A DNA stretch of 47,353 nucleotides from assembly GCA_012800055.1 (NCBI GenBank), contig JAAZKA010000031.1:1-47353 (forward strand), written 5' to 3'. The translations under genes were made by a program, and so were the position numbers. The DNA is from Clostridiales bacterium (lineage in GTDB: Bacteria > Bacillota > Clostridia > Oscillospirales > QAMX01). The notes beneath the pieces are model-generated. The model saw nothing but the letters and a program-made list of their open reading frames with translations. It had not been told where the DNA came from and did not search any database. Below are positions 1-47,353 of the stretch, piece after piece (position 1 is the first letter of the stretch; the number at the start of each line of letters is the position of its first letter).

Positions 1-234
1 ATCGCTCTGCGCGTCACGGTAGTCAAGCCCGCCGACGCACAGATAGAGCCTCATCCCCTGCTTTTCGCATTCGTCCAGCAGCGCAAGCATTCGCTCTTTT
101 TCGTCGGTATCGTAATGAAAACGGGGGCTTTGGTTCACGGTCATCCCGCAGCGCGTCCACCGTTCCACCTCCTCCGCCCCGTGGACGGAGATCGAAGGGT
201 AGTTCCAGAACCCTATTGGAAATTTTCCTGCCAT
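1..234 (-). CDS. TIM-barrel glycosidase-like protein, 5' fragment
   Basis: The gene runs off the left edge, so only the first 78 codons are visible. The start is an ATG preceded by GGAGGT at a good distance and by its own promoter. The visible protein begins MAGKFPIGFWNYPSISVHG and continues with alternating strand and helix segments (an aromatic-rich first strand, then a long charged helix, then LYLCVGG). This resembles the beginning of beta-galactosidase-like or other TIM-barrel glycosidases. There is no signal peptide, so it would act in the cytoplasm. It follows the sugar-binding lipoprotein gene on the same strand but has its own promoter beyond that gene's terminator. That it codes is nearly certain; the family assignment is tentative. 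Confidence 0.6.
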   Translation of the reverse strand, partial: MAGKFPIGFWNYPSISVHGAEEVERWTRCGMTVNQSPRFHYDTDEKERMLALLDECEKQGMRLYLCVGGLDYRDAQSD

Positions 235-273
235 GCCGGACACCTCCGTTGTTTGTTATAGGCGATTGCCTGT

Positions 274-302
274 ATTATATCGTGTACGTCTTTGTTTGTC
301 AA
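274..302 (-). promoter_or_regulatory. Sigma-A type promoter of the glycosidase-like gene
   Basis: On the minus strand TTGACA (302-297) is followed after exactly 17 bases by TATAAT (279-274), a perfect consensus promoter. It lies about 40 bases upstream of the ATG at 234. Confidence 0.85.
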
Positions 303-348
303 GCGCGGGGCCGGATGACCGCCTCCTGCCGGAGGTACGGTCACAGGA

Positions 349-382
349 AAATCCCCTTCCCTGAAAAAAGGGAAGGGGATTT
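349..382 (-). terminator. Intrinsic terminator after the solute-binding protein gene
   Basis: A 13-bp perfect inverted repeat (349-361 with 370-382) forms a GC-rich stem with an 8-base loop, 15 bases beyond the stop of the lipoprotein gene. On the minus strand it is followed by a short T run. Confidence 0.85.
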
Positions 383-396
383 CGAGTTGTCAGGAA

Positions 397-2124
397 TCAG
401 TCGTTGGCGGCGTGCCAGGCGTCGAGCTGAGCCTGCGCCTCGGCAATGATGTTCTCGGCGCCGTTGGCGTTGAGCTTCTCATTGAACGCGGCGAGGGTCG
501 CGTCGATGTCGGGCAGCATACCGCGGGTCAGGTCGTCCTTGTATTCTTTGATGACACCGGCGCACGCGGAGATCTCGTTCTCGACCTTGGTCGGGTCGAA
601 GGTGAAGCCCATGTTGACGGAAGCGGCGGCGCTCTCGTTCATCATGGAGAGGGTATCAAAGAAATCGTCCTGCATCTCAAGGGGCAGGTAGCAGGTAAAG
701 AGGTTGCCGGCTTCGGCGTGGTACCAGAAGTAGAAGCCGCGATTGGCCTTATCCTCGTTGTAGGTGCCGGTGAAGTCGACGCGCTGCACGCCGTCCTTCT
801 CGACGAGCTTCCAGCCCTCTTCGTACGCGCCGAAGTGAAAGGCGGTGGAGACCATCGGATCGGAGAACAGCAGGTTGAGGAACATCATCGAACGCTCGGG
901 GTAATCGGAGTCGGCGTTGATCGCCTGCATGACGGCCTGGATGTAACCGGTGTAGGTGAAGGTCATCTGCGGGAAGGACATGGCCTGGTAGAAGGGATAC
1001 TTCGCGCTCTCGTAGTACTGATCGGCGATAACGCTCACGTCGCCCCAGCCGATGCCGAAGCACTGGATGCCATCCCTATAGGCGGTATTGGCGTCGTCAG
1101 AGAGGTTGGCCCAGTCGTACGGCATGATGCCGTCGTCGACGAACTTCTTGATGATCTTGCACTGCTTCTCAAAAGCGGAGCTGGCGTAGAGGTTGAAGAC
1201 GGTACGGCCGTCGGCGACATCTTCGCCCTCAAAGGACGGAGTGCCGGGGATGGCGGTAGCGGCGATGCTTACGAGGGTATCGGCGGCGAAGTAGGGATGC
1301 TCCCAGTTGTTGCCGCCGACGACTGCGAATTTGGACATATCGGGATACATGGCGTCGCGGGCTTCCTTGGTCTTGTAGAAGAGCTCTTCAAGGTCATAGA
1401 CGGTGGACCATTTCAGGTTGGTGAGGGAATCGAGCAGACCGGCCTGCTCGAGCATGGTCTCGTTGTAGAACAGCGGCCCGTAAACGGTGACGTCCTTGCA
1501 GGTCGGCATGGCGTACAGCTCACCGTCGACGGTGGCGGCTTTCCAGACGTACTCGGGGATGCTGGCGTAGGTCTCGGCGCCGTAGGTAGCCATCAGCTCA
1601 TTGAGCGGGTAGAATGCGCCGCGCTTCTGCCAGACGCCGAACGGCACGGTGGATTGGGAGGTGAAGAAGATATCGCAGGCCTGTCCTGCCATCAGGACGG
1701 CGGTGATTTTCTCCTCGTAATCTCCGTAGGAGGTGCAGTTCATGTTGATGTTGGCGTTGATTTTTTCCTCGAGATAGCCGTTGAGGTAGTTTGCGTAGGC
1801 TTCGAAGCCGGGCCGTTCGTTGATCATACCGTCGCGGTTGTACCACTCGAGGGTGACGAATTCAAGCTCGGGGGCAGCGGAGGCGGCGGTTGTGGCGGAC
1901 GTCGCGGTTGTGGCGGCGGCGGTCGCGGTGGACTTGGTGGTGGCAGTAGTCGCAGCCGCAGTGGTCGCGGCGGCAGTAGTCGCGGCCGTGGTGGTCGCAG
2001 CAGCAGTGGTGGCAGCGGTTGTGGCGGCAGTGGTCGCCTTGTTCCCGCCGGACTGGCAGCCGGTCAGGATGATACCGAGCGTCAGTACGAGCGTAAGCGC
2101 GAGAGCGAGAGCTTTGCGGGTCAT
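397..2124 (-). CDS. ABC transporter sugar-binding lipoprotein (family 1, DUF3502 type)
   Basis: A 575-residue extracellular solute-binding protein, expected to capture an oligosaccharide outside the cell for an ABC importer. The N-terminus is a lipoprotein signal with lipobox ILTGC (Cys23). An extremely Ala/Thr-rich linker (about residues 29-84) follows, probably spacing the binding domain from the membrane. The remainder looks like a two-lobed binding protein, and the C-terminus (from about residue 490) resembles the DUF3502 domain of LipO-type proteins. The ATG has GGAGGA upstream. The gene stands alone: no permease or ATPase gene is in the window, so its partners must be encoded elsewhere or just outside. 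The substrate cannot be read from sequence; nearby glycosidase and sugar-kinase genes suggest a glycan product. Confidence 0.85.
   Translation of the reverse strand: MTRKALALALTLVLTLGIILTGCQSGGNKATTAATTAATTAAATTTAATTAAATTAAATTATTKSTATAAATTATSATTAASAAPELEFVTLEWYNRDGMINERPGFEAYANYLNGYLEEKINANINMNCTSYGDYEEKITAVLMAGQACDIFFTSQSTVPFGVWQKRGAFYPLNELMATYGAETYASIPEYVWKAATVDGELYAMPTCKDVTVYGPLFYNETMLEQAGLLDSLTNLKWSTVYDLEELFYKTKEARDAMYPDMSKFAVVGGNNWEHPYFAADTLVSIAATAIPGTPSFEGEDVADGRTVFNLYASSAFEKQCKIIKKFVDDGIMPYDWANLSDDANTAYRDGIQCFGIGWGDVSVIADQYYESAKYPFYQAMSFPQMTFTYTGYIQAVMQAINADSDYPERSMMFLNLLFSDPMVSTAFHFGAYEEGWKLVEKDGVQRVDFTGTYNEDKANRGFYFWYHAEAGNLFTCYLPLEMQDDFFDTLSMMNESAAASVNMGFTFDPTKVENEISACAGVIKEYKDDLTRGMLPDIDATLAAFNEKLNANGAENIIAEAQAQLDAWHAAND
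1873..2043 (-). repeat. Low-complexity Ala/Thr-coding repeat
   Basis: Irregular tandem GCC/ACC/ACT-type codons encode runs such as TTAATTAAATT. Codon third positions vary, so it is a protein-level repeat rather than a pure microsatellite. It forms the linker after the lipid-anchored cysteine. Confidence 0.8.
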
Positions 2125-2153
2125 GGGGAATCCTCCTTGTTTAGAATATTTAT

Positions 2154-2180
2154 ATAAACGCCGCTATAAGAAGCGTTTAT
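2154..2180 (-). promoter_or_regulatory. Hairpin in the 5' leader of the lipoprotein gene
   Basis: Perfect 8-bp arms (2154-2161 with 2173-2180) flank an 11-base loop about 30 bases upstream of the start codon, just before the ribosome-binding site. If the promoter at 2311-2339 is real, the leader is roughly 180 bases long. It matches no riboswitch class I recognise. Confidence 0.4.
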
Positions 2181-2310
2181 ACCGGATGGATGCGGCGGTG
2201 CCAAAAGGCAAACTTTTTGGGAAAACAATCAAGCACAAAACAAAGGCTTAAGATTTGTTCGCTTTGACACAGAAAAAGGCGTGAAAAGAGCCTTTACAAA
2301 CGATGAAAGC

Positions 2311-2339
2311 ATTATAGCACAATCTTTGCGAAAAATCTA
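2311..2339 (-). promoter_or_regulatory. Candidate promoter of the lipoprotein gene
   Basis: On the minus strand a perfect TATAAT (2316-2311) sits in AT-rich DNA. The hexamer 17 bases upstream (TAGATT) is a poor -35, so activation by a regulator is possible. From here to about 2550 I see no gene. Confidence 0.35.
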
Positions 2340-2551
2340 CTATCCATTAATAATTATTTGTGTTTTATAAATCGACTATTCATGCGCCCGCTTTGGAAAT
2401 GGCTGAGGTGACATCTCCAGGCTGTATGCCGTGTCCTTACCGGCGATTTCCCCGCGTCCATAAAGAGCGTATCTCATCTGCGGCACAGTCCCGGAAGCCG
2501 TCTTTCCGCGCAGCGCGGATATATTATAATGCCTTTAGTTATAAATCCCCC

Positions 2552-2580
2552 TTGACAGGCTGCCGATAGTATGGTAAAAT
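2552..2580 (+). promoter_or_regulatory. Promoter of rplJ-rplL
   Basis: TTGACA (2552-2557), a 17-base spacer and TAAAAT (2575-2580). Transcription would start near 2587, giving a leader of about 180 bases that holds the attenuator at 2679-2719. Confidence 0.85.
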
Positions 2581-2586
2581 CACCAT

Positions 2587-2750
2587 GTTTCCGAAGACCG
2601 CACGGATGCTTTGCTTAAACGGCAGTACTGCCGCCGCGCGCAGGAGACATGCGAAAAACGAATCCGTTTTGCCGTCATGCCTTTTGTCCTTGGGAACACT
2701 ATGGACAAAAGGCTTTTTTGTCCGTGTCAGCATTCCGTAACCTGAAACTC
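2587..2750 (+). ncRNA. L10-type ribosomal protein leader with attenuator
   Basis: A structured leader precedes rplJ. It ends in a strong hairpin (2679-2689 with 2703-2713) followed by a T run to 2719, which is an intrinsic terminator inside the leader. The arrangement and position match the Firmicute L10 leader, in which the L10(L12)4 complex binds the RNA to repress its own operon. The upstream L10-binding fold was not modelled, so the Rfam assignment is inferred from position and the attenuator. Confidence 0.7.
2679..2719 (+). terminator. Attenuator terminator in the rplJ leader
   Basis: An 11-bp stem (arms 2679-2689 and 2703-2713) with a T-rich tail lies about 50 bases before the rplJ start. 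Confidence 0.8.
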
Positions 2751-2766
2751 AAAGGGGTGAAACACG

Positions 2767-3315
2767 TTGCCTAACGCAAAAGTTCTGGAGAGCAAGAAGG
2801 AGCATGTCGCGCAGCTCATCGATCAGATGAAGAACGCGAGTGCGGGCGTCCTTGTGGATTATAAGGGCATCTCCGTCGCTGCCGACACGAAGCTGCGCCG
2901 GGATCTGCGCGCAGCGAACGTCGAGTACGCGGTCGTGAAGAACACGATGCTGCGGTTCGCGTTCGATAAGCTGGGGTATCAGGAGCTGAACCCCCAACTG
3001 AACGGCACCACCGCCATTGCGGTCAGCCAGGATGACCCGGTCGCCGCTGCGAAGATTCTGTGCGAGTTCAAGAAGAAGAACGAGAAGATGCCGTTCCACA
3101 TCAAGGCCGGCTTCGTCGACGGAAAAGCGATCACCGCAGATGAAGTGAAGAATCTTGCGGCACTGCCTTCCCGCGAAGTACTCGTTTCCAAGATGCTCGG
3201 AAGCTTCAACGCGCCCATCACCGGCTTTGTAAGCGTCCTCAGCGGCACCTTACGGGGTCTCGCCGTCGCGCTGCAGGCCATCGCCGATCAGAAAAACGAA
3301 ACCCCCGCTGCATAA
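2767..3315 (+). CDS. rplJ: 50S ribosomal protein L10
   Basis: A 182-residue L10, which anchors the L7/L12 stalk on the 23S GTPase-associated centre. The N-terminus (PNAKVLESKKEHVAQLIDQM) and the VVKNTMLRFAF segment are typical. The start is a TTG codon preceded by AGGGGTG; no in-frame ATG suits the family's usual N-terminus. It is co-transcribed with rplL 57 bases downstream and probably autoregulated through the leader. Unusually, rplK and rplA are not upstream. Confidence 0.97.
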   Translation: MPNAKVLESKKEHVAQLIDQMKNASAGVLVDYKGISVAADTKLRRDLRAANVEYAVVKNTMLRFAFDKLGYQELNPQLNGTTAIAVSQDDPVAAAKILCEFKKKNEKMPFHIKAGFVDGKAITADEVKNLAALPSREVLVSKMLGSFNAPITGFVSVLSGTLRGLAVALQAIADQKNETPAA

Positions 3316-3372
3316 GCGGACAACCGTAACCCATACCGGGATACGTACTTTAACTTATTGGAGGATATTATC

Positions 3373-3753
3373 ATGGCCAGCGAAAAGATCACCAAGCTGA
3401 TTGAAGAAGTCAAGTCCCTCACCGTTCTCGAGCTTTCCGAGCTCGTGAAGGCTCTTGAGGAAGAGTTCGGCGTTTCCGCCGCTGCTCCCGTAGCCGCTGC
3501 TGCTCCGGTCGCTGCAGCCGCCGCCGCTCCCGTCGAAGAGAAGACCGAGTTCACCCCCGTTCTCGCCGAGTTCGGCGCCAACAAGATTCAGGTCATCAAG
3601 GTCGTCCGTGAGATCACCGGCCTGGGTCTGAAGGAAGCCAAGGACCTCGTCGACAACTGTCCGAAGCCTGTCAAGGAGAACATCCCGAAGGCTGAGGCCG
3701 ATGAGATTGCCAAGAAGCTCGAGGCTGCCGGCGCCAAGGTCGAAATCAAGTAA
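3373..3753 (+). CDS. rplL: 50S ribosomal protein L7/L12
   Basis: A 126-residue L7/L12, the stalk protein that recruits translation factors. It shows the N-terminal dimerisation domain ([21 protein letters not shown]), an Ala/Pro-rich hinge (about residues 36-56) and the conserved C-terminal domain with [12 protein letters not shown]. The ATG at 3373 is chosen because GGAGGA lies 7 bases upstream and the product then begins MASEKI; an upstream in-frame TTG is not needed. A strong terminator follows at once, so rpoB is not in this operon. Confidence 0.97.
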
Positions 3754-3770
3754 TTTGACTTTCTTTCATA

Positions 3771-3806
3771 AAAACCGCCGTTCCCTATTAGGGAACGGCG
3801 GTTTTT
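3771..3806 (+). terminator. Terminator of the rplJ-rplL operon
   Basis: A perfect 15-bp stem (3771-3785 with 3791-3805), 5-base loop and T run, 17 bases after the rplL stop. Confidence 0.92.
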
Positions 3807-3807
3807 A

Positions 3808-3836
3808 TTGACGCGGACGTATGGTTGTGGTATCAT
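3808..3836 (+). promoter_or_regulatory. Promoter of the GNAT gene
   Basis: TTGACG (3808-3813), 17 bases, TATCAT (3831-3836). The predicted transcript start near 3843 lies just before the ribosome-binding site at 3848, which rules out the ATG codons at 3825 and 3840 as starts. Confidence 0.75.
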
Positions 3837-3860
3837 GGAATGCGTAGAGGAGGGGTGTCT

Positions 3861-4334
3861 GTGGAATTCCGGAAGGTGACGGAGAACAGAAAGGCGTATC
3901 TCGACCTGCTGCTGCTGGCAGACGAGCAGGAGGACATGATCGACCGCTACCTCGCGCGCGGAGAGATGTACGTGCTTGACGACGGCGGCGAGACCGTGGC
4001 GGAGTGCGTCGTGACACGGGAGGACGAGGGCGTGTATGAGCTGAAAAACATCGCCGTAAGACCTGACTGTCAACGGAAAGGATACGGCAGGCGGCTCATC
4101 GATTATGTGTGGGCGCAGTATCCGGACTGCCGGGTACTGTATGTCGGTACCGGCGATGTACCGTCGTCGCGGGCGTTTTACACTGGGTGCGGGTTTACCG
4201 TGTCGCACCGGATCGAGAACTTCTTCACGGACCACTACGACCATCCGATGTACGAGGACGGCGTGCAGCTCGTCGACATGCTCTACCTGAAGCGGGAGCG
4301 CTGTACAGGAGAAACGGATTCTTCTGACATGTGA
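3861..4334 (+). CDS. GNAT-family N-acetyltransferase
   Basis: A 157-residue acetyltransferase expected to use acetyl-CoA to acetylate an amine; the substrate is unknown. The acetyl-CoA pyrophosphate-binding motif A is visible as IAVRPDCQRKGYGRRLIDYV, and the later FYTGCGF matches motif B. The GTG at 3861 is preferred because AGGAGGGG lies 6 bases upstream and the promoter places the transcript start near 3843. It is a single-gene unit squeezed between the rplL terminator and a 265-base gap. Confidence 0.85.
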   Translation: MEFRKVTENRKAYLDLLLLADEQEDMIDRYLARGEMYVLDDGGETVAECVVTREDEGVYELKNIAVRPDCQRKGYGRRLIDYVWAQYPDCRVLYVGTGDVPSSRAFYTGCGFTVSHRIENFFTDHYDHPMYEDGVQLVDMLYLKRERCTGETDSSDM

Positions 4335-4529
4335 AAACCATCTGCGGGAGCATATCTGCTGTGCGATCGCGGGTCGTGCATATCAAAACCCGTGACGCCG
4401 CGCAAAACGGCTCCGCCGCCTACGGATTTCTGGCTGTTTTATCGCCGGGAACCGGTCACGCATGAAATCCTGTCGATGCCGAAAAAAGATTTTGCGGACA
4501 GAAGGTTTTGAGCGTCTGTGTTTTTATGG
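4335..4529. other. Short intergenic region with no supported gene
   Basis: One forward frame reads about 38 codons without a stop (roughly 4390-4510, with a stretch FWLFYRREPVTHEI), but there is no start or ribosome-binding site. It could be a decayed gene remnant. Nothing firm can be said. Confidence 0.3.
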
Positions 4530-4558
4530 TTGCGTTTTTGCAAAGGCTGTGTTATACT
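4530..4558 (+). promoter_or_regulatory. Promoter of the FAD oxidoreductase gene
   Basis: TTGCGT (4530-4535), 17-base spacer, TATACT (4553-4558), 42 bases before the ATG. Confidence 0.75.
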
Positions 4559-4599
4559 CAAAGAAGACACAATTCATCACAATCGGGAGGTAAAATGCC

Positions 4600-5895
4600 A
4601 TGACCTATACCTACACAAAAACCCTCGAGACACGCTATGACGTGGACGTCTGCGTCGTAGGCGGAGGTCCCGCCGGGATCGCTGCCGGAATCACCGCCGC
4701 GCGTCAGAGCGCAAAGGTCCTCATCCTCGAGTCGCAGGGCTTCTTCGGCGGCTGCGGAACCGCTGCGCTCGTCCCGGCGTTCATGCAGTTCAGTAACGGC
4801 GTTGACTTCATGGCCGGAGGCATCGGCCGCGAGGTATTCGACCGTGTATGCATCCCCGAGCTGAGACTGAGCATCCGCGTTGAAGTGCTCAAGCGCGTCT
4901 ACGATGACATGGTGCGCGAGTCCGGCGCGGACTTTCTGTTCCACACCTCGATGGTCGACGTCATCACGCGCGACGGCGGTGTCGACGCGATCGTCGTTGC
5001 GGCGAAGAGCGGCGTCTACGCCGTGCACGCGAAGCTCTACGTCGACGCGACCGGCGACGGCGATCTGTGTGCCTGGGCGGGCGCGCCGTATGAGCTCGGT
5101 GACAAGAACGGCCATGTCATGCCCTCCACCCTCTGCCAGCAGTGGATCAACATCAACTGGGACGATGAGCCGACCTTCACCCGTGAGGAACGCACCGCGC
5201 TTGTCGGGAAAGCGATCGACGACGGTGTCTTCACACAACCCGACTTCCACCTCTCGGGCATCTGGCATACCGGTAAGAATACCGGCGGCGGCAACGTCTC
5301 CCACTGCTACGGCGTCAACGCGACCGACGAGCGCTCGCTGACCGACGCGATGGTGCTCGGACGGCACATCGTCCCCGAGTTCGAGCGCTTCTACCGTGAG
5401 TATATCGGCCGTGCGTACAAGGACGCGTCCGTCATCGCGACCGGTTCCTACCTCGGCATCCGTGAGAGCCGGCGTATCATGGGTGACTATGTCCTGGGTG
5501 TCGGCGACTTCCGCCCCGACAGCACCTTCGACGACGAGATCGGCCGCTACTCCTACCCCATCGACATCCATCCGGAGATGGGCCGCGAGAACTATGAGAA
5601 GTTTTTGAAGGAGCACACCTCCATGCACCTCGGACGCGGTGAGAGCTACGGCATCCCGTACCGCGTGCTGACCCCGCAGAAGCTCTCCAACGTCCTTGTC
5701 GGAGGCCGCTGCATCTCAACGGACCAGAAGATGCAAAGCTCCATTCGCGTGATGCCGGGCTGCTACATTACCGGGCAGGCATGCGGAATGGCCGCTGCAC
5801 TTGCCGCGCAGGGCGAGCAGGACATCCGCCGTGTCGATATCCGCGCGCTGCAGCAGAAGCTCGCCGCGATGGGCGCGTATCTGCCGAACGCGTAG
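4600..5895 (+). CDS. FAD-dependent oxidoreductase (FAD_oxidored family)
   Basis: A 431-residue cytoplasmic flavoprotein. The N-terminal Rossmann motif GGGPAG (residues 21-26) is followed by an acidic ribose-binding residue (ILES), an ATGDGD motif (150-155) and a C-terminal FAD-contacting VGGR segment (about 367-370) with a final GQACGMAAALA helix. This order is that of the FAD_oxidored (PF12831-like) group, whose members are widespread near carbohydrate genes but mostly lack known substrates. GGGAGG precedes the ATG. A strong terminator follows, so it is probably a single-gene transcript beside the transketolase genes. Two further members of the same family lie at 33163 and 34368. Confidence 0.85.
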   Translation: MTYTYTKTLETRYDVDVCVVGGGPAGIAAGITAARQSAKVLILESQGFFGGCGTAALVPAFMQFSNGVDFMAGGIGREVFDRVCIPELRLSIRVEVLKRVYDDMVRESGADFLFHTSMVDVITRDGGVDAIVVAAKSGVYAVHAKLYVDATGDGDLCAWAGAPYELGDKNGHVMPSTLCQQWININWDDEPTFTREERTALVGKAIDDGVFTQPDFHLSGIWHTGKNTGGGNVSHCYGVNATDERSLTDAMVLGRHIVPEFERFYREYIGRAYKDASVIATGSYLGIRESRRIMGDYVLGVGDFRPDSTFDDEIGRYSYPIDIHPEMGRENYEKFLKEHTSMHLGRGESYGIPYRVLTPQKLSNVLVGGRCISTDQKMQSSIRVMPGCYITGQACGMAAALAAQGEQDIRRVDIRALQQKLAAMGAYLPNA

Positions 5896-5911
5896 AGGAG
5901 GCAGGCGTCAT

Positions 5912-5958
5912 GGGACGCGCAGGGGTGAACTGTGTTCGCCCGCCGCGTCCCCTTTTTT
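5912..5958 (+). terminator. Terminator after the FAD oxidoreductase gene
   Basis: Outer stem 5912-5919 with 5944-5951 is continued by an inner GGGTGAAC/GTTCGCCC stem with a 3-base loop, then TTTTTT (5953-5958). It is well formed and begins 16 bases after the stop. Confidence 0.85.
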
Positions 5959-6070
5959 CTGGAAACAACCTCGACAAACGGGGATGAATACGGAGGGCGT
6001 TACCTGCAGAGGATATCCAGCCGCGAAAAGAAACCGATCCCCGATATAAACCGAAAGGACTGAAGACCCT

Positions 6071-6919
6071 ATGACCTTTCGCGAAACCCGCGAGCTTGCC
6101 GACTTCGCGCTCCAGGTGCGTACCGACTGTATCCGTATGACCAACCACGGGCAGTCCGGGCATATCGGCAGTATGCTTTCCATGACCGAGATCGTCACCT
6201 ACCTCTACAACCGTGTGCTGCACGTCAGCGCCGAGAATCCCCGTGACCCCAACCGTGACCGCTTTCTCCTCAGCAAGGGTCACGCCGGAGCCTGCGTCTA
6301 CGCAGCCCTCTGCCGTCTTGGGTACTTCCCCGAGGACTGGCTGATGACTTACTACCGCGACGACGGCAAGCTGATGGGACATATCTCCCACCATGTCCCC
6401 GGCGTTGAGTTCTCCACCGGCTCTCTCGGTCACGGTCTGCCCGTTGCCGCCGGTATGGCGCTCGCCGCGAAGATCAGGAAGGAAGATCACCGTGTCTTTT
6501 GCCTGATGTCCGACGGCGATATGAACGAAGGCTCTACCTGGGAGGCCATCGTCTTCGCCGCGCAGCAGAAGCTCGATCACCTCGTGGGGATCCTCGACTA
6601 TAACCGCATCCAGGCGCTCGGCTTCTCAAAGGATATCGCCGAACTCGAGCCGCTCGAAGACAAGCTGCGTGCGTTTGGCTGGAGCGTTGTCACCATCGAC
6701 GGCCACTCCTACGACGCTCTCGAGGATGCGTTTGCAAAGCTGCCCTTCGCGTGCGACAAGCCCTCCCTCGTCATCTGCAGGACGGTCAAGGCGCGCGGGG
6801 TGCCATGGCTTGAGAATACCGTGAAGTCCCACTACGGCTTCATCCCCGATGACAAGGTCGCCGACGCCATCGCCGGCTGTAAAGCGTTTCGCGATACGTT
6901 TGTGAAGGAGGCGGTGTGA
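6071..6919 (+). CDS. Transketolase, N-terminal (TPP-binding) subunit
   Basis: A 282-residue half-transketolase. It binds thiamine diphosphate through SDGDMNEG (residues 147-154) and the DYN segment at 176-178. Early motifs HIGSMLS and LSKGHAG are typical of transketolase. The C-terminal half is encoded by the next gene, one base after the stop, so the pair should form one enzyme transferring two-carbon ketol groups. Split transketolases can serve the pentose phosphate pathway, but also act on unusual sugar phosphates (for example in apiose and sulfosugar breakdown). With a FAD oxidoreductase, a phosphodiesterase-like protein and a glycosidase-like protein around it, a dedicated catabolic role is plausible but inferred. 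AAAGGA is the likely ribosome-binding site. Confidence 0.93.
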   Translation: MTFRETRELADFALQVRTDCIRMTNHGQSGHIGSMLSMTEIVTYLYNRVLHVSAENPRDPNRDRFLLSKGHAGACVYAALCRLGYFPEDWLMTYYRDDGKLMGHISHHVPGVEFSTGSLGHGLPVAAGMALAAKIRKEDHRVFCLMSDGDMNEGSTWEAIVFAAQQKLDHLVGILDYNRIQALGFSKDIAELEPLEDKLRAFGWSVVTIDGHSYDALEDAFAKLPFACDKPSLVICRTVKARGVPWLENTVKSHYGFIPDDKVADAIAGCKAFRDTFVKEAV

Positions 6920-6920
6920 T

Positions 6921-7844
6921 ATGCGCGGTGTGTTCAACAAAACCCTGCTGGAGCTTGCCCGCAAGGATCCCCGTATCTATATGATCCTCGCCGATATCGG
7001 CTACGGAGAGATCGAACCCTTCCGTGACGCGTTCCCCGACCGCTACTATAACGTCGGTGTCGCCGAGCAGAATATGACCGGCGTCGCGTGCGGCGTTGCG
7101 ATGGAGGGCAATATCGCCGTCACCTACTCAATCGCCAACTTTCCGACCCTCCGCTGTCTTGAGCAAATCCGCAACGACGTCTGCTACCACAACGCCAATG
7201 TCAAGATTGTCATCATCGGCGGCGGCGTCAGCTACGGTCCGTTGGGGGTCTCGCACCACTCCACCGAGGACATCGCCATCCTGCGTGCGCTGCCCAACAT
7301 CGTCGTCTGCGTGCCGTGCGACACCTGCGAGGCTGAGGCCGCTGTCCGCGCGATGATTGCCCACGATGGCCCCTTCTACTATCGCTGCGGCTATAAGAAC
7401 GAAAAGGATATCCACGACGGCTCCATCGACTTCCGGCTCGGGAAAGCCCTCACCGTCCGCGAAGGCACCGATGTCTGCGTCATCTTCACCGGCCCCATCG
7501 GGTATAACGCCAAGCTCGCCGCCGAACAGGTGCAGCGGGAGCACGGCATCTCCGTGCGTCTCGTCAGCCTTCACACGATCAAGCCCATCGACCGCAACGC
7601 GATCACCGACGCCGCGCGGAACATCGGCTGTATCCTCACCGTCGAGGAGCACAACCTCTCCGGCGGCATGGGCTCCGCCGTCGCCGAAGTCCTTGCCGAC
7701 GAGGGCTGTATCTGTAAAGTCAAACGTCTCGCGCTGCCGGACGTCAACGTCTCTCTCGTCGGGTCGCAGGAATGGCTGCGGGACCGGTACGGCCTGGGTG
7801 TCCGCGGGATCGCCGACGAACTCGTCAAACTTTCCGGGAGGTAA
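6921..7844 (+). CDS. Transketolase, C-terminal (pyrimidine-binding) subunit
   Basis: A 307-residue partner of the preceding gene. It carries the catalytic glutamate in VGVAEQN (Glu49), which activates the thiamine ring, and the transketolase C-domain (VRLVSLHTIKPID, then VEEHNLSGGMGSAVAEVL). A GGAGG lies inside the end of the preceding gene, giving tight coupling. Its length and order match other split transketolases. Confidence 0.94.
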   Translation: MRGVFNKTLLELARKDPRIYMILADIGYGEIEPFRDAFPDRYYNVGVAEQNMTGVACGVAMEGNIAVTYSIANFPTLRCLEQIRNDVCYHNANVKIVIIGGGVSYGPLGVSHHSTEDIAILRALPNIVVCVPCDTCEAEAAVRAMIAHDGPFYYRCGYKNEKDIHDGSIDFRLGKALTVREGTDVCVIFTGPIGYNAKLAAEQVQREHGISVRLVSLHTIKPIDRNAITDAARNIGCILTVEEHNLSGGMGSAVAEVLADEGCICKVKRLALPDVNVSLVGSQEWLRDRYGLGVRGIADELVKLSGR

Positions 7845-7852
7845 TCTGTATT

Positions 7853-8629
7853 ATGATGAACAAGGTTCTTCTGATCCTCGCCGATGGGATGCGTCCCGAC
7901 GCGATCGACCGATGCGGAAACTCTTATGCCGCCACGCTGATGAAAGAGTCTGCCTATACGCCTGCCGCGCGCACCGTTTTCCCGTCCGTCACGCTGCCGT
8001 GTCATATGTCGCTGTTTCTTTCCGTTGAGCCGGGACGCCACAATACGCTCACCAATACCTATGTCCCCCAGGTGCGTCCGATCAACGGGCTGTGCGAGAC
8101 GCTGCGGCTGCATAAAAAGCGCAGCGCGTTTTTCTACTCATGGGAGCAGCTTCGTGACCTCACGCGGCCCGATTCGCTCGAGCTGTCCTACTACGCAAAC
8201 GGCCATATCTTCGGTTACGAGAAGGCCAACCCGATGGTGACCACTGCGGCGATCAATCACATCCGTGAGAGCGCGCCGGACTTCGTGTTCCTCTACCTCG
8301 GCTACCCCGATGCCGCCGGGCATGGGTTCGGTTGGATGGGGAAAGAATACCTCGAGAGCGTGCGCGAGAGCATCGAGCGGATGGAGCAGATCATCACGAC
8401 GCTGCCGGCGGAGTACAATGTGATCGTGACGGCGGATCACGGCGGACATGAGCGGATGCACGGGACGGAGCTTGCCGAGGATATGACGATACCGCTGTTT
8501 CTGCGCGGGGAGCGGTTTTCGCCGGGCGCGGATATTCCGAACGCGAGCATTCTGGACATTGCGCCGACGATTGCGGAGCTGATCGGGGTACCGAGGGATG
8601 AGGACTGGTGCGGTAAATCGCTGGTGTAG
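7853..8629 (+). CDS. Type I phosphodiesterase/nucleotide pyrophosphatase-like protein
   Basis: A 258-residue member of the alkaline phosphatase superfamily, expected to hydrolyse a phosphate monoester or diester using two metal ions. Visible elements are the first metal Asp (LILADGM, Asp11), the nucleophile in FPSVTLPCH (Thr47), YPDAAGHGFG and TADHGGHE. It is shorter than most nucleotide pyrophosphatases and has no signal peptide, so it is cytoplasmic. The ATG at 7853 follows GGGAGGT; a longer upstream frame lies inside the transketolase gene. It begins 8 bases after that gene, so it belongs to the same operon. The substrate is unknown; a sugar phosphate is a reasonable guess. Confidence 0.8.
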   Translation: MMNKVLLILADGMRPDAIDRCGNSYAATLMKESAYTPAARTVFPSVTLPCHMSLFLSVEPGRHNTLTNTYVPQVRPINGLCETLRLHKKRSAFFYSWEQLRDLTRPDSLELSYYANGHIFGYEKANPMVTTAAINHIRESAPDFVFLYLGYPDAAGHGFGWMGKEYLESVRESIERMEQIITTLPAEYNVIVTADHGGHERMHGTELAEDMTIPLFLRGERFSPGADIPNASILDIAPTIAELIGVPRDEDWCGKSLV

Positions 8630-8771
8630 CGCGCTCCGCGTCCAAACCCCGCACCATCCCGCCACCGCCATGAAACAGCAGCCGGAAAAGTACACGAAGC
8701 TGAAAAAGCTGTGCGGTGCTGCCTTTACTTTCTGCTTTTCATTCTTCACCTTATTCAGGAGGGATTTTCAT

Positions 8772-11123
8772 ATGAAAATCACCGAACAGACACCGTCGGT
8801 GCCGCAGTATTTCTCGTGGATCAACTCGACCAACGAAGGGTCGACAGAACGTCAGACGCTGATCAACCTGGACTACTTCGCGTGGATGCTGCGCACCTAC
8901 GGGATGCAGCTGGCAATTTACGCGTGGGACGCGGGAAACCTCGACGGCGCGTCCGGGACATATGAGAAGCTCGACGGCGAGAAGCTGAGGAAGCAGTATC
9001 CCCGCGGCTACGGCCCGATCGCCGCACGCGCCGGAGAGCTGGGCATCCGTCTGGGTGTCTGGGGCGGTGCCGACGGCTACGGCAATACGCCCGAGGAGGA
9101 GGCTGCCCGCCGTGAGCTGTTGGTCTCGCTGTGCCGGGACTTCCGCTTTCGGCTCTTTAAGTTCGACACCGTCTGCGGATCGCTGCGACCGGAGAAGCAG
9201 GACGCCTTCGCCGAGACCATGCGTCAATGCCGGAAATACAGCCCCGATCTCATCGTCCTCAACCACCGCAACGACCTCGGCCACGCCGGGGACGCCGCGA
9301 CCACCTTCCTCTGGGGCGGTGTGGAGACCTATGTCGATGTCTTCCTCCGCAACGGGAAGACCGCACCGCATAACCGTGAGGGCGCGCTTGAACGCGGACT
9401 GGTGCCCGGACTGCGGCGGCTCACCGAGGATCACGGCGTGTGTTTATCCTCCTGCCTCGACTTCTTCGAGGATGACCTGGTGCTGCAGGCGTTCAACCGC
9501 AGTTTGATTCTCGCGCCGGAGCTGTACGGAAACCCGTGGCTGCTGCGCGACGATGAGCAGCCTCGGCTTGCGCGGATATTCAACCTCGCCGCGCGGTGGG
9601 ACAAGCTGCTCGTACACGGCATCACGCTGCCGGAGAGCTACGGGGAATATGCCGTCGCGCGCGGCGATGCTCATACCCGCATCCTCACACTGCGCAATGC
9701 GTCGTGGGAACCGCTGACCGTCCGGGTGAACTTCGCGGAGGTCGGGCTTGCGGAGTGTGCGAAGGTCATTGTCCATGAGCGTCACCCGTATGAGCGCGCG
9801 CGGACATATGCGTATAACGAGCCCGCCGAGGTCACCGTCGCACCGTACCGCGTCAGTCTCGTCGAGGTCGCCGATGCCGCGCACGCCGGGTGGTACCTGA
9901 CCGACTGTTGCTACGAGGTCGTGCGTGAGCTGCCCGGAGAGCCGGTCGAGGTGAAGCTCCTGCGTGCCGACGGAGAGGTGCGGCTGCATCACGGAGATAC
10001 GGAGCGCGTACTGACCGAAGCCCATCTGGATGAGACGCTTCCCGACCCGGTACGTCTGCTGCCCGGTATCGTCGACCATGTGCCGTACTCCGCCGAGACG
10101 CTTTATGAGGCAACGATGTTCGCGCTCGACAACGATTCTCTCGAGTACCGTTCCCTTCTGCGTTCCAGTGAGACAAAGGTGCCGGAGGTCAAAGCGGCGC
10201 GTGACGCGTTCTTTGATCAGGACACCTACCGTTTCCGGGGCTGCGAATCGCGCGCGCTGTTCGACGGCAATGACGCGACGTTCTTTGATACGAAGACAAA
10301 GTGTTACAATATCCGCGTCGACGGCGGCTGTCTGCGCGTGGACTTCGGTGCGGTCATCGACGCCGACACGGTCGAGCTGACCTGCTTCGAGATCGATGAG
10401 CCGACGCGGGAGATAATGCCGCAGACATACCGCGCCAATGCCGAGTATTCCCGTGACCTGACGGCGTTCCGTTCGGCGCCGCGCCTGCACATCACGGACG
10501 CCGGTGCGTGCGAGGCGCCGTCGGTGATCCTGCGCGTCCACAACATCGTGCAGCGTGCCGGACGGATGAAAAAGGTCACCTACGCGGTCGGTGCGCTCAG
10601 ATACTTCCGGCTGATGGATCCGCCGGACCGGATTTACCACGTCAGGCTCTACAAAAACGGCGCAGAAGTCAAACCGGAGACACCCCATGCAAACAACATG
10701 ATGGCGCATCCGCGGCGTCGGCCGGTCGTAGACATGCGAGCGCAGACGGTCACGCTGCCGGACGTCCTCCCGAGAGGCGCGTACCTCGCGGCGGCACTCG
10801 AGGGTGTACACGGCAAGGAGGGCGCTTATGTCGCGGCGGTCTGCGAAGATAAACTCCTCGGCTTTCCGACGCGTGCGCCGTCGTATCCGTCCAATGTCTG
10901 GGAGCACATCGTCGCGGCGACCGACGCAAACAACACGTACTACCTCCCGCTGACCTCGGACATGGCGGGTAAACGCGTCACGATCTGCACGCTCGCCGTC
11001 TGCGCGGAACACCTGGCGTTCCATACCGACATATGGCTCTGCGCGGGCAATCTTGTGACGGAGGGTGTGCGCGTGATATACGGTGCTGCTGACCGACCGC
11101 GTGCACTGCCCGGAGCCATATGA
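8772..11123 (+). CDS. Large glycoside hydrolase-like protein, family unassigned
   Basis: A 783-residue protein without a signal peptide. Residues 1 to about 300 read as a TIM barrel: DYFAWMLRTYGMQLAIYAWD, GIRLGVWGGADGYG and LFKFDTVCG, the last resembling the nucleophile strand of clan GH-D (GH36/GH27-like) enzymes. A segment similar to the beta-sandwich after such barrels follows. Around residues 490-560 a jelly-roll-like part (SRALFDGNDATFFDT, then LRVDFGAVIDADTVEL) resembles an F5/8 C-type carbohydrate-binding domain. The ATG at 8772 follows AGGAGGG; the preceding 58 in-frame codons have no ribosome-binding site. It lies 142 bases after the phosphodiesterase gene. It may act on an imported oligosaccharide. 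I could not place it in a numbered family. Confidence 0.65.
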   Translation: MKITEQTPSVPQYFSWINSTNEGSTERQTLINLDYFAWMLRTYGMQLAIYAWDAGNLDGASGTYEKLDGEKLRKQYPRGYGPIAARAGELGIRLGVWGGADGYGNTPEEEAARRELLVSLCRDFRFRLFKFDTVCGSLRPEKQDAFAETMRQCRKYSPDLIVLNHRNDLGHAGDAATTFLWGGVETYVDVFLRNGKTAPHNREGALERGLVPGLRRLTEDHGVCLSSCLDFFEDDLVLQAFNRSLILAPELYGNPWLLRDDEQPRLARIFNLAARWDKLLVHGITLPESYGEYAVARGDAHTRILTLRNASWEPLTVRVNFAEVGLAECAKVIVHERHPYERARTYAYNEPAEVTVAPYRVSLVEVADAAHAGWYLTDCCYEVVRELPGEPVEVKLLRADGEVRLHHGDTERVLTEAHLDETLPDPVRLLPGIVDHVPYSAETLYEATMFALDNDSLEYRSLLRSSETKVPEVKAARDAFFDQDTYRFRGCESRALFDGNDATFFDTKTKCYNIRVDGGCLRVDFGAVIDADTVELTCFEIDEPTREIMPQTYRANAEYSRDLTAFRSAPRLHITDAGACEAPSVILRVHNIVQRAGRMKKVTYAVGALRYFRLMDPPDRIYHVRLYKNGAEVKPETPHANNMMAHPRRRPVVDMRAQTVTLPDVLPRGAYLAAALEGVHGKEGAYVAAVCEDKLLGFPTRAPSYPSNVWEHIVAATDANNTYYLPLTSDMAGKRVTICTLAVCAEHLAFHTDIWLCAGNLVTEGVRVIYGAADRPRALPGAI

Positions 11124-11230
11124 GCGGACGCTTCGGCTGCGGTGCCTGTTCGCGAACGCCGCGCGGGCAGCGTATCTCAGAGGCGGGTTCGGGGACTGAG
11201 CGCATGGGAAAGATAACCTGAAAATTAACG

Positions 11231-11270
11231 GCGCGCGGCTACTTTCCATGGAGGACAGCCGCGCGCTTTT
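11231..11270 (+). terminator. Terminator after the glycosidase-like gene
   Basis: A perfect 10-bp GC-only stem (11231-11240 with 11257-11266) followed by TTTT. Confidence 0.8.
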
Positions 11271-11284
11271 CGTAGAATTGCATA

Positions 11285-11313
11285 TTGCATTTGGAACGTT
11301 TTTGGTGTAAACT
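11285..11313 (+). promoter_or_regulatory. Promoter of the EIIC-like gene
   Basis: TTGCAT (11285-11290), 17 bases, TAAACT (11308-11313), 29 bases before the ATG. Confidence 0.65.
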
Positions 11314-11342
11314 GTAGAAAAACATACGGGAGGCTTTGGAAG

Positions 11343-12377
11343 ATGTCGGACAAACCGAAGGGAAGGTTCCGGACATTTCTCGAACGCAAGAAAATTTCAA
11401 TCACGCCGCGCGCGTACTTCCTCGATGCGATGAGCGCGATGGCATTGGGTCTGTTCTCATCGCTGCTGATCGGCACAATCTTCGGGACACTGTACACCTG
11501 GACGAACTTTGCGTTTCTGGACACGGTCGCGGGCTACGCGAAGCAGGCGACCGGTGCCGCGCTGGGCATCGCAATCGCGTACTCGCTGCATGCACCGGCG
11601 TTCGTGCTGTTCTCGGCGGCGGCGGTGGGCATCGCGGGCAACGCGCTCGGCGGACCGGTCGGCGCATACGTTGCGACGGTGGTCGCAACGGAGCTTGGCA
11701 AGGCCGTGTCCAAGGAGACGAAGGTCGACCTGCTGGTGACTCCGTCGGTGACGATCATCGCGGGGACGCTGGTGGCGATGTTTGTAGGGCCGGGGGTCTC
11801 GGCGGTGATGACGGCGTTCGGAAAGTTCATCATGTACGCGACGGAGCTGCAGCCGCTGTGGATGGGGATGCTGGTGAGCGCGACGGTCGGGATTGTACTG
11901 ACGCTGCCGATCTCGAGCGCGGCGCTGTGCGTAATGCTGGACCTTTCAGGACTGGCGGCAGGTGCGGCGACAGCGGGCTGCTGCGCGCAGATGATCGGGT
12001 TTGCATTCATGAGCTTCCGTGAAAACCGCTGGGGAGGCCTTGTCGCGCAGGGTTTGGGGACGTCGATGCTGCAGATGCCGAACATCCTGCGCAACCCGCG
12101 CATCTGGATTCCGACGATCGTGACCTCCCTGATTACCGGACCGCTGTCGACACTGGTGTTTAAGCTCGAGAACATCCCGGTCGGCGCGGGCATGGGGACA
12201 TGCGGACTGGTCGGCCCGCTGGGGATTCTGACCGCGATGCCCGACGGCGGCACGCGGATGTGGGTCGGGATTGCGCTTTTATGCTTCATCCTGCCGGCGA
12301 CCCTGACAATGGGATTCTCGTGGATTCTCGAACGCATCGGATGGATTCGCCCGGGCGACTTGAAGATCGACAGCTGA
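11343..12377 (+). CDS. PTS EIIC-like membrane protein (PTS_EIIC_2 type)
   Basis: A 344-residue integral membrane protein with about eight to ten hydrophobic segments starting near residue 30 (FLDAMSAMALGLFSSLLIGT). Small-residue-rich helices (AAAVGIAGNALGGPVGAYVA) and GGLVAQGLGTSMLQMPNI resemble the PTS_EIIC_2 group of sugar-transporter IIC-like proteins. True EIICs move sugars with phosphoenolpyruvate-derived phosphate, but no EIIA or EIIB gene is nearby, so this may be an orphan transporter of unknown substrate. GGGAGG precedes the ATG. Its own promoter and terminator make it a single-gene unit. Confidence 0.78.
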   Translation: MSDKPKGRFRTFLERKKISITPRAYFLDAMSAMALGLFSSLLIGTIFGTLYTWTNFAFLDTVAGYAKQATGAALGIAIAYSLHAPAFVLFSAAAVGIAGNALGGPVGAYVATVVATELGKAVSKETKVDLLVTPSVTIIAGTLVAMFVGPGVSAVMTAFGKFIMYATELQPLWMGMLVSATVGIVLTLPISSAALCVMLDLSGLAAGAATAGCCAQMIGFAFMSFRENRWGGLVAQGLGTSMLQMPNILRNPRIWIPTIVTSLITGPLSTLVFKLENIPVGAGMGTCGLVGPLGILTAMPDGGTRMWVGIALLCFILPATLTMGFSWILERIGWIRPGDLKIDS

Positions 12378-12386
12378 ACGGATGAT

Positions 12387-12420
12387 AAAAGCTCCCGTTT
12401 CTCACGAAACGGGAGCTTTT
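12387..12420. terminator. Bidirectional terminator after the EIIC-like gene
   Basis: A perfect 15-bp stem (12387-12401 with 12406-12420) with a 4-base loop, A run on one side and T run on the other, 9 bases after the stop. Confidence 0.9.
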
Positions 12421-12562
12421 GCGATACTTGCAAATCACACTTGATATACGCATGATTGGATGTCTGTTGGCTGGTCGTGAAACACTCACGACCGGAACGT
12501 AATTACGATGCAAATAGTCGCAATCATTTATTGGCAGCATGAAAATAAGCTCTAAAGCAAAG

Positions 12563-12596
12563 AAAAGGGTCTAAAATCTAAGTTTTAGACCCTTTT
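12563..12596. terminator. Terminator of the tRNA-Pro gene
   Basis: A perfect 14-bp stem (12563-12576 with 12583-12596) with a 6-base loop. It is flanked by A and T runs, 5 bases beyond the tRNA 3' end on the minus strand. Confidence 0.85.
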
Positions 12597-12600
12597 ATGC

Positions 12601-12677
12601 TGGTCCGAGTGGCGAGATTCGAACTCACGGCCCCTTGAACCCCATTCAAGTACTCTACCAAACTGAGCTACACCCGG
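12601..12677 (-). tRNA. tRNA-Pro (anticodon GGG)
   Basis: A 77-base cloverleaf with encoded CCA. The acceptor stem is CCGGGTG/CACTCGG with one G-T pair. The anticodon stem CTTGA/TCAAG holds loop ATGGGGT, and the T arm is GTGAG-TTCGAAT-CTCGC. The C1-G72 pair and A73 are hallmarks of bacterial tRNA-Pro. Anticodon GGG reads CCC and CCU. It is a single-tRNA unit with its own promoter and terminator. Confidence 0.96.
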
Positions 12678-12701
12678 ATGCTCTCTCAACAGCACCTGTC
12701 T

Positions 12702-12730
12702 ATTATATAATACGAAATACGATTTGTCAA
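12702..12730 (-). promoter_or_regulatory. Promoter of tRNA-Pro
   Basis: On the minus strand a perfect TTGACA (12730-12725), 17 bases and perfect TATAAT (12707-12702). Confidence 0.92.
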
Positions 12731-12754
12731 GAGCTTGACACGGGTTTTCATGAA

Positions 12755-12795
12755 ATAAAAAGAATGTATGAACCCCCGCATCCGGGCAGATTCAT
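12755..12795 (-). terminator. Probable terminator of the MurQ operon
   Basis: On the minus strand an ATGAA/TTCAT outer stem and CCCG/CGGG inner stem span the stop codon of the hydrolase gene. A T-rich tract follows (12755-12760). The stem is interrupted, so confidence is moderate. Confidence 0.45.
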
Positions 12796-13571
12796 TTCTC
12801 CGACTCGATTTGTGCCAGCAGCCGGTCACGTGAGCGGTCAAGGAAGCGTCCCCAGGCGGTCGGGTCGACGAACGCGTCCGCGTCACCCGCAATCAGCCGC
12901 AGATAGCGCGTCTGCTCGTCGTTGTTTCCGACATGGTTCCCCAACAGGATGTCCACCGGCTCCTTGCGGACACGCTCGAGGCCTTCGAGAAATTCCTGCC
13001 TGCAGTCAAAGCTCAAGCCATAGCGCATGAGGAAGTCTTGCGCCATCGAGTTCACGCCGACGCCGCCGTGCATCCCGAAGCGCTTTCCGGCGTTCTCGAA
13101 AAAGTACGACATGCACCCCGGCGTATGTCCGGGCGTCGAGATGCAGCGGATCGAGATGCGCCCGAGCGTGATTGCGTCGCCGTCATGCAGCGGGACGTCC
13201 GGCGTGAAAGCCTCATTGTACACGTACCCCAGCTCCCGCGCCCAGGTCAGGTCGAGCGTACCGTCGGCGTACGGGACATCCGGCGCACCGATGTACGTCT
13301 TTACACCGGTGTATTCGCGGAGCGCTTTCGCCGCGCCCAGATGGTCGTAGTGGCCGTGAGACAGCAGCAGAATCTTCAGGTCGAACGGGTCGAATCCCAA
13401 CCGCCGGATGCCCTCAAGCACCAGGTACAGCGTGTGCGGATAGCCCGTGTCCAGCAGAATCAGCCCCTCGCCGGTGTCGATCAGATGCGCCGACGCCGGA
13501 ACCGTGCCGACAAAGTACACGTCGCCGTAGATGCGAAACGGCGTCATGGCGCCTTCCCATGGCTTTATCAT
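12792..13571 (-). CDS. Metallo-beta-lactamase-fold hydrolase
   Basis: A 259-residue metal-dependent hydrolase. The signature LLLSHGHYDHLGA gives the HxHxDH motif (His72, His74, Asp76, His77). CISTPGHTPG and LLGNHVGNND supply further metal ligands. No signal peptide is seen, so it is cytoplasmic. The ATG follows GGAGGG and overlaps the murQ stop by one base (TGATG), so translation is probably coupled. An in-frame extension reaching further upstream lies inside murQ and is rejected. The substrate could be a lactone or thioester formed in the sugar pathway, but nothing in the sequence decides this. Confidence 0.87.
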   Translation of the reverse strand: MIKPWEGAMTPFRIYGDVYFVGTVPASAHLIDTGEGLILLDTGYPHTLYLVLEGIRRLGFDPFDLKILLLSHGHYDHLGAAKALREYTGVKTYIGAPDVPYADGTLDLTWARELGYVYNEAFTPDVPLHDGDAITLGRISIRCISTPGHTPGCMSYFFENAGKRFGMHGGVGVNSMAQDFLMRYGLSFDCRQEFLEGLERVRKEPVDILLGNHVGNNDEQTRYLRLIAGDADAFVDPTAWGRFLDRSRDRLLAQIESEK

Positions 13572-14398
13572 CACTTGCCCTCCAGAGCGTCCACCGCACG
13601 TTTGATGTCGTCGCCGTTCTCGGTCAGTGCGCGGGCGGCGGTCGCGTCGTCGCAGCCCGTCACCGCTGCGATGATGCGCTCTGCACGCCGGCGCAGCTTG
13701 ATGTTCGTCGGCTTCATGTACAGCATGTAGTTCCCCCGTACGCGTCCCAGCTTCACCATCACGCCCGTCGACAGCATGTTGAGCACCATCTTCTGCGCCG
13801 TGCCCGACTTCATCCGCGTCGAGCCGTTGATCACCTCCGGCCCCACCACCGGCGTGATCGGATACTCTGCGCTCTCCGGCAGCGGCGTCCCGGGATTCGT
13901 CGAGATGCCCGACGTTACCGCGCCCATCTCCCGCGCCCATACGACCGCCCGCACCACGCTCGGCGCGTTGCCCGATGCCGACAGCCCGACCAGACAGTCG
14001 CCCGCGTTGAACCCGCGCTCGGCGAGCTGCCGGATGCCGATGTCCGGGTCATCCTCCGCGCCCTCGACCGCCCGGAATACCGCACGCTCTCCGCCGACCA
14101 TCACGCCCTGTACCGCCTCGTACGATACCCCGTACGTCGGCGGACATTCCGATGCGTCCAACACGCCCAGACGTCCTGATGTCCCCGCGCCCAGGTAAAA
14201 GAGCCGTCCGCCCTGTTTCATCCGCTCCGCGATCGCGTCAATGGCGGCGGCGATATGGTCAAGCTCCGTCTCTACCGCCAGTGCGACTTTCTTATCCTCA
14301 TCGTTAAACGCCCTCACCATCTCGGCGGTCGTCATCCTGTCGATGTCCTTTGTCCGCTGATTTGCTTTTTCCGTGGCCAATACGTCGTAATCCGGCAT
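13571..14398 (-). CDS. murQ: N-acetylmuramic acid 6-phosphate etherase
   Basis: A 275-residue SIS-domain enzyme that cleaves the lactyl ether of N-acetylmuramic acid 6-phosphate to GlcNAc 6-phosphate and D-lactate, in peptidoglycan-sugar salvage. The family signature GAGTSGRLG (from Gly70) and ASECPPT are present. Glu84 and Glu115 match the catalytic glutamates Glu83 and Glu114 of the E. coli enzyme. A ubiquitin-associated-like helical tail (CDDATAARALTENGDDIKRA) closes the protein, as in other MurQs. The ATG at 14398 follows GGGAGAG; longer frames are extensions over the kinase gene. The kinase upstream suggests the MurNAc 6-phosphate is made inside the cell. Confidence 0.96.
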   Translation of the reverse strand: MPDYDVLATEKANQRTKDIDRMTTAEMVRAFNDEDKKVALAVETELDHIAAAIDAIAERMKQGGRLFYLGAGTSGRLGVLDASECPPTYGVSYEAVQGVMVGGERAVFRAVEGAEDDPDIGIRQLAERGFNAGDCLVGLSASGNAPSVVRAVVWAREMGAVTSGISTNPGTPLPESAEYPITPVVGPEVINGSTRMKSGTAQKMVLNMLSTGVMVKLGRVRGNYMLYMKPTNIKLRRRAERIIAAVTGCDDATAARALTENGDDIKRAVDALEGK

Positions 14399-14415
14399 AG
14401 ATACTCTCCCTTTTT

Positions 14416-15342
14416 CTATCTGTTGAAGCTCTGACGGAAGCGTGCGCGGAAGTTTTCCGTGACCGGTATGCCCGCGAGCCGCGCAGCTTCGCATACCGCA
14501 CCGAACACCGGCGGCAACGATGGGAACGTCAGCGTCAATCCGGGAAGCCGCGCGCCTGCCATCACCGGCAGGACGTCGCGGCGCGTCCACAGGCCGCCGA
14601 TGCACACAACCGCAGGCTCCGTCAATCCCGCGCGCGTCCGTACCGTCGAGACGATCTCCGCAAGATAGTCCGCCGTACGTTCGAGAAGCTGCACGGCGGT
14701 CGGATCCTGCACGTCGTACGCACGGAATACCACCGGCGCGAAGGACGCGATATACCGCTTGCCCTTCGCGTAGATATCCGTCAGCAGGGCCGTCGGGGAG
14801 CCGCCGAGCGCCTCCTCCAGATACTCCGACAGCGGCGACGCTTCCGCGCGGCCGTCGCGGACTCTCAGCGCGTGCATGATCGCGCCGGCACCCAGGTCGT
14901 AACCCGAACCGGCACCGTCGAACAGATACCCCCATCCGCCGCAGCGTGTGAGCACTCCGTTCAGCCGTGCGAACGCCGACGACCCGGTTCCCGCGATGAC
15001 CGCGCAGCCGTCGCCCGATAAAGACTCCGACGCGATGGCGTTCACCATGTCCGACGACACACCCAGCGGCGTCTGCGGGTACAATGTACGCAGCATCGCG
15101 TACAGCCGCTCCGACGAGTCGCCCGACGAGCCGCCCGACAGCCCTGCGAAAAGACCGTCGGGCGCGTTTTCACACAGTGCGGAGAGGCCCTCACGCAGAA
15201 CCTCCCCGGCTTTCTCAAAGCCCAAGTCAAAGGGATTGCTCGCGCCGCGTACGAGCTGCCGCAGCACCGTGCCGTCCTCCCGCGCGAGGACGAACGCCGT
15301 CTTCGTACCACCGCCGTCGATGCCCGCGATTGTCTTAGTCAT
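14416..15342 (-). CDS. murK: BadF/BadG-type sugar kinase, probably MurNAc/GlcNAc kinase
   Basis: A 308-residue ASKHA-fold ATPase. The phosphate-binding DGGGTKT (residues 9-15), a second glycine-rich loop IAGTGSSAFARL and CGGWGYLFDGAGSGYDLG are typical of N-acetylglucosamine kinases. In Clostridium acetobutylicum a kinase of this family, MurK, phosphorylates MurNAc and GlcNAc and works with MurQ; the adjacent murQ gene makes the same job likely here. This replaces the PTS route that makes MurNAc 6-phosphate during import. Its start overlaps the end of the esterase gene by 8 bases. The exact sugar specificity is inferred. Confidence 0.82.
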   Translation of the reverse strand: MTKTIAGIDGGGTKTAFVLAREDGTVLRQLVRGASNPFDLGFEKAGEVLREGLSALCENAPDGLFAGLSGGSSGDSSERLYAMLRTLYPQTPLGVSSDMVNAIASESLSGDGCAVIAGTGSSAFARLNGVLTRCGGWGYLFDGAGSGYDLGAGAIMHALRVRDGRAEASPLSEYLEEALGGSPTALLTDIYAKGKRYIASFAPVVFRAYDVQDPTAVQLLERTADYLAEIVSTVRTRAGLTEPAVVCIGGLWTRRDVLPVMAGARLPGLTLTFPSLPPVFGAVCEAARLAGIPVTENFRARFRQSFNR

Positions 15343-16309
15343 GAGCCTTCATATTGAGCATCGCGCGCAAGGTAATGTCGCCCTGCTGCGGCAGACCTTC
15401 GTGTCCGAAATCCCAGTAGATTTTAATCTCCTTCGGCGCGGTGATTGCGTTGTAGATCGCAAACTGCGTCGAAGGCGGGCATGTCGAGTCCATCATCGTC
15501 GCGAACAGGATTGTCTGCGCCTTGATGCGTACGGCAAGCTTCGAGACGTCGATGTAGCCGAGCATGTTCCAGATTTCATCGATGCGCTCGTGACGCGGGT
15601 CGCGGTGGCGCAGAAAGTAGGACAGCTCGTCATATGCGCCTTTCGCGAGATCCATCTCCCACACGCGCTTGTAGTCGGTGAGGAACGGACACGCCGGTAC
15701 GCACAGTGCCACACGCGGCTCGAGCGACGCGCACGCGACCGTCAAACCGCCGCCCTGCGAGCCGCCCATCGCGCCGACGCGTCCCGCGTCGACCTCCGGC
15801 ATCGACATCAGGATACGCGCCGTCTGTGCGCAGTCGAGGAAGACGTTGCGGAAGTAGAGCTGGTCGGGATCGAAGGTCGACAGGCCGCGGATGATCTGAC
15901 CCTTGAAGGTATTGCCGGAGACGACCCGGTTGTCGTCGGAGAAGCCCATCTGACCGCGCGCGTCGAGCGCGAGGACGAAGAAGCCTGCGTAGGCGTAGGC
16001 GAGCTTGTCGTACCAGTCCCCTGCGCTCCCTGAGTAGCCGTGGAACATGCAGACGCCGGGATGGTTCGCGGTGGGATGCTCGGGACGCAGGAAACGGCAG
16101 CAGATGCGCGCGCCGCCGACACCGGTGAAATAAAGATAAGAACATTTTACTCCCGGGGCTTGAAAATCAGCCGGTTCCAGTGTATAATCAAGAGAACAGG
16201 CATCAAGCTCGGAGAGAGCGCGATCCCAGTACGCGTCGAAATCCTGCGGGCGCGGATTGGTCCCTTTATATTCGCGGAGACGTTCAATGGGCATGTCCAG
16301 AGCGGGCAT
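15335..16309 (-). CDS. AXE1-type acetyl esterase (cephalosporin-C deacetylase/acetylxylan esterase family)
   Basis: A 324-residue alpha/beta hydrolase that removes acetyl groups from acetylated sugars or xylo-oligosaccharides. The catalytic triad is visible as Ser184 in GGSQGGG, Asp274 in MMDSTCPP and His303 in DFGHEG. The oxyanion region FHGYSGSAGDW is also present. Its length matches the family (about 320). The ATG at 16309 follows AAGGAAG; an upstream TTG start would lack a ribosome-binding site. With no signal peptide it acts on imported, acetylated sugars. It sits between the isomerase and the kinase in the operon, so O-acetylated amino sugars are also possible substrates. Confidence 0.88.
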   Translation of the reverse strand: MPALDMPIERLREYKGTNPRPQDFDAYWDRALSELDACSLDYTLEPADFQAPGVKCSYLYFTGVGGARICCRFLRPEHPTANHPGVCMFHGYSGSAGDWYDKLAYAYAGFFVLALDARGQMGFSDDNRVVSGNTFKGQIIRGLSTFDPDQLYFRNVFLDCAQTARILMSMPEVDAGRVGAMGGSQGGGLTVACASLEPRVALCVPACPFLTDYKRVWEMDLAKGAYDELSYFLRHRDPRHERIDEIWNMLGYIDVSKLAVRIKAQTILFATMMDSTCPPSTQFAIYNAITAPKEIKIYWDFGHEGLPQQGDITLRAMLNMKAHD

Positions 16310-16396
16310 AAACAGCACTTCCTTATAAAATATATTGGGGATCAAATGAGGTTTTTAACCGTACTGCAGAGAGGGAGCGGTCGATACTTTCTCCCG

Positions 16397-17161
16397 TCAG
16401 GCGCGGGCAAGACGGTTGAGTGTCGCGGCATCGCGGAGGAATACCTCCGGGTCATCGCCGCGTACGAACTCAAGGATCAGCGCGCGATCCTCGTTGCTTG
16501 CGCGCAGAACGTCCATGTAGCGGTTCCAGGCGTCGATACCCGCCTCGAGCGTGTCGCGCTGGATGGAGCCGTTCTGATGCGTCCAGGCGAAAACGTGGAT
16601 GTTCGCGGCGTACGGCAGTACGGCGGCGAGCGCACGGGCGTTGACTTCGGCGGACTCGTAGACGACGGGCTGCCAATAGGTGCGGAAGTTGTCCATGCCG
16701 ACTTCGTGCATCAGACGCAGCGTCGAGGGCAGGTTGTCGGTGAGGGTGTTGCTGTGGTACTCGGTGGCGACGGTGACACCCATCGACGCGGCGTCGCGGC
16801 ACAGCGTTTTCAGCGCGTCGACACATGTACGGCGGGCGTCGCCCTCGGCCTCCATCGAGCCGAGCCTCCCTGCCCAGACCCGCAGCATCTTCGTCTCCAT
16901 CGCCGCGCACAGGTCGAGCACCTGATTCCCCACGCCCAGATCGTCCGCACCGGGACGGTAGTAGGAGCCTAACGACAGCACCTGCAGACCCGCCGCGCGT
17001 GTCGCCTCCGCGATCTTCCGCGCGTCATCTGTCAGCCCGGGCTTCACATGGCCGTCTCCGCCCCACTCGATGCCGTCGAGCGCGGCTTCCTTCGCAAGCT
17101 CGATGATCCGGTCATACGGCAGCGCGCGGAAGGTGATTGAGGTCAAACCGGTATAGAACAT
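16397..17161 (-). CDS. Sugar phosphate isomerase/epimerase (xylose-isomerase-like TIM barrel)
   Basis: A 254-residue protein of the AP-endonuclease-2/xylose-isomerase-like group. It begins MFYTGLTSITFRALPYDRII and contains the typical LDGIEWGGDGHV strand, a metal-site glutamate in VATEYHSNT and a His in NIHVFAWTHQNGS. Such enzymes isomerise or epimerise sugars, inosose or keto-acids; the substrate is unclear. The ATG at 17161 has GAGGGA upstream; the longer frame overlaps the divergent gene and its promoter. It is the first gene of the five-gene minus-strand operon ending with the MBL-fold hydrolase. Confidence 0.85.
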   Translation of the reverse strand: MFYTGLTSITFRALPYDRIIELAKEAALDGIEWGGDGHVKPGLTDDARKIAEATRAAGLQVLSLGSYYRPGADDLGVGNQVLDLCAAMETKMLRVWAGRLGSMEAEGDARRTCVDALKTLCRDAASMGVTVATEYHSNTLTDNLPSTLRLMHEVGMDNFRTYWQPVVYESAEVNARALAAVLPYAANIHVFAWTHQNGSIQRDTLEAGIDAWNRYMDVLRASNEDRALILEFVRGDDPEVFLRDAATLNRLARA

Positions 17162-17200
17162 AGGCAGGATTCCCTCGCTTTCAAAAGAAAGATTGTGTAC

Positions 17201-17229
17201 AGTATACCATACGGAGGTCCGAAATGCAA
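17201..17229 (-). promoter_or_regulatory. Promoter of the isomerase-esterase-murK-murQ operon
   Basis: On the minus strand TTGCAT (17229-17224), 17 bases, TATACT (17206-17201). The -35 hexamer lies on the first six bases of the divergent gene, including its start codon. Confidence 0.75.
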
Positions 17230-17934
17230 TACCCGAACGTGAACTTACAGGTGCTGACGCCATCCCCGCAGCCGGTCGACCCGGACATGCTGCGCAGGAT
17301 TGTCCGTCTGGACGAGACTGCCGACCCGGACGACCTCAACGCGCTGGAAGACCTGCGTGTACAGGCGCTGAACATTGCGCAGCCGAAGGCGGCGTACACC
17401 GTCGTGCCGATCGATGCGCACGGTACGGACGTGACGGAGCTTGCGGGCGTACGGTTCACGTCGGCGCTGCTGGCGGAGAATCTGCGCGCATGCGATGTCT
17501 GCGTGCCGTATGTGGCGACGTGCGGGACAGAGCTCGACGAATGGGCGGACTGTCTGACCGATCCGCTTGCGCAGTATTGGGCTGATACATTGATGGCGCA
17601 GTATCTGCGTCAGGCACATGCCGCGCTGAACGACGCGATGCGCGAGGTCTTCGGCGGCGCAAAGTACGCGAGCATGAACCCCGGGTCACTCCCGCAGTGG
17701 CCGATCACCGAGCAGAAGCCGCTGTTCACACTGCTGGGCGGCGTGCCGTACTCCTCAGGTATCCGGCTGCCGGAGGGTATCGGCGTACGGCTGACGGATG
17801 CGTGCCTGATGCTGCCGGCAAAGAGCGGGTCGGGCATTTTCTTTCTCAACGAAACAGGTTATGTCAACTGCCGGCTGTGTCCGAAGGAACGCTGTCCGAA
17901 CCGGCGCGCGCCGTACGAGAAGCAAAACACATAG
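17224..17934 (+). CDS. Stand-alone MetH activation-domain protein
   Basis: A 236-residue protein resembling the C-terminal activation (S-adenosylmethionine-binding) domain of cobalamin-dependent methionine synthase. In that enzyme the domain positions AdoMet to re-methylate the oxidised cobalamin. The hallmark region is seen as NPGSLPQWPITEQKPLF, then IGVRLTDACLMLPAKSGSGI, close to the RxSPGYPACPDHTEK and GIRLTESCAMWPGAS segments of MetH. The C-terminus adds a cysteine cluster (Cys216, Cys219, Cys224). This could bind a metal or Fe-S centre and is not part of MetH. No corrinoid protein or methyltransferase gene lies nearby, so the partner is elsewhere. GGAGG precedes the ATG. Nine bases separate it from sbcD, so they are probably co-transcribed. 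Confidence 0.8.
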   Translation: MQYPNVNLQVLTPSPQPVDPDMLRRIVRLDETADPDDLNALEDLRVQALNIAQPKAAYTVVPIDAHGTDVTELAGVRFTSALLAENLRACDVCVPYVATCGTELDEWADCLTDPLAQYWADTLMAQYLRQAHAALNDAMREVFGGAKYASMNPGSLPQWPITEQKPLFTLLGGVPYSSGIRLPEGIGVRLTDACLMLPAKSGSGIFFLNETGYVNCRLCPKERCPNRRAPYEKQNT

Positions 17935-17943
17935 GAGATACGC

Positions 17944-19059
17944 ATGAGACTGCTGCACACATCGGACTTGCATTTGGGGCGCAAGCTGGGAGAATATACG
18001 CTTGCGGAGGATCAGCGGCGGATGCTGAAAACGCTGACGGAGATGGCAAAAGACACGAAAGCGGACGCAATCCTGCTTGCGGGAGACCTCTACGACAAGT
18101 CCGCGCCGTCCCCGGAGTCAGTCGCGGACTTCGACGCGTTCGTCACGGAGCTTGCGCGGATGGACGTGACGGTCTGCGCGGTGGCGGGAAACCACGACTC
18201 GCCCGAGCGCGTGGCGTGCTACGGGAGCCTTCTGACGGCGGCGGGCGTCTACCTCGCGCCGGTGTACGAGGGTACCGTCATGCGCGTGGAACTCTCTGAC
18301 GCGTACGGGCCGGTGCACATCCATCTGCTGCCGTTCCTCAAACCCGCGCAGGTGCGGCGGTTTTTCCCGGACGAGCCGACCGCGACAACGTGCGACGCGG
18401 TGCGTACGGTGCTGCGTCATATGCCCTACGACCCCGACGTGCGCAATATTCTGCTGACGCATCAGTTCTACACCCGCGCGGGCACAGCTCCGGCGCTGTC
18501 CGATTCGGAAAGTGTCTATGTCGGCGCGACCGACAACGTCGACGCGGAGCTTCTGGAGGGCTTCGACTATGTCGCGATGGGGCATCTGCACCGTGCGCAG
18601 ACGGTCGGTTGCGAGAACTTTCGCTACGCCGGGTCGCCGCTGAAGTATTCGGTATCCGAAGCCTACGACGAAAAGAGCGCAGTGCTCATCGACCTGGGCG
18701 AGACATGCCGGATTGAGACGCTGCCCATCACCCCCTGCCGCGACATCCGGGTGCTGCGCGGGCCGATTGAGAAGCTGCTGGACGACGGCCGTGAGTCGGC
18801 GGGGGATTTTGTCGCGGTGACGCTGACGGACGCGCTGCCGCCGCCGGATGCGCTGCAAAGACTGCGGGAGGCGTTCCCGAACCTGCTGCGGCTGGACTAC
18901 GCGGCGCTCACTCCGACGGACTCCCCGACTGCCGCGTCGGACGTCGCGCAAAAGAGTGTGGAACAGTTATTTCATGAGTTTTACGAAGCCCAGACCGGTA
19001 CGCCGCCCGATGAGCGGCAGTCCGCAATGATCCGGGAGCTGCTGGAGGAGACACTATGA
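17944..19059 (+). CDS. sbcD: Nuclease SbcCD subunit D
   Basis: A 371-residue Mre11-type nuclease subunit that, with SbcC, cuts DNA hairpins and processes blocked ends. The calcineurin-like phosphoesterase motifs are in order: SDLHLG (from residue 7), AGDLYD, AGNHDSPE and GHLHRAQ. The C-terminal capping region precedes the SbcC start. AGGAG precedes the ATG. It overlaps sbcC by four bases (ATGA), so synthesis of the two subunits is coupled. Confidence 0.97.
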   Translation: MRLLHTSDLHLGRKLGEYTLAEDQRRMLKTLTEMAKDTKADAILLAGDLYDKSAPSPESVADFDAFVTELARMDVTVCAVAGNHDSPERVACYGSLLTAAGVYLAPVYEGTVMRVELSDAYGPVHIHLLPFLKPAQVRRFFPDEPTATTCDAVRTVLRHMPYDPDVRNILLTHQFYTRAGTAPALSDSESVYVGATDNVDAELLEGFDYVAMGHLHRAQTVGCENFRYAGSPLKYSVSEAYDEKSAVLIDLGETCRIETLPITPCRDIRVLRGPIEKLLDDGRESAGDFVAVTLTDALPPPDALQRLREAFPNLLRLDYAALTPTDSPTAASDVAQKSVEQLFHEFYEAQTGTPPDERQSAMIRELLEETL

Positions 19060-22000
19060 GGCCGCGCCGACTGACACTGTGTGCGTTCGGACCGTACGCC
19101 GGTGAGACAACGGTCGACTTTGACGCGCTGAACGGGCTGTTCCTTGTGACCGGCGATACCGGCGCGGGCAAGACGACGCTGTTCGACGCGATTGCATTTG
19201 TGCTGTACGGTACGCCGTCGGGGTCGGTGCGTGAGGTCGGAGGGCTGCGCTCGGACTACGCGGACGCCGATACGCCGACCTATGTCGAGCTGACCTTCTC
19301 GCTGGGAAAGGATACGTACACGGTGCGGCGCAGCCCGGAGTACGAACAGCCGCTCAAAAACGGCAAGGGGACGCGCAAAGTTCCGGGCGACGCGGTACTG
19401 ACCTACCCCGACGGGCGTGCGGTTACGGGTATACGGACGGTAAACGACGCGACACGGGAGCTTCTGGGGCTGACCCGAGAGCAGTTTGCCCAGATCGCGA
19501 TGATTGCGCAGGGGGAGTTTCAGAAGCTGCTGCTGTGTAAATCCGACGACCGCGCGGCGATTTTACGGCGTGTGTTCGGGACGGAAAACGTGAAGCTGTT
19601 CGCGGAGAACCTGAAGGCGCGGACGTCTCAGTTGAACGATGAATACCGGACGCAGGCGGCGCGGCTGCTGCAATATGTCTCCGAGACGGCGTTCACCTGT
19701 ACCGCGGCGGGCGATCTGCGTACGGTATGCGGGAAGCTCGACGAGGCAATCGCGACGGATACCGCACTTGAGCAGACGCTCACGCAGACGCTTACGGAAT
19801 GCGAGGAACGTCTGCTCAAGGAGACATCCGCGTATGACAGTGCCGCTGAGATCAACGCGCGGCTTGAGCGCCGCGATCTGTTGAATACGCAGCTCACCGC
19901 GTTGCTGTCGGAACGTGCGCAGCGGGATGCGGATACGCGGACGCTCGGTTTGGGTGAGGCGGCGCTGTACCGTGTGAAGCCCGCGGAGGATGCGTACCTC
20001 GCGGCAGTTACGGCGGCGGCGCGCACGGAAGATGCGATCGTGAAGCAGACGGCGCGTGTGGAGGAGCTGACGGCTGCGTGCAAGAATGCGCAGGCGGACT
20101 TTGACGTGCAGCAGATGCGGGAGGACGTACGCGCAGAACTGAGCGGCAGACTTGCGATGCTGACGGCAGCATATGAACTGTACGACGCGTACGACCGTGA
20201 GACGTTGGCGTGGAAGAAACTGGCGGTTGATCTGCAGCATGAGATTTCCGCGCGCGGTGTGCTGGGTAAGAAGCGGGATGACGCGCAGGCGGCGCTGGAC
20301 GCGTGTACGGAGCAGCTTGACAGTCTCTTGGACGCGGATGCGGCGTATGAGCGTGCGCAGGCGGAGCAGGCACGGCTGGAGCATGATGCTGCAGCGCTGC
20401 GGACGCTCTCCGACACCTATACGGCGTACCGGAGTGCGGCAGATGCGCTGACACAAGCGCAGGAGGTCTACCGCGTACAGGCGGAACTGTACCGATACAC
20501 GTCGCAGCGGCTGACCGAGACGGAGGAAGCGTTCCTCGATGCGCAGGCGGGAATGCTGGCGCGGCGGCTGGAGCGTGGGAAGCCGTGCCCGGTCTGCGGT
20601 TCGACGCGGCATCCGCATCCGGCGCTGATGGACATGGACGCTCCCGACGAGGCGTATGTAAAGGTCCGGCGGGAGCATGCCGAACGTCTGCGGAAGGATG
20701 CCGAGCGCGCAAGTCAGGAAGTAGCGGCAAAGCTTGCGACGTATGAGGCGGTTGAGGCGGGACTTGCAGAGGATGCGAAGCCGTGGGAGATGACGCTTGA
20801 GACGGTATCCGATGCGCTGCCGGTAAAGCTGCGGGAGATGACTTCTGCACGCAAAGCCGCAAAGGAGACGGTTGCCGAATGTGCGAAACGTGCAGAGCGG
20901 CGTGCGGAGCTGACGCGGACGCGGGTGATCTGCGACGGCGCACTTGCGGATTGCACGCGGGCGTACAACGAAGCCGACGCGCGTGTGGCGACGCTGACGG
21001 TGCGTGAAGCGCAGGCGCGGACGGCGATGGAGAGCCGTCACAACACGCTGCCGTATGGGGAACGTGCGGACGCGGACGCGGCAAAGCAGGAGACCGAAGA
21101 GCTGCTGAACGCGGAGAAGACGGCGTATGCAGATGCACAGACGGCGTGGCTGAACGCACGTCAGGCGCTCGACCGTGCATCGGAGGGTCTTGCGGGACTG
21201 CGGACGCGGTTGGCGGATGAAACCGCGCGTACGGAGACATGCGCGCAGGTGTACCGGGACGCGCTGGCAGCGGAAGGGTTCGATGAGGAAACCTATCACA
21301 CGGCACTGCGGACACGGGAGGAGCTCATCGCGCTCAGGGAAGATTTGGCGGCATACGAGACGGCGCTGACCGGCACGCGTGCGCAGTATCGGGAGGCGTG
21401 CGACGCGGCGGGCGATGCGGTCTATGTGGAGCTCGCGGGCACGGAGGAGGCGCTCGAGAATCTCCGGCAGGAGCGCGGCGAACTTGCGCAGCGTCAGCGG
21501 GAGGTCTTCACGCGGCTCGGCACACACACCCGCGTGAAGGCGCTGCTCGACAAAGAACTGCCGGAACTGGAGGCGTTGACGGGCGACTATTCGCGGATGA
21601 AGCAGCTGTCGGACGCGGCGAACGGGACGCTGACGGGCGTGCGGCGGCTGGCATTCGAGCAATACATCCAGGCAGCGTTTTTCTCGGAGGTGCTGGACGC
21701 GGCGAACATCCGCTTCGGAAAGATGACGGACGGACGGTTCGCGCTAAGACGGCGTGAGGACGCGGCGCGGCTGTCGCAGTCGGTGGGGCTGGAGCTGGAC
21801 GTGCTGGACCGGTACACGGGCAAGCTGCGGCATGCGACATCGCTGTCCGGCGGCGAGAGCTTCATGGCGTCGCTGGCGTTGGCACTGGGGATGTCGGACG
21901 CGGTACAGCGGGCGGCGGGCGGAATCCGGCTTGACACGATGTTCATCGATGAGGGCTTCGGCGCACTTGACGCGGAGGCGCTCGATCGCAGTCTCAGGGT

Positions 22001-22139
22001 GCTCTCGACGCTGACGGCGGGTGACCGGCTCGTCGGCGTGATCTCGCATGTCGAAACGCTGTCGGAACGCATCGGACAGCGCATCGTCGTACGCAAGACC
22101 CCGCGCGGCAGTTCGGTAACAATTGAGCGTGACGCATAA
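19056..22139 (+). CDS. sbcC: Nuclease SbcCD subunit C (SMC-like ATPase)
   Basis: A 1027-residue Rad50-type ATPase. The N-terminal half-ATPase has Walker A GDTGAGKT (residues 33-40) and a Q-loop (IAMIAQGEFQKLL). Two long Ala/Glu/Arg-rich coiled coils flank the zinc hook CPVC, Cys511 and Cys514, almost exactly mid-protein. The C-terminal half-ATPase has signature LSGGESF and Walker B MFIDEGFGALD. All elements are intact. It forms the operon's last gene, closed by the terminator at 22167. Confidence 0.97.
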   Translation: MRPRRLTLCAFGPYAGETTVDFDALNGLFLVTGDTGAGKTTLFDAIAFVLYGTPSGSVREVGGLRSDYADADTPTYVELTFSLGKDTYTVRRSPEYEQPLKNGKGTRKVPGDAVLTYPDGRAVTGIRTVNDATRELLGLTREQFAQIAMIAQGEFQKLLLCKSDDRAAILRRVFGTENVKLFAENLKARTSQLNDEYRTQAARLLQYVSETAFTCTAAGDLRTVCGKLDEAIATDTALEQTLTQTLTECEERLLKETSAYDSAAEINARLERRDLLNTQLTALLSERAQRDADTRTLGLGEAALYRVKPAEDAYLAAVTAAARTEDAIVKQTARVEELTAACKNAQADFDVQQMREDVRAELSGRLAMLTAAYELYDAYDRETLAWKKLAVDLQHEISARGVLGKKRDDAQAALDACTEQLDSLLDADAAYERAQAEQARLEHDAAALRTLSDTYTAYRSAADALTQAQEVYRVQAELYRYTSQRLTETEEAFLDAQAGMLARRLERGKPCPVCGSTRHPHPALMDMDAPDEAYVKVRREHAERLRKDAERASQEVAAKLATYEAVEAGLAEDAKPWEMTLETVSDALPVKLREMTSARKAAKETVAECAKRAERRAELTRTRVICDGALADCTRAYNEADARVATLTVREAQARTAMESRHNTLPYGERADADAAKQETEELLNAEKTAYADAQTAWLNARQALDRASEGLAGLRTRLADETARTETCAQVYRDALAAEGFDEETYHTALRTREELIALREDLAAYETALTGTRAQYREACDAAGDAVYVELAGTEEALENLRQERGELAQRQREVFTRLGTHTRVKALLDKELPELEALTGDYSRMKQLSDAANGTLTGVRRLAFEQYIQAAFFSEVLDAANIRFGKMTDGRFALRRREDAARLSQSVGLELDVLDRYTGKLRHATSLSGGESFMASLALALGMSDAVQRAAGGIRLDTMFIDEGFGALDAEALDRSLRVLSTLTAGDRLVGVISHVETLSERIGQRIVVRKTPRGSSVTIERDA

Positions 22140-22166
22140 GCACCAATATGGCTGAAAACGACAGAA

Positions 22167-22199
22167 AACGACCGCCTTTCGGATAGAAAGGCGGTCGTT
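22167..22199. terminator. Bidirectional terminator between sbcC and the NlpC/P60 gene
   Basis: A perfect 14-bp stem with a 5-base loop lies between the two converging genes (28 bases after sbcC and 17 beyond the NlpC/P60 stop). The flanking A and T tracts are weak. Confidence 0.8.
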
Positions 22200-22215
22200 C
22201 ATTATGCTTGTATAA

Positions 22216-23232
22216 TCAATCGACGATGCGCCGGGAACCGACGTAGCGGTTGGCATAATAGGACTCGTCGAGGCTGGTGATCTTGACGTAGTCGCCGGGG
22301 GAGGATGCGTGGACGAAGTTGCCGTCGCCGATGTAAATGCCGACATGTCCGATGGAGTAGCCGGCGCGGGAGAAGAACACCAGGTCGCCGGGCAGCAGGT
22401 CTTCCTTCGTAATCTTCGTGCCGTTGTTGATCTGCGCGGCGGACGAACGGTTCAGGGAGTAACCGAAGTGTTTGAAGACATACTGCGTGAAGCCGGAACA
22501 ATCGAAGCCGCCGGTCGGGGAGGTACCGCCGTAGACATACTTGACGCCGATATAGCCCATCGCGTACTCGACAATCTTCGCGCGTTCGGAGGTTGTGGTC
22601 TTCTTAAGAGCAGCCGCGACGTCAGCGGGGTTAATCGTCTCCTCGATCGTCGCATAGTTTCTGGAGTTCGGGAGGTCCTCGGTGATGCGCGGGTCAAGCG
22701 CGTTGGGATCGGGGACATCCGCGATGCCGTAGACCAGACCCAGCAGCTTGATATAGTCGGCGGACATATAGCCCTCGTACTCGGAAAAACGGATATAGTA
22801 CCAGCCGTCGGTATAGCCGAGCAGACGGACCTTTGTCCCCGCGAGCAGCCGTGTGATGCGTTCTCCGTCGGTGGACGGTTCCGCGCGCATGTTGACGGTC
22901 GCCCCGGTGCTTGCCTTCACGGTGGCGTAGCCGATATCAACGTAGTAGTTCTGATCAAATGTCACGTAGTCGACGAACAGGAAGGCGCGCTTGCCTTTAT
23001 AGTCGATACTGTACCAGTTGCCGACGCGGCCGGTGATTTCGACGGCGGTACCGCGCGTTACACGTCCGACCTTCTCGGACTTGACGGACGTCTCGGAGCG
23101 GACATTGAGCACATCTGTATCGATTTTCCCTTCAAGGGCAAAGGACATCACGGTCAGGCTGACGCACAGCACGACAATCAGCAGCAGTGTGCGCAGCAGC
23201 TTTGCGGCAAGCGGGCTCTTTTCGATTTGCAT
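22216..23232 (-). CDS. Secreted NlpC/P60 cell-wall hydrolase with two SH3 domains
   Basis: A 338-residue peptidoglycan endopeptidase expected to cleave D-Glu-type stem-peptide bonds outside the membrane. Residues 14-33 form an N-terminal signal or membrane segment. Two bacterial SH3 repeats follow (about 40-95 and 105-165), recognisable by LNVRSETSVKSEKVGRV and VNMRAEPSTDGERI. The C-terminal NlpC/P60 domain has the catalytic Cys245 (FDCSGF), His296 (GHVGIYIG) and His308 (FVHASS). AAAGGAG precedes the ATG. It is 31 bases downstream of the small conserved gene, and both are driven by the promoter at 23660-23688. Confidence 0.94.
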   Translation of the reverse strand: MQIEKSPLAAKLLRTLLLIVVLCVSLTVMSFALEGKIDTDVLNVRSETSVKSEKVGRVTRGTAVEITGRVGNWYSIDYKGKRAFLFVDYVTFDQNYYVDIGYATVKASTGATVNMRAEPSTDGERITRLLAGTKVRLLGYTDGWYYIRFSEYEGYMSADYIKLLGLVYGIADVPDPNALDPRITEDLPNSRNYATIEETINPADVAAALKKTTTSERAKIVEYAMGYIGVKYVYGGTSPTGGFDCSGFTQYVFKHFGYSLNRSSAAQINNGTKITKEDLLPGDLVFFSRAGYSIGHVGIYIGDGNFVHASSPGDYVKITSLDESYYANRYVGSRRIVD

Positions 23233-23263
23233 CGGTATACTCCTTTACGAAGGAGGAAGACAA

Positions 23264-23575
23264 TCACTCAGTATCGTCCGCAGCGAGGGCACGCTCCAGC
23301 CAGATCGCGCCGATTTCCAGCGCGTCGTACAGTCCGCCCTTTTCTCCGTGTTTGACGATCTGATCCAGCGGGTTCTCGGTCTCGGCGGTCTTCAGCAGCG
23401 ACACTCCCACACGCGTGGCGATGTTGAAGTCGTTCTGCATGCTCGAATCGAGCACGCGCAGCATCACGATGTACGGATCGCGCATATCGCCGTAATACAG
23501 CTCCTGTCCCTGCCGCAGCAGCGGACGGCCTTTGTAGACCAGAAACTCCGGGTTCTTTTTCGGGGTTGCCGCCAT
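23264..23575 (-). CDS. Conserved protein of unknown function, 103 residues
   Basis: A small soluble protein beginning MAATPKKNPEFLVYKGRPLL, with a central segment ELYYGDMRDPYIVMLRVLD and a helical end GAIWLERAL. I believe similar short proteins occur in other Clostridia, but no function is known to me. There is no signal peptide or membrane segment. The ATG at 23575 follows GGAGG; a frame continuing upstream runs through its promoter and is rejected. It has a near-consensus promoter and probably shares a transcript with the NlpC/P60 hydrolase, hinting at a link with cell-envelope growth. Confidence 0.85.
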   Translation of the reverse strand: MAATPKKNPEFLVYKGRPLLRQGQELYYGDMRDPYIVMLRVLDSSMQNDFNIATRVGVSLLKTAETENPLDQIVKHGEKGGLYDALEIGAIWLERALAADDTE

Positions 23576-23659
23576 TGTCTTTCCTCCGTTAGTATGAAAG
23601 GCACCTCTGCGATCCACCGCCCTCAAAGGCTGTAACCGCTTTGTTACCGTTTCGTAATC

Positions 23660-23688
23660 ATTATAACACACTCTGTCATTTTTGTAAA
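23660..23688 (-). promoter_or_regulatory. Promoter of the small conserved gene and NlpC/P60 gene
   Basis: On the minus strand TTTACA (23688-23683), 17 bases, perfect TATAAT (23665-23660). Confidence 0.85.
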
Positions 23689-23703
23689 GAGGAAAATCGC
23701 AGA

Positions 23704-23737
23704 AAATCAAAAAATTTTTTATTTCCCGATTTTCAGT
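23704..23737 (-). terminator. Possible AT-rich terminator after the aldo/keto reductase gene
   Basis: GAAAATC and GATTTTC arms enclose an AAAAAATTTTTT palindrome just beyond the reductase stop. The low GC makes it a weak terminator; it may simply be AT-rich promoter-flanking DNA. Confidence 0.3.
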
Positions 23738-23739
23738 CT

Positions 23740-24693
23740 TTACAGAACTTTTATGCAGCATTGATCGCAGACTGTGCTGCAATAGCCGCAAAGTACGCAC
23801 TTTTCGGCGTCTGGCACCATATGGCCGTCCACGATTTTTGCCGCATGCTGACCGCAACGCTCGACACATTTCCCGCAGCCGACGCACCATTCCTCGACGA
23901 ACAGACGCCGTTTTTTCGCGTGGAGCGCGGCCTCCTGCTCCGGGGTGAAGGAGCCGGTCATGAAGTAGTGGAGGTTCGCGTCGACCTCCTGCTCGTCCTG
24001 CATCCCGATGGCGACGGATGCCACAGGCAGAGAGAGGGCGTAGTCCAAACACGCGGCGGCTTTCTTATGGAGGTTGCCGCCGCCGAACACCTTCATCGTA
24101 AAGACACCCAGACCCGCGTCGACCGCCCTTCGCACGGCCTGCTCCATCTGATCGCGGGTGCCGTCGACGATGCCCCAGCCGTCGACGTTCAGCAGCGGGA
24201 ACACGACGTCCAGACCCCATGACACGGCCGCGTCGACGGCGGCGACGTAATGCGTGGAGATGCCGACCGCGCGGATGATGCCGCAGCTCTTTAAACGGTA
24301 CAGCTCCTCGAGCGCCTCCTTGTGTCCCCGCAGTGTGTAGACGCTCTCCTGCTCATGGAGCATGAAGATATCAATGACGTCGCGGTCAAGTTCCCGCCGG
24401 GCCTCTTCGACCGCGTCGAATGCCATCTGCCTGGTATAGGCGTAGGACTTGGATGCGATGATGATGTCGCGATCGGTTCTTTTGAGCGCGGCGCGCACCT
24501 GCGGGTAGACCCGATAGAGCTGTGCGCAGTCGACGAAGGTGATGCCGCGCGAGAACGCGTAGGACATCACCTCAGCGGCGCGTTCCACGGGATAGTTTCC
24601 CTGCAGCGGCGCCATCGAGAGGCTGCCGTAGCAGATTCGTGAGACGCGGATGCCCGTCTTCCCGAGCGGGCGGGTTTCCATATTCTGCTCCAT
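23740..24693 (-). CDS. Aldo/keto reductase with C-terminal 2x[4Fe-4S] ferredoxin domain
   Basis: A 317-residue cytoplasmic oxidoreductase. The aldo/keto reductase barrel starts RPLGKTGIRVSRICYGS. It shows the tetrad residues in FVDCAQLY (Asp, Tyr), IASKSYA (Lys) and FMLHEQE (His). The last 50 residues hold two ferredoxin-type clusters: CVGCGKCVERC (Cys270, 273, 276, 280) and CVLCGYCSTVC (Cys299, 302, 305, 309), plus extra cysteines 312-313. Such fusions are common in anaerobes and are thought to pass electrons between ferredoxin and a carbonyl substrate; the substrate is unknown. Its start is 3 bases after the ireB stop, so the two form one operon. Confidence 0.92.
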   Translation of the reverse strand: MEQNMETRPLGKTGIRVSRICYGSLSMAPLQGNYPVERAAEVMSYAFSRGITFVDCAQLYRVYPQVRAALKRTDRDIIIASKSYAYTRQMAFDAVEEARRELDRDVIDIFMLHEQESVYTLRGHKEALEELYRLKSCGIIRAVGISTHYVAAVDAAVSWGLDVVFPLLNVDGWGIVDGTRDQMEQAVRRAVDAGLGVFTMKVFGGGNLHKKAAACLDYALSLPVASVAIGMQDEQEVDANLHYFMTGSFTPEQEAALHAKKRRLFVEEWCVGCGKCVERCGQHAAKIVDGHMVPDAEKCVLCGYCSTVCDQCCIKVL

Positions 24694-24696
24694 GCG

Positions 24697-24942
24697 TTAT
24701 TCCTGCAGGTAGTTGCGCACCAGCTCCTGCAGAAGTTCATCGCGGTCAATCATACGGATGAGCGCTCTGGCGTTTTTATAGTTGGTGATATAGGTGGGGT
24801 CTTCGCTGAGCAGGTAGCCGACGATCTGATTCACGGGGTCGTATCCTTTTTCAACCAACGCGCCGTAGACCATCAGCAGGATCTCGCGCATTTCCTTTTC
24901 CCGATCCGCGTTGAGCTTGAATTTGATGGTATTGTCGAACAC
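24697..24942 (-). CDS. ireB: IreB-family regulatory phosphoprotein
   Basis: An 81-residue member of the IreB (UPF0297) family, which in Enterococcus is phosphorylated on N-terminal threonines by the kinase IreK and tunes envelope stress and cephalosporin tolerance. The core [20 protein letters not shown] and the terminal [14 protein letters not shown] are diagnostic. Thr5 is the likely phospho-acceptor. The start is a GTG with GGAGGG upstream. The family is normally followed by ruvX; here an aldo/keto reductase follows instead. Confidence 0.94.
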
Positions 24943-25016
24943 GCGTCTTCCCTCCAGTCGGACATTTTGAAAAAGGCCGGGTCTATCGTAAAGCCACGGC
25001 TTTTATATTCCACCTT

Positions 25017-25045
25017 AGTATAAACCATATTTCGTCGGTTGTAAA
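25017..25045 (-). promoter_or_regulatory. Promoter of ireB
   Basis: On the minus strand TTTACA (25045-25040), 17 bases, TATACT (25022-25017), about 75 bases before the GTG start. Confidence 0.8.
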
Positions 25046-25100
25046 GGGCTTTCCGCGGGTTTTTTCTCTTTGTTACAAAATTGTAAGATAACGTGCGGAT

Positions 25101-25149
25101 AAAACCGCCCGCATGAGCCGGACTTCCTGTCCGAACCCACGCGGGCGGC
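25101..25149 (-). terminator. Terminator of the GH3 gene
   Basis: Outer stem 25105-25112 with 25141-25148 and an inner CGGAC/GTCCG stem. On the minus strand it ends in TTTTA. It lies 22 bases beyond the GH3 stop. Confidence 0.8.
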
Positions 25150-25170
25150 ATTCTGCGAACCCTACGGGGG

Positions 25171-27318
25171 TTAGTACGCTATCGGCTGCGCGCTGCCAGT
25201 CAGCGTTACCACCGCGGTCAGCACACCATCCCCGCCGCGCTCCGCACTCACCGCGTCCGGTCCTACTCCGCCGACATAAATCTGATACGCTCCCGGCTCA
25301 ATCACCGCGCTGCCATCCTGCCCGATCGTCGCAAGCTGCCGTGCCGGAATCTTCAGGTCGATCGTCTCGCTCTCACCGGCACCCAGCGCTACCCGCCGGA
25401 ATCCCGCCAGCGCGTACATCGGCCCGATTACCTTCTCGCTGCGATGTCCCACGTAGACCTCCACGACAGCCTCCCCGTCGTAGTCGCCCGCGTTCTCCAC
25501 CGTCACGCGCATCTCAATATCCTTCCCGACCGCCAGCACCGGCGACACGATTAGATTGCTGTATTCAAACCGCGTATATGACAGCCCGAACCCGAACGGG
25601 AATTCCATCGGCGCTTCGGCATACCGATAGGTCCTTCCCTCAAGCGTATAGTCCTCAAATGCCGGCAGGTCTTTTATATCCCGCACGACGCTCACCGGCA
25701 TACGTCCCGACGGATTCGTATCGCCGAACAGCACCTCGCCGAGGATCTCGCCGCCCGCCTGCCCCGGATACCAGACCTCCAGAATCGCCGTGCAGAGGTC
25801 TTCCTCATGCGTCAGCGTCACAGGCCCGCCGTTGCCCAGGACGAGCACGATCGGCTTCCCGACCGCCGCGACCGTGCGTAAAAGCTCCTTCTGGACCTCC
25901 GGCAGCTCGATGCTCTCACGGTCGCCGCCATCGCCTTCCTCGCCCTCGAGCTTCGCCGTATTGCCCAGGCACAGCACCACCACGTCCGACTTTTTCGCTG
26001 CGAGAATTGCCTCGGGCAGCGGGTCGTACTCGTACTTCCCGTGCGGCTTCACGTAGCCGCAGCCCTGCGCGTAGATGACGTTGTCCTCACCGGCTGCGTC
26101 GAGGATGCCGCGCAGCAGCGTCGTATAGGTTTTCGGCGTGCCTTCGTAGTTCCCGAGCAGCAGCTCGCGGGAGTCCGCGTTCGGGCCGATTACCGCGAGC
26201 TTTGTCCCGATGCGCAGCGGGAGCAGGCTGTCCCGGTTCTTCAGCAGTACGAACGACCGCCGCGCAGCTTCACGCGCAAGCTCGGTGTGTTTCTCACAGC
26301 AGACAAGCGAACCGTTAAGCTTATCGAATTTTCCCTGACCCTTCGGGTCGAACATCCCAAGACGTACGCGCGCCTCGTACAGCAGCTTCACCGCGCGGTC
26401 GACGTCGCTCTCGGAGATCAAACCTGTCCGCAGCGCTTCGGGGAGGTTCTTATAAGTGTCGCCGATGTTGAGATCACAGCCCGCCGACAGTGCCATACCC
26501 GCAGACTGCACCGCGTTGGCAGTGGTTTTATGATGCGCATGGAAGTCGTTGATCGCGCCGGCATCTGAGACGAAGTAGCCGCGAAAGTCGAGCTCCGTGC
26601 GCAGCAGTTTTTTGATCAGCTTCGCACTCCCGGAGCATGGCTCGGAGTTGACGCGGTTGTACGCACCCATCACGCTCGCGACGTCGGACTCTCGGATGCA
26701 CGCGGCGAACGCGGGGAGGTAGTACTCGCGGAAGCTCTTCTCGTCGATCTTCACGTCCATCTCATGCCGCAGCGATTCGGGGCCGGAGTGGACGATGAAA
26801 TGCTTGATGCACGCATCGACTTTATGGTGGCGCGCGTCGTCTCCCTGCAGCCCGCGGATGTACGCGATGCCCATGCGGGAGGTGAGGTAGGGGTCTTCGC
26901 CGTAGGTCTCCTGACCGCGGCCCCAGCGCGGGTCGCGGAACAGGTTGATGTTCGGCGCACACTCGCTCAGACCCATGTAAAGCATCTCCGCGGCGTCGGT
27001 CTCGCCGGATTCCAGGTACGTGCGCAGGTCGTTCCACCGTCCGCGCACCTCGTCGGATACGGCGTCGGCGAGAGTCCGGACGAATTCCTCATCGAACGTC
27101 GCGGCGAGTGCGAGGGGGACGGGGAAGACCGTCGCGGTACCGTTGCGCGCCATGCCGTGCAGCGCCTCGCTCCACCAGTTGTACGCCGGGATCCCCAGAC
27201 GCCCGATCGCCGGGCTTTCATGCTGAAGCTGCGACATCTTCTCCGCCGTCGTCATCCGCGAGACCAGATCGTTTGCGCGTGCGGTGTACGGCAGCCGTGT
27301 ATCCTGATATTTTTCCAT
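25171..27318 (-). CDS. Glycoside hydrolase family 3 (beta-glucosidase/beta-xylosidase type)
   Basis: A 715-residue exo-glycosidase with no signal peptide, so it acts on imported oligosaccharides. The N-terminal barrel contains YNWWSEALHG (residues 46-55), KHFIVHSGP and the nucleophile Asp252 in GYFVSDAGAI. The following sandwich domain carries the candidate acid/base region, and the C-terminus (about 590-690) is a fibronectin-III-like domain. YNWWSEALHG is common in xylan beta-xylosidases, so xylosides or arabinosides are likely targets, though beta-glucosides cannot be excluded. GGAGG precedes the ATG. It has its own promoter and terminator. Confidence 0.93.
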   Translation of the reverse strand: MEKYQDTRLPYTARANDLVSRMTTAEKMSQLQHESPAIGRLGIPAYNWWSEALHGMARNGTATVFPVPLALAATFDEEFVRTLADAVSDEVRGRWNDLRTYLESGETDAAEMLYMGLSECAPNINLFRDPRWGRGQETYGEDPYLTSRMGIAYIRGLQGDDARHHKVDACIKHFIVHSGPESLRHEMDVKIDEKSFREYYLPAFAACIRESDVASVMGAYNRVNSEPCSGSAKLIKKLLRTELDFRGYFVSDAGAINDFHAHHKTTANAVQSAGMALSAGCDLNIGDTYKNLPEALRTGLISESDVDRAVKLLYEARVRLGMFDPKGQGKFDKLNGSLVCCEKHTELAREAARRSFVLLKNRDSLLPLRIGTKLAVIGPNADSRELLLGNYEGTPKTYTTLLRGILDAAGEDNVIYAQGCGYVKPHGKYEYDPLPEAILAAKKSDVVVLCLGNTAKLEGEEGDGGDRESIELPEVQKELLRTVAAVGKPIVLVLGNGGPVTLTHEEDLCTAILEVWYPGQAGGEILGEVLFGDTNPSGRMPVSVVRDIKDLPAFEDYTLEGRTYRYAEAPMEFPFGFGLSYTRFEYSNLIVSPVLAVGKDIEMRVTVENAGDYDGEAVVEVYVGHRSEKVIGPMYALAGFRRVALGAGESETIDLKIPARQLATIGQDGSAVIEPGAYQIYVGGVGPDAVSAERGGDGVLTAVVTLTGSAQPIAY

Positions 27319-27390
27319 CCTCTATCCTCCATGTGGCGTCTGTTTCCGCACGTGGAGATATTCCCCGCGTCCGTTTTTATTTACAGACCA

Positions 27391-27419
27391 ATCATATCAC
27401 ACACGCATCCCTCTGTCAA
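27391..27419 (-). promoter_or_regulatory. Promoter of the GH3 gene
   Basis: On the minus strand perfect TTGACA (27419-27414), 17 bases, TATGAT (27396-27391), about 73 bases before the ATG. Confidence 0.85.
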
Positions 27420-27436
27420 TAAAAAATCGCACTCTC

Positions 27437-28000
27437 TCACCCGCGCATTTCCTTTACGATTCCGCGGAACCCGTCGCGGTGGATGGTCCACACCAGTTCG
27501 GCGATGGTGCGTGCCGGTTCCTTCATGCCGCCCTTCACCCATGTCTGAATCACGCCCATCGACCCGTTCACCGCGAACGCGTACAGGTAATCCGCCGGCG
27601 TACCCGTCCACTCGCTGATGAACTGCTCGTACGCCACGTTCATCACGTTCTCCAGAAACTTCCGGTCACCGTTCTCCGAGAACAGCACCGCGCACAGATC
27701 GGCGTTTTCTGCGATACAGCCGAAGATACGCGTCAGCGTCTCGCGCATTTGGTCAGACGCGGTCGGGATGCCGCGCAGCAGCGCCTTTATCTGGTCGAAC
27801 AGCTCGTTCTCAATCTGTTCGAGCAGGTCGTAAGCGTCCCGGTAGTGGGCGTAAAACGTCGCACGGCCGACTTCCGCGCGTTCACACACCGCCCGTACCG
27901 TGATTTTCTCGATCGGCTGCTCACGCATCAGATCCAGAAGCGCCGTACGCAAAACCTGCCTCGTATACCGCACCCGGCGGTCAGGCCTTTTCATTGACAT
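27437..28000 (-). CDS. TetR-family transcriptional regulator
   Basis: A 187-residue repressor-type regulator. The N-terminal DNA-binding domain has the TetR helix-turn-helix ITVRAVCERAEVGRATFYAH followed by FYAHYRDAYDLLEQIE, and the rest is a helical ligand-binding and dimer domain. GAAGGA precedes the ATG. It is divergent from the MMPL exporter gene, with 168 bases between the starts. By analogy with many TetR-exporter pairs it probably represses that transporter and itself until an unknown ligand binds. Confidence 0.9.
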   Translation of the reverse strand: MSMKRPDRRVRYTRQVLRTALLDLMREQPIEKITVRAVCERAEVGRATFYAHYRDAYDLLEQIENELFDQIKALLRGIPTASDQMRETLTRIFGCIAENADLCAVLFSENGDRKFLENVMNVAYEQFISEWTGTPADYLYAFAVNGSMGVIQTWVKGGMKEPARTIAELVWTIHRDGFRGIVKEMRG

Positions 28001-28093
28001 AACGCAATTCCTTCCCGTTCATAAAAGTTTTACAGCCGTTTCCGTACATCCCAAGAGCAGGATGTACGTTTCGGAACATTCTTTCCTGGACTG

Positions 28094-28113
28094 TGTGTTG
28101 TATTTCGAACACA
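28094..28113. promoter_or_regulatory. Candidate TetR operator over the exporter promoter
   Basis: A perfect inverted repeat TGTGTT-N8-AACACA overlaps the -35 hexamer of the exporter promoter. A related sequence containing TTTCGGAACA lies about 45 bases upstream, towards the regulator gene. Binding is inferred from position and symmetry only. Confidence 0.4.
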
Positions 28114-28126
28114 ATGTCATTATAAT
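28098..28126 (+). promoter_or_regulatory. Promoter of the MMPL exporter operon
   Basis: TTGTAT (28098-28103), 17 bases, perfect TATAAT (28121-28126), 43 bases before the ATG. Confidence 0.75.
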
Positions 28127-28168
28127 ATACACAGTTGTTTTTGTCAAGCTGACGAAAGGAGACGCGTT

Positions 28169-30226
28169 ATGGAAAAACTTGCGCGGTTGATATTACGCCG
28201 CCGTACCGCCGTAATCGTGACATTTCTGGCGCTCGCGGCCGTCGCGGCAGTACTGTGGACGGGGGTGACGGTCAACGACTCGATGGCCGACTACCTGCCG
28301 GAGGATGCCCCGTCGACCGTCGCGCTTCGGACGATGGAGGAAGAGTTCACGCAGAGCGTTCCGAATGCCCGCGTGATGGTGCCGGGCGTGACGGTGCGGG
28401 AAGCGCTCACGATCAAGGAGAAGCTTGCAGCGATCGACGGCGTCACGCAGACGCTGTGGCTCGACGACGTGCTCGACCCGCTGACGCCGGTCGAGGTCGC
28501 CGACCAGGACATTGTTGAAACCTATTATAAGGACGGTACGGCGCTCATCTCCGTGACCATCGAAAACGGACGCGAGATCGAGACAATCGCCGAGATACGC
28601 ACGCTCATCACAGACGCGGGTGCGATCGAAGGTGACGCCGTGCACTCAGCCGTCACGCGTAAAATGGCCGGGTCGGAGGCACTCAAGGCAGCGCTGTTCC
28701 TCATCCCGTTGATTCTCGTGCTGCTGCTGTTCACCACGCGCTCCTGGCTCGAGCCACTGCTGTTTCTTGTGTCGATCGGCGTATCGGTGCTCATCAGCAT
28801 GGGGATGAATTTCTTCTTCGGCGATATCTCGTTCATGACATCGTCGGTTGCGCCGGTGCTGCAGCTTGCGGTATCGCTCGACTACGCAATCTTCCTGCTG
28901 ACGGCGTACCGCGAAGCCCGCGAGACCGAGTCCGACCCGATGCGCGCGATGCTTACCGCGATGAAACGCAGTTTCACGTCGGTGTCGGCAAGCGCGCTGA
29001 CAACAATCTTCGGCTTCCTTGCGCTGGTATGCATGCGCTTCCGCATCGGTGCCGACCTGGGGTTGAACCTCGCGAAGGGCGTCGTGCTCAGCCTGATCTC
29101 CGTGATGGTCTTCCTCCCGGCGCTGACCCTCGCCTGCACGAAGCTCCTGGATCGTACCGTGCATAAATCCCTCCTGCCGTCGTTTGACAAGCCGGCGCGG
29201 GTAATTACGAAGCTGCGCATCCCGGCGCTGATTCTGGTACTGATTTTCGTCGTACCGTCGTATCTCGCACAGTCGAGAAACCTCTTTACCTACGGCATGG
29301 GCGAGCTGGAGTACACGACGCGGGAAGCTGCCGATGAGCGCGCCGTCCGTGAGACCTTCGGGCGCTCGATCGCGACGGTCGTGCTGGTACCGAAGGGCGA
29401 TCCGGCACGCGAAGCGCTCCTTTCCGAAGCGCTCACGGATATCCCGCATGTCACCGGCGTCGTGTCCTACGCGTCGACGGTCGGTGCACAGATTCCCACG
29501 GAGTATCTCGACGCCGATACGCTCTCGCAGTTGTACTCCGACAACTACGCCCGCCTGATCGTCTACGCCGATACCGAAAAGGAAGGCGATGACGCGTTCG
29601 CGGTGGTCGAGGGTGTGCGCGGCGCGGCTTCGATGTATTACGACGGCGCACTCACCCTCGGCGAGAGCGTCAGCCTGTACGACATGCGCGACAGCATCAC
29701 CTCAGATGCGACGCTGGTCAACTGGCTCGCCATCGCCGCGATTGCGCTGGTGCTGCTGCTGACCTTCCGCTCCATCTCACTGCCGGTCATCCTGGTGCTG
29801 ACGATCGAAACGTCGATCTGGATCAACCTCGCCGTGCCGTACTTCAAGGGGACGGTGCTGTGCTACACCGGCTTCCTCATTATCAACACCGTCCAGCTCG
29901 GCGCGACGGTCGACTATGCCATCCTGTTTACCGACCTTTACCGCGAGTACCGCCAGACACTCCCGCCGCTCAAGGCTGTGACGCGTGCGGCTTCTTCTGC
30001 AATGCCGTCCATCCTCACCTCCGCGAGCATCCTCGCGGGAGCCGGGTTCATCCTGCAGTTTGTCTCCACCAACGATATCGTCAGCCAGCTCGGGGGGCTG
30101 CTCGGACGCGGGACGGCGTTGTCCGCCGCGATGGTCTGCCTGTTCCTGCCCGCCGCGCTTACCTTCCTCGATCCGGTCATCCGCCATACCACCCTCGGCT
30201 TTCTCAAAAAGGAGGACGTGAAATGA
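28169..30226 (+). CDS. MMPL-family RND exporter
   Basis: A 685-residue membrane transporter with the internal twofold layout of MMPL proteins. There is one membrane helix near residues 13-32, an extracellular domain (about 35-165), a helical bundle (170-340), a second helix and domain (345-510) and a final helical bundle. The VAPVLQLAVSLDYAIFLLTAYREAR segment and its later counterpart (VQLGATVDYAILFTDLYREYR) match the proton-relay helices of RND pumps. It probably exports a lipid or amphipathic compound. GAAAGGAG precedes the ATG. The next gene overlaps by four bases (ATGA). Confidence 0.93.
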   Translation: MEKLARLILRRRTAVIVTFLALAAVAAVLWTGVTVNDSMADYLPEDAPSTVALRTMEEEFTQSVPNARVMVPGVTVREALTIKEKLAAIDGVTQTLWLDDVLDPLTPVEVADQDIVETYYKDGTALISVTIENGREIETIAEIRTLITDAGAIEGDAVHSAVTRKMAGSEALKAALFLIPLILVLLLFTTRSWLEPLLFLVSIGVSVLISMGMNFFFGDISFMTSSVAPVLQLAVSLDYAIFLLTAYREARETESDPMRAMLTAMKRSFTSVSASALTTIFGFLALVCMRFRIGADLGLNLAKGVVLSLISVMVFLPALTLACTKLLDRTVHKSLLPSFDKPARVITKLRIPALILVLIFVVPSYLAQSRNLFTYGMGELEYTTREAADERAVRETFGRSIATVVLVPKGDPAREALLSEALTDIPHVTGVVSYASTVGAQIPTEYLDADTLSQLYSDNYARLIVYADTEKEGDDAFAVVEGVRGAASMYYDGALTLGESVSLYDMRDSITSDATLVNWLAIAAIALVLLLTFRSISLPVILVLTIETSIWINLAVPYFKGTVLCYTGFLIINTVQLGATVDYAILFTDLYREYRQTLPPLKAVTRAASSAMPSILTSASILAGAGFILQFVSTNDIVSQLGGLLGRGTALSAAMVCLFLPAALTFLDPVIRHTTLGFLKKEDVK

Positions 30227-32007
30227 AACCTTTAAGAAAAATACTCCCCATACTCCTCGCGTTCTGCCTGCTGTTCGTACCATCCTTCGCCGCGTCCGCG
30301 TCTGAGGTATCCACCGGTGACGCGGAGATCGCATCGCGTGAGGAGGTTATCTACGCGAACCTTGCGGCGGACGGCACCGTGCGGCAGGTCTACGTCGTCA
30401 CCGCGCTCAACGTCTCCCGTGCGGGCACCCTCACCGACTACGGTGACTACAGCCATGCGGTCAACCTCACGTCGACCGACCTTCTCACGCGCACGGATAA
30501 CGCCGTCAGCGTTCGCGCGGACATAGGGCGGCTCTACTACCAAGGCTACCTGACGCAATCTACGCTGCCGTGGGATATCCGTATGGTCTATACGCTCGAC
30601 GGCACCGACATCACGCCGGACGCGCTTGCCGGGAAATCCGGGAAGCTCAATTTGACAATAACGGTGACACCGGCGTCGGATGCCTACTGCGCCGACTACA
30701 TGATGCAGATCACCGTGACGCTCGATGCGGCGTTATGCGAAAACCTCGAGACCTCCGCGACCGTCGCGAATGCGGGCGGCAACCGGGTGCTGACGTTCAC
30801 GGTGCTGCCGGATACGAAGGGCGTGTATACGCTGACGGCGGACGTGCGGGACTTCGAGATGGACGGCGTGACGTTCGCGGCGCTGCCGATGTCGTTCTCG
30901 CTCGACGACGTCGACCTGGGCGGCATGACGGAGGACTTCGGCAAGCTGTCCGATGCGGTGACGAAAATCGCGGACGGTGCGGACGAACTTGCCGAAGGTG
31001 CGCGGGAACTGACGGACGGTGCGAAGGAATTCGCGGACGGCGCGTCATCCTTCGGCAACGGTGCGCAGACGCTCACGGAGAATGCCGCCGCGCTGAGCTC
31101 CGCCGCCGCACAGATCGGCGAAGGACTGACGGCTCTCGCGAACGCGTCGGACAGTCTCGAGGGACTTTCGCAGCTTTCACAGCTGTCGACGCTGCCGGAC
31201 GCGCTGAAGAAGCTGTCCGGTGCGCTGACGTCGGTCGTGGGCGGACTGCGGACGCTTTCGGAGAGTTATAAGACGGCGTATGCGGCACTCGACGCGGCGG
31301 TCACGGCACTGCCGACGGAGATGCTCGATGTGACAGCGCTCGCGCAGTCGAAGGATCCGGCGGTGCTGGCACTCGTCGGGGCGTATACGGAGCAGTACAA
31401 GGCGCTTGTAACACTCACGGAGACGTACAAACAGGTGAAGCCGGCGTTCGACGCGGTCAGCACGAATCTCCCCACCCTTGCCGACGGCGTCGCTAAAACG
31501 CAGGCGGGACTGAATACGCTGGTGACGTCGCTCTCGGGAAGTCTCGGCAGTCTTGAGGGACTGTCGGAGCTGACCGAGCTTGGCGACGGGCTGAAGACGC
31601 TCTCTGACAGCTACGGCACTTTCTGCAAAGGGCTCGCCGATTACGCCGACGGGATGAAGACCTACGCAGACAGCACGGCATCCCTCGCCGCCGCCGCCGC
31701 GAAGCTGCACGACGGTACAGCATCCCTTTCCGACGGAGCGGAAACGCTGGCAGACGGCACCCGCGAACTCGCCGACGAGACGGACGGACTGGAAGATACC
31801 GTGCGCGAAAAACTCGACGAGCAGCTCGAGGCGTATGACCACAGCGATTACATCCCGCCGTCGTTCGTCTCATCCCGCAACGAAGGTACCGCGTCGGTGC
31901 AGTTCGTGTTCAAGACCGATGCGATCCGCGTACCCGACGCGCCGGCACCGACAGTCGAGAAAGCCCCCGCGACATTCTGGACAAGGTTCCTGGATTTATT
32001 TCGGTAA
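30223..32007 (+). CDS. Secreted helical-repeat protein paired with the MMPL exporter (YhgE/Pip-like)
   Basis: A 594-residue exported protein. A signal peptide (residues 1 to about 27, ending near ASAS) is followed by a beta-rich region (30-240). Long helical segments follow with repeated xxLxDGAxxLxDG units (about 248-285 and 495-527). Such D-G-A heptads are known from YhgE/Pip-like and other MMPL-associated proteins. Unlike YhgE, no clear C-terminal membrane helices are seen, so it may be periplasm-side or wall-associated. It starts inside the exporter stop codon, so the two are translationally coupled and probably work together. The start at 30223 has GGAGG upstream. Confidence 0.78.
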   Translation: MKPLRKILPILLAFCLLFVPSFAASASEVSTGDAEIASREEVIYANLAADGTVRQVYVVTALNVSRAGTLTDYGDYSHAVNLTSTDLLTRTDNAVSVRADIGRLYYQGYLTQSTLPWDIRMVYTLDGTDITPDALAGKSGKLNLTITVTPASDAYCADYMMQITVTLDAALCENLETSATVANAGGNRVLTFTVLPDTKGVYTLTADVRDFEMDGVTFAALPMSFSLDDVDLGGMTEDFGKLSDAVTKIADGADELAEGARELTDGAKEFADGASSFGNGAQTLTENAAALSSAAAQIGEGLTALANASDSLEGLSQLSQLSTLPDALKKLSGALTSVVGGLRTLSESYKTAYAALDAAVTALPTEMLDVTALAQSKDPAVLALVGAYTEQYKALVTLTETYKQVKPAFDAVSTNLPTLADGVAKTQAGLNTLVTSLSGSLGSLEGLSELTELGDGLKTLSDSYGTFCKGLADYADGMKTYADSTASLAAAAAKLHDGTASLSDGAETLADGTRELADETDGLEDTVREKLDEQLEAYDHSDYIPPSFVSSRNEGTASVQFVFKTDAIRVPDAPAPTVEKAPATFWTRFLDLFR

Positions 32008-32039
32008 ACAAAACAAATCCCTCTCCCGATAAATAAAAC

Positions 32040-32070
32040 GAATCCCTCTCCGGTTACCGGAGAGGGATTC
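32040..32070. terminator. Terminator between converging genes
   Basis: A perfect 14-bp stem (32040-32053 with 32057-32070) with a 3-base loop. A T-rich tract follows on the minus strand, just beyond the isomerase stop. A partial copy of the first arm precedes it at about 32014-32027. Confidence 0.85.
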
Positions 32071-32078
32071 GTTGATAC

Positions 32079-32939
32079 TCACTTGCAGTACTTTCTGAGG
32101 AAGTTGACCGCGAGGGTGATATCACCGACGGGATCGCTGCCGACCTCGCGCTCGATGCACAGGTAGCCCTTAAAGCCGATCTCGTCGAGCGCCTTGCAGT
32201 AGGCGTCGAACGGGACGTCGCCGGTGCCGAGCGGGGTCTCGATGAAATACTGGACACCCTCGATGCCGGTCTCAAGCTGCGATTCGTCGAACGCGCCGTA
32301 GATGATCTCAGGCTTGGTCTTGATGAGCATACGGCCGTCTTTCGCGTGGGTGTGGACGATATACGGCGCGAGGTTCTTCACGGCGCCGGGGATGTCCTCA
32401 CCGATGACCATCGCGAGGTTTGCCGGGTCGAAGTTGACGCCCATACCGCGCGTGCTCAGGCTGTCGAGGAACGTCCGCAGAAGGGCCGACGGTTCCGGCC
32501 CGGTTTCGATGGCGAACGTGCAGCCCAGGTTCTGACCGATGCTGCCGAGTTTCTCGCACGCGTCGTGCAAGACACTGTAGCGGCGGATGGATGTGTCCTC
32601 CGGAACGACGCCGATGTGCGTGGTGACGATGTGGCAGCCGAAGTCGAGAGCCATCTCCATCACGCGCTTGGAGCGTTCGATCCGCATGGGATTCTCGGAG
32701 GGATCCATGAAGCCGTGACCGCCGAAGTCGCCGCATAAAGCGGAGAACTCAAGGCCTAAGTCCTGTGTATACTTCAGAAGCTCACGGCGGGCAGCCTTGT
32801 CCATATTCTCGGCCGCGGTCTCACCGTCGGTTGCCTGAAGCTGGATGCCGCGGCAGCCGATCTCGGCCGCCTTCGCGATGCTCTCACGCAGAGGCAGGCG
32901 GAAGTTGTTGGAGCGGACGCCGATGGAAAAATCGTACAT
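32079..32939 (-). CDS. Sugar phosphate isomerase/epimerase (xylose-isomerase-like TIM barrel)
   Basis: A 286-residue protein of the same broad family as the one at 16397 but only distantly similar. Metal-binding residues can be picked out in CTFAIETGPEP (Glu), MGVNFDPANLAM (Asp), YIVHTHAKDGR (His) and CIEREVG (Glu). These are the four usual ligand positions. It would isomerise or epimerise a sugar or keto-sugar. AGGAGG precedes the ATG. It is a single-gene unit divergent from the FAD oxidoreductase operon, with 223 bases between the starts. Confidence 0.88.
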   Translation of the reverse strand: MYDFSIGVRSNNFRLPLRESIAKAAEIGCRGIQLQATDGETAAENMDKAARRELLKYTQDLGLEFSALCGDFGGHGFMDPSENPMRIERSKRVMEMALDFGCHIVTTHIGVVPEDTSIRRYSVLHDACEKLGSIGQNLGCTFAIETGPEPSALLRTFLDSLSTRGMGVNFDPANLAMVIGEDIPGAVKNLAPYIVHTHAKDGRMLIKTKPEIIYGAFDESQLETGIEGVQYFIETPLGTGDVPFDAYCKALDEIGFKGYLCIEREVGSDPVGDITLAVNFLRKYCK

Positions 32940-32972
32940 AGCGGAGACCTCCTGAAATGATTCGTCGACGGT

Positions 32973-33001
32973 ATTGTACCATAGCGCACGCGGAAATGCA
33001 A
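32973..33001 (-). promoter_or_regulatory. Promoter of the isomerase/epimerase gene
   Basis: On the minus strand TTGCAT (33001-32996), 17 bases, TACAAT (32978-32973). Confidence 0.7.
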
Positions 33002-33052
33002 GGACGATTTCGAAGGTCTTGGGGAAAATTCCCGCTGTTTGGTAAAAAACAC

Positions 33053-33081
33053 TGGACTTTTCTTCCGGAGGGTGTTATAAT
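33053..33081 (+). promoter_or_regulatory. Promoter of the FAD oxidoreductase operon
   Basis: TGGACT (33053-33058), 17 bases, perfect TATAAT (33076-33081), about 80 bases before the first gene. Confidence 0.65.
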
Positions 33082-33162
33082 AAAATACCACTGACGAACA
33101 ACGCGTGTATAAGACATCACACGCAGCAGTTGTATCTCATCGTTTTCAGATAGAAGGAGCGT

Positions 33163-34329
33163 ATGGAAATGGACAAACCGTTTGACGTAGTGGTATGCGG
33201 CGGCGGCATCGCAGGAATCGCTGCGGCGGTTGCGGCGGTGAGAAACGGTGCGAAAACCTGCCTGCTCGAGAAGGAGTATGCGCTCGGCGGACTCGCAACG
33301 CTGGGCTTGATCGTCATCTACCTCCCGCTCGACGACGGGGACGGCACGCTGATGTCCGGCGGCATCGCGGAGGAGCTGCTGAAGCTCTCGTATAAATACG
33401 CACCTGTCAAGAGGCTTCCCGATGAGTGGAGGAATCCTGCGTCCAAGGCTGAACGCGCGGGCAAGCGCTACCAGACCGAGTACAGCCCCGGTGCGATGAT
33501 TCTCGCATGCGAGGAGCTTCTGTTAAACGAGGGCGTCACGATCTACTACGATGCGCATGTGACCGGTGTCGTAAAGGACAGCGGATTGTGCGGCGTGACA
33601 CTGTCCACCAAACGCGGTCCGCGCGATATCCTGGGACATGCGTTCGTCGACTGCACCGGCGACGCGGATATCTGCTGGATGGCCGGCGAGCGTACCGTCG
33701 ACGATCCTACCAACGTCCGCACCGGCTGGCACTATACCTACGACGGTACCGACCTCCGTCTGCGCGGGCTGAGCGACCCGCTTTACGGCGAGATTCCCGC
33801 GACGTCCCGGCGCTACTCCGGCACATTGCTCGAAGACATCTCGCAGAACGTCATCGACGGACGCCGATTCATTCTCGACAACCTCAAGAAGCTGCGCGAG
33901 ACAAACCCCGACGTATACCCGTTCCTCATCCCGTCCTACCACGGCTTGCGCATGACCCGGCGTCTCGCCGCGGATTTCGAGTTCTCCGAGGATGCCCACG
34001 AGCGCGTCTGGTTCCCCGACGCCATCGGCATGATCGGCAACTGGAAGCGTCCGCATCTGCGCTACTCCCTTCCTTATTCGGCAATCGCGGGCAAACGCAA
34101 CGACAATCTCTACGTTGCCGGACGCTGCTGCGCCGCCGAAAAGAGCGGCTGGGATCTGACGCGCGTCATCCCCACCTGCTCCGTTACCGGTCAGGCTGCC
34201 GGAACCGCCGCCGCCATCCGCGCACTCACGGGGAAACCCGTCGAGGTCGCGCCGCTGCAGGAGACGCTTGTCCGTGACGGCGTTATCCTCGACCGTTCGC
34301 TGATGGATACGGTCTACGGCGGGCAATGA
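33163..34329 (+). CDS. FAD-dependent oxidoreductase (FAD_oxidored family), first of pair
   Basis: A 388-residue flavoprotein with GGGIAG (residues 13-18), a FAD-ribose acidic residue in LLEKEYALGG, DCTGDAD (163-169) and a C-terminal VAGR (318-321) with SVTGQAAGTAAAI. It belongs to the same family as the genes at 4600 and 34368. GAAGGAG precedes the ATG by only four bases. The second ATG, two codons later, is a possible alternative start with better spacing. The substrate is unknown; family members near sugar genes may oxidise a sugar-derived hydroxyl. It is the first gene of the five-gene operon reaching 38666. Confidence 0.85.
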   Translation: MEMDKPFDVVVCGGGIAGIAAAVAAVRNGAKTCLLEKEYALGGLATLGLIVIYLPLDDGDGTLMSGGIAEELLKLSYKYAPVKRLPDEWRNPASKAERAGKRYQTEYSPGAMILACEELLLNEGVTIYYDAHVTGVVKDSGLCGVTLSTKRGPRDILGHAFVDCTGDADICWMAGERTVDDPTNVRTGWHYTYDGTDLRLRGLSDPLYGEIPATSRRYSGTLLEDISQNVIDGRRFILDNLKKLRETNPDVYPFLIPSYHGLRMTRRLAADFEFSEDAHERVWFPDAIGMIGNWKRPHLRYSLPYSAIAGKRNDNLYVAGRCCAAEKSGWDLTRVIPTCSVTGQAAGTAAAIRALTGKPVEVAPLQETLVRDGVILDRSLMDTVYGGQ

Positions 34330-34367
34330 TACACATAAGGCTTCATAAAGGCAGGGGAGACGCGGAT

Positions 34368-35612
34368 ATGTACGACTGCATCATCTTTGGCGCGGGGCCT
34401 GCGGGTCTCGCGGCGGCATTTGCGGCGGTGGAGAACGGTGCCGATACGCTGCTGGTTGAGCGCGCGGGGTTTGTCGGCGGCATGTCCACCGAAGGCATGA
34501 TCAACGTCTTCTGCGGCGATGCCTCCTGTGCGCTCTATAACGACATCTATAAAAAGCTCATCCGCCGCATCGGTCACCGCAAGGTTTACGACACCGAAGC
34601 ACTCAAGGCGTACTATCTCGAGCACATCCAGGCGATTCGTCTGAGGCTTCTGCTTCATGCGCGGTTCCTCGATGCGAAGGTCGCGGACGGAAAGATCGAA
34701 AGCGTACGCATCCTTGAGAACGCGGGCATCCGGGAGCTGCGCGCACGGACGTACATCGACGCGACCGGCAACGGCGATGTCGCGTACAGCTGCGGCGTGC
34801 CGTTCACGCTCGGGCGTGAGAGCGACGGCGTGATGCAGCCGGTGACGGTTTATGTGCGCATCGGCGGGATCGACACGCCGGCGTATATGGAGCATGTCGG
34901 GAATGAGCGTGAGGAGCTGCAGCGGAAACTGACGTGCGCGGGCGAGCGGGGTGAGCTGGCTCCCGAAGCATGCGCGCTGCGTCTGATTCCCGACTTCCAT
35001 GACGGGTTCATCAACCTGAACATGACCAACAGCCTGAATACGGACGGCACCAGCTCGGAGGAGCTGACGCGTGCGGAGCTCAATTGCCGGGCACAGATTC
35101 CCGCGATCCTGCGGTTTATCCGTGGGAATGTCCGGGGCTGCGCGAACGCGTTCGTCGTGCAGACAGGCGCCTATGCCGGTATCCGCGAGAGCCGCCACTT
35201 CCACGGCGCCTATACACTCCACGAGGACGACCTCAGCGCCGGACGCGTCTTTGACGACTGGTGCGTATCCCGCGCGGACAACCAGTTCAACATCCACAAT
35301 CTGACCGGCGCGGGGGCGGACAGGACTTCGCAAGAGTGCGCAAAACGCTATACGATACCCTTCCGCAGCCTGGAACCCCAGGGCATCTCGAATCTGCTGC
35401 TGGCAGGCCGCAACATCTCCGGTACGCATATGGCACACGGCAGCTACCGCGTGATGCCCATTTGCATGGCGATGGGTCAGGCTGCAGGGACCGCCGCCGC
35501 GCTTATAACCCGGAACGCACGGGACGACTTTGCGGCGCTGGATATACACGCGCTGCAAACGGTATTGCTCGAACAGGGCGTGGAGAAGCCCGATGACGAA
35601 ACTGTCTCATAA
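34368..35612 (+). CDS. FAD-dependent oxidoreductase (FAD_oxidored family), second of pair
   Basis: A 414-residue flavoprotein with GAGPAG (residues 8-13), ATGNGD (132-137) and a C-terminal LAGRNIS with MGQAAGTAAALI. The ATG at 34368 is chosen because the Rossmann strand then begins at residue 2, as in the family, and GGGGAG lies upstream. An in-frame ATG at 34326 overlaps the previous stop by four bases and cannot be excluded; it would add 14 residues. The two neighbouring flavoproteins are clearly paralogous but well diverged, so they may act on successive substrates or form a heteromer. Confidence 0.85.
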   Translation: MYDCIIFGAGPAGLAAAFAAVENGADTLLVERAGFVGGMSTEGMINVFCGDASCALYNDIYKKLIRRIGHRKVYDTEALKAYYLEHIQAIRLRLLLHARFLDAKVADGKIESVRILENAGIRELRARTYIDATGNGDVAYSCGVPFTLGRESDGVMQPVTVYVRIGGIDTPAYMEHVGNEREELQRKLTCAGERGELAPEACALRLIPDFHDGFINLNMTNSLNTDGTSSEELTRAELNCRAQIPAILRFIRGNVRGCANAFVVQTGAYAGIRESRHFHGAYTLHEDDLSAGRVFDDWCVSRADNQFNIHNLTGAGADRTSQECAKRYTIPFRSLEPQGISNLLLAGRNISGTHMAHGSYRVMPICMAMGQAAGTAAALITRNARDDFAALDIHALQTVLLEQGVEKPDDETVS

Positions 35613-35624
35613 GGAGAGCCGAAG

Positions 35625-36716
35625 ATGAGCCAAATGGCCTGCGCGGTGGTGATTCCCGCGCTCAACCCGGGAGCGGAGCTGATCGACTACGTACGGGAGC
35701 TGCTTGCGCGCGGTGTCCCCTATGTGGTTGTGGTCAACGACGGCAGCGGCGCTGCATATACAAGGGTCTTCGACGGCATCCGTACACTTCCCGGCTGTGT
35801 TGTGCTGAAGCATGATGTCAACCGGGGGAAGGGTTGCGCGCTCAAGACTGCGTTCCGGCATATACTCGATGACTCGACCTTCGCGGAAATCACCGGCGTC
35901 GTTACCGCGGACGCCGACGGGCAGCACCACATCGACGACGTCCTCCGGCTGATCGCGCAAACCGCGTCTGACACGGAAAATATCCAGCTCGGCACCCGCA
36001 ACCTGCGGCAGGAGCATGTCCCCAAGCGCTCGAAGCTCGGCAACCGGCTTACAAGCTTCGCGTTCCACCTGCTCTACGGCGCGCGGCTGGAGGATACGCA
36101 GACAGGACTGCGCGGATTTCCCCGGGCACTTCTTCCGTGGTGTCTCAATATCCCCGGCGACCGCTTCGAGTATGAGATGAACGTCCTCATCCGTGCGGTG
36201 CACGACCATGTACCCTTCCGCGAGACGGAGATTCAGACCATCTACTACGACAACAACGCCGGTTCCCATCTGCGTACCGTGCGCGACGCGTGGCGTGTGT
36301 TCATCATCCTGATGTCCGGGCTGGGAAAGTACACCGCCGCCGCCGCGATCTCCGCCGTGCTCGACATCGGGATATTCTGGGTCTCTTACCGCTTTCTGTT
36401 TGCGAAGCTTCCCGAGGCGACCTGCTTCCTCGCGGCGACCGTCCTCGCGCGCGTACTGTCGTCACTCGTGAACTTTACGCTCAACCGCCGCTATGTTTTC
36501 AAATCGCTGCGCAAAAGCGCCGACAGCATGATGCGCTACTACATTCTGTGGTTATGCCAGATGCTCGCGTCCTATCTCGGACTTCTCGGGCTGCAGGCGG
36601 TCATCCGCATCCCGGCGGTCGTGCTCAAGGCGTGTGTCGACATTGTGCTTGCCGTTGCGAGCTATCAGGTGCAGATGCGGTGGGTATTTCATAAGAAGGA
36701 AAAGAACGCGGTATGA
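35625..36716 (+). CDS. GT2 glycosyltransferase fused to a GtrA-like membrane domain
   Basis: A 363-residue two-domain protein. Residues 5 to about 225 form a family 2 glycosyltransferase with nucleotide-sugar motifs VVVNDGSG (from about 35) and the DxD in TADADGQH (96-98), like dolichol/polyprenyl-phosphate sugar synthases. Residues about 235-355 carry four hydrophobic helices and NFTLNRRYVFKS, typical of GtrA. The enzyme probably loads a sugar onto undecaprenyl phosphate and helps flip it. AAGGAGA precedes the ATG. It is 12 bases after the flavoprotein gene and overlaps the next gene by four bases. Confidence 0.9.
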   Translation: MSQMACAVVIPALNPGAELIDYVRELLARGVPYVVVVNDGSGAAYTRVFDGIRTLPGCVVLKHDVNRGKGCALKTAFRHILDDSTFAEITGVVTADADGQHHIDDVLRLIAQTASDTENIQLGTRNLRQEHVPKRSKLGNRLTSFAFHLLYGARLEDTQTGLRGFPRALLPWCLNIPGDRFEYEMNVLIRAVHDHVPFRETEIQTIYYDNNAGSHLRTVRDAWRVFIILMSGLGKYTAAAAISAVLDIGIFWVSYRFLFAKLPEATCFLAATVLARVLSSLVNFTLNRRYVFKSLRKSADSMMRYYILWLCQMLASYLGLLGLQAVIRIPAVVLKACVDIVLAVASYQVQMRWVFHKKEKNAV

Positions 36717-37384
36717 GGCAGGGAGGTTTTTTTAAGACTGTCCGGTTTCTGAACCGTCTGCTGCACCCCGGTTGGCAAGCGGAGGTACCGCCGCAGTCCG
36801 GGGCGCGCGTGTACATCTGCCGCCATAAGAACATGCAGGGGCCGCTGATGACACTCACCTTCCTGCCCTTTCCCGTGCGCACCTGGGTCTACTACGTCTT
36901 CTTCGACCGCGAAACCTGTTACCGCCAATACGTCGACTACACCTTCTCCAAGCGCTATCATATGCCCATGCCCGTTGCACGGACACTTGCGTGGGTGGTG
37001 TCGGGGCTGGTGAGCGCGCTCATCCGTTCGACCGGCGCAATCGCCGTACACCGCGGTACCGTCCGCATCCATGAGACATTCCGTGAAAGCCTTGACGCGT
37101 TGAAAGCCGGGGACAGTCTGCTGGTTTTCCCCGACGTCGACTATACAAGTGAGGATGACGCGATGGGCGCGATGTACGAGGGCTTCCTGCTCTTAGGCCG
37201 TTCCTACGGCAGGGCGACGGGGAAAGGCCTGACGTTCATCCCGCTGCACGTCGACGAGCACACGCGCCGCATCGTGCAGCTCACACCGGTGACCTATAAC
37301 CCGGCTGCGAAGCCCGCCGACGAAAAGGCACGCGTCCGCGAGGCGCTGCATACACAACTTGCCCAAACCACAACCGATAACTGA
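36713..37384 (+). CDS. Acyltransferase-like protein (LPLAT fold) with altered catalytic motif
   Basis: A 223-residue protein resembling 1-acylglycerol-3-phosphate acyltransferases. The usual HX4D motif appears as RHKNMQGP, with His38 kept but the aspartate replaced by Gly43. A later FPDVDYTSEDD block sits where the FPEGTRS-like motif is expected. A hydrophobic stretch around residues 83-104 may attach it to the membrane. It could be an inactive or re-specialised acyltransferase. It overlaps the GT2-GtrA gene by four bases, suggesting both act on the same envelope glycolipid. The family call is a judgement by motif position. Confidence 0.6.
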   Translation: MRQGGFFKTVRFLNRLLHPGWQAEVPPQSGARVYICRHKNMQGPLMTLTFLPFPVRTWVYYVFFDRETCYRQYVDYTFSKRYHMPMPVARTLAWVVSGLVSALIRSTGAIAVHRGTVRIHETFRESLDALKAGDSLLVFPDVDYTSEDDAMGAMYEGFLLLGRSYGRATGKGLTFIPLHVDEHTRRIVQLTPVTYNPAAKPADEKARVREALHTQLAQTTTDN

Positions 37385-37403
37385 CAATAAGGAGACAACT
37401 GCT

Positions 37404-38666
37404 ATGGCTGTCATCGCCCCGTTCCAAGCGCTGCTGTTCCGTGAGCGCGGCGCCGCGTACTGCTGCCCCCCCTACGACATCATCTCCCCGGCGCTTGCCG
37501 ACCATCTGCACGACGATCTTCCCGCCAACGCCATCCGCCTGGAACTGCCGCGAGGCGACGGCGATACCCGCTATGACAATGCCCGCAAAACGCTCGACCT
37601 CTGGCTCGCCGACGGGACGCTGACCGAGTACCCCAGGGCTGCGTATTACGTCTACGAGGAGGAGTTCGACGTCCCGGGCACGTCCGAACGCCGCACACTG
37701 CGCGGATTGATCGCGCGGGTGAAGCTCGAGGAGTTCTCGAAGGGCATCGTCCTGCCGCATGAGGAGACGCTTTCGAAGGCGAAGGAGGATCGCTTCCGGC
37801 TGATGCGCGCGACCGGCTGCAACTTCTCGCACATCTACTCGCTGTACGTCGACGACGACCACATGGTGACGCCGGTGATGGACAGCGCGGTATGCGGGAA
37901 GAAGCCTGACACCGAGTTTGTGTATGAGGACGGCGTGACGCAGCGGCTGTGGATGGTTGAAGACGCGCTGTCGGTCGAGCGGCTGACGGCGGGCTTCAAA
38001 AATAAGAAGCTCTACATAGCCGACGGTCACCACCGCTACGAGACCGGTCTGCGCTACCGGGATACGGTGCGTCAGGAGAACGGGACGGACGACGCGGGCG
38101 CGGCGGAGTACATCATGATGACGCTGGTGGACATCGACTCGGAGGGATTGGTCGTGCTGCCGACGCACCGCGAGCTGTTCGGGCTGGAGATGAACGTCCC
38201 GGCGTCACTGGAGAAGATTTCGGCGCTGTGGGATATGGAGAAGATCGATGCTGCCGACGCACAGAAGGTGCTCGACGCGGCAAAGAAGGTCACGACGGTG
38301 TTCGTGACGCCGGATGGCGCGTGGAAGCTGACGCTGAAAGATGACGATGCGGTTGCGCGCGAGCTGCCGGAGAAGTCGGCGGCGTACTGCGCGCTCGACG
38401 TTGCGGCGCTGCACACGCTGATTCTCGACCCGGTCTTCGGAATCGACGCCGAGGCGCTGCGTACGCAGAAGAACCTGCGCTACACGAGAAGCGCGTCCGA
38501 GGCCATCGCGAATGTCAAAGACGGTGCGTGCCAGGCGGCGTTCCTCATCCGTCCGACGCGTGTGCGGCAGATCAAGGACGTCGCGCAGGCGGGCGACAAG
38601 ATGCCGCAGAAGTCGACCTACTTCTACCCCAAGATCATCACGGGGCTTGTGATGAACCGCTTCTGA
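37404..38666 (+). CDS. DUF1015-family protein
   Basis: A 420-residue soluble protein matching the DUF1015 family: CCPPYDIISP near residue 20, LPHEETLSKAKEDRFRLM, and the conserved YIADGHHRYETGLRYRD. The histidine-rich GHHRY block looks like an active site, but I know of no established function for this form. The ATG at 37404 follows AAGGAGA; upstream in-frame codons lie in the preceding gene. It is the last gene of the operon, 19 bases after the acyltransferase-like gene. DUF1015 genes often appear near amino-acid or envelope genes in Clostridia, which does not settle its job here. Confidence 0.85.
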   Translation: MAVIAPFQALLFRERGAAYCCPPYDIISPALADHLHDDLPANAIRLELPRGDGDTRYDNARKTLDLWLADGTLTEYPRAAYYVYEEEFDVPGTSERRTLRGLIARVKLEEFSKGIVLPHEETLSKAKEDRFRLMRATGCNFSHIYSLYVDDDHMVTPVMDSAVCGKKPDTEFVYEDGVTQRLWMVEDALSVERLTAGFKNKKLYIADGHHRYETGLRYRDTVRQENGTDDAGAAEYIMMTLVDIDSEGLVVLPTHRELFGLEMNVPASLEKISALWDMEKIDAADAQKVLDAAKKVTTVFVTPDGAWKLTLKDDDAVARELPEKSAAYCALDVAALHTLILDPVFGIDAEALRTQKNLRYTRSASEAIANVKDGACQAAFLIRPTRVRQIKDVAQAGDKMPQKSTYFYPKIITGLVMNRF

Positions 38667-38788
38667 GGATACAGTGATGAATCTGCCGGATCTTTGCGGC
38701 TTTGAAAAGACCGTACGTGACTGCATAGGTACGCGTGGGATTGCGGGCTGCCACGTCTGACCGGACTACCCGTGCGGTGTAACGGCAG

Positions 38789-38827
38789 AAAACGCGTCCC
38801 CTCCGTATAACGAGAAGGGGACGCGTT
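38789..38827. terminator. Bidirectional terminator between DUF1015 and MFS genes
   Basis: A perfect 12-bp stem (38791-38802 with 38816-38827) with a T run on the minus strand, 22 bases beyond the MFS stop. Confidence 0.8.
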
Positions 38828-38848
38828 CATTATGACGGGATATACGGG

Positions 38849-40195
38849 TCAGAACGGCTCCGGGACGGGCGGCGCTTTCTTTTCCATCGCGACCTCCCGT
38901 CGGTGGATAAAGTAGACAATCCCGCCCAGCAGCATGATGAGCAGTCCTGTAATCGTTGGCATAAACTGGTTGTTGAGCATGTGCATCCCAAAGACACGGA
39001 AGTCGACGTCGGCGGTGCGCAGCATGAACTGTGTGGCGAACAGGTTTCCCAAGATCGCGCCGACCATCGAGAGCGTCGAGCAGAAGCTGAGGTAGATGGT
39101 CTGGTTCTCGCGCGGGATGTTGTAGAATGCCATATTCGACATGACGAGGTTCACCGCTGGAGAAAACAGGAAACACAGAAACACAACCACCGGGTAGAGC
39201 CAGATGCAGCTCACGTTGACAAACGAATGCCCGCAGAAGAACAAGCCGTACATGATCAGCACCTTCCAGAACACCGCGAGCCACGAGGTTCTGTTGATGT
39301 ACCTTGCCCATACCGGCGCGAGAAACATCGTAATCGGTACGTACATCGCAGAGCAGACGCTCAGGAACGAGTAGTTCACCTTCAGCGTCTCGAGCATGTA
39401 GACGGTGTAATAGGAACCCGTGGTGGTGGCGAAGAAGTTCCACAGGAAGATGATCAGAACGGAAACGAGGTAGCGCTTGCACTTGAACGGTTCGGTGAAC
39501 AGCATGGCGATGTTCGGCGGGGTGCCCTTCGGGTACTCATATTCTTTCACCCGTGCCAGCAGCCAGATATCCAGCGCCGCGAACCCGATCGCCAGTCCGC
39601 GCAGCAGCATAAAGCCGAGCATATCCAGCCCCCGCGCCTTGAATGCGTCAACAAACACGCCGCCGCCGAGGATGAAGATGTACGCAGCCAGGTTCACAAG
39701 CCGCGTGTTGATCGAGAAGTAGTTGGCCCGCTCCCTTTCCGGTACGCTCTGCATGTGCCAGATCGAGAACCCCGGACCGGTAAATGCCGATACCGCGTTG
39801 AGCAGCGCAACCACACCCAGTATGATGTACACCCGTGTACGGTCAGGCACCGGCAGGTTCGCCGCTACCCCGATCACGATGATGTTCAATATATGGATGA
39901 TGATGCGCGACCAGATGAGCATCTTCTTGCGCTTAGCGAACCGTTCCAGAAACAGCGGACTGAAAAGCTGCAGCAGGTTGCTGACATAGGTCAGGATATT
40001 GATCAGACCGATCTGGACAGTCGTGGCATTGAGCAGAAGGAACAGACCGGTGAAGAAGTTGCCGCCGACGAGATTCGCCTGTATGCTGTTGGCACAGTTT
40101 TCGGCGATGATCATCGCGCGATTTTTCGCCAGCTCATCCTCCGGCATCAGCCGCAGCCTGATGTTATATTTGATTTTAGCCCAGTCTATCTTCAT
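38849..40195 (-). CDS. Major facilitator superfamily transporter
   Basis: A 448-residue membrane protein with about twelve hydrophobic segments. The first half has a conserved loop FLERFAKRKKMLIW between helices 2 and 3, the usual MFS signature position. PERERANYFSINTR and the second-half helices fit secondary transporters of sugars or other solutes; the substrate is unknown. The ATG at 40195 is preferred because the promoter at 40247-40275 places the transcript start near 40240, excluding the 40-residue extension. The ribosome-binding site (GTGGGG) is weak. It is a single-gene unit converging on the DUF1015 operon. Confidence 0.85.
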   Translation of the reverse strand: MKIDWAKIKYNIRLRLMPEDELAKNRAMIIAENCANSIQANLVGGNFFTGLFLLLNATTVQIGLINILTYVSNLLQLFSPLFLERFAKRKKMLIWSRIIIHILNIIVIGVAANLPVPDRTRVYIILGVVALLNAVSAFTGPGFSIWHMQSVPERERANYFSINTRLVNLAAYIFILGGGVFVDAFKARGLDMLGFMLLRGLAIGFAALDIWLLARVKEYEYPKGTPPNIAMLFTEPFKCKRYLVSVLIIFLWNFFATTTGSYYTVYMLETLKVNYSFLSVCSAMYVPITMFLAPVWARYINRTSWLAVFWKVLIMYGLFFCGHSFVNVSCIWLYPVVVFLCFLFSPAVNLVMSNMAFYNIPRENQTIYLSFCSTLSMVGAILGNLFATQFMLRTADVDFRVFGMHMLNNQFMPTITGLLIMLLGGIVYFIHRREVAMEKKAPPVPEPF

Positions 40196-40217
40196 AAGTA
40201 CCCCACTTAATAACAGA

Positions 40218-40234
40218 CATCCCGGGGGACATAC
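40218..40234 (-). promoter_or_regulatory. Small hairpin in the MFS 5' leader
   Basis: GGGGG and CCCCC arms with a short loop lie between the predicted transcript start and the weak ribosome-binding site of the MFS gene. It may limit translation. Confidence 0.3.
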
Positions 40235-40246
40235 CCCCATAAGTCC

Positions 40247-40275
40247 ATGATAGAGCATCCGGCGCGGAAAAGCAA
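40247..40275 (-). promoter_or_regulatory. Promoter of the MFS gene
   Basis: On the minus strand TTGCTT (40275-40270), 17 bases, TATCAT (40252-40247). Confidence 0.65.
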
Positions 40276-40320
40276 GGGGAATCTGATCGTCTTTTTCAAC
40301 AATTTGCGCGGGCAACTTTT

Positions 40321-40358
40321 GTTACATTTGACATCAAACTCTGTATTAGAGGTATATT
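40321..40358 (+). promoter_or_regulatory. Candidate promoter of prmA
   Basis: Two overlapping readings exist: GTTACA-17-TATTAG (40321-40349), or TTGACA-19-TATATT (40328-40358). Neither is ideal, and the second would give an almost leaderless transcript. Confidence 0.3.
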
Positions 40359-40362
40359 ACTC

Positions 40363-41313
40363 ATGGAATACATGGAAGTCAAGCTCTACACGAACACCGC
40401 GGGCATCGAACCGCTGACCCTGGCGCTGTCCAATATCGGCATCACCGGCTGCTGCATCGAGGATGCCGCCGACTTCGAAGCCTTCCTGCGCGACGTCACG
40501 CCTCACTGGGACTATGTCGACGAATCCCTCATGTCCCGCCGTACCTCCGAGACCAACGTGCGTGTGTTCCTGCCGAAGAACGCGCAGGGGATGGAGCAGC
40601 TCGCGGGTGTCCGGTCCATCGCGCGGGAGATGGGCGCAGCCGGTTTCTATGGCCGGATGGATGTCGAAGTCTCTCAGGTATGCGACGAGGATTGGGCCAA
40701 CTCCTGGAAGCAATACTTCAAGCCTCTGGAGGTCGGCGAACGGTTTCTCATTAAGCCGTCGTGGGAGACATGCCCGTCGACCGAGCGGAAGATACTGGAG
40801 ATCGACCCGGGGAACGCGTTCGGCTCCGGGACGCATGAGACCACCAAGCTGTGCATTGCGCTTTTGGAGAGCGCCGTGCGGCCGGGCGACAAGGTGCTCG
40901 ATATGGGATGCGGATCGGGAATCCTCGCGATCGCGGCGATGCTGTGCGGCGCGGGAGATGTGACGGCGGTGGATATCGACGAGGCTGCCGTGGTCACCGC
41001 CGGGGAGAATCTCGAGCGGAACGGGTTTACCGCATTCCGCGCGGTACAGGGCAACGCGCTGGGAGACGACGCGTTCGCGGAGAGTCTGGGGGATGGCTAT
41101 GGGGTGATCCTCGCGAATATCGTGGCGGATGTGCTCATCGGGCTGCGCGGGTGGTTTTACCGGTGGCTGAGTGAGGATGGGACGCTGATCGTGTCGGGGA
41201 TTATCGGAACGCGTGCGGAGGAAGTAAAGGCAGCATTGGAGAGTGCGGGCTTCAGAGTGACCGAGACACGCAGGGAGAACGACTGGACGGCGTATGAGTT
41301 AAAGAAAGCTTGA
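40363..41313 (+). CDS. prmA: Ribosomal protein L11 methyltransferase
   Basis: A 316-residue enzyme that trimethylates ribosomal protein L11 using AdoMet. The N-terminal L11-recognition domain (about 1-110) is followed by the linker DPGNAFGSGTHETTKLC, typical of PrmA. The methyltransferase core has motif I VLDMGCGSGILAIAA, acidic motif II DVTAVDID and motif IV ILANIVADVL. All key elements are intact. The first ATG has AGAGGT upstream; the ATG three codons later is a possible start. In many Firmicutes prmA follows dnaJ and precedes rsmE; neither is present here. Confidence 0.95.
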   Translation: MEYMEVKLYTNTAGIEPLTLALSNIGITGCCIEDAADFEAFLRDVTPHWDYVDESLMSRRTSETNVRVFLPKNAQGMEQLAGVRSIAREMGAAGFYGRMDVEVSQVCDEDWANSWKQYFKPLEVGERFLIKPSWETCPSTERKILEIDPGNAFGSGTHETTKLCIALLESAVRPGDKVLDMGCGSGILAIAAMLCGAGDVTAVDIDEAAVVTAGENLERNGFTAFRAVQGNALGDDAFAESLGDGYGVILANIVADVLIGLRGWFYRWLSEDGTLIVSGIIGTRAEEVKAALESAGFRVTETRRENDWTAYELKKA

Positions 41314-41663
41314 GGTGCGCTCCGTTCCTGTCCCCCGTACAAGAGATGAATCTCAAAAACTCCCTTTTTCACGAAATAGAAGCGCGTTCCGCTTCCGCCC
41401 TTCCCCGCGCAGCGGAGGACTGTATGGACAACGCGAGATATCCGAACCAAAACCGGCAATAAAAAAACAGGAAACGTTCTCCTTGCGGAAAACAACTCCT
41501 GTTTTTTATGTTTTTCGGAACTTTGAATGACACCGCATGTATGCTTTGCGCTGCATCCTTCGAAAATGAGATATCCCGCAGGACGATTCCGGTTGCATAA
41601 TGAGCGATGACCCCGCAGCAAAGCGTCATAAAACGCTTGTGCATAGCGGCGGCAGAACTCCGG
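41314..41663. other. Intergenic region holding the prmA terminator only
   Basis: Apart from the hairpin at 41462-41507 and a small AAGCG/CGCTT stem at about 41625-41640 beyond the rpsI stop, I see nothing. The short open frames on both strands lack ribosome-binding sites and have non-coding-looking composition. Confidence 0.5.
41462..41507. terminator. Terminator after prmA
   Basis: An 11-bp stem (41462-41472 with 41497-41507) with a 24-base loop, flanked by long A and T runs, so it may work in both directions. Confidence 0.65.
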
Positions 41664-42068
41664 TTATCTCTTGGAGAACTGAGGCGCGCGACGGGCTGCC
41701 TTGAGACCGTACTTCTTGCGCTCCTTCATACGCGGGTCACGGGTGAGGAATCCGGCTTTCTTAAGAAGCGGGCGGAACTCGGCGTTGGCTGAAAGGAGTG
41801 CACGGGAAAGACCGTGGCGGATAGCGCCGGCCTGACCGGTAACACCGCCGCCGACGACGGTGCATTCAATATCGAATTTACCGAGGGTATCGGTGGTATT
41901 GAACGGCTGGCGGACGACCATCTTCAGGGTTTCGAGACCGAAGTAGGTATCGATATCGCGGCTGTTGATGGTGATCTTGCCGGTGCCGGCGGGATAGAGA
42001 CGGACGCGGGCGACACTGGACTTTCTTCTGCCGGTGCCGTAGAAGTACGGCTTCTTACTCTGATACAT
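41664..42068 (-). CDS. rpsI: 30S ribosomal protein S9
   Basis: A 134-residue S9, whose basic C-terminal tail reaches the P-site tRNA. It shows [33 protein letters not shown] and the terminal RRAPQFSKR, all standard. GGGGGAG precedes the ATG. It lies 16 bases after rplM in the usual rplM-rpsI pair. Confidence 0.98.
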
Positions 42069-42084
42069 CGTTTACTGCTCCCCC

Positions 42085-42522
42085 TTACGCTTTCTGCTCG
42101 GCCCAGACTTCGGGCTTCTGCGCCTCGTGGATATGCTCGGAGCCCTTGAAGACCTTGAGGCGGCTGAGTGCGGTACGGCCGATGTGGTTGGACGGGAGCA
42201 TTCCGCGCACGGCGATGGTCATCGCGAAGTCGGACTTCTCCTCCATGAGGATGCGGTATTTGACTTCCTTCAATCCGCCGACGTAGCCGGAATGGGTACG
42301 GTAGAACTTCTGATCGCTCTTTTTGCCGGTCAGGACGGCCTGATCGGAGTTGATGACGATGACGAAGTCGCCGGTATCGACGTGCGGTGTGAACTCGGGC
42401 TTATGTTTCCCGCGCAGGAGCATAGCGGCGGTAGCGGCGGTGTGCCCCAGCGGCTTGCCTGCCGCGTCGAGGACGTACCACTTGCGCTCTATGGCTTTTT
42501 CGTTTGCCATATACGTTGACAT
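42085..42522 (-). CDS. rplM: 50S ribosomal protein L13
   Basis: A 145-residue L13, an early-assembly 23S rRNA-binding protein. It contains [38 protein letters not shown] and [12 protein letters not shown], as in the family. The ATG at 42522 follows GGGGG; MANEK at residue 5 is a second possible start. Expression is probably controlled through the upstream leader. Confidence 0.98.
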
Positions 42523-42615
42523 GAGTGAACCCCCATAAAAAACTGCCGGGAGACTAAGACCCGACGGCTGTTGATTTGACTGCAGCGGTGATAACCTCAC
42601 ACGCCACAATCGAGC
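42523..42615 (-). ncRNA. rplM-rpsI leader with attenuator-like hairpin
   Basis: The roughly 90-base leader on the minus strand contains a CGGG/CCCG hairpin (within 42545-42568). A run of six T (42542-42537) follows, directly before the ribosome-binding site. This matches the expected place of an L13 autoregulatory leader. The T run suggests transcription attenuation; the L13-binding site itself was not modelled. Confidence 0.6.
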
Positions 42616-42621
42616 ATATTA

Positions 42622-42650
42622 CTTATATCACATCTCTCCCCTTTTGTCAA
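42622..42650 (-). promoter_or_regulatory. Promoter of rplM-rpsI
   Basis: On the minus strand perfect TTGACA (42650-42645), 17 bases, TATAAG (42627-42622). Confidence 0.88.
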
Positions 42651-42883
42651 GGGGTATTTTCGAATAATTTCATTTATTTTTCGCAAGCTCCCTATTGCTC
42701 CCTCAAACGCGCGGTTTCGCGGGTTATCGGGTTACCCGCATGCAGATTTTCACACGGCTTCTCTGCATCCTTCCCTCTCTGTCGGCGTACCGCATCCATT
42801 CCTTGAGCGGAATCCGCGGCTCTTCTGCACCGGAGATGCCTTTTCTTTCTCTTAAAAGTGTAATTACTGCCGCCGCATATAAA
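42651..42883. other. Intergenic region upstream of rplM, no gene seen
   Basis: This 233-base stretch between the rplM promoter and the stop of the hydrolase gene contains several small imperfect palindromes (for example around 42811-42830). There is no convincing terminator or reading frame. Confidence 0.4.
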
Positions 42884-44176
42884 TTATGTCTCAAAAATTT
42901 GTGACAGAAGTGCCTGAAATCCGTCCAGAACCGCATCTTCACTCTTTTCAGAGCACTCCGGAAGCCCGTACCAGTGCGGTGCCGACGCCGACTCGTAATC
43001 ACCTTCCGCGAGCGTCTCCGCCGTCGCCAGGTAGCCGTACGTCCCGTTCGCGCACTCCACCACGTACCGACACGCGTCTGGTACGTGGTGGAGCAGCGCG
43101 TTTACCGCCGCACCCGTCTTCGTCAACACCTCGAACGGCAGAAACGCGAACGCTATGCCCCCGACCGTCAGTACGCTCAGAGGAACCGTCAGTGCATTCT
43201 CCGCACGTCCCGCACATACCTGTGTCAGTGCATGCCGGTGCCACAGAAGCTCTCTGAGCGCTATGCGTTTGCATACATCCCCGTCCGGCGTACCCGGCAT
43301 CGCATAATACCCGCGTTCAAGTTCCGCGAGCTTCTCCGTCAGTATACACATGTCCGGGTACGCGCGCATCGGCACCGTGACCTCCCGGAAGTCCGCGTGT
43401 GCGCTGCCGTCCGCGCATGGGTTCCCGCACGCCAGAGCCTCTTTGACGCCGCGTACAAGCTCCCCGCCGACCAGTTCAATCCGCTTGTCAAACGGTGCGT
43501 CGTCGGGCAGCTCCGGCGTGTACGGGTTGATGTCGCCGCACGCACCCTGCAGGTACAGCGCCGGGACGTTGAACGCCCGTGTCAGCACACCCGGAAAGTC
43601 CGCGGAGATCCGGTAGTCCGTCCGGATGACCGCGTGGCATGCGGCGTTTGCGAGGATGCCGCGCAGTGTGTCGGATGCGTCGTAGAAGCCCGCCGCGCGG
43701 ATCCGGGGATCGTGTGCCGGCCGTCCGCGCCGGTTATGCGAGTGCGTCAGCTCTCCGCCGAAGCCTGCGCGGAAACGTCCCGGAACCGCCGAAGCCAATG
43801 CGTCTTTCGCCGCCAGCCCCGCCGTCTCTCCGACGCGCGCCCAGTACAGGCCGTTGATGGGCATATCCGACAGCACCCCGCATGCCGGCCCCGCGTGCGT
43901 ATGCGTCGCGCAGACTGCGGTGTGTGCGTATGGGACCCCCGTCAGTGCTGCGATGTGTTCCCGCAGCGTGCCCGCCAGCGTTCCGCCGAATCCGCAGACA
44001 TCAAACTGCGCAATGAGATACCGGAAATCCCCCTGTACAAACGCGCAGACCTTCACATACAGCCGGTCAGCGATGCCCTCTGCCGCATGAAGACGGAAAC
44101 CGTAGCCATCCTGATAGACCTGCCCCGGATCCGGCGTGATGTCCCGTGCGGCGAATCCACAGCACAGCGTGTCCAT
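42884..44176 (-). CDS. Neutral/alkaline ceramidase-like hydrolase
   Basis: A 430-residue protein resembling the catalytic domain of neutral ceramidases and related hydrolases of unknown substrate. It begins CCGFAARDITPDPG, as that family does, and contains the zinc-site ATHTHAGP (His92, His94), the NAACHAV segment and LQGACGDINP. It has no signal peptide and lacks the long C-terminal domain of true ceramidases, so a cytoplasmic amide- or ester-cleaving role on a small metabolite is more likely than lipid breakdown. AAGGAG precedes the ATG. It is the last gene of the operon, 12 bases after the second aminotransferase homologue. Confidence 0.78.
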   Translation of the reverse strand: MDTLCCGFAARDITPDPGQVYQDGYGFRLHAAEGIADRLYVKVCAFVQGDFRYLIAQFDVCGFGGTLAGTLREHIAALTGVPYAHTAVCATHTHAGPACGVLSDMPINGLYWARVGETAGLAAKDALASAVPGRFRAGFGGELTHSHNRRGRPAHDPRIRAAGFYDASDTLRGILANAACHAVIRTDYRISADFPGVLTRAFNVPALYLQGACGDINPYTPELPDDAPFDKRIELVGGELVRGVKEALACGNPCADGSAHADFREVTVPMRAYPDMCILTEKLAELERGYYAMPGTPDGDVCKRIALRELLWHRHALTQVCAGRAENALTVPLSVLTVGGIAFAFLPFEVLTKTGAAVNALLHHVPDACRYVVECANGTYGYLATAETLAEGDYESASAPHWYGLPECSEKSEDAVLDGFQALLSQIFET

Positions 44177-44188
44177 GAGTACCACTCC

Positions 44189-45118
44189 TTATATACGGAT
44201 GCGGAAATAACCCGTCTCCGCACGGACGGTGTTTTCAAATTCCTCATCCGAATGCCCGCCGAAGACCGGCAGCCGGTGTAATGCCGTGTACGGCCGCTCG
44301 ACCGCGTACCCGCGCTTCACAAGCGCCTCCCTGCACGTTTCGCAGCGGATTCCGTCGCAGCGCAGCAGCAGCGTTCCCGCCGTCGGCAGGTGTACCGCGC
44401 GCATCCTCGGGCATGGCCATTCATTTGACAGCAGCTTTTCGCATGCTGCCGCGTCCCGGTCGAGTGCCGCCAGTGTCTCCGATAACACCGCGCACGGGAA
44501 CTCCGAAACCCGCAGGTTGCCCCCGATGCGTGTGTTTACCACGCTCTCCGACGCGCCCGACGTGTACGGACGCCCGCAGTTGTGCGCCGCATAGATGCGG
44601 TCAAACATTGCCGTGTCATCCACAGCGGCGATACCGATGTGGTTCGCGCCGCAGCCGATGCCGTAGACCGCTGCCGCGCATTCCTCTGTTTTCGGCAGTG
44701 CATCCCGTGCATATAGTACCAGCCGCTCCCGTCCCGCTGCGTACGCAAGTGCCGTCAGATCCGGCTGACCGAGCGCTTCACAGAGGACCGCGCGCGTCCG
44801 GGCGGTGATATACCGTTCCGCGCTCATCGGCGACAGGCAGCCGGTGCGGTAGTCAATGTCCGCGAAGACCGGCGTAGCACCTGCCATCAACACCGTGTCC
44901 GCAAGAATGCGGTCGCAGTATGCCGGCAGGATTACCTCAAACCCCTCCACGTCCAGGCCTCGCAGCACCGCTTCCAGTGCCGCCTGGACGGAGTACGTCA
45001 GCAGCGCGTGCGATACTCCGAGCCGCTGTGCAATCAACGTGCCGCCGTCCACCGAACGCGGCCCGATCGTTCCCCATGCGTGGTTCAGTGTCTCCTTCAA
45101 TGCCTTGTTCACGCTCAC
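44189..45118 (-). CDS. DegT/DnrJ-type aminotransferase homologue lacking the PLP lysine
   Basis: A 309-residue homologue of the preceding gene's product. It keeps the fold landmarks EVILPAYCDR, AGATPVFADID and the aspartate of YARDALPK (Asp139, aligning with the pyridine-binding Asp), and ends with the substrate region NTRIGGNLRVSEFPCAVL. The block that should read SKNLTxGEGG, with the Schiff-base lysine, is instead CGANHIGIAAVDD (about 156-168), with no lysine. It is about 70 residues shorter than the partner. Either it is a catalytically dead subunit or it uses another chemistry. It starts with GTG, overlapping the previous stop by four bases, so 1:1 coupled synthesis is likely. Confidence 0.75.
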   Translation of the reverse strand: MSVNKALKETLNHAWGTIGPRSVDGGTLIAQRLGVSHALLTYSVQAALEAVLRGLDVEGFEVILPAYCDRILADTVLMAGATPVFADIDYRTGCLSPMSAERYITARTRAVLCEALGQPDLTALAYAAGRERLVLYARDALPKTEECAAAVYGIGCGANHIGIAAVDDTAMFDRIYAAHNCGRPYTSGASESVVNTRIGGNLRVSEFPCAVLSETLAALDRDAAACEKLLSNEWPCPRMRAVHLPTAGTLLLRCDGIRCETCREALVKRGYAVERPYTALHRLPVFGGHSDEEFENTVRAETGYFRIRI

Positions 45119-46251
45119 ACCTCCCTCAGTGCGTCCAGATTATCATAGACCTTCTCAATCGCCCGTACGACGTCCGCGAGATCGTCCGGCGTTCCGAGAA
45201 GTGTCGGGGGTGCCAGCCACGCGCCCTCGTGTCCCGCGACGTAATCCGTCACCGGCGTGTTGTGCGGTTCGTTCACCCCGGGTGTCGCGTACAGCGGACG
45301 GTAGCCCGTCGTCAGCGGTATTCCTTCCGCCACCACCGCTTCCACAAACCGGTCGCGCGTCACGCCGCGGAGTTTGTCCTCATGGATGCGGATGAAGTAC
45401 AGGTGGTATGCGTTTGATGTTACGCGCGGGTCTCCCGGCATCGGCGAGACATACCCCAGCGGCGCGAGATGCGCGTCCAGGTACGCCGCGCTCTCCTGAC
45501 GGTAACGAAGCTGCTCGGGGAAGCGTGCGCTCTGCGCATTCAAGATACCTGCGCAGTAGCCGTTTATACCTGCCCGTACGCCGATGTGCGTGTCGTCGCC
45601 GCCGGACACTATTACCCGCAGCGTTTCGTGCAGCACGGCATCCGTCGTCGTGATGATGCCGCCTTCGCCGCAGGTCAGGTTCTTCGAGTTCTGACATGAG
45701 AACGCCGCCGCGGTTCCGTACGCCGCGATGCTCACACCGCGCCACGTCGCGCCGACCGCCTGCGCCGCGTCATGAATCAGTGCAATATTGTGTTTCTCCG
45801 CGATTGCGCCCAGCGCGTCGCAGTCCGCCGGACGTCCTCCGACGCTCACTGCCAGGATCGCACGGGTATGCGGCGTGATCTTCCGCTCGACGTCGGCGGG
45901 GTCTATATTGTAGCTGTCCGGCAAGATGTCCGCGAAAACCGGCACCGCGCCGATGAACCGGATCGCCGCGTACGACGCGATGAATGTGTACGGCGGCAGA
46001 ATCACCTCATCCCCGCGCCCGATGCCCAGCGCGCGGAGAATCAACTCGATGCTGACCGTCCCGCTCGCGGTGGGCAGGACGTACGGCACCCCGCAGTAGT
46101 TTGCGTACCATTCGGCGAAGCGGCTGCTTTCGTCAAGCGTGGGCGTCCGATAGACACGGTCGAGCGCGGCTTCCTCCGTATGGTCGTGGATCGGCCAGCG
46201 CGGGTAGGGCTTCTTACGGATGGGCTTTCCGCCCAGAACGGCAAGACGCAT
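45115..46251 (-). CDS. DegT/DnrJ/EryC1/StrS-family PLP aminotransferase
   Basis: A 378-residue sugar-aminotransferase-like enzyme that would transfer an amino group to a keto-sugar or similar carbonyl. The N-terminus LAVLGGKPIRKKPYPRWP is typical of the AHBA-synthase-like branch. Asp161 (IHDAAQAVGA) and the Schiff-base Lys190 in SCQNSKNLTCGEGG are intact. The ATG at 46251 follows AGGAGG and shares a base with the kinase stop (TAATG). A longer frame upstream lies inside the kinase gene and is rejected. The substrate is unknown. Confidence 0.9.
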   Translation of the reverse strand: MRLAVLGGKPIRKKPYPRWPIHDHTEEAALDRVYRTPTLDESSRFAEWYANYCGVPYVLPTASGTVSIELILRALGIGRGDEVILPPYTFIASYAAIRFIGAVPVFADILPDSYNIDPADVERKITPHTRAILAVSVGGRPADCDALGAIAEKHNIALIHDAAQAVGATWRGVSIAAYGTAAAFSCQNSKNLTCGEGGIITTTDAVLHETLRVIVSGGDDTHIGVRAGINGYCAGILNAQSARFPEQLRYRQESAAYLDAHLAPLGYVSPMPGDPRVTSNAYHLYFIRIHEDKLRGVTRDRFVEAVVAEGIPLTTGYRPLYATPGVNEPHNTPVTDYVAGHEGAWLAPPTLLGTPDDLADVVRAIEKVYDNLDALREV

Positions 46252-47165
46252 TAGTATTCCTCCTGACTTTTGTTCATGGCATAGCGTGCCGCGCCCATCT
46301 CCGGCGGAGTTGTCAGCGGCGCGGCGGGGCTGTTCGGATACAGTTCCGCGAATCTTTGTGTGAAACGTTCCCGGACGCGTGTGGAATGCTGGAAGACGCC
46401 GCCGTACAGACCCACCGGGCAGTCCTCTCCGACCTTCCTCCGCAGCGCCGCTGCATACCGGATCAGACTGTCCGCAGCCGCGTCGAGGACATGACATGCA
46501 TGGAGGTCTCCGTCGGCGGCGAGCGCGTCGACATCCTTCGCAAATGCCGCGACGGCGTCCTTGGTGCAGGCGGGGTCATTGAGGATGGCGATCAGGGCTC
46601 GCGGAGAATTTACGTTGAAGTGGGAGAGCGCGGCGTCGGTGAGGGCGGGGGAGGCCTCTATTCCGTCGGAGGCGTCGAAGACATATGAGAGCGCGCGGGA
46701 GGCGATGTCGAAGGCGCTGCCGGGGTCGGCGGTCGGATGTCCCCAGCCGCCGGCGACGTGGAGGGCACCGGTACGGTCGAACGCGGCAGACATCGAGCCG
46801 GTGCCGGCGATAACCAGGATGCCGGGCGCGCCGGCGGTCAAGGCATAGAGGGCCATGAAGACATCGCTTTTCATATAGATGGGGGTGGTTTCGGGGAGGA
46901 CATGAGTTTCACGGAGAGCGGCGAGGAAGGCGTCGCGCGCGGGGTCATCGGGGGAGTCATCGAGGGCGGGGTTGCCGATGGCGGCGGCGGCGATGGGTGC
47001 GGGGAGAGAGGAGATTGCACAGGCAAGGTTGGCGACTGCTGCGGACAAGCCGACGGTATACTGGTTGAGCGGGCCGGCGGAGGCAGCAGCGATGACCGTG
47101 CCGGTCTGAGAGAGGACGAGCAGGCGGGTTTTGGTTCCGCCGCCGTCCACGCCGAGGTAGAGCAT
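46251..47165 (-). CDS. BadF/BadG-type N-acetylglucosamine-kinase-like ATPase
   Basis: A 304-residue ASKHA kinase distinct from the murQ-linked one. It has YLGVDGGGTKTRLLVL at the N-terminus, the second loop VIAGTGSMSAAF, then AGGWGHPTADPGSAFDIA. It should phosphorylate an amino sugar or related compound with ATP. The ATG at 47165 follows GGAGGC; earlier in-frame codons lack a ribosome-binding site. It opens an overlapping run of four genes, so its product or substrate may connect with the aminotransferase pair and the ceramidase-like hydrolase. Confidence 0.85.
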   Translation of the reverse strand: MLYLGVDGGGTKTRLLVLSQTGTVIAAASAGPLNQYTVGLSAAVANLACAISSLPAPIAAAAIGNPALDDSPDDPARDAFLAALRETHVLPETTPIYMKSDVFMALYALTAGAPGILVIAGTGSMSAAFDRTGALHVAGGWGHPTADPGSAFDIASRALSYVFDASDGIEASPALTDAALSHFNVNSPRALIAILNDPACTKDAVAAFAKDVDALAADGDLHACHVLDAAADSLIRYAAALRRKVGEDCPVGLYGGVFQHSTRVRERFTQRFAELYPNSPAAPLTTPPEMGAARYAMNKSQEEY

Positions 47166-47269
47166 GGGAAGCCTCCGATCTGACGCGCAATCCGCGTCCA
47201 AACTCCCGTACAGGAGATTCCGCAGGAATGGTCGGGGGTCGTAAGAAAGTAATATCGTATTTTTGTAGG

Positions 47270-47295
47270 AACGGCATGGCTTTGGTCATGCCGTT
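47270..47295. other. Hairpin at the end of the rightmost gene
   Basis: A 9-bp perfect stem (47270-47278 with 47287-47295) overlaps the stop codon of the partial gene at the right edge. No T run follows on the minus strand, so termination is doubtful and the next four genes might be read through from upstream. Confidence 0.4.
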
Positions 47296-47353
47296 TCCTC
47301 TTTCATCAGTTCATTCAGTGGGATAAAGCCTACAAGGTCATAGGAAATGCGGA
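47286..47353 (-). CDS. C-terminal end of an unidentified gene
   Basis: One minus-strand frame is open from the window edge for 21 codons. It ends FIPLNELMKEETA and a TGA stop, which reads like a protein C-terminus. Too little is present to name it. It precedes the kinase gene on the same strand with 120 bases between. Confidence 0.5.
   Translation of the reverse strand, partial: RISYDLVGFIPLNELMKEETA

Follow-up and report, generated by a model that had tools for sequence, protein, structure and literature searches.

A DegT-type aminotransferase homologue without the catalytic lysine, and the composite active site that it probably forms with its intact neighbour

Genes of the locus and their surroundings

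The window, which is the whole stretch of 47,353 nucleotides that was analysed, carries on its minus strand a sugar kinase gene, two consecutive genes for DegT homologues, and a gene for a protein resembling the N-terminal domain of neutral/alkaline ceramidases (Table 1). The stop codon of the kinase gene overlaps the start of the first DegT gene in the sequence TAATG; the product of the latter, here called the intact subunit, has Lys190 in its SKNLTCGEGG motif, as the preliminary description of this DNA had stated. The two DegT genes are joined by a GTGA overlap, from which stoichiometric synthesis of the two proteins had been deduced: the overlap is present and suggests that expression of the pair is coupled, without proving stoichiometry. 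An alternative in-frame GTG occurs two codons downstream of the GTGA start, and because its spacing to the GGGAGG element is better, the second gene may start at either codon.

As for family assignment, the second DegT protein, here called the lysine-less subunit, scores 78.4 bits on PF01041 (cut-off 19.8), mostly through residues 4-122. The ceramidase-like protein of the window has a PF04734 score just below the curated cut-off, and its homologue in the genome denoted G924 is above it (1.2e-11).

Table 1. Genes and conserved motifs at the locus, with positions in the window
Feature	Positions	Strand	Evidence and remarks
BadF/BadG-type sugar kinase	46251..47201	-	PF01869, 5.4e-29; upstream gene of the operon
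Intact DegT subunit, 378 aa	45115..46251	-	PF01041, 8e-76; Lys190 in SKNLTCGEGG
Lysine-less DegT subunit, 309 aa	44189..45118	-	PF01041, 7.7e-22; open frame
WGTIGP motif, residues 15-20 of the lysine-less subunit	45059..45076	-	alignment
HNCGRP motif, residues 178-183 of the lysine-less subunit plus Pro, approximate	44570..44587	-	alignment
GGNLRVSE motif, about residues 199-206 of the lysine-less subunit	44501..44521	-	alignment
Neutral/alkaline ceramidase N-terminal-domain-like protein (Ceramidase_alk-like)	42884..44176	-	PF04734, 1.2e-7; downstream gene

The order of intact DegT gene, lysine-less DegT gene and ceramidase-like gene was found in five genomes from three families: that of the window, G008 from the same family, G924 from the same order and another family, and G291 and G228 from another order and family. 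These five pairs, all of them from draft genomes, are those found among roughly 900 different genomes (1,791 counting repeats), and no further pair appeared in the scan of genome contigs or in the plasmid search; the partners co-occur in the same order in every genome that has the pair (n = 5). The BadF-type kinase is found at the corresponding position in G291, G228 and G924, where the operon has, in addition to the kinase, the DegT pair and the ceramidase-like gene, a gene of the SIS type. This composition suggests that a sugar or amino sugar is processed. As for the substrate, the kinase and the DegT family make a sugar or sugar phosphate probable, though this is a guess.

Regarding regulation, genes for AraC-like regulators lie beside the kinase/SIS/DegT-pair operon of G924 (contig L211, 1467-2372), beside a kinase/SIS/ceramidase operon without the pair in G377 (L102, 3921-4796), and, on the minus strand, beside single-copy DegT relatives in L036 and L039, hinting at an inducible sugar pathway. 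The G377 operon (L102, 5908-9043) encodes a BadF-type kinase, a SIS-domain protein and a ceramidase-like protein (E 3e-112 to that of the window) and has no DegT gene; the rest of the pathway can therefore exist without the pair, and the idea that the ceramidase-like operon needs it was rejected.

Cofactor residues and the segment donated across the dimer interface

As known from Pcryo_0638 (PMC8040287) and Spr1654 (PMC5936713), a subunit makes five contacts with its own cofactor: besides the lysine, an Asp meets the pyridine nitrogen, a Thr and a Ser the phosphate, and a Gln or His O3'. The 309-aa protein had been described as a DegT homologue with no lysine at the catalytic place, and this was confirmed: it has five lysines (residues 5, 8, 143, 228 and 268), none of which is in the catalytic column, and the equivalents of Pcryo_0638 Thr60, Asp156, Gln159 and Ser180 are also gone. 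Whether homologues elsewhere share this trait had been posed as a check, and all five lysine-less proteins do, their catalytic column holding a gap or Ile, Cys, Cys, Asn, Ser; those of G291 and G228 have a lysine one residue off this column, so that for them the case for a loss depends more on the remaining cofactor residues. With five contacts scored in five homologues of each kind, 25/25 are kept in the intact subunits and 0/25 in the lysine-less ones; the Schiff-base lysine and cofactor contacts expected within the chain of an active DegT enzyme are thus found in the former and missing from the latter. Chance or an alignment error at the lysine was ruled out, because the loss also covers the four other cofactor residues and because four homologous pairs occur in other genomes.

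The losses extend beyond single residues. The window protein has a shortened lysine loop, the proteins of G008 and G924 are without much of the small domain, and the sizes found across the lysine-less proteins (335, 309, 277 and 273 aa) reflect different degrees of reduction. For the window protein, an AlphaFold2 model built on a 58-row alignment (mean pLDDT 78, pTM 0.78) predicts the DegT large domain with confidence, with ten-residue pLDDT means of 84-96 up to residue 130, and gives no confident structure to the former lysine loop (140-158) and to parts of the small domain. Compared with DegT chains, the model has Z values of 25-27 and an rmsd of about 3 Å over about 270 residues, in agreement with a DegT fold. 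The earlier statement that the rest of the fold is preserved hence holds for the large domain, and fails for the lysine loop and parts of the small domain.

The active sites of DegT dimers also take residues from the opposite subunit. Subunit B, the opposite one, supplies Lys215 and Tyr229 in Pcryo_0638, and Phe229 of DesI, likewise from the opposite subunit, is the equivalent of this Lys215 (PMC8040287); for Spr1654, the sites are stated to depend essentially on both subunits, Gln234* and Tyr249* coming from the opposite one, and the Lys/Asn amino-donor residue, apparently in the Asn239 column, is given without the opposite-subunit asterisk (PMC5936713). Asn239 is one of five ligand contacts common to Pcryo_0638, PglE and DesI. 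In the alignment, Pcryo_0638 Lys215 corresponds to the Arg of an HxCGR motif (HNCGRP in the window protein) and Asn239 to the Asn of a GxNxR motif (GGNLRVSE in the window protein); the papers state a trans location for Lys215 (Phe229 in DesI) and Tyr229, and we infer that this Asn, the second Arg (Arg241) and the Trp of WGTxG also act in trans in DegT dimers, against which, for the Asn, the missing asterisk in Spr1654 speaks.

The lysine-less subunits keep the Trp, the HxCGR Arg and the Arg of GGxxR in all five cases and the Asn in three, with Asp in the other two, so that 18/20 of the donated-segment residues are present, against 0/20 in the intact subunits; the latter do not hold the own copy of the segment that a homodimer would require, and their corresponding loop is mostly deleted in the case of the window and G008. 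Nine related single-copy DegT proteins have the Trp and the HxCGR-type Arg in 9/9 and the Asn and the second Arg in 8/9 each, together with all the cofactor residues. The comparison was restricted to these nearest single-copy relatives because a census of 138 DegT sequences revealed GxKxN as a second common type beside GxNxR, which contradicts the notion that the Asn and Arg of GxNxR are near-universal in the family.

For an exact test, the closely related G291 and G228 were collapsed to one lineage. The intact subunits then have 20/20 cofactor residues versus 0/16 donated-segment residues (p about 1e-10, with residues and lineages that are not truly independent), and the lysine-less ones have 0/20 versus 14/16 (p about 3e-8, which for the same non-independence conveys the size of the contrast only). 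The pattern had already been recognised in the other four pairs when the G924 pair was identified; both subunits of the latter fit. As a control, the tandem DegT genes of G295 and G254 (L195/L199 and L200) encode two copies that both have the lysine, the GxNxR and the HxCGR-type residues; since both keep everything, the view that any tandem DegT pair splits in this way was rejected.

Origin, selection and the proposed heterodimer

Phylogenetically, the lysine-less and the intact proteins fall into two distinct groups of five, each supported at 100/100 in a tree of 45 proteins, and this grouping shows each subunit to be of one origin. The intact group sits beside single-copy DegT proteins of G092, G069 and G106; the branches of the lysine-less proteins have roughly double the length or more, and for this reason the exact attachment of their group is uncertain. 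Between G291 and G228, the two closest copies, the lysine-less gene has a dN/dS of 0.17, denoting purifying selection, and the values are 0.08 for the intact, 0.10 for the SIS, 0.15 for the kinase and 0.21 for the ceramidase-like gene.

Taken together, the reciprocal loss of residues points to a heterodimer with one active site per dimer. It is likely that the DegT pair is an obligate heterodimer whose only active site, of the DegT type, is a composite of both chains, and that it arose through one duplication followed by complementary loss. The upstream subunit would contribute the Schiff-base Lys190 and the cofactor pocket, and the lysine-less one the residues that cross the interface to the cofactor or the substrate. 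A homodimeric DegT gene would have been duplicated once and the two half-sites then lost in a complementary manner; with its own site dead, the lysine-less copy could shed the lysine loop and part of the small domain. We consider it likely, with slightly less assurance, that one DegT site has in this way been divided between two genes by reciprocal loss, each product being useless alone, and that the dead copy is shrinking to a minimal donor of a half-site. Duplication, complementary loss and shrinking would together account for the reciprocity, the co-occurrence of the partners, the gene overlap, and the higher evolutionary rate of the lysine-less copy.

The preliminary description had also proposed a heterodimer, with the lysine-less protein as a structural or regulatory pseudo-subunit. 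A protein of this kind would be a scaffold, a stabiliser or an effector sensor and would place no residue in the site of its partner. The absence of an own cofactor site and the reduced small domain of the G008 and G924 proteins agree with such a role; however, it leaves unexplained why the motifs conserved in this protein are those of the donated segment, and why exactly these are lost from the intact partner. This part of the proposal is probably wrong, and the role itself appears unlikely: the protein looks like the catalytic other half because the segment that completes the opposite site is kept there and lost in the intact subunit. A new PLP-independent activity, or a ligand of its own, exerted without pairing with the neighbour, would fit a protein that has lost the cofactor site in 5/5 homologues and still has several invariant motifs; yet these are DegT motifs that also occur in the single-copy relatives, with no new pocket, and the neighbour is without the matching residues in every genome, so that we regard this reading as very improbable. 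Decay of a duplicate, to which the long branches and the parts deleted from the lysine loop and the small domain could be ascribed, was rejected as scarcely credible on account of five open frames, a dN/dS near that of the neighbouring genes, and motifs that are invariant over three families.

The other part of the proposal, that the gene is not in decay and would serve a heterodimer, has good support in the absence of the lysine from all five proteins, the open frames, the purifying selection and the constant pairing. The reading frame had been called preserved, and neither a stop nor a frameshift occurs in any of the five lysine-less genes; a homologue with the lysine, or a broken gene in a close relative, would have spoken against the proposal, and neither was found in the clade.

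If the composite-site heterodimer is true, the pair offers a clean natural example of the passage from a homodimeric enzyme to an obligate heterodimer, in which, after duplication, each copy drops the half of the shared site that is supplied by the other. The occurrence of pairs over three bacterial families, with their varied reduction, would make this path open to study, and to annotate each gene as a DegT aminotransferase in its own right would probably be incorrect in either case.

Comparison with known systems

The fold and the family of the PF01041 sugar aminotransferases, such as AHBA synthase (1B9H), Pcryo_0638 (7L7X) and WbpE (3NU7), are common to both subunits. AHBA synthase has HSCGRP and GSNMRLNEF motifs, like those of the lysine-less subunit, and together with 7L7X it is among the best PDB matches of the single-copy relative L036. 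According to their descriptions, the known DegT enzymes are homodimers in which the lysine and the donated residues reside in one chain, whereas here they are in two; no lysine-less or heterodimeric DegT protein was found in the open-access texts that were searched.

ColD and the related DegT dehydratases are devoid of the catalytic lysine, have His in its place and retain the pocket for the cofactor. The lysine-less subunits differ from them in having no His in the column and no cofactor pocket, and assignment to this type was rejected because the Asp on the pyridine nitrogen is also lost. Among the sequences collected, a dehydratase-like His replaces the lysine in the DegT homologues of L129 (2513-3649), L136 (125-1390) and L027 (G052); on the viral contigs L129 and L136, the His-type homologue adjoins another DegT gene.

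Outside the family, the P-protein of glycine decarboxylase, GcvPA/GcvPB, is a bacterial PLP enzyme made of two homologous subunits with the lysine on one of them; it differs from the DegT pair in family and reaction. Serine palmitoyltransferase (LCB1/LCB2) is likewise a heterodimer of homologous PLP subunits, one of which is without the lysine: hLCB1 has no PLP residues, other residues of it are predicted to be catalytic, and there is one site per heterodimer (PMC3794620). Unlike the DegT pair, this enzyme is eukaryotic and membrane-bound, belongs to a different PLP family and catalyses another reaction; by analogy, the DegT pair would work like LCB1/LCB2, a likeness that concerns the way of working only and claims no membership of that family.
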